Below, piece after piece: positions 1 to 32,968 of a DNA stretch of 32,968 nucleotides. Numbering within the stretch: position 1 is the stretch's first letter; each line of letters opens with the position of its first letter. The notes beneath the pieces are model-generated. The model did not search any database and was not told where the DNA came from. It saw nothing but the letters and a program-made list of their open reading frames with translations. The DNA comes from Bacilli bacterium (lineage in GTDB: Bacteria > Bacillota_I > Bacilli_A > RF39 > UBA660). A program made the position numbers and the translations under genes. The DNA is taken from contig JAFRIU010000001.1 of the NCBI GenBank assembly GCA_017432645.1, positions 1 to 32,968 on the forward strand, read 5' to 3'.

Positions 1-39
1 CTATTCCTCTACTCTTTTTTAAAATATGATTCAAAGATA

Positions 40-68
40 TTGATTAAATCAAATACAAGCGTTATAAT
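40..68 (+). promoter_or_regulatory. Promoter of a possible small RNA, overlapped by two dyads
   Basis: A -35 box TTGATT (40-45) and a -10 box TATAAT (63-68) are separated by exactly 17 bases. Two near-identical dyads sit on the promoter: TTGATTAAATCAA at 40-52, covering the -35, and TTGATATATCAA at 68-79, starting at the last base of the -10. Both run into the same ATCAAATACAA string (48-58 and 75-85), giving a 27-base period that could be a paired repressor site. The boxes and dyads are directly visible; regulation is inferred. Confidence 0.55.
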
Positions 69-74
69 TGATAT

Positions 75-168
75 ATCAAATACAAATGAATTTTGTTATG
101 TGAAGTGTGTTACATCTTTGTAGCAATTGCTCCATTTGAAATAAACGTCGAAATAATCGACGTTTTTT
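75..168 (+). ncRNA. Candidate small RNA ending in a terminator
   Basis: Between the promoter at 40-68 and an intrinsic terminator at 144-168 there is no convincing gene; the only reading frame begins at the ATG at 86 and has five sense codons. The transcript would be about 90 bases. CAAATG (83-88) can pair with CATTTG (133-138) to close the body of the RNA, and GCAATTGC lies inside. The terminator stem AACGTCG/CGACGTT (144-150 and 158-164) is followed by a T run. I recognise no known RNA family. It could instead be the tail of a leader or an untranslated region of something outside the window, but the complete promoter-terminator pair argues for an independent unit. Confidence 0.4.
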
Positions 169-169
169 T
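144..169 (+). terminator. Intrinsic terminator
   Basis: Seven-base-pair stem AACGTCG/CGACGTT with loop AAATAAT, followed by seven Ts. It lies at the 3' end of the minus-strand fic gene (its stop codon is at 168-170), so it separates converging transcripts. Confidence 0.75.
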
Positions 170-1136
170 ATTTTAAAATTTGCCAATAACCTGTTTTATC
201 TGAACCAATTCTTTCAACTATTGAATTATCTATTAATATTTTAAAATTTCTTTTAATAGTTCTAACGTTAACTCCAATAATATTTGCTATTTCATTTTGT
301 GTAATTCTATTATTATTAGTAATCAATTCTATAATTTTATTTTGTATATCATTCAAAGTAAAATTACTATTTATAATTATTTTATCTAATGATGAATTAA
401 TTATATTTATAAGAAATTTAATAAAGACGTTAACATTACCATTATTATGACATTTAGCAATTGATGAGTAATATTCATCTTGTTTTAAATATATTTCTTC
501 TTCTACAGGTATAAATTCAAATTTTTTATTATAATTAATTAACATTAGTGAAACCCAAAATCTGGCTAATCTTCCATTTCCATCAGAAAATGGATGAATG
601 GATACAAAATAGTAATGAAAAATTGCTGATAAAATAATAGTATTTAGCCCACTATCATTAATATAATCAAATAGACTTTTCATTAATGTTGGAACTAATA
701 TTGCTTCAGGTGCCATATATATAATTTCATTATTTTTTTTAACACCTTCACCATGATTTCTATAGCTACCATTATCTTCATCAAAGTATTTCATCATAAG
801 CTCATGAACTTCTAACAAATCTTTTTCACTTTTATAATCATATTCATTTATATGATTATAAACCTCTATTGCATTTTTAACTTCCTGAACTTCATCTTTT
901 TTACCTATCACTTGTTTATTTTCTGATATATTTTCAACATCAAACAATGATAATGAATTTGCCTCTATTGCAAGTGATGAATGAACTGATCTAACTTTAG
1001 CTTTTGAAATCATATATTTTCTTTTTTGCCTATCGTTAATTTCAATGATATTTAATTTTCTTTCAATTTCTTCTATTATTTTTTTCATTTCATCATCAAT
1101 ATGAAATATAGGTATAATTTTATCAAATAAATTCAT
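168..1136 (-). CDS. Fic family protein with C-terminal winged helix
   Basis: This 322-residue protein carries the Fic core motif IHPFSDGNGRLAR (HPFx[D/E]GNGR), the signature of enzymes that transfer AMP or related groups from nucleotides to protein hydroxyls. The N-terminal part contains SSLAIEAN, the place of the inhibitory helix motif [S/T]xxxE[G/N]; here Ala follows Glu. The last 60 or so residues (TQNEIANIIGVNVRTIKRNFKIL) form a helix-turn-helix, a common arrangement in this family and consistent with self-regulation. The gene is monocistronic. It uses AT-ending codons even more heavily than its neighbours and sits alone between terminators, which suggests lateral acquisition. The start ATG at 1136 fits the family's N-terminus. 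The target protein cannot be told from sequence. Confidence 0.92.
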   Translation of the reverse strand: MNLFDKIIPIFHIDDEMKKIIEEIERKLNIIEINDRQKRKYMISKAKVRSVHSSLAIEANSLSLFDVENISENKQVIGKKDEVQEVKNAIEVYNHINEYDYKSEKDLLEVHELMMKYFDEDNGSYRNHGEGVKKNNEIIYMAPEAILVPTLMKSLFDYINDSGLNTIILSAIFHYYFVSIHPFSDGNGRLARFWVSLMLINYNKKFEFIPVEEEIYLKQDEYYSSIAKCHNNGNVNVFIKFLINIINSSLDKIIINSNFTLNDIQNKIIELITNNNRITQNEIANIIGVNVRTIKRNFKILIDNSIVERIGSDKTGYWQILK

Positions 1137-1159
1137 TCTATCACTCTTTTTCTATAAAT

Positions 1160-1193
1160 ATTATACCACAAATGTCACTGTAAATGTCACTGT
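1160..1193 (-). promoter_or_regulatory. fic promoter with perfect 12-bp tandem repeat (possible operator)
   Basis: Read on the minus strand there is an extended -10 TGGTATAAT (TATAAT at 1160-1165) and a -35-like GTGACA (1185-1190), 19 bases apart. The 12-base word AAATGTCACTGT (plus strand) occurs twice head to tail at 1170-1181 and 1182-1193, filling the spacer and the -35. The helix-turn-helix at the C-terminus of the Fic protein is the obvious candidate binder. The repeats are seen; the binding is inferred. Confidence 0.6.
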
Positions 1194-1257
1194 ATTTTTT
1201 GAAATAATTTTATTTTTATATGATAATTTATAATATCAAGTGCACCACATGATGATT

Positions 1258-1287
1258 TCAAAAAAAAAGACTATAAATTAGTCTTTT
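1258..1287 (-). terminator. Terminator of the RNHCP-HAD-887 aa operon
   Basis: Stem AAAGACTA/TAGTCTTT (1266-1273 with 1279-1286), five-base loop, and a run of about eight Us on the minus-strand transcript. It overlaps the stop codon of the 887-residue gene. Confidence 0.8.
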
Positions 1288-3949
1288 AAAATGAAAATGT
1301 AGAAGAAGAAGCATTTAGTAAATCTGTAAGATCCAATTCTTGAGAAACCCGTTCAAATATTTTCTTTCTTTCATAGATTCCACTATCTTGAAATAAAGAA
1401 GAGATTTTTAACTTTGTTTCCTCATCATACACACTAGACTCAGATAATAATTTATGAAAATAATAATCTTCATCAATTACTACAAGAGGGATATTAAAAT
1501 CACTAGCTGCCTTTATACAACTTTCATAATATTTAGCTTTTCTAACAGATTGAATATAAGAATCCAATAATTGTGAAAGAGGAATATTCAGATGATCGGC
1601 TTGCTGAGAAATGAAATCATTATATTTCATAAACAGAGCTAATAATTCCTTTGGTCGTTTCACTTTCTTAATTTCTTCTTGATCTTCTACAGAAAGAAAA
1701 GATAAAGTAGTTTGATATAAAGTTTCCAAAAGTAGGAAATTACTAGGATCCATATTACTTGCCCTCATAATAATATAGTCTGGTTTTCTTTTAAAATGTT
1801 TTCTATTTAATTGTTCTGTATTTCGTCTTTCTATTACAATTTCATTATATCCAACTGTTTTTAATATTTTTTGAGGAAGAAAAAACCTTGCTCTTTGTCC
1901 ATTTCTTTGCTGCACTTCTCTAGAGCCATTATAAGAAGAGGCATAACTTCCATAAGAATCGATATCCGTTCTTCCCATAGCTAAGATAGAACCACCCTCC
2001 AAAGAATCAAATGCAAGAACAACATTATCATCCGTTATAGAAGAATAAATTCCTTTTTCACTAATGTAGCTACAAGCAACAAAATGATCCTGTAATTGAG
2101 GCATTTCCATCCAGTTTGTCATATAATTATCCGTAGTTTCTTCAGAAAAATGACCAAGACAATGAATAAAAAACTTAAAATTTGTTCTTGGAAAATAAAC
2201 CGGTATTGTGTGATTGTGGTAAGTAAATTGGCTGGAAATATGATCTTTTGGACCATATACTCCCTCTCCCTCATCGACTTTGTACAAAGATTTAGAGTAT
2301 AGCTTAGTATATTGACTTCTTATATAAGGCTCTAGTGGAATTTCTCCTTTATAAAAGGCCTCTTCATTTTGCTGTTGATAAAGATTAAAAAGCATTTCCT
2401 GATCTTGACACTCTACAATTTCTCCAATAAGCACAAAATAATGATAGATTGTACTAGATAACTCACTTTCTTTTAACTGTTCAAGGACATTTTTGTCTTG
2501 ATGACAATATTTATCCCAAATGTATTTTGCTTCTTGAAAAGAAATATTGAAAAGGACAGCCAATAAAAGATCTTTATTTGTATCTAAATCATGATTATCA
2601 AACTCTTCTATAAAAAACTTTCTCTTTATTTCCTGATAGTTCTCTAATTGACCCAAAGAATGAATACGAAATGGATTTTTAGATAGTTGTAAAACACTAA
2701 CAAGACTTCTTATTTCATGATTAGATAAATCATTAGCTGAAATAGTATCTATCAGCTCAGGATAATCCTTTATATTTTGAATAATATTCACAATCATAGA
2801 AGAAATGTCATATTCTTGATAATCATAAAGTTCTAGAATTTTTTTTAAAATAGAAAGCTCTTTATCGGTTAATTTAGCAATCTCCATTTGAATCGTAATA
2901 TCATTAATAAATCTTTCATAATGTTCCTCAGGTAATTGAAAGATAGAATCTCTGAAAGATGTTCCCACAATAGTTTGAAAAATATCATGATTCCTTTCAT
3001 AATAATGGAATAACCATTGAGCTCGATGTTTAAGATTTTCTGGATCAATTTCTAATTCTTTTGCATAACGAGAAGCCAAAGAAGGCTCTTCCATTATATA
3101 AGGAGGAATGATGCATAAAATAGCCAAATCCAATCGATCCTTTTTAATACATTCATCTCTAAATATTTCTGATCGGACAAGGCAAATTGGCATAATCTTA
3201 CTGTCAGATACTACTTGAATTAAATAATCAATATTATCGGTAACTAGTTTACGAAAAGAGATTCTTCCATGAGAAGGGTCCTGATCATAAATCACTTTTT
3301 CTTTTAATAAATCTAGTAAGATAGCTAATTCCTCTGCATCCAATTGATCTTTTAAGTCAAATAGATGCTTAGCAAAACGATCTGTTCCTAAATAGTCTGG
3401 AATCTTTCCCCCTTTTTTTATGAAAAGAACTAGTTTTTTTAAATTAGAAACAGAGTAACCTTCTAATTGACGTATACAAGAAGTTTTACCTTCTTCTAAA
3501 GCAATTCCAATGAAAGAATTTACTTCTTCTAATACATAAAAACTGATAGTATGATTTTCTCTAAGAACTTTTCTAAAGAAGCTCTCATTTTTTTCAACAA
3601 AATCGTCTAGAAGATCTTTATCATAAAAAAAGTAGGAAAAGAAATTATACCAAGAATTTTGATGCTTTTGATAAACAAGATCAAGAATGAATTTTAATTC
3701 ATCCAAGGAGAAAGTATAACCATTCATATGCAGATAATAAGTCATTTCATCACTAGACAATAAATACTCTACTAGTGTTTCAAAAGTTTCCTGATGACTA
3801 GGATCCATTCTGATATGATAATTAATTAATAGATCATATCGTTGAGCTTTTATAAGAATAAATAATAATTGATTGGAATCTAACGACTCAAAAGAATCTA
3901 ATTCTTGTAGATTCGAAATTCCCATAGCTTTCTTGACTAATTCATCCAT
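1286..3949 (-). CDS. Large protein of unknown function, two-part architecture
   Basis: I do not recognise this 887-residue protein with confidence. Residues 1 to about 560 are rich in Leu, Glu and Lys and look like a long array of helices. Residues of about 560-830 look like a separate alpha/beta domain: PRTNFKFFIHCLGHF (Arg588), CSYIS (Ser627, Ser630), a Gly/Ser/Tyr-rich stretch, YNEIVIERR (Glu703), PDYII, and near residue 820 IPLVVID. The spacing of Arg, Ser and Glu resembles the R-S-E layout of ADP-ribosyltransferases, but this is only a resemblance. There is no signal peptide or membrane segment, so it is probably cytoplasmic. It is the last gene of a minus-strand operon, five bases after the HAD phosphatase stop, with AGAGG nine bases before ATG. 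Confidence 0.75.
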   Translation of the reverse strand: MDELVKKAMGISNLQELDSFESLDSNQLLFILIKAQRYDLLINYHIRMDPSHQETFETLVEYLLSSDEMTYYLHMNGYTFSLDELKFILDLVYQKHQNSWYNFFSYFFYDKDLLDDFVEKNESFFRKVLRENHTISFYVLEEVNSFIGIALEEGKTSCIRQLEGYSVSNLKKLVLFIKKGGKIPDYLGTDRFAKHLFDLKDQLDAEELAILLDLLKEKVIYDQDPSHGRISFRKLVTDNIDYLIQVVSDSKIMPICLVRSEIFRDECIKKDRLDLAILCIIPPYIMEEPSLASRYAKELEIDPENLKHRAQWLFHYYERNHDIFQTIVGTSFRDSIFQLPEEHYERFINDITIQMEIAKLTDKELSILKKILELYDYQEYDISSMIVNIIQNIKDYPELIDTISANDLSNHEIRSLVSVLQLSKNPFRIHSLGQLENYQEIKRKFFIEEFDNHDLDTNKDLLLAVLFNISFQEAKYIWDKYCHQDKNVLEQLKESELSSTIYHYFVLIGEIVECQDQEMLFNLYQQQNEEAFYKGEIPLEPYIRSQYTKLYSKSLYKVDEGEGVYGPKDHISSQFTYHNHTIPVYFPRTNFKFFIHCLGHFSEETTDNYMTNWMEMPQLQDHFVACSYISEKGIYSSITDDNVVLAFDSLEGGSILAMGRTDIDSYGSYASSYNGSREVQQRNGQRARFFLPQKILKTVGYNEIVIERRNTEQLNRKHFKRKPDYIIMRASNMDPSNFLLLETLYQTTLSFLSVEDQEEIKKVKRPKELLALFMKYNDFISQQADHLNIPLSQLLDSYIQSVRKAKYYESCIKAASDFNIPLVVIDEDYYFHKLLSESSVYDEETKLKISSLFQDSGIYERKKIFERVSQELDLTDLLNASSSTFSF

Positions 3950-3954
3950 ATATC

Positions 3955-4599
3955 TTAACCTCTACTTTTCTGAACCAATTCTTGGAATCGATAAATAATA
4001 AAATCAGGCTGCATTGCCATCACATTTTCACTAGGATTTCCACTATGACATACATAGCAAGAAGAGCATCCTGCATTTTGAGCCATTAAAATATCAAAAA
4101 CAGTATCTCCCAAAACAAGAGTATCTTCTTTTTGAAAATGGTATTCTTCTAAAATAAGATCTACCATCTCAGAACTAGGCTTTCTGTTTACTACATGATC
4201 TTCACAAACCACTTTAGTAAATAAATCCTTTAATCCTAAAAATTCAAGTAATGGAAAAAGAGTATTGCTTCCACGATTGGTAGCCAAAGTTAAAGTGTAA
4301 CCATCCTTTTTCAATTGGGAAAGTACTTCTTTTACACCATCATATAATATGACATCAGAAAGATCTTCTAAAAAGATTTCTCCATAATACTTTCTAATTT
4401 CTGGTAATTGAGAATCTACAGCACCAAGTGCTCTCATGGCATCTGCTAAAACAGAGCCATTTAATTTTTCTACATCTTCATAAGATACTTCTTTTAAAGA
4501 AAAGTGTTTCGCACATTTTTGAATACAGTGAATAACATGAGGAACCGTATCGGCAAGAGTTCCATCAAAATCAAAAATAAGTAATTTTTTAGAATCCAT
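3955..4599 (-). CDS. HAD-superfamily phosphatase, phosphoglycolate phosphatase-like
   Basis: At 214 residues it has the usual Gph/PGMB-type length. The four HAD motifs are visible: DFDGT with nucleophile Asp10 and acid/base Asp12, Thr107 in LATNRG, Lys140 in NRKPSSEM, and the metal-binding Asp165/Asp169 in LGDTVFD. A helical cap lies between motifs I and II (residues of about 16-85). Such enzymes dephosphorylate small phosphorylated metabolites in the cytoplasm; the substrate cannot be assigned. It is the middle gene of the operon, 14 bases after the RNHCP gene, with a strong AAAGGAGAT ribosome site. Confidence 0.88.
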   Translation of the reverse strand: MDSKKLLIFDFDGTLADTVPHVIHCIQKCAKHFSLKEVSYEDVEKLNGSVLADAMRALGAVDSQLPEIRKYYGEIFLEDLSDVILYDGVKEVLSQLKKDGYTLTLATNRGSNTLFPLLEFLGLKDLFTKVVCEDHVVNRKPSSEMVDLILEEYHFQKEDTLVLGDTVFDILMAQNAGCSSCYVCHSGNPSENVMAMQPDFIIYRFQELVQKSRG

Positions 4600-4613
4600 T
4601 TTTATCTCCTTTA

Positions 4614-4916
4614 TTAACTGTGAGCAGAAATTCGAATGACTTCATTTAAATCATCATCTTTTGCCATAATATTTTTATGAATATCTCCACATTTTTCACA
4701 TTGATAAATAATCTTATAAGTGTCTTTATACTTTTCCACATCAATCGGTTTTAAAAAACCACGGCAAGAGTTTTGCCGATCTCCAGGTTGAATATCGACA
4801 TGCTTAGAATACAAACAATAAGGACAATGATCTCTTGAAGAATACTCTAAAGGAACGACTTTTCTTCCACAATTCTCACAAATAAAACCTTCATCTAATT
4901 CATGAAATGCTTTCAT
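4614..4916 (-). CDS. RNHCP-domain zinc-ribbon protein
   Basis: This 100-residue protein has two CxxC pairs near the N-terminus (CENC, CPYC), the family block RDHCPYCLYSKHVD followed by PGDR and CRGF, and a third pair CEKC near the C-terminus. This is the RNHCP family of small zinc-binding proteins, with RDHCP in place of RNHCP. The molecular function is not established. An in-frame GTG lies nine bases upstream (4925), but GGGTGG is correctly spaced only for the ATG at 4916, so I start there. It is the first gene of the three-gene minus-strand operon and is divergent from scpA. Confidence 0.82.
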   Translation of the reverse strand: MKAFHELDEGFICENCGRKVVPLEYSSRDHCPYCLYSKHVDIQPGDRQNSCRGFLKPIDVEKYKDTYKIIYQCEKCGDIHKNIMAKDDDLNEVIRISAHS

Positions 4917-4975
4917 AATATCCACCCAAGAATATTATAATACAGAATTCATTTTTACAAAATTAAAATTTTTGA

Positions 4976-5000
4976 TATAATAACTATATAGTTCGGAGTG
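4976..5000 (+). promoter_or_regulatory. scpAB -10 box and ribosome binding site
   Basis: TATAAT at 4976-4981 is followed by CGGAGTG at 4994-5000, six bases before the scpA ATG. A divergent minus-strand TATAAT lies at about 4935 for the RNHCP operon, so two promoters share this 90-base gap. Confidence 0.6.
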
Positions 5001-5005
5001 ATATC

Positions 5006-5725
5006 ATGGAAGTAGAATTTAAAATTCAAGATTTTGAAGGTCCGCTAGATTTATTATTACATTTGATAAAAGAATCTAAGATGGACATTATGAATATAGA
5101 AATAGAATCCATTACCAAACAATATGTAGATTTTCTAGAAAAACAAGAAAAAATGAATCTAGAGATTTCTTCAGAATATTTAGTAATGGCTGCAGAACTT
5201 ATGGAGATTAAATCAAAGATGCTTCTTCCCAATAATAAGATAGAGGAAGAAGAAGAGGCAGATCCAAGAGAAGAATTAATGAATCGACTACTAGAATATC
5301 AAGCCTACAAAGACATCACCAAACTTCTTCAGGAAAAAGAATTATTAAGGCAAGATATTTATACAAAATCTCCTGAAAATATGGAAGAATATAGAGAAGA
5401 GTCAAAAGAAATTTGCTCTAATGTTACACTAGACGATTTAATGGATGCCTTCTTAAAGTATTACCAAAGAAAAATAGAAAACAGGCCATTAAATACCAAA
5501 GTAACCGTAAATGAAATTAGTATTTCAACTAGAAGACATGAAATTAAAAATATACTAAAAGAGAAAAAGAAAGTATCATTTTTTGAGTTATTTCCTGTTG
5601 CTACCAAAGAATATATTATTGCGACTTTTTTAGCAATTTTGGAGATGGCAAAAAGTAAGGAAATAAGACTCGTTCAAGAAGATATGTCAGATGAGATAAC
5701 CTGTGAGGTGTGTGAAAATGAATAA
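5006..5725 (+). CDS. scpA: Segregation and condensation protein A (kleisin)
   Basis: ScpA is the kleisin subunit that bridges the two heads of the Smc dimer; with ScpB it forms the condensin complex that compacts and segregates the chromosome. The 239-residue length is typical. The N-terminal signature FKIQDFEGPLDLLLHLIKESKMDIMNI is nearly canonical, the acidic middle (residues of about 70-150) is the flexible linker, and the C-terminal winged helix (SFFELFPVATKEYIIATFLAILEMAK) binds the Smc head. The gene overlaps scpB by eight bases, so the pair is translationally coupled. Confidence 0.96.
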   Translation: MEVEFKIQDFEGPLDLLLHLIKESKMDIMNIEIESITKQYVDFLEKQEKMNLEISSEYLVMAAELMEIKSKMLLPNNKIEEEEEADPREELMNRLLEYQAYKDITKLLQEKELLRQDIYTKSPENMEEYREESKEICSNVTLDDLMDAFLKYYQRKIENRPLNTKVTVNEISISTRRHEIKNILKEKKKVSFFELFPVATKEYIIATFLAILEMAKSKEIRLVQEDMSDEITCEVCENE

Positions 5726-6290
5726 AGCAGTACTAGAAGGTCTTTTATTTGTGGTAGGAGAAGAAGGATTAACTCTAGAGCAAATACAAGATGTTTTAGA
5801 AATAACAGAAGAGGATTCTAAGAAATTAATCATGGAATTAAAAAAGGACTATGAACAAGAAGATAGAGGACTTAGAATTGATTTTTTAGGAAACCGTTTT
5901 AAATTAACCACAAAATTTGAACATAAAAAGTATTATCAAAAACTAATTGAGAATCCTGAAACCAACGCCCTTTCGCAAGCAGCTTTAGAAACCTTAGCAA
6001 TTATTGCGTACAATGAGCCAATTACAAGAGTACAAATTGATAATATTAGAGGAGTAAGTTCTTCCTCTCTTATTCGTAAACTTGTTGCAAAAGGATTTAT
6101 CAAAGAGGGTAGTAGAAGTGATGCTCCAGGTAGACCAATTCTTTACGAAACAACGAATGAGTTTTTAGATTACTTTGGCCTTTCTTCTATAGAAGATTTA
6201 CCAAATATGGAAGAGATGCTTTCAAAATTAACACCGGAAGAAGATACAAACCCAGACTTATATACATCTCGTTATGAGGAAACTGAATAA
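5718..6290 (+). CDS. scpB: Segregation and condensation protein B
   Basis: ScpB dimerises and wraps the ScpA linker in the Smc-ScpAB complex. Two winged-helix domains are visible: residues of about 1-75 (AVLEGLLFVVGEEGLTLEQI at the start) and 80-160 with the hallmark LSQAALETLAIIAYNEPITRVQIDNIRGV and GRPILYETT. I place the start at ATG 5718 because GAGGTG (5705-5710) is spaced seven bases from it; an in-frame GTG at 5703 would lie inside the ribosome site region. This gives 190 residues, normal for the family. Confidence 0.95.
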   Translation: MNKAVLEGLLFVVGEEGLTLEQIQDVLEITEEDSKKLIMELKKDYEQEDRGLRIDFLGNRFKLTTKFEHKKYYQKLIENPETNALSQAALETLAIIAYNEPITRVQIDNIRGVSSSSLIRKLVAKGFIKEGSRSDAPGRPILYETTNEFLDYFGLSSIEDLPNMEEMLSKLTPEEDTNPDLYTSRYEETE

Positions 6291-6292
6291 AC

Positions 6293-6320
6293 AAAAAAAG
6301 ATGATTCAATCATCTTTTTC
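6293..6320. terminator. Bidirectional terminator between scpB and tRNA-Leu
   Basis: Ten-base-pair stem (6295-6304 with 6310-6319, core GATGA/TCATC) flanked by A and T runs, so it can end transcription from both scpAB on the plus strand and tRNA-Leu on the minus strand. Confidence 0.8.
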
Positions 6321-6328
6321 TTATAAAT

Positions 6329-6417
6329 TGGTGCCTCTAGTCAGAGTCGAACTGACACTTCCATCGCTGAAAAATAGATTTTGAGTCTATCGCGTCTACC
6401 AATTCCGCCATAGAGGC
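6329..6417 (-). tRNA. tRNA-Leu (anticodon CAA)
   Basis: Read on the minus strand: acceptor GCCTCTA pairs with TAGAGGC followed by ACCA, so the CCA end is encoded. The anticodon stem ATAGA/TCTAT encloses the loop CTCAAAA, giving anticodon CAA for UUG codons. There is a long class II variable arm and a TTCGACT T-loop. It is 89 bases with CCA and sits alone. Confidence 0.95.
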
Positions 6418-6481
6418 AAACTACAAAAGTAGTATAACATAAAAGAATAGATATTCGCAACTAAAATAATAGAAAAGATAG

Positions 6482-6510
6482 TTTCAAAAAAATGATTTAT
6501 ATGATATACT
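6482..6510 (+). promoter_or_regulatory. Promoter of the unknown/lipoprotein pair
   Basis: TTTCAA (6482-6487), 17-base spacer, TATACT (6505-6510), about 35 bases before the first gene. Confidence 0.5.
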
Positions 6511-6546
6511 GCAAATGAAGAATGAGTAAGAAATAAAGATTTGGTG

Positions 6547-6861
6547 ATGGATATCAAAGACTATACAAAAATACAAAACGAATTAAAATGCTATTTAGGA
6601 GCCTACTATGGAGTAGCTGTTATGGATGAATATCCACTAAAAGAATATATGTTGAAGGATATAGAAGAATATATAGAAAACTTTATAGAAACCAATGAAA
6701 TAGAAACCTCAGATTATAAAAAAATAGAATTAGATGTAAAAGATAATATGTCAGAAAAAACAAAATTACAAGATGCTTTATTGTTATTGAATAATATGAA
6801 TGCTCCTATGAATTTAATCTTTTTAATCAAAGAAAAATTAAAAAATGAAAATAAGAAGTAG
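6547..6861 (+). CDS. Small protein of unknown function
   Basis: A 104-residue acidic, largely helical protein with no signal peptide or membrane segment; I recognise no family. Notable is a Tyr-rich N-terminal third (YTKIQNELKCYLGAYYGVAV) followed by charged helices. Three possible starts (TTG 6541, GTG 6544, ATG 6547) lie side by side and none has a clear ribosome site; I prefer ATG. The gene ends 10 bases before the lipoprotein start and is probably co-transcribed with it. Confidence 0.7.
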   Translation: MDIKDYTKIQNELKCYLGAYYGVAVMDEYPLKEYMLKDIEEYIENFIETNEIETSDYKKIELDVKDNMSEKTKLQDALLLLNNMNAPMNLIFLIKEKLKNENKK

Positions 6862-6871
6862 TGGAGGAAAT

Positions 6872-7705
6872 ATGAAAAGAAATAAAAAATTATATATACT
6901 TTTAATAGTAATCATTCTTTTTTGCACAGGTTGTGATGGAACCATGACACGAGATATACGACATGCTGGTTTTATTTTAAACTCAGAATTTACCTGTAGT
7001 GAGTTTTATCCTCAAGATAAAGATGATTTATACTATAAAAAGATAAAGTACTTTACTTCTTCACATGTAATCGATGAAGACGGAAAAATATATGAATTAT
7101 CTTTATCTAAAAAATATAGTGATGGTCAAAATTGTAAAGAAGTATATACTTCTTTAAGAGTACAAGCAATTATGGATAATAAAATTATCAAAGCACAAGA
7201 TAATAAGTATTATTATTTAACCGCTGAGAATAATAATCCTAGTTATTCTGAGGTTCCACAAACAGATAATAGTTATGCAACTTATGATCTTTTATTAAAA
7301 TCATCTGATATTGTGAAAGTAGAAAGTATCTCCGGAAATTCTGGAGTATATTATGTTCTAAAAAGTGATGGAAATGTATATGAAGTCATAATAAGTACAC
7401 AAGACAGAAATACTCCACCAAGAATCATTAGTAATCGAATTGTATATAATAGAATGGATTATGGAGAATTAATTATTGATTTTAATTACTTTGGAGATTC
7501 TATCTACACTTTTGTAAAAACGCAAGGTAAAGTATTTAGAATGATGGTACAAAATGCAGAAGATTGTCAATATCCAGATATACCATGTGATTATCAAATG
7601 GAAGAAGATGAGCTATTCAACAAATATGGTAATCGAATTATTGTCTTCAATGGAAGTACATTGATTACTGATTATAAGAAAGTATTTTCCCTACAAAAAA
7701 GTTAG
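6872..7705 (+). CDS. Predicted lipoprotein of unknown function
   Basis: A signal peptide of lipoprotein type: basic start MKRNKK, hydrophobic stretch 7-18, then CTGC with the lipidated Cys21. Having Cys at position -3 of the lipobox is unusual. The mature 250 or so residues are Tyr-, Asn- and Ser-rich, with blocks such as SGNSGVYYVLKSDGNVYEVI that recall beta-propeller or RCC1-like repeats, expected outside the cell on the membrane. The start at 6872 is set by GGAGG seven bases upstream. The terminator follows at once, so this is the end of a two-gene unit. Confidence 0.78.
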   Translation: MKRNKKLYILLIVIILFCTGCDGTMTRDIRHAGFILNSEFTCSEFYPQDKDDLYYKKIKYFTSSHVIDEDGKIYELSLSKKYSDGQNCKEVYTSLRVQAIMDNKIIKAQDNKYYYLTAENNNPSYSEVPQTDNSYATYDLLLKSSDIVKVESISGNSGVYYVLKSDGNVYEVIISTQDRNTPPRIISNRIVYNRMDYGELIIDFNYFGDSIYTFVKTQGKVFRMMVQNAEDCQYPDIPCDYQMEEDELFNKYGNRIIVFNGSTLITDYKKVFSLQKS

Positions 7706-7730
7706 GAGACAAATTTTGTCTCCTTTTTTG
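7704..7730 (+). terminator. Terminator after lipoprotein gene
   Basis: AGGAGACA/TGTCTCCT stem with a short A/T loop, followed by TTTTTT; it overlaps the stop codon. Confidence 0.85.
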
Positions 7731-7789
7731 TTTTTCTATCAATCTTTTGACTGAACGTGGTATACTAAAAGAAGAAATGGGGAATGAAT

Positions 7790-8665
7790 ATGTTAGTTGC
7801 AGATAACTGGCAAGACTATGAATGTATAGATACTTCGTGTGGTGAAAAATATGAAAGATGGGGAAAAATCTACCTTTTAAGACCAGATCCACAAATTGTT
7901 TGGGATAATGGGAATTTAAAAGAAAAGTACAAAGGTAGAATCGATGCTATTTATTATAGAAGTAATAAAGGAGGAGGATCTTGGTCCAATATAACAACTC
8001 CCAAAGAAAAATGGACTATTCATTATAAAAACCTAATTTTTTGTATTAAACAAATGGGATTCAAACATACGGGTTTATTTCCAGAACAAGCTGTAAATTG
8101 GGACTTTATGATAGATAAGATAAAGTCAAGTAATAGAAAGATCAAAGTATTAAACTTATTTGGATACACAGGTGGAGCAACTGTAGCATGTCTTTCTGTC
8201 GGAGCACACGTAACGCATGTAGATTCTTCTCGTGGTATGGTAGACTGGTGCAAAGAAAATGTAGAAGCCAACAATCTTCAAGGAGAAAATATTCGTTATA
8301 TTGTTGATGACGTTGTAAAATTTGTAGAAAGAGAAATACGACGTGGCAACCAATATGATGCGATTATCATGGATCCTCCTAGTTATGGTAGAGGAGCAAG
8401 TGGAGAAGTATGGGATATTGAAAAAGATTTAAGTAATTTAGTTTCTCTTTGCACGAAACTATTATCAGATAAGCCACTTTTCTTTTTAATTAATTCTTAT
8501 ACAACAGGAATGTCATGTAGAGTTTTAGAAAATCTATTACAATTAACGGTTTTACCAAAATATCCAGGACAAGTATCCAGTGGAGAAGTAGGATTACCTG
8601 TTACAAATAAGAATCTAGTATTACCATGTGGAATCTATGGAAGATGGGAACAAAAAGATGAATAG
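7790..8665 (+). CDS. Class I SAM-dependent methyltransferase, RNA-type
   Basis: The 291-residue protein has the SAM-binding glycine motif LNLFGYTGGATVAC near residue 120, followed by the acidic VTHVDSSRGMVDW, and motif IV IIMDPPSYGRG near residue 195. The combination of LFGYTGG and DPPSYGRG places it with the RlmI/RlmL-type methyltransferases (PF10672 group) that act on rRNA; the exact target base is unknown. The start at ATG 7790 is favoured over 7784 because GGGGA ends six bases before it. An extended -10 TGGTATACT lies at about 7759-7766. It overlaps the downstream pseudouridine synthase by eight bases, consistent with a joint rRNA-modification role. Confidence 0.88.
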   Translation: MLVADNWQDYECIDTSCGEKYERWGKIYLLRPDPQIVWDNGNLKEKYKGRIDAIYYRSNKGGGSWSNITTPKEKWTIHYKNLIFCIKQMGFKHTGLFPEQAVNWDFMIDKIKSSNRKIKVLNLFGYTGGATVACLSVGAHVTHVDSSRGMVDWCKENVEANNLQGENIRYIVDDVVKFVEREIRRGNQYDAIIMDPPSYGRGASGEVWDIEKDLSNLVSLCTKLLSDKPLFFLINSYTTGMSCRVLENLLQLTVLPKYPGQVSSGEVGLPVTNKNLVLPCGIYGRWEQKDE

Positions 8666-9317
8666 TTTAAATGTATTATATGAAGACAATCATATTATTG
8701 TAGTAGTAAAACCAGCCAATATTCTAAGTCAAGGAGATAGTACTGGGGATATTTCTATCATGGACAAGATAAAAGAATATATCAAAGAAAAATATCAGAA
8801 ACCAGGGAATGTATATTTAGGCCTTGTCCATAGATTAGATCGACCAGTAGGAGGAGTCATGGTCTTTGCTAGAAGCAGTAAAGCAGCTAGTAGACTATGC
8901 AAAAACTTTAATGAGCATATTGTAACAAAAAAATATTTAGCCATTGTTCATGGGAAGATGGAACAAGAAAAAGGTACCTTAGAAGATAATATTGCAAAAG
9001 ATGAAAATGGAAATGGTTACATTTCAGATGATGGAAAAAAAGCCATTTTAGACTATGAGGTATTGGAATATAACGAAAAAGAAAACTGTAGCTTAATATC
9101 CATTCACTTAAAAACCGGACGTCATCATCAAATTCGAGTACAATTTTCATCGCGAGGACATTATTTATTAGGAGATCAAAGATATGGAGTATCAGATAAA
9201 AAACAAATCAGTTTGTTTGCATATTATCTATCTTTTCCACATCCAGTCACAAAGGAAAATTTAGTTTTTCAAGCTTATCCAGAGAAAAAAGATTATTGGA
9301 CATTTTTTACACTGTAA
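8658..9317 (+). CDS. RluA-family pseudouridine synthase
   Basis: This 219-residue enzyme isomerises uridine to pseudouridine in RNA. The catalytic motif GLVHRLDRPVGGVMVFARSSKAASRL is intact, with nucleophile Asp61; KTGRHHQIRVQFSS and LLGDQRYG later in the protein are the other family blocks. It lacks an S4 domain and is short, like the single-domain RluA/TruC group, so the target (23S rRNA or tRNA) is open. The ATG at 8658 overlaps the stop of the methyltransferase; the in-frame GTG at 8628 has no support. Confidence 0.93.
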   Translation: MNSLNVLYEDNHIIVVVKPANILSQGDSTGDISIMDKIKEYIKEKYQKPGNVYLGLVHRLDRPVGGVMVFARSSKAASRLCKNFNEHIVTKKYLAIVHGKMEQEKGTLEDNIAKDENGNGYISDDGKKAILDYEVLEYNEKENCSLISIHLKTGRHHQIRVQFSSRGHYLLGDQRYGVSDKKQISLFAYYLSFPHPVTKENLVFQAYPEKKDYWTFFTL

Positions 9318-9341
9318 AAAAATGTATATAGAACAAAATGA

Positions 9342-9390
9342 TTGCAATTGCAAATAATTTTTGCTATCATGATAATAGATTATATAGAAT
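9342..9390 (+). promoter_or_regulatory. Promoter of the repeat-rich membrane protein, with palindrome
   Basis: TTGCTA (9361-9366) and an AT-rich -10 region (TATAGA 9383-9388 or TAGAAT 9385-9390). Just upstream is a perfect 12-base palindrome TTGCAATTGCAA (9342-9353), and a shorter dyad TATCATGATA lies at 9365-9374. The palindrome is a possible operator; no regulator is identified. Confidence 0.4.
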
Positions 9391-9407
9391 AAAGGGAGTA
9401 GATAAAA

Positions 9408-10262
9408 ATGAGTAATTTCGATGTATCATGGTTTACAACAATTTCAGGTATGTTTATTACGGGAGGAATTGTTTTATTAATTGTTGCCTTAATCATTCTA
9501 TTGGTTACAGGACAACGCTCTAAAAAGGAAAAAATCGCTTCACAAGAAATGGAAGCTGCTAATATGCAATCTGCTGAAATTCCAAACAGTCAAGGAATAT
9601 TAGGTGCAGCAAATCCTATGATGGCACCTCCAATGGATGCATCGCCAGTAATGCCTACCCCAATGGCATCTCCGATGGATATGGCACCAGCAAATCCTGC
9701 ACCAGTAGAAGTTGCGCCAATGGCACCTCCGATGGAAGCAGCACCAGTAATGCCTGCGCCAGTAGAAGTTGCACCAATGGCACCTCCAATGGAAGCAGCA
9801 CCAGTAATGCCTGCACCAGTAGAGGTTGCACCAATGGCACCTCCAATGGAAGCAGCACCAGTAATGCCAGCTCCAGTAGAGGTTGCGCCAATGGCACCTC
9901 CAATGGCTGCACCACAAATGGATGTAGCATCTGTGATGCCTGCACCAGTAGAAGTTGCACCAGCACCAGTAATGCCAGCTCCAGTAGAAGTTTCTCCTGC
10001 GCCAGTAGCAGCACCTACTATGGAAGCAACTCCAACTATTTATGGAGGGGCAAGCCCAGCAGTAGCTGGAGTTAATGTAGCTACTCCTGAAAATCATCAA
10101 ATTTATGGAGGAGCAGACCCTATGCAGAATACACAAACAATTCCAAGAATTGTTCCAACAACAGAAGCACCTACTTCACCAGTAGCGCCTCCTACCATGC
10201 AAACTGTTTCACCAGTAACAGGAGTTGCTCCTGTAACACCAGTGGGACCAATACAACAATAA
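9408..10262 (+). CDS. Membrane-anchored Pro/Ala/Met/Val-rich repeat protein
   Basis: A single N-terminal membrane segment (residues of about 13-34, SGMFITGGIVLLIVALIILLV) is followed by a positive QRSKKEK, which puts the rest in the cytoplasm by the positive-inside rule. From residue 97 there are four tandem units of 19 residues, PAPVEVAPMAPPMEAAPVM, the last diverged, then shorter PAPVEV pieces and two IYGGA motifs (near 205 and 225). This is a low-complexity extended tail with no enzymatic motif. I recognise no family; a scaffold or anchoring role is a guess. GGGAG precedes the ATG by 10 bases, and a terminator follows. Confidence 0.82.
   Translation: MSNFDVSWFTTISGMFITGGIVLLIVALIILLVTGQRSKKEKIASQEMEAANMQSAEIPNSQGILGAANPMMAPPMDASPVMPTPMASPMDMAPANPAPVEVAPMAPPMEAAPVMPAPVEVAPMAPPMEAAPVMPAPVEVAPMAPPMEAAPVMPAPVEVAPMAPPMAAPQMDVASVMPAPVEVAPAPVMPAPVEVSPAPVAAPTMEATPTIYGGASPAVAGVNVATPENHQIYGGADPMQNTQTIPRIVPTTEAPTSPVAPPTMQTVSPVTGVAPVTPVGPIQQ
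9696..9923 (+). repeat. 57-bp coding tandem repeat, four copies
   Basis: Units begin at 9696, 9753, 9810 and 9867, each 57 bases and encoding 19 residues, differing by a few third-position changes. The last unit diverges near its end. In-frame repeats of this kind can change copy number without breaking the gene. Confidence 0.9.
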
Positions 10263-10267
10263 TTACG

Positions 10268-10290
10268 AAGGCTTTTAAAAGCCTTTTTCT
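10268..10290 (+). terminator. Terminator
   Basis: Perfect palindrome AAGGCTTTTAAAAGCCTT (10268-10285) running into TTTCT. Confidence 0.85.
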
Positions 10291-10300
10291 TTTTCCAAAT

Positions 10301-10329
10301 TTGAAATTTTTCATATTTTTAGATATAAT
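10301..10329 (+). promoter_or_regulatory. Promoter
   Basis: TTGAAA (10301-10306), 17-base spacer, TATAAT (10324-10329), 20 bases before the following ATG. Confidence 0.7.
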
Positions 10330-10349
10330 ATGACCAAGAGGTGAGGAAA

Positions 10350-10868
10350 ATGACTTCTAGAAAAAGCATTACAATCCCCATTGTTTTAACATTAATTATG
10401 ATTATTATTATGGTTTACTTTTTTGCAAATATTAGGCAAACAGAAGTAGTTTGTAGTAAGCATCAAGTTTTTTCAAATGACATTCACTTAAATGAAAGAA
10501 TTATCAGTAAAATGGATGGAAAGGAAATTACAGATATAACCATAAAAAAAGAAATTACATTACCAGAAAAATACGCAAGTGATGAAAATATCACAGCGAT
10601 TTATCAAAGACTAAATAAAACACTAGAATATCTAGGAAAACAAGTAGAGTATTCCTTTGATAAAAATCAAATAACAATAGCGATAGAAACATCAAAAGAA
10701 GAGATTTTATTACTAGATAATATTTCATTTCCATCTTCTAACAATCCAGAAATAAAGGTGAATTCTAATACCAAAAGTAATGAAGTAATTCCACTAAAAG
10801 TTGGAGATGCTTATACAGAAGGAGAATTCATGAAATACATGAGAAGTAAAGGATACAACTGTAAGTAA
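10350..10868 (+). CDS. Single-pass membrane protein of unknown function
   Basis: 172 residues with an N-terminal signal anchor (residues of about 7-28, ITIPIVLTLIMIIIMVYFF) and a predicted extracytoplasmic domain of about 140 residues rich in Lys, Glu, Ile and Asn. I recognise no family. The ATG at 10350 is chosen because AGGTGAGG ends four bases before it; the in-frame GTG at 10341 lies inside that ribosome site. The next gene begins one base after its stop. Confidence 0.75.
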   Translation: MTSRKSITIPIVLTLIMIIIMVYFFANIRQTEVVCSKHQVFSNDIHLNERIISKMDGKEITDITIKKEITLPEKYASDENITAIYQRLNKTLEYLGKQVEYSFDKNQITIAIETSKEEILLLDNISFPSSNNPEIKVNSNTKSNEVIPLKVGDAYTEGEFMKYMRSKGYNCK

Positions 10869-10869
10869 T

Positions 10870-11139
10870 ATGAAAGAATATGACATAGAAGAATTAAGTA
10901 AGAATCTGGATTTTAAAAGTGGAGAAATGGTAAATATTGGTAATGGTATCTTTTTAACAAATAGAGAAATAGAAATATTAGAAATCTATCAGGTGCCATA
11001 TAAAAATTGCCATACATTGAAAGAAATTATTTTTAACATAGAAAAAGTAATGGAAGAGATGGATATCCCAGAAGATGAACTAGATCTAGTATCTAGTAGT
11101 ATCGCAGAAAGAGACTATTATCAAAATACAAATTACTAA
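10870..11139 (+). CDS. Small acidic protein of unknown function
   Basis: 89 residues, soluble, with a helical acidic C-terminal half. It begins one base after the stop of the membrane-protein gene and has only a weak, distant ribosome site (AAAGGA about 14 bases upstream), so it is probably translated by coupling. I recognise no family. A terminator follows directly, so the two genes form one unit. Confidence 0.72.
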   Translation: MKEYDIEELSKNLDFKSGEMVNIGNGIFLTNREIEILEIYQVPYKNCHTLKEIIFNIEKVMEEMDIPEDELDLVSSSIAERDYYQNTNY

Positions 11140-11146
11140 CTAAACG

Positions 11147-11175
11147 GAAAGTTGAGGATTTCAACTTTCTTTTTA
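11147..11175 (+). terminator. Terminator
   Basis: Nine-base-pair stem GAAAGTTGA/TCAACTTTC with loop GGATT, then TTTTT. Confidence 0.88.
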
Positions 11176-11204
11176 TTGTTTTTTTTATTTTCATTTTTTA
11201 TAAT
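11176..11204 (+). promoter_or_regulatory. Promoter of the cysteine desulfurase operon
   Basis: TTGTTT (11176-11181), 17-base spacer, TATAAT (11199-11204). It begins immediately after the preceding terminator. Confidence 0.65.
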
Positions 11205-11224
11205 GAATTCATGGAAGTGATAAA

Positions 11225-12352
11225 ATGGTTTATTTAGATTATAGTGCTACTACTCCTGTAAATGAAGAGGTAATAGAAACCTATGCCAAAGTATGCAGAG
11301 AGTTTATTGGGAATCCTAATTCTTTACACACACTAGGAGTGAAAGCGAAACAATTAATTGACGCTAGTACAAAACAAATTGCCAAAATTTTAGGAGTCAA
11401 AGAAACAGAGATCATTTACACCAGTGGAGCAAGCGAAGCAAATAACACAGCAGTAAAAGGAGTTTGTCTTCAGTATGCTTCTCGTGGAAAACATATCATC
11501 ACAACCGAGTTAGAGCATTCTTCTATCATTGCGCCTCTTTCTTATCTATCCCATAATGGATATGAAATTGACTTCGTAAAATTAGATGAAAATGGTTTAG
11601 TAGATCTAGAAGATTTAGACCGTCTAATTAGAAAAGATACCATTTTAGTTACTATTGCTGCTGTTAATAGTGAAGTAGGGGTAAGACAAGATTTAAAGAA
11701 AATTGCAGAAGTAGTACATAAACATCCAAGAGTTTTATTTCACAGTGATGTAACACAAAGTATTGGAAAAGATAAAGTAGACTTTTCTGATTTGGATTTA
11801 GCTAGCTTATCTTGTCAAAAATTCTATGGAATGAAGGGAATAGGAGCTCTTATCAAAAAAGAAAAGTTGATGATTGAACCACTAATACATGGAGGAAAAA
11901 GCACAACAATTTTTCGTAGTGGAACTCCCGCAACCCCACTAATTGCATCTTTTGCAAAAGCCTTACGATTAGTATATGAAGATTATGATGAAAAAAGAGA
12001 AAAAGTTCAAAAATTACATGATGATTTGATTGAATCTTTAAAAGAATTAGATGTCACCATCAATAGTAATAATTTATGTTTACCACATATTGTAAATCTT
12101 AGTTTACATGGAATCAAAAGTGAAGTTATGTTGCATGCACTAGAAGAACATGAAATCTATATATCCACGCAAACAGCGTGCTCCACAGGAAATTATTCCA
12201 AAGCAGTGTATGCGATTACACACGATAAAGAAAAAGCCAGTAACAGTATTCGAATAAGTTTATCTTATTTGACAACCAAAGAAGAGATTGATTTCTTCCT
12301 AACTACCTTTAAACAATGTATTGAAAAATTAAACTTTAGGAGAGTATCATGA
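11225..12352 (+). CDS. Cysteine desulfurase (NifS/IscS family)
   Basis: A PLP enzyme that takes sulfur from cysteine as a persulfide for Fe-S clusters or thiolated tRNA. Visible features in 375 residues: LDYSATTP at the start, TSGASEANN (residues 66-74), His98, HSDVTQS with Asp175 and Gln178, the PLP lysine Lys199 in SCQKFYGMKG, and the persulfide-carrying Cys319 in STQTACSTG. The residue before the PLP lysine is Gln198, where NifS/IscS proteins usually have His, and Pro of the GPKG element is Met. It overlaps the next gene by four bases (ATGA). In many Bacillota such a desulfurase is paired with ThiI; here it is paired with two thiol-redox proteins. Confidence 0.93.
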   Translation: MVYLDYSATTPVNEEVIETYAKVCREFIGNPNSLHTLGVKAKQLIDASTKQIAKILGVKETEIIYTSGASEANNTAVKGVCLQYASRGKHIITTELEHSSIIAPLSYLSHNGYEIDFVKLDENGLVDLEDLDRLIRKDTILVTIAAVNSEVGVRQDLKKIAEVVHKHPRVLFHSDVTQSIGKDKVDFSDLDLASLSCQKFYGMKGIGALIKKEKLMIEPLIHGGKSTTIFRSGTPATPLIASFAKALRLVYEDYDEKREKVQKLHDDLIESLKELDVTINSNNLCLPHIVNLSLHGIKSEVMLHALEEHEIYISTQTACSTGNYSKAVYAITHDKEKASNSIRISLSYLTTKEEIDFFLTTFKQCIEKLNFRRVS

Positions 12353-12618
12353 AAAAAGTAAAAATTATAAAAATAAGTGCTGTTTGGTGCGGAGCTTGCC
12401 TAATAACGGATAAAGCCTGGAAAAAACTAAAAGAGAATTATGATTTTGAAAGTGTAGAATTAGACTATGACATGGATGAAGAAGAAGTTGCAAAGCTTTC
12501 TGCCAAAACAGTATTACCAGATTTTATTTTTTTTGTAGACGATCAAGAAGTAGACAGATTAGTTGGGGAAGTAAGTTATGAAGAACTAGAATCAAAATTA
12601 TTAGAAGTGAGGAAATAA
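12349..12618 (+). CDS. Thioredoxin-like protein
   Basis: 89 residues with the active site WCGAC (Cys14, Cys17) and a Pro57 in VLPDFIFF in the cis-proline place, so a reduced thioredoxin fold. It has no signal peptide and acts in the cytoplasm. Its start codon overlaps the cysteine desulfurase stop, and the membrane thiol transporter-like gene begins one base after its stop. The context suggests it is a reductant or relay within this operon, either for the desulfurase persulfide or for the CcdA-like protein. Confidence 0.87.
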   Translation: MKKVKIIKISAVWCGACLITDKAWKKLKENYDFESVELDYDMDEEEVAKLSAKTVLPDFIFFVDDQEVDRLVGEVSYEELESKLLEVRK

Positions 12619-12619
12619 T

Positions 12620-13828
12620 ATGAAAAAAATAATCCTTTTTATTCTTCTTTTTTTGTTTGCTTGGATACCAGTACAAGCAGAAGAAAAAGAAATTACATTG
12701 TATCTATTTCATGGGGATGGATGTCCACACTGTGCAGAAGAAATTGAATTTCTAAAGAAAATAGAAGATAAATATGAAAACTTAAAAATAGAAAAACATG
12801 AAGTTTGGTATGATGAAGAAAATGCTGAACTCGATAAAAAAATTAGAGAAGCAATGGATATCACCAATTCCTATGTTCCCATGACTGTTATTGGAGATAC
12901 TGTATTAATTGGCTACAGTAGTAGTACCGGTAGTAAAATTGAAAGAGCCATAAAGCATTATATGGAAGAAGAATATACAGATCAAGTTTCGAAAATTATA
13001 GATGGAACCTACGAAAAAAAAGAAGAATCAGAAGAAAATAATTTCTCCAAAAAAGAAAAAGAAATGGATGAAAAAGTCACAATAGACGCTCCATTTTTTG
13101 GAAGAGTAAATTTAAAAAATGTTTCCCTTACAACAGCTTCCATTTTAATTGGTTTTATCGATGGATTTAATCCTTGCGCGATGTGGGTTCTTTTGTTTTT
13201 AATTAGTGTTTTAATTGGAATGAAAGACAGAAAAAGAATGTGGATTTTAGGACTTACTTTTTTATTCACATCCGCACTAGTTTATATGCTTATTATGCTA
13301 TCTTGGATTACGGTTGTAATAAAAATCACGACGATTGTTTGGATTAGAAATATGATTGCTGTAGTAGCTGTCATTGGTGGATTATGGAATCTAAGAAGTT
13401 TTCTAAACACAAAAGATAGTGGTTGCGAAATTGTAGATGATTCTAAGAGAAAAAATATATTCAAAAAAATTCGAAAATTTACTAGTGAAAAGAATTTCGC
13501 TCTAGCTATTCTAGGGGTAATGGGATTAGCTGTTTCGGTAAATTTAGTAGAATTAGCTTGTTCTGCAGGATTACCACTTGTATTTGCAGAAGTATTAGCT
13601 TTGAATCAAGTAAATTCATTCATGAAGTTTTTATATACACTTCTTTACATTATTTTCTTTTTATTGGATGATTTCATTGTATTTACCATTGCTATGATTA
13701 CAATGAAGGCAACAGGAATCTCATCAAAATACAATAAATATTCTCATCTTATCGGCGGAATCATCATGCTAATTATCGGCATTTTACTACTATGGAAGCC
13801 AGAATGGTTAATGTTTCAATTTAAGTAG
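12620..13828 (+). CDS. Thioredoxin-CcdA fusion, DsbD-like membrane redox protein
   Basis: 402 residues: signal peptide 1-20 (cleavage after VQA), an exported thioredoxin/glutaredoxin-like domain (residues of about 24-120) with HGDGCPHC (Cys35, Cys38) and Pro87, a charged linker (130-152), then about six membrane segments from 170 to the end. FNPCAMWV (Cys186) and ELACSAGLP (Cys314) match the two buried cysteines of CcdA/DsbD transporters that carry electrons from cytoplasmic thioredoxin outward. The order (redox domain first, then CcdA core) is a compact DsbD-like layout. The neighbouring cytoplasmic thioredoxin is the natural electron donor. Confidence 0.88.
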   Translation: MKKIILFILLFLFAWIPVQAEEKEITLYLFHGDGCPHCAEEIEFLKKIEDKYENLKIEKHEVWYDEENAELDKKIREAMDITNSYVPMTVIGDTVLIGYSSSTGSKIERAIKHYMEEEYTDQVSKIIDGTYEKKEESEENNFSKKEKEMDEKVTIDAPFFGRVNLKNVSLTTASILIGFIDGFNPCAMWVLLFLISVLIGMKDRKRMWILGLTFLFTSALVYMLIMLSWITVVIKITTIVWIRNMIAVVAVIGGLWNLRSFLNTKDSGCEIVDDSKRKNIFKKIRKFTSEKNFALAILGVMGLAVSVNLVELACSAGLPLVFAEVLALNQVNSFMKFLYTLLYIIFFLLDDFIVFTIAMITMKATGISSKYNKYSHLIGGIIMLIIGILLLWKPEWLMFQFK

Positions 13829-13857
13829 TTTACATCTTCGGAAAAATCTTATATAAT
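13829..13857 (+). promoter_or_regulatory. Promoter of first DUF1292 unit
   Basis: TTTACA (13829-13834), 17-base spacer, TATAAT (13852-13857). Confidence 0.7.
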
Positions 13858-13885
13858 ATATTTTAGAATAGAGGGAGTTGTGATT

Positions 13886-14152
13886 ATGGACGAGAAAGAA
13901 ATGATTACGATACAAAATACAGATGGAAGTTTATCAGAAGTAGAATTAGTTACGTACCTAGTTAGTGATGATCACACAAAGACATATTTAGTATACTCAA
14001 AAGGCGAAAAAACAGATGTAGGAACGGATGAAGTTATCTATATCTCTGGGATTGTAAAAGACGAAGGAGAAGCTCTAAAATTATATGAGATTGTAGATGA
14101 TTCCGAATGGGCAGAAGTTCTAAAATACCTAAAGAAAATTGCAAATGCATAA
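13886..14152 (+). CDS. DUF1292-type protein (copy 1)
   Basis: 88 residues, acidic, with the pattern of the DUF1292 family: TIQNTDGSLSEVELVTYLV, TKTYLVYSKG, EVIYISGIVKDEGE, and a C-terminal DDSEWAEVLKYLKKI helix. Proteins of this family are small and cytoplasmic with no proven function. The ATG at 13886 is preferred over the GTG at 13880 because AGAGGGAG is well spaced only for ATG. A paralogue lies at 29720, and both are followed within 20 bases by a Pro/Val/Glu-rich repeat protein. Confidence 0.85.
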   Translation: MDEKEMITIQNTDGSLSEVELVTYLVSDDHTKTYLVYSKGEKTDVGTDEVIYISGIVKDEGEALKLYEIVDDSEWAEVLKYLKKIANA

Positions 14153-14165
14153 AGGAGTGTTTAAT

Positions 14166-15341
14166 ATGAATATAAATGACAAGTTTAAAAAACTAAAAAA
14201 CCCAGTGTTAGAGGGGCTTCTTAGAGACATTTCAGTTAGATGCACAGCAATTCTTTCTGATAATCAAGAAATCATGAATTATCTAGATGATTCTTTAAAA
14301 GAAACCACGGATCCTAATCAAAAGGCCCTACTAGAAAAACTATTAAATACTAGATATAATGCTACTGCTTCTTTTATAAGCAGTATGAATTCTTTTCATG
14401 AGTCATTAATAAAATTAGATAAATGTGATAATGCTTATCAGTCTTATTTGGAGAAAATGTTTCCAAATGAAGAAATTAAAAAAGTATTAGATCAAGAACA
14501 AAGAGTAGAATTTTCAAATGAAGAAGCAGTAAAAGGAGAAGTACCATCTGCTCCAGAAGGAGAAGTAGCAGAAGAGGTAGAACTTCCACAAGAGAATGTC
14601 ACGACTGAAGTGTCTGTAGCACCAGATGCTCCAGAAGCAGAAGTTCAGCCAGAAGTTTCAGAAACAGAAGTTCAGCCAGAAGTTTCAGAAACAGAAGTTC
14701 AGCCAGAAGTTTCAGAAACAGCGGTAGAAGAAGTACAATCTGTTCCAGAAGGAGAAGTAGCGGAAGAAGTAGAGCTTCCACAAGAAGAGGTTACTGCTGA
14801 AATGCCTGCAGAAGTTAACAATGTAGAAGCAGAAACAGAAATTCCGGAAATAGCAGTAGGAGAAGTACCATCTACACCGGAGATAGAAGCAGCAGAAGAG
14901 AAAATTCCACAACAAGAAGCTGTAGCTGAGCTTCCAACAGAAGGACCAGTGCCACTACAGCCACTAAGTCCATCAGTAGAAAGCGAATCAGTATTACCTT
15001 TTCCTAATGCAGAACCTGTAGCTACACCAATGGAAGAAAATCAAGTTGAAGAATCAAAACAAGCCCCAGAAGCAGAGAAGAGTGCTGAAAAAGTATTCTT
15101 AAAGCAAACAGACGAAAATGCTAAAGGACTTATTGTAACAGATAAGCAATTAGGCAACTTAAAAGCTTCTAAAGAAGAACAAGAAAAACTAGTAAGTGCT
15201 ATATGGATGGAGAATAATTCTCAAGAAAAAACAGCTAATGAAATTCCAGAGGATATTCTAGACAAAATAAATGAATTATATATGAGCGGAAAAACAGAAG
15301 AAGCTCAAGAATTATCCAACAAAGTGCTTACTAAAAAATAG
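14166..15341 (+). CDS. Glu/Val/Pro-rich repeat protein with helical ends
   Basis: 391 residues without signal peptide or membrane segment. Residues 1-120 are a helical domain (DISVRCTAILSDNQEIM...SFISSMNSFHESLIKL), 125-300 are extended acidic repeats (GEVAEEVELPQE in two copies, EVQPEVSET in three), and the last 75 residues are again helical (ILDKINELYMSGKTEEAQELSNKVL). I do not recognise a family. AAAGGAG before ATG 14166 sets the start. It follows the DUF1292 gene by 13 bases, so the two are one unit. Confidence 0.8.
   Translation: MNINDKFKKLKNPVLEGLLRDISVRCTAILSDNQEIMNYLDDSLKETTDPNQKALLEKLLNTRYNATASFISSMNSFHESLIKLDKCDNAYQSYLEKMFPNEEIKKVLDQEQRVEFSNEEAVKGEVPSAPEGEVAEEVELPQENVTTEVSVAPDAPEAEVQPEVSETEVQPEVSETEVQPEVSETAVEEVQSVPEGEVAEEVELPQEEVTAEMPAEVNNVEAETEIPEIAVGEVPSTPEIEAAEEKIPQQEAVAELPTEGPVPLQPLSPSVESESVLPFPNAEPVATPMEENQVEESKQAPEAEKSAEKVFLKQTDENAKGLIVTDKQLGNLKASKEEQEKLVSAIWMENNSQEKTANEIPEDILDKINELYMSGKTEEAQELSNKVLTKK
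14640..14720 (+). repeat. Three identical 27-bp tandem coding repeats
   Basis: Copies at 14640-14666, 14667-14693 and 14694-14720 are identical and each encodes EVQPEVSET. Complete identity points to recent duplication or ongoing slippage. Confidence 0.95.
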
Positions 15342-15377
15342 AAAGTATAATTAAAAACTATTGAAGGAGTGGTCATC

Positions 15378-16334
15378 ATGCATAAAAAATCATTTAATCA
15401 TCAATGGATTAATTGTGCAAAAGTACTACTTGCTATTTCAATAGTTTTATTAATTTCTGGAATCTTTTTAGATATTCAGGAAAATCAAAAATACGCATAC
15501 CCAATAGAAGATGTTGTAGAAACAGAAGAACAAGAAACTTTTATTAGTATTGACAATGTAGGAAGAAATATCAATAGAGATTCATCTGGAGATTCTGAGG
15601 TTCAAAACAATATTGCACCAAGTACAACATTAAACTTAGAAGAGACTAATCAATTACTAAAAAGTGAAATTCAAAATGATTATGGTGTATCTGTGGAATA
15701 CGGTGCAGAAACAGAAGGATATTCTGTTACATCAGATGGAAAAACTGTTCAAACAGAATCGATAAAAGATACTGTTATTGCCTATAATCAATTAAGCAAA
15801 TTAAAAAATGTATTAGCTCTTTATCCAAGTGGATTATTTAAAGAAATCAAAGAAGGGGGAATTCCTCTTACTGTTATTTTGGTTTATCAGTATTCAGATG
15901 ATTCTATTACAGGAATTACAGATTCCAATTATAATTATGCAAATATTTCAATAGCTGCTACTTATTCATTTGAAGAATCTTTCTACCATGAATCTTATCA
16001 TTACATAGAGAGATATTTACTAAAAAAAGGAGCAGATTTCACAGACTGGAATGAATTAAATCCAGAAGATTTTTCATATGGAAATGTGAATAATGATTAT
16101 TCTTATAATAATACCTTCTTAGAATCTACATTTTTTGTGAATAATTATGCTCAAACATCACCAGAAGAAGATAGAGCATCTACCTTCGAATATATGATGG
16201 CTCCTAATAAAGCAAGTTGTCTAAATAATGGAAATAATATTTGGAAAAAAGCAAGCAAAATTGCTTCAACCATTGAAAATATTATGAATTCTGTATCTTC
16301 TAATAATACAGAACATTGGGAACAGCACCTATAA
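15378..16334 (+). CDS. Membrane-anchored putative zinc metallopeptidase
   Basis: 318 residues with an N-terminal signal anchor (residues of about 14-31) and an acidic/Ser-rich stalk to about 90. The zinc-binding HExxH motif is HESYH (His204, Glu205, His208), and SPEEDRASTFEYMM (residues 261-274) offers the downstream acidic ligand typical of gluzincins. Between them is an Asn/Tyr-rich stretch. The catalytic domain is expected outside the cell. AAGGAG before ATG 15378 sets the start. The Nudix gene follows by 13 bases, so the two are probably co-transcribed. The substrate is unknown. Confidence 0.75.
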   Translation: MHKKSFNHQWINCAKVLLAISIVLLISGIFLDIQENQKYAYPIEDVVETEEQETFISIDNVGRNINRDSSGDSEVQNNIAPSTTLNLEETNQLLKSEIQNDYGVSVEYGAETEGYSVTSDGKTVQTESIKDTVIAYNQLSKLKNVLALYPSGLFKEIKEGGIPLTVILVYQYSDDSITGITDSNYNYANISIAATYSFEESFYHESYHYIERYLLKKGADFTDWNELNPEDFSYGNVNNDYSYNNTFLESTFFVNNYAQTSPEEDRASTFEYMMAPNKASCLNNGNNIWKKASKIASTIENIMNSVSSNNTEHWEQHL

Positions 16335-16347
16335 AGGAAGAAGAATT

Positions 16348-16875
16348 ATGAAAGAAATAATAATCAACGATCATAAATTAGAAGATTCTGAAATAGAAAA
16401 GAAAGTTATCAGAGTAAAGGCGTTAATTTTTAATTCAAAAGAAAGAATTATTCTAGCTCATAATAATAACACATATCAATTTCCGGGTGGACATAAAACC
16501 GATGAAGAAAGCATGGAAGATTGTATTCTACGAGAAATCAAAGAAGAAACAGGGCTTTCTTTAGAAATGAAAGAAGCACCATTCCTTTGCATCAAGACCT
16601 ACGATAACGATTATTTTGGCACCGGAAAAAAAGTATTAAACTGTATTTATTACTATCGCTTTTTCACAGATGAATTACCAAATTTTATGGAAACTCAATA
16701 TGATGAATTAGAAATGGCAACGGATTTTAATCTATATTACATTAACTGGAAAGACCTAAAAAGCTTTCTAGAAGAGCATGAATCATCAGAAGAAATGGAT
16801 CCTAATATTGCAAGAGAAATGCTCCATGTAATTGATGAATATAATGAACTATTTAAGAAGAATAATCTAGTCTAA
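16348..16875 (+). CDS. Nudix hydrolase
   Basis: 175 residues with an intact Nudix box: Gly48 through Leu70 match Gx5Ex7REUxEExGU (Glu54, Arg62, Glu63, Glu66, Glu67, Gly69). Such enzymes hydrolyse nucleoside diphosphates linked to another group; the substrate is not evident. It is cytoplasmic, with no signal peptide, even though the co-transcribed upstream gene encodes an exported peptidase. GGAAG lies about seven bases before the ATG. Confidence 0.92.
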   Translation: MKEIIINDHKLEDSEIEKKVIRVKALIFNSKERIILAHNNNTYQFPGGHKTDEESMEDCILREIKEETGLSLEMKEAPFLCIKTYDNDYFGTGKKVLNCIYYYRFFTDELPNFMETQYDELEMATDFNLYYINWKDLKSFLEEHESSEEMDPNIAREMLHVIDEYNELFKKNNLV

Positions 16876-16892
16876 AACTAGGTTATTTTTTT
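16861..16892 (+). terminator. Terminator after Nudix gene
   Basis: Eleven-base-pair stem (16861-16871 with 16877-16887, one G-U pair) and a T run. It overlaps the last codons of the gene. Confidence 0.85.
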
Positions 16893-16985
16893 GCAAAAAA
16901 ATATGTTTTTTTTCTTTATTTTACAAAGTAATCGTGATATACTTTATATAGTAGAATAATCGTATAAAAAGGTATAGGTAGTAGA

Positions 16986-17665
16986 ATGTTAGGAAAGATA
17001 AGAAGAAAACTTGTTTTGAATAAAAGAATAAATGCAGTTTTTGTTTTTATTTTCTTTTTTTTGATTACATTTGCATCTATCGGATAGTATATCTTCAAGG
17101 AACAATAGCCTACGCGAACGCACCGAAGATTTTACAAACACTAGCAAAGCAATACAGCAAGCAAGGTTATACATCTGATGTTAGAATTATGGGATATGAT
17201 GGACAGACAATGACCATTTATGATACTACTTATTTTGACGGTGCAAATAATAACGCTCCTTCAACTACTTCAACCCCTCTTCCAACATCTGGAGTGGGAA
17301 CAGAATATAGTGGTGGATTACTAGGAGATACGCTGTATTTAAGAGACTATCTTTTAGTAAAAGATGTTTATGGTAATGTAACAGCAAATTCAGTAAAATA
17401 TCCAACCAGTTCAACCAGTTATTGGTTAGCTTCAAGAAATTACTTCTATCCAAATATAGATGCAATTCGTCACTTTGGAGTTCACATAATTGATTACAAT
17501 AGTGGATTAACTAACAGTGCAGGTATAGTCAAAACCTATAATGATCCTGGATGGACTGATAGGACTTGGATGGCTGGCCTTCGACCAATTGTTACATTAA
17601 ATCAATCTGTTAGAGTTGCAGGAGAAAGTGGAACAAAAGCAGATCCATATACATTGACTAAATAA
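16986..17665 (+). pseudogene. Frameshifted pilin-like surface protein gene
   Basis: The ATG at 16986 opens a 33-codon frame giving a basic start (MLGKIRRKLVLNKR) and a hydrophobic stretch, ending in TAG at 17085-17087. Directly there, another frame reads on as VYLQGTIAYANAPKILQ and continues without stops to 17665, about 190 residues. Its C-terminus (YWLASR..., GLRPIVTLNQ..., GTKADPYTL) is the pattern of gut Firmicutes surface proteins that carry a prepilin-like N-terminus. The two parts together make one gene broken by a one-base shift near 17052-17087; an eight-T run (17055-17062) is a possible slip site. The internal ATG at 17189 has no ribosome site. It could be a true pseudogene, a phase-variable gene, or a sequencing error. 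Confidence 0.7.
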
Positions 17666-17697
17666 AAGACCAGTTCAATTTGAACTAGTCTTTTTTA
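17665..17697 (+). terminator. Terminator
   Basis: Stem AAAGACcAGTTCAA/TTGAACTaGTCTTT with one mismatch, followed by TTTT. Confidence 0.82.
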
Positions 17698-17704
17698 TTT
17701 ATAG

Positions 17705-17733
17705 TTGTTTTCCAATAAAATTTAGGATATAAT
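17705..17733 (+). promoter_or_regulatory. tig promoter
   Basis: TTGTTT (17705-17710), 17-base spacer, TATAAT (17728-17733); GGAGGGA follows before the ATG. Confidence 0.7.
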
Positions 17734-17754
17734 ATAAGCGTTGGAGGGACAAGT

Positions 17755-19023
17755 ATGGCAAAAAAGGAAAATAAAAATATACATGAAGTAACGGTAAAAA
17801 TAGAAGGAAAAGATTGGGAAAATGCCTTAGATAAAGCATTCCAAGAAAAACAAAAAACAGTCAAAGTAGATGGTTTTAGAAAAGGAAAAGTTCCAAGAAA
17901 TATCTATGAAAAGAAATTCGGAAAGGAATCTTTATATCTAGATGCAGCTAATATTGTAGTACCACAAGCATATGATAAAGCAATGAAAGATTCTAAATTA
18001 GAACCAGTTGTACAACCAAGTGTTGATATTAAAGATATTGATGAAAAGGGAGTAGAATTTGTTTTTGAAATCACTACCAAACCAGAAGTAAAGATCAAAA
18101 AGTATAAAGGATTAAAAATTAAGCCAGAAAAAGTAGCAGTAACAGAAGAAGAAATCAATCATGAACTAGGACATTTACTTGAAAGATATATGGAATTATC
18201 TGAAAAAGAGAATCAAACCGTAGAAGAAAAAAATGTAGCTATTATTGATTTCGAAGGAAAGAAAGATGGTGTTGCATTTGATGGTGGCAAAGGGGAAAAT
18301 TATTCTCTAGAAATTGGCTCTCATACTTTTATTCCTGGTTTTGAGGAACAATTAATTGGTATGAAAGTTGGAGAAGAAAAAGATATTGATTTAACTTTCC
18401 CAGAAGATTATCATGCCAAAGACTTAGCAGGTGCAAATGTAGTATTCCACGTAAAAGTAAATGAAGTAAAAGAAAAGAAAGCACGTGACTTAGATAAAGA
18501 ATTCTTTGAAGATTTAGGAATGGAAGGAATTGATTCTGAAGAAAAATTAAAAGAGGAAATCAAAAAATCTATTCATTCTAGAAAAGAAGCTAATGCTGAA
18601 AATGAGTATGTAGATCATTTATTAGAAGAAGTTTCTAAAAATGTAGAAGTAGATATTCCTGAAAAAATGGTAGAAGAAGAATTGGATAGAATATTTACTA
18701 GATTTGAAGGACAAATGAAAATGCAAGGAATTTCTCTAGACTTGTATTATCAATTCACAAACACTTCTGAAAAAGATCTAAAAAGCCAAATGGAAAAAGA
18801 AGCTTACAAAAATGTTTTGTATCGTTTAATGCTAGAAGAACTTCGTGTTGTAGAAAAGCAAGAAGTAACGGATGAAGAAGCAGAAAAAGAAGCAGAAAAA
18901 TTAGCTAAAGACTACAAGATGGAAAAAGAAGAATTCTTAAAAGAATTTGGTGGTCTAGATTTAGTAAAATATGATCTAGAAATGAGAAAAGTAATCGAAT
19001 TACTAAAAGAGTATAATAAATAA
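17755..19023 (+). CDS. tig: Trigger factor
   Basis: Ribosome-bound chaperone and peptidyl-prolyl isomerase that receives nascent chains. At 422 residues it has normal length: the N-terminal ribosome-binding domain includes DGFRKGKVPRNIYEKKFG (signature around residues 40-60), the FKBP-type isomerase domain covers about 150-240 (GVAFDGGKGENYSLEIGSHTFIPGFEEQLIG), and the rest is the helical C-terminal arm domain. Its own promoter and terminator flank it. In B. subtilis tig lies just upstream of clpX and lon; here lon follows directly and clpX is absent from this spot. Confidence 0.97.
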   Translation: MAKKENKNIHEVTVKIEGKDWENALDKAFQEKQKTVKVDGFRKGKVPRNIYEKKFGKESLYLDAANIVVPQAYDKAMKDSKLEPVVQPSVDIKDIDEKGVEFVFEITTKPEVKIKKYKGLKIKPEKVAVTEEEINHELGHLLERYMELSEKENQTVEEKNVAIIDFEGKKDGVAFDGGKGENYSLEIGSHTFIPGFEEQLIGMKVGEEKDIDLTFPEDYHAKDLAGANVVFHVKVNEVKEKKARDLDKEFFEDLGMEGIDSEEKLKEEIKKSIHSRKEANAENEYVDHLLEEVSKNVEVDIPEKMVEEELDRIFTRFEGQMKMQGISLDLYYQFTNTSEKDLKSQMEKEAYKNVLYRLMLEELRVVEKQEVTDEEAEKEAEKLAKDYKMEKEEFLKEFGGLDLVKYDLEMRKVIELLKEYNK

Positions 19024-19031
19024 AAAAAGAG

Positions 19032-19063
19032 AACTATGAATTCCAAAAATTCATAGTTTTTTT
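19032..19063 (+). terminator. tig terminator
   Basis: Stem AACTATGAATT/AATTCATAGTT with loop CCAAA, followed by a T run. Confidence 0.88.
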
Positions 19064-19064
19064 C

Positions 19065-19092
19065 TTGAAAAAAAATAAAAAGAATATATAAT
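19065..19092 (+). promoter_or_regulatory. lon promoter
   Basis: TTGAAA (19065-19070), 16-base spacer, TATAAT (19087-19092). I saw no CIRCE inverted repeat nearby. Confidence 0.65.
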
Positions 19093-19130
19093 AGAAAACA
19101 GTATTTTAAAACTTGGATGGGAGGATAGTC

Positions 19131-21437
19131 ATGGATAACAAATTGCTTGTTTTAATAATAAATGATATGGTTATTTTCCCAAATAATGAAGTAAGAATTG
19201 AATATGATAATACTTACGATAGACAAATGGGAGAAGCAGTAGATAAAATAGGGGATAATTTAATGCTTATTATGAATCCAATTGAAAAAGGAAATATATC
19301 AGTTACTTCTTTTTCTAAATATGCCGTATTAGGTAGATTAAAACTAAAGATGAATATTCCTAATGGCAAGACAAGAATCATTATAGAAGGCATTAAAAGA
19401 GTAGAAGTATCTTCTTTTGTAGAAGAAGGAAATTTCTTTAAAGCTAGCTTCCAAGAAATCATCATTCCAAACTCAGAAGAGAATAATGATTACTTTGCAG
19501 TTTTAATGAAGTCATTAGAAAACTATATTAATAAGGTTCCTTATATGGGTAATGCCATTATGAGTCAATTAAATGGAATCCATAATTTAAGCGATTTATG
19601 TGATGTTATCGCAAGCTTTCTACCAATTAGTTATGAAGATAAAAAGAAATATATTAATACAATAGATCCAATTAGTCGTACAAAGTACTTAATTGAAGAT
19701 ATGAAAAGGGATCTAAAACTAGTAGAGTTTGAGCAGAAAATAGAAAAAGAAGTAGAAAAAGAATTAAATGATGCACAAAAAGAGTATTTCTTACGGGAAA
19801 AAATAAGACTCATGCAAAAAGAATTAGGAGAAGGAAACTCAAAAGATAATGAAATTGAAAGATTATCTAAAGAAATTGCAAAGTTAAAATGTAGTCAGAA
19901 AACAAAAGAAAAGATCAAAAGAGAATTAGACTATTATGAAGGATTAAACAGTTCTTCTCCTGAAATTGGCATGGTAAGAGAATATCTAGATTGGATGATT
20001 CACCTTCCATGGAATAACATTACAAAAGATACTGCAGATTTAAATAAAGTAAAAAACATTTTAGATTCTTCTCATTATGCTCTAGAAGAAGTCAAAACAA
20101 GAATTCTAGAATATTTAGCAGTGAAGCAAAACACAAATAATTTGAGAAGTCCTATTCTTTGTTTAGTGGGTCCTCCCGGAGTTGGTAAAACCTCTCTTGC
20201 CTTAAGCATAGCAAAAAGCCTAAATAGAAAGTCTGCTAAGATTAGTGTAGGTGGAATCAATGATGAAGCAGAAATTGTAGGACATAGAAGAACTTATATT
20301 GGTGCGAATCCTGGAAGGATTATTCAAGGAATTCGAAAAGCAGGAACCAGTAACCCAGTCTTTATTATTGATGAAATTGATAAGATGACAAAAGACATCA
20401 AAGGAGATCCTGCTAGTAGCTTATTAGAAGTACTCGATCCAGAACAGAATAGCAAGTTTTCGGATCACTACATTGAAGAAGAATTTGACCTATCAAAAGT
20501 CATGTTTATCGCAACCGCAAACTATGAAGAACAAATTCCATATGAGTTACGAGATCGTCTAGAAATCATTCATATTTCTAGTTATACAGAATATGAAAAA
20601 TTAGATATTGCAAAAAAGCATCTCATTCCAAAACAATTAGAAGAGCATGGACTTACAAGCTTACAAGTACAAATTGAAGAGCAATCGATTTTAACGCTAA
20701 TTAGACATTATACCAAAGAAGCTGGGGTACGTGAATTAGAGCGTATGATTGCGACTCTATTCAGAAAGATTGTAAAAGAAATCTTACTAGATGAAAATGT
20801 AACTTTCTACAACATTGATGATGCGATGATAGAAGAATTATTAGGTAAGAAAAAGTATTTCTACATGGAAACATCTGATGATAATGAAATAGGTGTTGTA
20901 AATGGTATGGCCTATACTGCCTTTGGAGGAGATATTCTTCCGATGGAAGCAACTTTATTCAAGGGAAAAGGAGAACTAGTTTTAACGGGATCCTTAGGAG
21001 AAGTAATGCAAGAATCTTGCCATATTGCTCTAAACTATATTAAATCCAATGTAGATCATTTCAATATTGATTCTAAAATATTAGACAAAAATGATATTCA
21101 TATTCATGTACCAGAAGGAGCTGTTAGTAAAGATGGACCTTCTGCAGGAATTGCCATAACGACAACATTAATCAGCCTTCTAAAAAAAGTAAAAGTTGAT
21201 AAGACAACTGCTATGACAGGAGAGATTACGCTTAGAGGTCGTGTTTTAGCAATCGGAGGCTTAAAAGAAAAAATCATTGGAGCTCATCGAGCTGGTATGA
21301 AAAATATTTTTCTTCCGATAGAAAACGAAAAAGATTTAGATGAAATTCCAGAAGAGGTAAAGAAAGATATAAGCTTCCATTTTGTAAAAAACTATAATGA
21401 GATTTATAAAGCAATTTTTAAAGAGAAAGAAGAATAA
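19131..21437 (+). CDS. lon: ATP-dependent protease Lon (LonA type)
   Basis: Cytoplasmic AAA+ protease that degrades misfolded and regulatory proteins. In 768 residues: N-terminal substrate-binding domain (1 to about 195), coiled coil (195-265), Walker A GPPGVGKT (347-354), Walker B VFIIDEID (about 410-417), and the protease domain with the catalytic Ser671 in KDGPSAG and Lys714 in GGLKEK. The dyad spacing of 43 matches E. coli Lon. GGGAGG precedes the ATG at 19131; the in-frame TTG at 19113 is upstream of that site and is rejected. In B. subtilis lonA is part of the region tig-clpX-lonB-lonA-...-spoVID-ysxE. Confidence 0.97.
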   Translation: MDNKLLVLIINDMVIFPNNEVRIEYDNTYDRQMGEAVDKIGDNLMLIMNPIEKGNISVTSFSKYAVLGRLKLKMNIPNGKTRIIIEGIKRVEVSSFVEEGNFFKASFQEIIIPNSEENNDYFAVLMKSLENYINKVPYMGNAIMSQLNGIHNLSDLCDVIASFLPISYEDKKKYINTIDPISRTKYLIEDMKRDLKLVEFEQKIEKEVEKELNDAQKEYFLREKIRLMQKELGEGNSKDNEIERLSKEIAKLKCSQKTKEKIKRELDYYEGLNSSSPEIGMVREYLDWMIHLPWNNITKDTADLNKVKNILDSSHYALEEVKTRILEYLAVKQNTNNLRSPILCLVGPPGVGKTSLALSIAKSLNRKSAKISVGGINDEAEIVGHRRTYIGANPGRIIQGIRKAGTSNPVFIIDEIDKMTKDIKGDPASSLLEVLDPEQNSKFSDHYIEEEFDLSKVMFIATANYEEQIPYELRDRLEIIHISSYTEYEKLDIAKKHLIPKQLEEHGLTSLQVQIEEQSILTLIRHYTKEAGVRELERMIATLFRKIVKEILLDENVTFYNIDDAMIEELLGKKKYFYMETSDDNEIGVVNGMAYTAFGGDILPMEATLFKGKGELVLTGSLGEVMQESCHIALNYIKSNVDHFNIDSKILDKNDIHIHVPEGAVSKDGPSAGIAITTTLISLLKKVKVDKTTAMTGEITLRGRVLAIGGLKEKIIGAHRAGMKNIFLPIENEKDLDEIPEEVKKDISFHFVKNYNEIYKAIFKEKEE

Positions 21438-21452
21438 CAATTCTTCTTTTTT
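21426..21452 (+). terminator. lon terminator
   Basis: Stem AAAGAAGAA/TTCTTCTTT with loop TAACAA and a T run; it overlaps the lon stop codon and the proposed spoVID -35. Confidence 0.75.
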
Positions 21453-21460
21453 CATATTCT
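21432..21460 (+). promoter_or_regulatory. SigE-like promoter for spoVID-ysxE
   Basis: GAATAAC (21432-21438) and CATATTCT (21453-21460) are 14 bases apart. B. subtilis SigE promoters have KMATATT, 14 bases, CATACAHT; the -10 here matches six of eight and the -35 five of seven. spoVID of B. subtilis is a mother-cell SigE gene, so the match is in the expected place. Usage is inferred. Confidence 0.45.
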
Positions 21461-21477
21461 GAAATAGGAGGATAATT

Positions 21478-22110
21478 ATGAAAAAAAATATTTCTTTCGA
21501 AAAGAAAATAGAATTTCCTACCATGATAGGAGAAATATGTGCCATCTCTTTAGAACAAGATTTAAAATTTCTAGATGAATCCACAATAGAAGGAGATCTC
21601 TTACTAACAGGAAGATATAAATTAACGGAAGCATCTCGTATGGAAGAGGATTTTCATTATAAAATTCCAACAGAGATTTCTCTAACTGAAAAATTAGATA
21701 TTTCTACTAGTAAAATAGAAATTAGTGATTTTACATATGAAATAGAAAATGAAAATATGATTTGTCATATTGAACTATTATTAGAAGGTTTAGAAAAAAT
21801 AGAAGAGAAAGAAGAACAGGAAGAAAGAGAATGTGATGGAGATCTTCTTGAAGAAGTAGTGGAAGAAAAGGAAGAAAAAATGGAAGAGATACCAGAAAAG
21901 AAAAATGAGGAAACCAAAGACTTGTTTTTAAATTTAGAAGATGATAAAGATACCTATGGTACTTTTGTAGTATATATGGTAAGACAAAATGAATCTATTC
22001 ATGAAATTATAGAAAAATATCATACATCTATGGAAGAAGTAGAAAAATACAATAACCTAAAAGAAATATCAATCGGGTCTAAACTGATCATTCCACTTCT
22101 TCATGATTGA
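21478..22110 (+). CDS. spoVID: Spore coat assembly protein SpoVID-like, LysM-containing
   Basis: SpoVID drives encasement of the forespore by the coat in the mother cell. The N-terminal 110 residues (SFEKKIEFPTMIGEICAISLEQDL, IEGDLLLTGRYKLTEASRMEEDF, ISDFTYEIENENM) match the SpoVID N-terminal domain. A Glu-rich linker (115-155) leads to a C-terminal LysM (YMVRQNESIHEIIEKYHTSMEEVEKYNNL...GSKLIIP, 160-208). At 210 residues it is far shorter than the Bacillus protein (about 575), mostly through a short linker. It overlaps the next gene by eight bases; that gene is a YsxE homologue, the same partner as in B. subtilis. Confidence 0.85.
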   Translation: MKKNISFEKKIEFPTMIGEICAISLEQDLKFLDESTIEGDLLLTGRYKLTEASRMEEDFHYKIPTEISLTEKLDISTSKIEISDFTYEIENENMICHIELLLEGLEKIEEKEEQEERECDGDLLEEVVEEKEEKMEEIPEKKNEETKDLFLNLEDDKDTYGTFVVYMVRQNESIHEIIEKYHTSMEEVEKYNNLKEISIGSKLIIPLLHD

Positions 22111-23053
22111 TATTCAAAAGTGTTTAGAAAAGTATTCCATTTCTCCAAAGAAAATTCAAAAAGAAGATTCGTATATCATTCTCTACGAAGAAAAGAATAC
22201 TTATTTATTAAAAGAAAAAAAGAGTTCCAAAAAGGAACTGTTTTCCTATTTTCAAGAAATCTCCTATCCATATTATGTTCCACTTATTAGTAGTGAAGAA
22301 GATGATTATGAATTATACACTTACATAGAGGATAAAGGAGATCACGAAAAAGACATTATATTGGTGGAAGCTCTTGCAAATTTACAAAAAGAGAGTCTAA
22401 AAGAAGTAGACTTTTCAAAAGAAGAAAAAGAAGAATTCTATCAAAAACTAGAAAAAAAGATTACCAATTGTTTGGATTGTTATGAAAATCTTCAAGACTA
22501 CATTCATCATTTTTCTTTTCCTAGAGTAGATTATTATCATTTACTGAATAATATTAGTTTATTCTATCAAATCCTTTTCTGTGCCAAGAAATACTTAGAA
22601 GAATGGAATTTTCTTTCTTTTACCAAAAAAAGAAAAGCTCTTATTCTTCATAATGCTTCTTTAAAAGATTTTCATCAGAATAAAAGAAGCTATTTTTTAA
22701 ATTTTGATGAGTGCAAAGAAGATAATCTAATTCAAGATCTGCTTTTCTTTTTTCAAGAAGAAATAGAAAAGATAGATGGAAAAAGATGCTTAGAAAAATA
22801 CGAAGAAGTCCTATCTCTTCTTCCAGAAGAGAAAAAGCTTTTCTTCTGCCTCTTATGCATTCCAAGAAAGGTAGAGTTTTCTTCCAATCTTTATGAAAAC
22901 ACAGTTAGAATTCAAGAAGAATGTAGTAGGATTCATAAGATTTTTACTTTTTTATCAGAAGAAGATAAAGAAGATCAAAAAACAAATGAAGAGGAACTCA
23001 AAGAACAAGACAAAGACATTGAATTTCGTAGTAATAAAGAGAAGAATAAGTAA
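22103..23053 (+). CDS. ysxE: CotS-family spore coat kinase-like protein, YsxE-like
   Basis: The 316-residue protein has the layout of CotS/YsxE spore coat proteins, which have an aminoglycoside-phosphotransferase fold. The equivalent of the catalytic loop is LILHNASLKDFHQN and of the metal-binding segment is LNFDECKEDNLIQDLLFFF, so the usual HxD aspartate is missing (HNA) and it is likely a pseudokinase. The C-terminal 50 residues are a charged tail. The identification rests on these blocks plus the operon with spoVID, an arrangement conserved in B. subtilis. Start ATG 22103 overlaps the spoVID stop. Confidence 0.75.
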   Translation: MIDIQKCLEKYSISPKKIQKEDSYIILYEEKNTYLLKEKKSSKKELFSYFQEISYPYYVPLISSEEDDYELYTYIEDKGDHEKDIILVEALANLQKESLKEVDFSKEEKEEFYQKLEKKITNCLDCYENLQDYIHHFSFPRVDYYHLLNNISLFYQILFCAKKYLEEWNFLSFTKKRKALILHNASLKDFHQNKRSYFLNFDECKEDNLIQDLLFFFQEEIEKIDGKRCLEKYEEVLSLLPEEKKLFFCLLCIPRKVEFSSNLYENTVRIQEECSRIHKIFTFLSEEDKEDQKTNEEELKEQDKDIEFRSNKEKNK

Positions 23054-23167
23054 CTGATAAAAAATAATAACAGCATTCACAACAATCATAGATAAAAAGA
23101 AGACATTATTCTTTCTTTTTTGTTTGCAGGAAGAGCATCGACAGAAAAGAGCATGCTTATTGTTCAT
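22955..23167 (-). CDS. Possible small membrane protein, antisense overlap with ysxE
   Basis: A 70-residue frame with a correctly spaced ribosome site (AGGTGA six bases before the ATG at 23167), a Cys-rich basic start (CRCSSCKQKRKN) and two hydrophobic segments (about 22-47 and 50-70). The last 33 codons run antisense through the 3' end of ysxE, whose Glu/Lys codons would give Phe/Leu on the other strand, so that half may be an artefact. The intergenic 114 bases by themselves encode the Cys motif and one membrane segment, which supports a real gene. I recognise no family. Confidence 0.45.
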   Translation of the reverse strand: MNNKHALFCRCSSCKQKRKNNVFFLSMIVVNAVIIFYQLLILLFITTKFNVFVLFFEFLFICFLIFFIFF

Positions 23168-23217
23168 AAATATTCACCTAATGTATCCTATTCTAAAAAT
23201 AAAATTTAGTGAATAGA

Positions 23218-23246
23218 TTGCGAAAAAAAGAATAGACTGTTATAAT
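23218..23246 (+). promoter_or_regulatory. Rubrerythrin promoter
   Basis: TTGCGA (23218-23223), 17-base spacer, TATAAT (23241-23246): a strong vegetative promoter. Confidence 0.8.
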
Positions 23247-23283
23247 ACTAAATAATGATTATATATAGAAATGAGGGATATTG

Positions 23284-23826
23284 ATGGAACTAAAAGGAAG
23301 TCAAACAGAACAAAATTTAATGGCTGCATTTGCAGGAGAAAGCCAAGCAAGAAATAAGTATACATATTTTGCTAGTAAAGCAAAAAAAGATGGTTATGAA
23401 CAAATTGCCGCCATTTTTGAAGAGACTGCAAACAATGAAAAAGAACATGCTAAAATGTGGTTTAAAGAATTACATGGAGGAGAAGTTCCTTCTACTATTG
23501 AAAATTTGGAAGCTGCAGCTGATGGAGAGAATTATGAATGGACAGATATGTATGAAGAATTTGCTCGTACTGCTGAAAAGGAAGGATTTAAAGCTATTGC
23601 TGCTAAATTCAGAGGAGTAGCTGCTATTGAAAAAGAACATGAAGAAAGATATCGCAAGTTATTAGAAAACGTAAAAGGAGATCTTGTATTCTCTAAAGAT
23701 GGAGAAAAAGTTTGGATTTGTCGTAACTGTGGACATGTATGTGTTGGAAAGAAAGCTCCAAAAGTATGCCCAGTATGTGCACACCCACAATCATATTTCG
23801 AAGTAAAAGCAGACAATTATATGTAA
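23284..23826 (+). CDS. rbr: Rubrerythrin
   Basis: A peroxide-reducing non-haem iron protein of anaerobes. In 180 residues it has the four-helix diiron domain with ligands in [35 protein letters not shown] and [11 protein letters not shown], and a C-terminal rubredoxin domain [25 protein letters not shown] with the two CxxC pairs that bind the electron-transfer iron. It is cytoplasmic and monocistronic with a strong promoter and a terminator. Start ATG 23284 is well spaced from GAGGG; the preceding in-frame TTG is not needed. Confidence 0.97.
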
Positions 23827-23830
23827 AAAT

Positions 23831-23853
23831 AGAGTAGAAATACTCTGTTTTTT
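23831..23853. terminator. Bidirectional terminator
   Basis: AGAGTA gaaa TACTCT followed by GTTTTTT on the plus strand and by ATTTTT on the minus strand, serving rubrerythrin and the converging membrane-protein gene. Confidence 0.78.
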
Positions 23854-24214
23854 AGTTAAAAGCAATTTCTTCTTCTAAATCATTATCTACTAAAATAATA
23901 TATAAAAAAAGAAAACCAGATAAAAGAACAGCACTTGTTGCAATGAAGGATAAAATGTCTAAATTTCTTTTTTTATTATTTTTGTCTTGTTCTTGAAGAG
24001 AAGTAATTGCATCTTTTTCAAAATAACTATAAACAAAAATAAGAACAAGAAAGATACAAGCATTAATCATTCGGTATCGTTGTTTACTATTTTCATTTTT
24101 TGTCAAAAAGTAATCTTTTTCTAAAGAATTAGAATAAAAAGCAAAACCAATAATAAATAGATAGATAATCCAAATAAAATTCTCAATTTCAATCTTTTGC
24201 AATCTCTCTTCCAT
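23852..24214 (-). CDS. Three-segment membrane protein of unknown function
   Basis: 120 residues with hydrophobic segments at about 12-28, 49-64 and 88-108, joined by highly charged loops (EKDYFLTKNENSKQRYR; EQDKNNKKRN). No family recognised. I see no ribosome site ahead of the ATG at 24214; the region is AT-only, so the transcript may be nearly leaderless or the start may differ. It is convergent with rubrerythrin and divergent from the U32 gene. Confidence 0.68.
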   Translation of the reverse strand: MEERLQKIEIENFIWIIYLFIIGFAFYSNSLEKDYFLTKNENSKQRYRMINACIFLVLIFVYSYFEKDAITSLQEQDKNNKKRNLDILSFIATSAVLLSGFLFLYIILVDNDLEEEIAFN

Positions 24215-24277
24215 AATAAAATATATTCTTTTTAAAAAGAAATATGGTACAATAAGAATAAATTTTGGGGTGATAGT

Positions 24278-26455
24278 ATGAGAAAAAAAGAATTACTAGT
24301 GCCGGCTGGAAATATGGAATGTCTAAGGCAAGCTGTTCTTAATGGATGTGATGCAGTTTATTTAGCATGTAAAAATTTTGGAGCTAGAAAATTTGCTGTA
24401 AATTTCACAGATGAAGAAATGGAAGAAGCTATTCGCTTTTGTCATTTATATGGAGTTCGTATTTATGTAACGATGAATACACTAATCAAAAATGAAGAAG
24501 TATCTTCTTTTTTAAAACAAGCAGAATTCTTGCATAGACAAGGAGTAGATGCATTGATTGTGCAAGATTTTGGTATGATTTGTCTTCTTCGGGAAATGTT
24601 TCCTAATTTAGAAATTCATGCATCCACTCAGGCAAACATTTCTTCTTTAGAAGTTTGTAAATTATATCATGATTTAGGTGTAAAAAGAGTAGTCTTCTCA
24701 AGAGAACTTAGTATAGAAGAAATAGATTCTATCGATGTTCCAATTGAAAAAGAAGTGTTTATCCATGGAGCTTTATGCGTCTCTTACTCTGGTTGCTGTC
24801 TCATGAGCAGTATGCTAGGTGGAAGAAGTGGAAATAGAGGAGAATGTGCTGGAGTATGTCGTGTGCCTTTTTCTCTATGGAAAGGGAATCAAAAAATAGA
24901 GGATGAAAAATATCTATTAAGTATGAAAGAATTGAATACGACTCACAAGATAAAGTCCCTATTAGAAAGTAATATTGATAGTTTCAAAATAGAAGGTAGA
25001 ATGAAAAGTCCATTATATGTAGGATTTATCACAAATTTATACCGTAGATTATTAGACGGAAAAGAATTATCTCTTGAGGAAGAAGAGAAAAAACTAAAAA
25101 CAATCTTCCATAGAGAATTTACAGAAGGACATCTATTTCATGAAAAAGAGAAAAATATTATCAATCGTCTTTCTCCTAACCATATAGGATTAGAAATCGG
25201 AAAAGTAGTTTCTGTAACAAAAAACAAAGTAAAAATAGAATTATATCCAGAATATAGTCTCCATCAACAAGATGCCATTCGTTTTTCTACTTCTCAGGAA
25301 GGATTCATAGTTAATTACTTATATGATCAAAAAGATAATTTAATTTCTTCTGCTAGTGGAAATTGCTACGTAGATAAAAAAGGAAATATAGAAGTTGGTG
25401 ATAAAGTATTAAAAACACAAGACTTCCTACTTGAAAAAGAGTATTTAAATAAACCAATGAAAAAAATTCCAATTACTTATCACGTAATTGCTCATTTAGA
25501 AAAGCCTATCATGGTTGAAATGAAGGATAGGGAAAATCTTATCATAGAAGAAGGAGAAAAAATTGAAAAAGCAATAAGTGCCCCACTTACAAGGGAAGAT
25601 ATAAAAAAGCAATTAATCAAACTTGGAGATACTCCTTTTGTTTGTGAGAATTGTGAAATAGAAATGGATGAAGGTATTTTTATTTCTTTAAGAGTTTTAA
25701 ATGAAATCCGTCGTCGTTTAGTAGAAAAGTTAATAGCTAAAAGAGAAAATAGAGATATTGCTTTAGTAAAAAAAGAAGTTCATTTTACAAAAGAAGAAGG
25801 AAAAGAAGAACCTAGACAAATTAGCTGTTCTATTTCTACAGAGGAACAATTATTAGCCTGCTTAAAACAAAAAAATATTAGAATTTATACAAGTGAAGAA
25901 TCTCTTTATGAAAAATATAAAACGCAAACAAATATCTATTATAAAATTCCAAGAAACACCATTTCTTCTTTGAAACAAAAGAAAGAAAAGAACTGTATTT
26001 CTGATTATGCAGAGTATAAAAATGGAGAATATATCGGGGATTATCCACTAAACGTTATGAATATCTATACGGCTTATTATCTAAGAAAAATGGGATTATC
26101 CTCTATTTGCCTATCCATAGAATTAAAAGAAGAAGAGATATTGAATTTTCAAAAAGAATACAAAGAGAAATTCGGATTTTTTCCTTTTGAAGTATTAGTC
26201 TATGGTAGAGTGGAAAATATGATAATAAAAGGAAACATATTAGGTTTAGAAAAAGAAGCTACTTATGAAATAATGGATCATCAAAAAAGACGCTTCCCAG
26301 TGTTCTATGACGGTAGATTAACACATATATTAAATTGGGAAAGAAAAGATTGGCTTTCCTCAGATCGGTTGAAAGAAAATAACATTCGTCTAGACTTTTA
26401 TGAAGAGACACCAGCCGAAGTAGAAAATAGATTAAAAAGTCTAGAAAAAAAATAA
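24278..26455 (+). CDS. U32-family protein, RlhA-like (rRNA hydroxylation)
   Basis: A 725-residue protein whose first 250 residues are the U32 domain (ELLVPAGNMECLRQAVLNGCDAVYL; STQANISS; VFIHGALCVSYSGCCLMSSMLGGRSGNRGECAGVCR). The Cys cluster in this last block and the U32 fold are those of the Fe-S enzymes that act in RNA hydroxylation. The length and the following barrel-like region (GLEIGKVVSVTKNKVKIEL...GDKVLKTQD, residues of about 305-390) resemble E. coli RlhA, which hydroxylates C2501 of 23S rRNA, more than the shorter TrhP. It is annotated 'peptidase' in many genomes, but proteolysis is not expected. GGGGTG precedes the ATG. Confidence 0.88.
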   Translation: MRKKELLVPAGNMECLRQAVLNGCDAVYLACKNFGARKFAVNFTDEEMEEAIRFCHLYGVRIYVTMNTLIKNEEVSSFLKQAEFLHRQGVDALIVQDFGMICLLREMFPNLEIHASTQANISSLEVCKLYHDLGVKRVVFSRELSIEEIDSIDVPIEKEVFIHGALCVSYSGCCLMSSMLGGRSGNRGECAGVCRVPFSLWKGNQKIEDEKYLLSMKELNTTHKIKSLLESNIDSFKIEGRMKSPLYVGFITNLYRRLLDGKELSLEEEEKKLKTIFHREFTEGHLFHEKEKNIINRLSPNHIGLEIGKVVSVTKNKVKIELYPEYSLHQQDAIRFSTSQEGFIVNYLYDQKDNLISSASGNCYVDKKGNIEVGDKVLKTQDFLLEKEYLNKPMKKIPITYHVIAHLEKPIMVEMKDRENLIIEEGEKIEKAISAPLTREDIKKQLIKLGDTPFVCENCEIEMDEGIFISLRVLNEIRRRLVEKLIAKRENRDIALVKKEVHFTKEEGKEEPRQISCSISTEEQLLACLKQKNIRIYTSEESLYEKYKTQTNIYYKIPRNTISSLKQKKEKNCISDYAEYKNGEYIGDYPLNVMNIYTAYYLRKMGLSSICLSIELKEEEILNFQKEYKEKFGFFPFEVLVYGRVENMIIKGNILGLEKEATYEIMDHQKRRFPVFYDGRLTHILNWERKDWLSSDRLKENNIRLDFYEETPAEVENRLKSLEKK

Positions 26456-26489
26456 AAGTATGGTAAAATAATGATAGGGAGTGATTTCT

Positions 26490-27011
26490 ATGTCTGAAGG
26501 AAATAAAAAAGAAAACAAAGAGTTACACAATTATATAATTGTTATTTTAACCTTTCTATTTTGTGTAGGAATAGTACTTTATGTTTGTAAAATATATGAA
26601 CTAAAAGAAGCAGAGAGAAGAAAAATTCCAGTTATTCGAGGCAGTGTCATAGAAATCTATAGAGATGACTTAAAACATTACGTAATGGACAATCCAACTT
26701 CACTAGTATATATGTGCACAGCTAATAGTGATACTTGTAGAACATTTGAAAAAAGCTTGAAAAAGTTACTTCAAAAAGAAGATTATGAGAATGAAATTGT
26801 GTATTTAAATCTAACAGATTTAGATCAAGAAGCTTTTGTAGAAGAGTTTAATCAAGAATTCCCATACAAAACAAAATTAACAGTAAATTACCCAGCTTTT
26901 GTCTTGTTTGAAGAAGGAAAAATAAAAAATATTTTGCAAGGAACGGTAAATAAGAACCTTAACATTACAAAGGTAAAAGCATTTTTAGAATTAAATGAAA
27001 TAGGAGATTAA
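26490..27011 (+). CDS. Membrane-anchored thioredoxin-fold protein with unusual Cys spacing
   Basis: 173 residues: signal anchor at about 14-33, then an extracytoplasmic domain with thioredoxin-like order. Tyr-Met-Cys76 TANSDT Cys83 stands where the active site should be, with six residues between the cysteines instead of two; YPAFVLFEEGKI (Pro135) matches the cis-proline strand and the last helix KVKAFLEL completes the fold. A normal CxxC redox role is therefore doubtful. Start ATG 26490 is set by AGGGAG. A small hairpin and trmL follow. Confidence 0.75.
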   Translation: MSEGNKKENKELHNYIIVILTFLFCVGIVLYVCKIYELKEAERRKIPVIRGSVIEIYRDDLKHYVMDNPTSLVYMCTANSDTCRTFEKSLKKLLQKEDYENEIVYLNLTDLDQEAFVEEFNQEFPYKTKLTVNYPAFVLFEEGKIKNILQGTVNKNLNITKVKAFLELNEIGD

Positions 27012-27020
27012 TCTCCTTTT
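27003..27020 (+). terminator. Weak terminator or attenuator before trmL
   Basis: Palindrome GGAGATTAATCTCC with only four Ts after it; it overlaps the stop of the upstream gene and lies 16 bases before the trmL start, so part of the transcription may read through. Confidence 0.5.
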
Positions 27021-27035
27021 CTAATGGAGGAAAGT

Positions 27036-27554
27036 ATGAATCATATTGTTTTATTAGAACCAGAAATTCCACAGAATACAGGAAATATTATGAGAACTTG
27101 TGTCGCAACTGATACTAAATTACATCTAATTAGACCATTTGGTTTTATCTTGGATGATGCTCATCTAAAAAGAAGTGGAGTAAACTATATCGATAAATTA
27201 GAATATGAAATCTATGATAACTTTGAAGAATTTCAAGAAAAAAATAAAGGAATCTATTATTACTTCACTAGATATGGACACAAACCTCATACTAGCTTTG
27301 ATTATAGCAATCCAGAAAATAAAGATTTATATTTTATCTTTGGAAAAGAGTCTACGGGAATTCCAAAAAGTATCTTACAAAAAGATTTGGATCATTGTAT
27401 GAGGATTCCTATGACAGATAAAGTAAGAGCCTTAAATGTTTCTAACAGTGTAGCAATTGTAATTTATGAAGCTCTACGTCAACAAGATTATAATGATTTG
27501 TTAAGAGAGGAACCTCATAAAGGAAAAGATTATTTAGAAAGAGAAGAAGCCTAA
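27036..27554 (+). CDS. trmL: tRNA (cytidine(34)-2'-O)-methyltransferase TrmL
   Basis: SPOUT-class enzyme that 2'-O-methylates the wobble base of tRNA-Leu isoacceptors. In 172 residues all three family blocks are present: VLLEPEIPQNTGNIMRTC at the start, YFIFGKESTGIP in the middle, and RIPMTDKVRALNVSNSVAIVIYEALRQ at the knotted SAM site. TGGAGG sets the start at 27036; the in-frame ATG at 27024 is part of that ribosome site. Its substrate tRNA-Leu(CAA) is encoded at 6329-6417 of this window. Confidence 0.95.
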   Translation: MNHIVLLEPEIPQNTGNIMRTCVATDTKLHLIRPFGFILDDAHLKRSGVNYIDKLEYEIYDNFEEFQEKNKGIYYYFTRYGHKPHTSFDYSNPENKDLYFIFGKESTGIPKSILQKDLDHCMRIPMTDKVRALNVSNSVAIVIYEALRQQDYNDLLREEPHKGKDYLEREEA

Positions 27555-27567
27555 AGCTTCTTTTTTT
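27543..27567 (+). terminator. trmL terminator
   Basis: AAGAAGC ctaaa GCTTCTT followed by a T run; it overlaps the stop codon. Confidence 0.82.
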
Positions 27568-27597
27568 GTATAAGTTCTCCATTGTATCCTCATAATA
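27568..27597 (+). promoter_or_regulatory. SigG-type promoter of sigG
   Basis: GTATA (27568-27572), 18 bases, CATAATA (27591-27597). This is a full match to the B. subtilis SigG consensus gHATR, 17-18 bases, CATWHTA. SigG is known to activate its own gene in B. subtilis, so the site fits. SigF, which shares part of this specificity, could also read it. Confidence 0.65.
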
Positions 27598-27612
27598 TCT
27601 TAGGAGGATTAG

Positions 27613-28389
27613 ATGGGAAAATATAAAGTAGAAATTAGTGGAATTCATACAAGTGAGTTAAAAGAGTTAACACAAGAAGAAATGAGAGAATTATTTCAAA
27701 AGTTCCAACAAGGATCTCTAGATGCAAGAGAACTATTGATAGAAGGAAATTTGAGACTAGTATTATCTATTTTAAAAAGATTCTATAATAAATCAGATAA
27801 TCTAGATGATTTGTTTCAAATAGGTTGCGTAGGATTAATGAAAGCAATTGATCATTTTGATCTGAACTATGATGTAAAGTTTTCTACCTATGCTGTTCCT
27901 ATGATACTAGGCGAAATCAAACGCTATATCAGAGACAACAATAGTAGTTTAAGAATTAGTCGTTCTCTAAAAGATATTGCTTATAAAGCTTTGAAATTAA
28001 AAGAAGAATACTACATGAAGTATGGAAAAGAGATTCAAGAAGAAGAATTATCTCAATTATTAGGAGTAAGTGAATATGATTTATCCAATGCCCTTTCTGC
28101 TTTAAAAGAACCGGTTAGTATGTATGAAGCCATATATAATGATGGAGGAGATACCATTTATTTATATGATCAAATAGAAGATGAAAAGTCTATCCAAAGT
28201 TTCTCTGACAAATTAGCTATGGAAGAAGCAATTTATCAATTAAACGCCAGAGAAAAATATATTCTAGATGAAAGATTCATAATTGGAAAATCTCAAATGG
28301 AAATAGCCGAAGAATTAGACATTAGTCAAGCACAGGTTTCCAGACTAGAAAAGAAAGCCATTCATCAGTTAAAAAAGGTATTAAAATAA
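27613..28389 (+). CDS. sigG: RNA polymerase sporulation sigma factor SigG
   Basis: Late forespore sigma factor. The 258-residue sequence starts with the SigG-specific KYKVEISGIHTSEL, then region 2 (GNLRLVLSILKRFYNKSDNLDDLFQIGCVGLMKAIDHFD and KFSTYAVPMILGEIKRYIRDNNSSLRISRSLKDIAYKAL), region 3 with EPVSMYEAIYNDGGDTIYLYDQI, and region 4 with SQMEIAEELDISQAQVSRLEKKAIHQLKK. The YNDGGD block separates it from SigF and SigB. AGGAGG precedes the ATG. ylmC follows, as near sigG in B. subtilis, and a SigG-like promoter precedes it. Confidence 0.96.
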   Translation: MGKYKVEISGIHTSELKELTQEEMRELFQKFQQGSLDARELLIEGNLRLVLSILKRFYNKSDNLDDLFQIGCVGLMKAIDHFDLNYDVKFSTYAVPMILGEIKRYIRDNNSSLRISRSLKDIAYKALKLKEEYYMKYGKEIQEEELSQLLGVSEYDLSNALSALKEPVSMYEAIYNDGGDTIYLYDQIEDEKSIQSFSDKLAMEEAIYQLNAREKYILDERFIIGKSQMEIAEELDISQAQVSRLEKKAIHQLKKVLK

Positions 28390-28397
28390 ATATTTAT

Positions 28398-28405
28398 CAT
28401 ATAAT
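28398..28405 (+). promoter_or_regulatory. Possible SigE-like (or vegetative) -10 for ylmC-yunB
   Basis: CATATAAT matches the SigE -10 CATACAHT in seven of eight positions and contains TATAAT, so it can serve either sigma factor. No clear -35 is visible. Confidence 0.35.
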
Positions 28406-28420
28406 GGACTAGGTGAGGAT

Positions 28421-28645
28421 ATGCGGATATCAGACTTACAAACCAAAAGAATTATTAGTGTAGTAACAGGAAAAAATATTGGAACAATTATGGATGCTGA
28501 AATAAGAGAAGATGGCAAAATTGATTCCTTCATCATAGAACAAAGCAAAGGGCTGTTTGCCCTAAATAGAGAAGGAGAATCAAAAATTCTTTGGGAAGAT
28601 ATTACCAAAATAGGAGAAGATGTCATATTAGTAAAAAAAGAATAA
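28421..28645 (+). CDS. ylmC: YlmC/YmxH family PRC-barrel protein
   Basis: 74 residues with the family opening MRISDLQTKRIISVVTGKNIGTIMDAEI and the middle strand IDSFIIEQ, a single PRC-barrel domain. Members are small cytoplasmic proteins linked to sporulation; the molecular role is open. It begins 31 bases after the sigG stop, with AGGTGAGG before the ATG. In B. subtilis ylmC lies shortly downstream of sigG. Confidence 0.88.
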   Translation: MRISDLQTKRIISVVTGKNIGTIMDAEIREDGKIDSFIIEQSKGLFALNREGESKILWEDITKIGEDVILVKKE

Positions 28646-29310
28646 AAATAGTTGTTTTTAAGGGACTATTAGGACTATTCTTTGTCTTTTCTTTTTCTTT
28701 TCTTTGTCTTTCTCTTCTCGATCAAAGAATGAGAAAAAACCTAAAACCATACATAGATATGGAAGTAGAAAGAATCACAACTAATATTATTAATCAAGCA
28801 GTTCAAGAGAAAATGAAAGAAAAAAGTACGCCAAACTTTCTGATTTTTGACGAAAAAACAGGAAAAATATCCTATGATACCATCCAGTTAAATCAATTAA
28901 AGAATGAAGTATCACAGTACGTTCAGAAAGTACTAGAAGAAATGGATAATGGAACAACAGAGAACTATCTAACATTTCGAAAAAAAAGTAGATTTAAACA
29001 TATTAGAAAAGGAATTTTAGCAGAAAATACTCTTAATTCTCTACGGGGATCAACTTTGTTTGGAAATATAGGGCCTAGTATTCCAACTCGTCTTTTTTTT
29101 ATGGGACAAATTCATTCTGATATTGACATCAAAGCCAAAGAATATGGAATGAATAATGTAATGGTAACGGTCTATTTAACAATCAAAATAAAAGAACAAG
29201 TATCTATGCCGTTATCTTCCTCTAAAAAAGAAATTATTGTAAAAAAACTTCTTGCAGCAGATATTTTTCAAGGTAAAATTCCAGAATATTATACAGGAAT
29301 TGTCAAATAA
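28591..29310 (+). CDS. yunB: Sporulation protein YunB
   Basis: YunB is a mother-cell sporulation protein anchored by one membrane segment. Residues of about 18-42 form that segment. The domain beyond shows the family pattern: MEVERITTNIINQAVQEKM, FDEKTGKISYDTIQLNQLKNEVSQYVQKVL, LRGSTLFGNIGPSIPTRLFFMGQIHSDIDIKAKEYGMNNVMVTVYLTI, and the end QGKIPEYYTGIVK. The start is uncertain: no ATG or GTG precedes the membrane segment. TTG 28591 (239 residues) lies inside ylmC with AAGGAG 13 bases away; ATT 28627 has AGGAG 10 bases upstream and would give 227 residues. I give the TTG as the longest standard choice. Confidence 0.88.
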   Translation: MGRYYQNRRRCHISKKRIKIVVFKGLLGLFFVFSFSFLCLSLLDQRMRKNLKPYIDMEVERITTNIINQAVQEKMKEKSTPNFLIFDEKTGKISYDTIQLNQLKNEVSQYVQKVLEEMDNGTTENYLTFRKKSRFKHIRKGILAENTLNSLRGSTLFGNIGPSIPTRLFFMGQIHSDIDIKAKEYGMNNVMVTVYLTIKIKEQVSMPLSSSKKEIIVKKLLAADIFQGKIPEYYTGIVK

Positions 29311-29321
29311 AGTAAGAATTA

Positions 29322-29350
29322 TTGAGTTATCTTTCTTAGCATGCTACAAT
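29322..29350 (+). promoter_or_regulatory. yutD promoter
   Basis: TTGAGT (29322-29327), 17-base spacer, TACAAT (29345-29350). Confidence 0.65.
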
Positions 29351-29370
29351 AAAAATAGGTGAGGTATGAC

Positions 29371-29661
29371 ATGAATAGGATAGAAATAAATGGAACCATG
29401 TATGAAATTATTAGAGATGATGACAAGTGTGTAAACAAAGAAGAACTGATGGAAAAGATGACAGATTATTTTGATTCATATGATTATATTTTAGGAGATT
29501 ATGCTTACGAAAAGCTTCGTTTAAAAGGATATTACGAAGAAAAAAATAAAAAAGCAACTGAAATTAATAACATAAAAAATGTAGATGATTATATCAAAAA
29601 TTTCTGTAGTTATGGAGCCAAGATCTTTTTATTGAAAAAAATAAAGGAAAAAGACTTGTAA
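29371..29661 (+). CDS. yutD: YutD-like protein (DUF1027)
   Basis: 96 residues with the family core MYEIIRDD, YDYILGDYAYEKLRLKGYYEEKNKKA and, after a short loop, DDYIKNFCSYGAKIFLLKK. YutD proteins are small, cytoplasmic and of unknown function. GGTGAGG sets the start at 29371 (the GTG at 29359 is inside that site). In B. subtilis yutD sits in the same yun/yut neighbourhood as yunB, yutH and yutI, all of which occur here within 4 kb. Confidence 0.85.
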   Translation: MNRIEINGTMYEIIRDDDKCVNKEELMEKMTDYFDSYDYILGDYAYEKLRLKGYYEEKNKKATEINNIKNVDDYIKNFCSYGAKIFLLKKIKEKDL

Positions 29662-29683
29662 TTATTCTAGTTTATGATAAAAT
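29656..29683 (+). promoter_or_regulatory. Promoter of second DUF1292 unit
   Basis: TTGTAA (29656-29661), 16-base spacer, TAAAAT (29678-29683), starting in the last codons of yutD. Confidence 0.5.
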
Positions 29684-29719
29684 GATAATATATGAATAAT
29701 AGTAGGGAGGATTTTTACT

Positions 29720-29986
29720 ATGGAAAACGAGAAAAAGATGATGTCAATCGTAGCAGAAGACGGCTCAGTTGAAGAAGTAGAAGTTATTTTGGCTTTTGAA
29801 TTTAAAGATACTAAGAAAGAGTATGTTATTTATACAAAAAATGAGAAAGATGAAAATGATAATATCACAATTTACGTTTCTAATGTAGATCGTACTTCTG
29901 GTGAACCTAAATTAATGGGTGTAGATGACGAAGCTGAATGGAACAGAGTAAAAGACGTTTTACGTGAATTATCTAAAGCAGAATAA
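29720..29986 (+). CDS. DUF1292-type protein (copy 2)
   Basis: 88 residues, closely similar in plan to the copy at 13886: EKKMMSIVAEDGSVEEVEVILAFEFKDTKKEYVIYTKNEKDENDNITIYVSNVDRT, then DDEAEWNRVKDVLRELSK. The family is small, acidic and uncharacterised. GGGAGG precedes the ATG by about 10 bases. Like copy 1, it is followed at once (20 bases) by a Val/Pro/Glu-rich low-complexity protein. It interrupts the otherwise Bacillus-like order yutD - yutH. Confidence 0.88.
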   Translation: MENEKKMMSIVAEDGSVEEVEVILAFEFKDTKKEYVIYTKNEKDENDNITIYVSNVDRTSGEPKLMGVDDEAEWNRVKDVLRELSKAE

Positions 29987-30006
29987 GTACAAGGGAGGTT
30001 TATCTT

Positions 30007-31056
30007 ATGGATAATGTAGCAATTGTAGGAAAACCAGTTAGAGTAATAGTAAATCCGACAAATCCATATAATCGAATTAAGGCCTGTGAAGAAACGACTA
30101 ATGGCTTAAAAAAACAAGGTAAGAAAGAGCCAATTGTTCAAAATATAGTTGAGCCAATAGCTAAAACTAGTGTTGAGCCAAGTCCAGTCTATACTGCAAA
30201 ACAAGTTTTAAGAGAAGCACTTAACATATTAGGACATGAAAGAGAGATTAAAGTAGTGGGAACCAATCCAATTAAGGTAACAAACACAGAACCAAAATAT
30301 AGGTATGCTAATATGCAAAAGAATTCGGAAAATCTTAAAAATCCTGTAGAAATAAAAGTAGAAGATATAGCTGCTCAGCAAGAAGACATTGCCCAAGCTG
30401 TAGAAGAAAGCATGACATCTCCTGTTGGTATTGCACCAGTAGAAATGCCAGTTCCAGTAGAAGTATCTCCAGAAGAAGTAGATAAAGTTGTTGGAGAACC
30501 AGAAATTACAGCAGAAGAAAGAACTGCAATAGAAGCTGAAGTTGCTGCTGAGATGGAAAATGCAGAAAAGGAAGCAGAAGATACTGCTCAGGCTGTAGTT
30601 GTAGAAGAGAGCATGACACCTCCAGTCGACGTTGCGCCAGTAGAAATGCCAGTTCCAGTAGAGACTGCTGAAGAAACAAAAGAAGAGGAAAACATGTTTA
30701 GTGTAATCAATAATGAACTGGCTGATAAAGAAGTTACACCAATGCCTAAAGAAGAAACTATTGATAACAAAGTAATTGGCGAGAGAATTGCTGAATTAAA
30801 TGAAGTCAAAGCAAAATTATTCGCAGCCAAAGCTTTACAAGATGCAAAGAGAAATGAAAAAGTACAAGCTGAAAATAAACTAGAAGAAGCAATGGAAAAC
30901 ATAAGAAGACAGATTGCAGAATATGATGCAGAAGCAAACAGAACAGAAGAAGAGGCAGAACGCTTAGCAGAAGAAATTGCAGAAAAAGAGCGTATTACTG
31001 CTGAAATCTATCATGCAATGAATCAAGGAAGAGACGAATCTAGCGCTGTTAGATAA
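30007..31056 (+). CDS. Val/Pro/Glu-rich repeat protein with C-terminal coiled coil
   Basis: 349 residues, no signal peptide. The N-terminal 120 residues are basic and include GKPVRVIVNPTNPYNRIK. Two copies of a longer repeat, VEESMTxPVxxAPVEMPVPVE, stand near 132-152 and 200-219, separated by a Glu/Ala-rich helix. Residues of about 255-340 (IAELNEVKAKLFAAKALQDAK ... EEEAERLAEEIAEKERI) have strong coiled-coil character. No family recognised. It follows DUF1292 copy 2 by 20 bases, AAGGGAGG sets its start, and its linker composition resembles those of the proteins at 9408 and 14166. Confidence 0.8.
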   Translation: MDNVAIVGKPVRVIVNPTNPYNRIKACEETTNGLKKQGKKEPIVQNIVEPIAKTSVEPSPVYTAKQVLREALNILGHEREIKVVGTNPIKVTNTEPKYRYANMQKNSENLKNPVEIKVEDIAAQQEDIAQAVEESMTSPVGIAPVEMPVPVEVSPEEVDKVVGEPEITAEERTAIEAEVAAEMENAEKEAEDTAQAVVVEESMTPPVDVAPVEMPVPVETAEETKEEENMFSVINNELADKEVTPMPKEETIDNKVIGERIAELNEVKAKLFAAKALQDAKRNEKVQAENKLEEAMENIRRQIAEYDAEANRTEEEAERLAEEIAEKERITAEIYHAMNQGRDESSAVR

Positions 31057-31085
31057 TAAAAAGAGAAGAAATTCTCTTTTTTTTT
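31057..31085 (+). terminator. Terminator
   Basis: AAAAGAGAA gaaa TTCTCTTTT followed by Ts to 31085. Confidence 0.88.
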
Positions 31086-31093
31086 CATATAAT
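31086..31093 (+). promoter_or_regulatory. SigE-like -10 of yutH
   Basis: CATATAAT, seven of eight matches to the SigE -10, identical to the one before ylmC. It also contains TATAAT. No clear -35, because the preceding terminator occupies that place. Transcription would start only a few bases before the coding region. Confidence 0.35.
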
Positions 31094-31100
31094 GCATTAG

Positions 31101-31952
31101 GTGATCATTATTTTAGATAAAATATTAAAAGACTATTATGGTTTTACTTCTTTTACAAAAGAAATTCAAAAAGATAGAGTAATTGTGGAACAAAATAAAA
31201 AGATTTTCTTTCTATATTCACTAAAATCAATAGAAAAAATCCCCCTTTGTTATCAATTATATACTTTAGTAGACTATTGTGACGATTTTGTTTGGAATCG
31301 TTTTGGAGATATCATAACAACCATTCATAATTCGCATTATATACTATGTTATTCCAATAAAACTAAGGAGAAAAGTCTTCCTCTTTTTTCTTTTTATAGT
31401 GCACAAGTAAAAGGAAAACTAAATTGGCGTGAATTGTGGATTCAAAAAAGTGATTATTTAGAATCCTATATTTCTAATAATAGAGGAAAATATCCATTAA
31501 TTGAAGAAAGTATGCCTTATTACTTAGGACTATTAGAAACAGGAATCTATCTTTTGAAAGAAGAAACTGAAAATATAGATCTTTACATTCAACATAGCAA
31601 GATGGATCCGGAAGAATATAATAATCCATTAAACCTAATAATAGACGTAAAAGAAAGAGACTTTTCAGAATACTTAAAGTATCTATTTATCAGTAAAAAG
31701 TATAAAGAAATAGATGTATCTAATTTACTTCAGCAAGGAAAAGATTTTTTTAACTATAATTTAGTTTTAGCAAGACTTTTCTTAGTAAATAATTATTTTC
31801 AAGAAGTTGATGAAATTATCTTAAATCAAAAAGAAGACAAAGATTTAAAAGAAATTTTAAAAAGAACAGAAGAATATGAAGACTATATATTAGGAATACT
31901 AGGAGTAATCAAGAAAATAAAACCATTAAAAAAGTATCCCATTTTAAGGTGA
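31101..31952 (+). CDS. yutH: YutH-like spore coat protein (CotS family, probable pseudokinase)
   Basis: 283 residues. The central block IEESMPYYLGLLETGIYLLKE, then IQHSKMDPEEYNNPLNLIIDVKERDFSEYLKYLF, follows the CotS/YutH pattern, in which HxR...P.d.iyD...RDlAEwiR is conserved; no active-site HxD is visible. The neighbour on the right is the NFU protein, as yutH and yutI are adjacent in B. subtilis. The start is doubtful: GTG 31101 lies inside the only ribosome site (AGGTGA, 31099-31104), while ATT at 31110 is spaced five bases from it. A vegetative or SigE-like -10 is 8-15 bases upstream. Confidence 0.7.
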   Translation: MIIILDKILKDYYGFTSFTKEIQKDRVIVEQNKKIFFLYSLKSIEKIPLCYQLYTLVDYCDDFVWNRFGDIITTIHNSHYILCYSNKTKEKSLPLFSFYSAQVKGKLNWRELWIQKSDYLESYISNNRGKYPLIEESMPYYLGLLETGIYLLKEETENIDLYIQHSKMDPEEYNNPLNLIIDVKERDFSEYLKYLFISKKYKEIDVSNLLQQGKDFFNYNLVLARLFLVNNYFQEVDEIILNQKEDKDLKEILKRTEEYEDYILGILGVIKKIKPLKKYPILR

Positions 31953-31958
31953 TACTTA
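31929..31958 (-). terminator. Terminator of nfu
   Basis: AAGTATC (31933-31939) pairs with GATACTT (31952-31958) around a 12-base loop; the minus-strand transcript continues in five Us. It lies within the 3' end of the converging yutH gene. Confidence 0.55.
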
Positions 31959-32189
31959 TTCTACATTACGAACTTCTTCTACTTCTGGAATTTCACTAAC
32001 AATCATCTCTTCAATACCATCTTTCAAAGTGACATCGATCATTGCACAGTCCTTACAAGCTCCAGAAAGTCTTACATAAACAATATGATCCTCATATTTA
32101 ACAAATTCTAAGTTTCCTCCATCACTAACTAAAAAAGGACGTATTTTATCAATTAAAGCAATAATTTTTAATTTAGTTTCTTCTTCCAT
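31956..32189 (-). CDS. nfu: NFU-type Fe-S cluster scaffold protein
   Basis: 77 residues making up one NifU C-terminal domain: IRPFLVSDGGNLEFVKYEDHIVYVRLSGACKDCAMIDVTLKDGIE, with the cluster-binding CxxC Cys45/Cys48. It carries and hands over Fe-S clusters and may depend on the cysteine desulfurase at 11225. The start at 32189 is chosen because GGTGATGG lies six bases upstream; the reading frame extends further to 32270, but that part is not protein-like and contains the promoter (TACAAT, 32206-32211). It corresponds to YutI of B. subtilis and converges with the YutH-like gene. Confidence 0.93.
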   Translation of the reverse strand: MEEETKLKIIALIDKIRPFLVSDGGNLEFVKYEDHIVYVRLSGACKDCAMIDVTLKDGIEEMIVSEIPEVEEVRNVE

Positions 32190-32287
32190 GACCATCACCA
32201 ACAAGATTGTATCATGAAATACTAAATTTTGTACCTTTTTTCGTAAAGAGAAAAGGAATTTCATGTTCAATTATGAAAATTACATGT

Positions 32288-32293
32288 TATAAT
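32288..32293 (+). promoter_or_regulatory. -10 box of the S1-domain gene
   Basis: TGTTATAAT, an extended -10 (TATAAT 32288-32293), with TTCAAT (32266-32271) 16 bases upstream. Confidence 0.55.
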
Positions 32294-32311
32294 AAAAAAC
32301 AAGGAGTAGCT

Positions 32312-32680
32312 ATGAAAAAATATAAAACAGGAGACATCGTTACTGGAAAAGTAACAGGAATAAGTGAATATGGCATATTTGTTTTATTAGATGATAATAC
32401 TACTGGGTTAATTCATATCTCAGAAATATCTTCTTCTTTTGTACGAAATATTTCTGACTATGTAGAATTAAATGAAGAAATTGAGTGTAAAGTAATTGAT
32501 CAACTGGATACAGAAGATCTAAAACTAAAGTTAAGTATCAAAGGATTAAATTATCGAAAAAACAAGAATCATAGTCAAGGAATTATAGAAACAAAAAGTG
32601 GTTTTTCAACCTTAAAATCCAGTCTAAATAACTGGGTAAAAACGAAGATCGAAGAAATGGATAAAAATGAAAAAAAATAG
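32312..32680 (+). CDS. S1 RNA-binding domain protein (GSP13/CvfD type)
   Basis: 122 residues with one S1 domain at about 5-76 (GDIVTGKVTGISEYGIFVLLDDNTTGLIHISEIS...VKLNEEIECKVIDQL pattern) and a basic C-terminal tail. The size and layout match the YugI/YabR/CvfD proteins of Bacillota, which bind RNA or the ribosome and act in general stress or virulence regulation. AAGGAG before the ATG at 32312 sets the start; the upstream in-frame extension to 32207 overlaps the nfu promoter and is not coding. Confidence 0.9.
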   Translation: MKKYKTGDIVTGKVTGISEYGIFVLLDDNTTGLIHISEISSSFVRNISDYVELNEEIECKVIDQLDTEDLKLKLSIKGLNYRKNKNHSQGIIETKSGFSTLKSSLNNWVKTKIEEMDKNEKK

Positions 32681-32688
32681 AATTTATG

Positions 32689-32717
32689 TTGACAAATCAA
32701 TGAGAAATTGATATATT
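32689..32717 (+). promoter_or_regulatory. tRNA operon promoter
   Basis: Consensus TTGACA (32689-32694), 17-base spacer, TATATT (32712-32717). The spacer holds an inverted repeat ATCAAT/AATTGAT (32697-32713), which could be a weak 3' hairpin for the upstream gene or an operator. Confidence 0.8.
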
Positions 32718-32748
32718 TAATACTGTCAACTGATGTAGTTGTATTTTT

Positions 32749-32825
32749 GGGCGATTAGCTCAGTTGGTTAGAGCATCTGCCTTACAAGCAGAGGGTCACA
32801 GGTTCGAGTCCTATATCGCCCACCA
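32749..32825 (+). tRNA. tRNA-Val (anticodon TAC)
   Basis: Acceptor GGGCGAT/ATCGCCC, anticodon stem TCTGC/GCAGA with loop CTTACAA, T-loop TTCGAGT, encoded ACCA at the 3' end; 77 bases. Confidence 0.97.
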
Positions 32826-32828
32826 TTT

Positions 32829-32904
32829 GCCGAAATAGCTCAATTGGTAGAGCAACTGATTTGTAATCAGTAGGTTCCGGGTTCAAGTCCTGGTTTCGGC
32901 ACCA
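32829..32904 (+). tRNA. tRNA-Thr (anticodon TGT)
   Basis: Acceptor GCCGAAA/TTTCGGC, anticodon stem ACTGA/TCAGT with loop TTTGTAA, T-loop TTCAAGT, encoded CCA; three bases after tRNA-Val. Confidence 0.97.
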
Positions 32905-32911
32905 TTTTTTT

Positions 32912-32968
32912 GGAGAGGTAGCGAAGTGGCTAAACGCGACAGACTGTAAATCTGTTCTCTTTGAGTTC
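32912..32968 (+). tRNA. tRNA-Tyr (anticodon GTA), cut by the window end
   Basis: Starts GGAGAGGTAGCGAAGTGGC, has anticodon stem CAGA/TCTG around CTGTAAA (anticodon GTA) and the start of a long variable arm; the 3' half is outside the window. Confidence 0.9.

What the first reader, a model, noticed from the sequence alone, without database searches (positions are those of the whole stretch)
1286..3949. 887-residue unknown protein with a possible ADP-ribosyltransferase-like C-terminal domain
After about 560 residues of helical array, the protein has a compact domain with Arg588 in PRTNFKFF, Ser627/Ser630 in CSYIS, and Glu703 in YNEIVIERR, in the order and rough spacing of the R-S-E triad of ADP-ribosyltransferases, followed by PDYII and PLVVID strands. 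It is cytoplasmic and co-transcribed with a HAD phosphatase and an RNHCP protein. I cannot assign it to a family, so it may define one.
Basis: inference. Interest (0 to 1): 0.6.

Follow-up and report, generated by a model that had tools for sequence, protein, structure and literature searches.

The report
Unknown protein family, possibly ADP-ribosyltransferase-like
A large protein of an uncultured small-genome bacterium belongs to a sizeable undescribed family whose conserved domain may be a very remote cousin of enzymes that attach ADP-ribose to other molecules, but its fold matches nothing solved closely enough to be sure.

Summary
The 887-aa gene (1286-3949, minus strand) is real and belongs to an undescribed family: about 100 distinct relatives, in 76 of 386 genomes of the window's own family-level clade, almost none elsewhere, with no curated Pfam or NCBIfam match. 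H596-S627-E703 lie in strands 1, 2 and 5, as in ADP-ribosyltransferases (ARTs). Structure evidence is mixed: the window's domain (pLDDT 84.6) has the mono-ART CteC as its three best PDB matches, but only at E 0.24-0.82 and TM 0.23-0.31; a compact relative modelled with high confidence (pLDDT 94.9) shows no ART match. A profile comparison aligns E703 with the PARP catalytic glutamate (P 0.007-0.009), but at least one of 80 controls exceeds that score. So: a real new family; ART-likeness plausible (about 0.4) but unproven; a new fold is about equally likely. HAD, this gene and Fic form an accessory insertion beside conserved RNHCP/ScpAB.

The parts
1286..3949 (-). 887-aa protein of an undescribed family
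   Evidence: ORF; orthologues 43-53% identical
2270..3949 (-). residues 1-560: variable N-terminal region of helix-like composition, no detectable repeats or known domain
   Evidence: composition and self-profile comparison; no Pfam domain
1745..2242 (-). residues 570-735: conserved domain core; predicted strands 592-597, 623-630, 644-647, 655-659, 703-707, 725-730
   Evidence: AlphaFold2 model pLDDT 84.6, pTM 0.86; conservation in about 100 relatives
1520..1744 (-). residues 736-810: helical insertion present in this orthologue group and a few relatives, absent from compact members
   Evidence: alignments, model
1415..1519 (-). residues 811-845: AAxxFxIPLVVID, last strand and helix of the domain
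   Evidence: P821 96/98, D826 D or N 83/98; strand 822-826
2186..2188 (-).
   Evidence: Arg in 14/100 relatives; loop residue in the model
2162..2164 (-). H596, candidate strand-1 residue
   Evidence: H 62/99, R 6/99, T 11, S 7, N 6
2069..2071 (-). S627, candidate strand-2 residue
   Evidence: Ser 87/99
1964..1966 (-). D662, loop after strand 4
   Evidence: Asp 93/99; spacing comparable to essential D134 of CteC
1841..1843 (-). E703, first residue of strand 5, candidate catalytic glutamate
   Evidence: Glu 95/100
1257..1288 (-). A/T-rich hairpin with T tail directly after the stop codon, possible terminator between this gene and Fic
   Evidence: stem of 9 pairs, -7.4 kcal/mol; not listed by the stricter scan
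3955..4599 (-). HAD phosphatase gene, 5 nt upstream, part of the same insertion
   Evidence: Pfam HAD_2 3.6e-41; not at this site in five genus relatives
4614..4925 (-). RNHCP gene, conserved neighbour of ScpAB
   Evidence: Pfam RNHCP 3e-28; kept in five genus relatives
168..1136 (-). Fic-domain protein downstream, not at this site in genus relatives
   Evidence: Pfam Fic 6e-20

Best explanation
The C-terminal half carries a highly divergent ADP-ribosyltransferase-like domain of a new H-S-(D)-E type. H596 at the end of strand 1, S627 in strand 2, D662 after strand 4 and E703 at the start of strand 5 would bind NAD+ and drive transfer of ADP-ribose to a protein or nucleic acid chosen by the N-terminal region. 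It acts inside the cell and is an accessory gene. Shown: the gene, the family, conservation and predicted strand positions of the residues, absence at this site in genus relatives. Inferred: the ART fold, NAD+ binding, any transfer reaction, the role of the N-terminus.
For: Conserved residues fall in strands 1, 2 and 5 of the core, the positions that supply ART active sites (PMC7955679). Spacing H596-S627-D662-E703 is 31/35/41; CteC R65-S97-D134-E220 is 32/37/86, or 48 for the last without its residue 157-194 insertion, and R65, D134 and E220 are essential there. The window model's best three PDB matches are the three CteC chains, prob 0.33-0.41, next hits at most 0.13. The family profile aligns N702-E703...P723-D-Y with the PARP catalytic-glutamate strand, P 0.007 and 0.009; column shuffles reach at most 13.6 against about 21. 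E703 is followed by hydrophobics and Arg at +5, as in the catalytic strand of a genuine PF03496 ART domain found in one relative.
Against: The compact relative modelled at pLDDT 94.9 and pTM 0.92 shows no ART among its PDB matches (best E 0.87), although solved ARTs are numerous. The CteC match has E 0.24 and TM 0.23-0.31, rmsd 7-10 A, not a superposable fold. The PARP match covers 26 columns only, was tried after the motif was noticed, and at least one of 80 block-reversed controls exceeded it (maximum 22.2). H596 is His or Arg in only 68/99. No ART-clan Pfam family recurs among 91 members. No profile match to T4 ModA/ModB, though T4 Mods and PARPs do not match each other either. Strands 6-7 form a beta-alpha-beta unit reminiscent of ribosomal protein S2 and sugar-binding proteins, which is not part of the ART core.
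Confidence: 0.4

Rival explanations
1. The domain is a new alpha/beta enzyme fold unrelated to ARTs, with an active site built from S627, D662, N702-E703 and R708; chemistry unknown.
For: A very confident model of a family member has no PDB match of any kind and no viral match was found for the window domain; no Pfam, PHROGs or PADLOC family recurs among the members; the strand 6-helix-strand 7 unit is Rossmann-like.
Against: CteC tops the list for the window domain; E703 aligns with the PARP catalytic glutamate; conserved residues sit in strands 1, 2 and 5 as in ARTs.
Confidence: 0.42
2. The domain is a non-catalytic binding or scaffold module in modular proteins.
For: It occurs within proteins of 297 to 5,105 aa beside other modules: an ART exoenzyme domain (PF03496), DUF4116 repeats, HD domains.
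Against: Strict conservation of polar residues (D662 93/99, N702 91/100, E703 95/100) across members as little as 15-20% identical is typical of active sites.
Confidence: 0.15
3. It is a standard R-S-E ART with R588, S627 and E703.
For: The three residues exist in order.
Against: R588 is Arg in 14/100 relatives and lies in a loop before strand 1; no R-S-E family match by sequence.
Confidence: 0.03

Closest known systems
CteC, mono-ADP-ribosyltransferase of Chromobacterium violaceum (PDB 8ux2)
   Same: Best PDB match of the window domain; similar order and spacing of four active-site positions with equivalents of S97, D134 and E220; a helical insertion in the catalytic domain
   Different: Match weak (E 0.24, TM 0.31); His instead of Arg on strand 1; insertion at another place; CteC is an injected effector, whereas this protein has no visible export signal
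PARP/tankyrase catalytic domain (Pfam PF00644, H-Y-E ARTs)
   Same: [YH]NE...P[DE]Y[IL][IV] pattern of strands 5-6, same YNE triplet as PARP1/2; His on strand 1
   Different: No HG[ST] motif at strand 1, Ser instead of Tyr at strand 2; only 26 columns align
ADP-ribosyltransferase exoenzyme family PF03496
   Same: A true PF03496 domain sits in the same 5,105-aa protein as one copy of this domain (L165); hydrophobic strand with Arg at +5 after the catalytic Glu
   Different: No detectable profile similarity; this family lacks the strand-1 Arg in most members

Membership tests
ADP-ribosyltransferase superfamily (Pfam clan ADP-ribosyl) | Split beta-sheet fold, strand order 4-5-2 / 1-3-6 | tested here: inconclusive
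   Strand succession agrees; Foldseek gives CteC first but weakly for one model and no ART for the better model; strand-pair covariation too weak to decide
ADP-ribosyltransferase superfamily (Pfam clan ADP-ribosyl) | Active-site residues from strands 1, 2 and 5 | tested here: met
   H596, S627, E703 lie in the corresponding predicted strands; H/R 68/99, S 87/99, E 95/100
ADP-ribosyltransferase superfamily (Pfam clan ADP-ribosyl) | Significant sequence-profile match to a member family | tested here: not met
   No recurrent ART-clan family among 91 members; PARP P 0.007 at best; T4 ModA/B none
R-S-E ARTs (cholera-toxin-like clade) | Arginine on strand 1 | tested here: not met
   R588 14/100 and in a loop; the strand-1 position is H 62, R 6 of 99
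R-S-E ARTs (cholera-toxin-like clade) | Ser on strand 2 and Glu on strand 5 | tested here: met
   S627 87/99, E703 95/100
H-Y-[EDQ] ARTs (PARP clade) | HG[ST] on strand 1 and Tyr at strand 2 | tested here: not met
   VH[SC]xG at strand 1, Ser at strand 2
ADP-ribosyltransferase superfamily (Pfam clan ADP-ribosyl) | NAD+ binding and ADP-ribose transfer | not testable with these tools
   Needs purified protein

The most novel reading that the evidence does not exclude
The domain is a new enzyme fold, unrelated to ARTs, that has spread and diversified within one clade of uncultured small-genome Bacilli as a module of proteins of up to 5,105 residues.
Probability: 0.4. Interest if true: 0.6.

Novelty: new variant of a known kind. 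Interest (0 to 1): 0.42.

Why it matters
An undescribed domain with a near-invariant putative active site occurs in about a fifth of the sampled genomes of one clade of tiny-genome Bacilli, where large accessory genes are costly. If it is an ART, it adds an H-S-D-E class to the superfamily; if not, it is a new enzyme fold. In either case it gives a defined set of residues to mutate.

Tried and rejected
R588 as catalytic Arg: rejected by conservation and position. Operon partners as functional clue: rejected, not conserved. Phage or plasmid origin: no relative in viral contigs, phages or plasmids. Weak Pfam and PADLOC hits such as NDUF_B5, TTI1, PDDEXK_7, NADAR-DarT1, ThsB: single members, chance level. 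T4 ModA/ModB as ART yardstick: no match, but they do not match PARPs either, so uninformative. KptA and DUF3990 as yardsticks: no hits in the genomes searched. Strand-pair covariation from 91 sequences: the top pairs b3-b6 and b2-b5 are ART neighbours, but not significant after correction for 28 pairs. Internal repeats in the N-terminus: none found.

Full report
What is there. The ORF of 887 codons at 1286-3949 lies on the minus strand. It is a real gene: orthologues of about 800-920 residues exist in related genomes, 43% identical over the full length in one and 46-53% in the domain in others. Pfam and NCBIfam give no curated match, and the PDB no sequence match better than E 0.53. The stated residues are at the stated places.

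Family. Searching whole genomes with growing alignments found the conserved C-terminal domain in 46 of 385 genomes of the order sample, 76 of 386 of the window's own family-level clade, 10 of 395 in the class sample and 2 of 392 in the phylum sample; the matching genomes in all these samples belong to the window's clade. A scan of GTDB contigs gave 20 loci, labelled Bacilli, Erysipelotrichaceae, Candidatus Coprovivens and Faecimonas, with a few labelled Clostridia. No relative was found in viral contigs, phages or plasmids. Six relatives in the window's own genus lack it, so it is an accessory gene. Open frames that hold the domain range from 297 to 5,105 residues.

Conservation. In 100 non-redundant members: F591 90/99, H596 62/99 (R 6, T 11, S 7, N 6), W613 80/91, S627 87/99, G at position 646 87/100, F647 87/100, D662 93/99, S665 73/99, N702 91/100, E703 95/100, R708 75/97, P723 98/98, Y725 73/98, P821 96/98. 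R588 is Arg in 14 of 100. In the model of the window domain R588 lies in a loop between strands, H596 near the end of strand 592-597, S627 within 623-630, E703 at the first position of 703-707 (model residue = protein residue minus 532).

Structure. Model 1, the window's residues 533-874 with 39 sequences: pLDDT 84.6, pTM 0.86. Its PDB Foldseek list begins with the three chains of 8ux2, the mono-ART CteC (E 0.24, 0.66, 0.82; prob 0.41, 0.35, 0.33; TM 0.23 by query and 0.31 by target; rmsd 7.4-9.5), then noise with prob at most 0.13. Viral library: nothing. Model 2, a compact 256-residue relative with 91 sequences: pLDDT 94.9, pTM 0.92, same succession of elements, but no PDB match better than E 0.87 and no ART in the 50 rows shown. 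The better model thus does not reproduce the CteC lead.

Comparison with CteC. From PMC10810742: R65, S97 and E220 form the R-S-E motif, D134 and E220 hold the nicotinamide ribose, and R65A, D134A and E220A are inactive; a helical insertion runs from 157 to 194. Spacings are 32/37/86 (48 without the insertion) against 31/35/41 here. This agreement was noticed after the Foldseek hit and no chance probability was computed.

Comparison with PARPs. The family's strand 5-6 pattern [YH]NE[VI].[IL].R...P[DS]Y[IV] resembles the PARP pattern around its catalytic Glu. PARP sequences were recalled and then checked against PDB chains (the one recalled as PARP14 proved to be PARP15). hhalign of A4 against one tankyrase: P 0.05; against four PARPs: P 0.007; against six: P 0.009. 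In each case E703 is paired with the PARP catalytic Glu. Controls: column-shuffled profiles 9.7 +/- 1.6, maximum 13.6 of 60, reversed 10.0; block-reversed profiles, which keep local patterns, 14.9 +/- 2.4, maximum 22.2 of 80, against 21.5 observed. The smaller alignment A3 gives only P 0.15. This is suggestive, not significant given the number of comparisons tried. Known ARTs do no better: T4 ModA/B against PARPs gives P 0.55, so absence of profile matches does not exclude an ART.

Neighbourhood. RNHCP (4614-4925), HAD (3955-4599) and this gene follow one another at 14 and 5 nt with plausible ribosome-binding sites; an A/T-rich hairpin follows the stop codon. In five same-genus genomes RNHCP and ScpA/ScpB are kept in the same arrangement while no counterpart of HAD, this gene or the Fic gene is found in the DNA fetched around them (for one of the five only 3.5 kb were available). 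None of the neighbours accompanies the family in other genomes.

Domain company. One relative of 5,105 residues carries this domain at 2514-2756 and a PF03496 ADP-ribosyltransferase exoenzyme domain near its C-terminus (E 1.3e-14); others carry DUF4116 matches or an HD domain. This shows that the domain is a module that recombines; it does not show what it does. Profile comparison with that PF03496 domain finds nothing.

Judgement. The family is real and undescribed in the libraries searched. An H-S-(D)-E ART-like domain is the most specific mechanism the evidence supports, at about 0.4; an unrelated new fold is as likely, and no assay or distance measurement was possible.

Noticed in passing
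168-1136 (-): A Fic-domain protein with a winged-helix C-terminus lies just downstream, also missing from the site in genus relatives; two possible protein-modifying enzymes side by side in one insertion.
   Followed up: partly
L165:1236-16550 (+): A 5,105-aa protein holds this domain in its middle and a clear PF03496 ADP-ribosyltransferase domain near its end.
   Followed up: partly
L054:5309-8384 (genome G043, contig C17): Three tandem copies of the domain, two of them partial and interrupted by stop codons.
   Followed up: no
9408-10262 (+): Membrane-anchored protein with long near-perfect Ala/Pro/Met/Glu repeats (APVEVAPMAPPMEAAPVMP).
   Followed up: no
L166:3319-10398 (-), L170:292-6933 (-): Proteins of over 2,200 residues with DUF4116 matches; the one in L166 carries this domain.
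   Followed up: no
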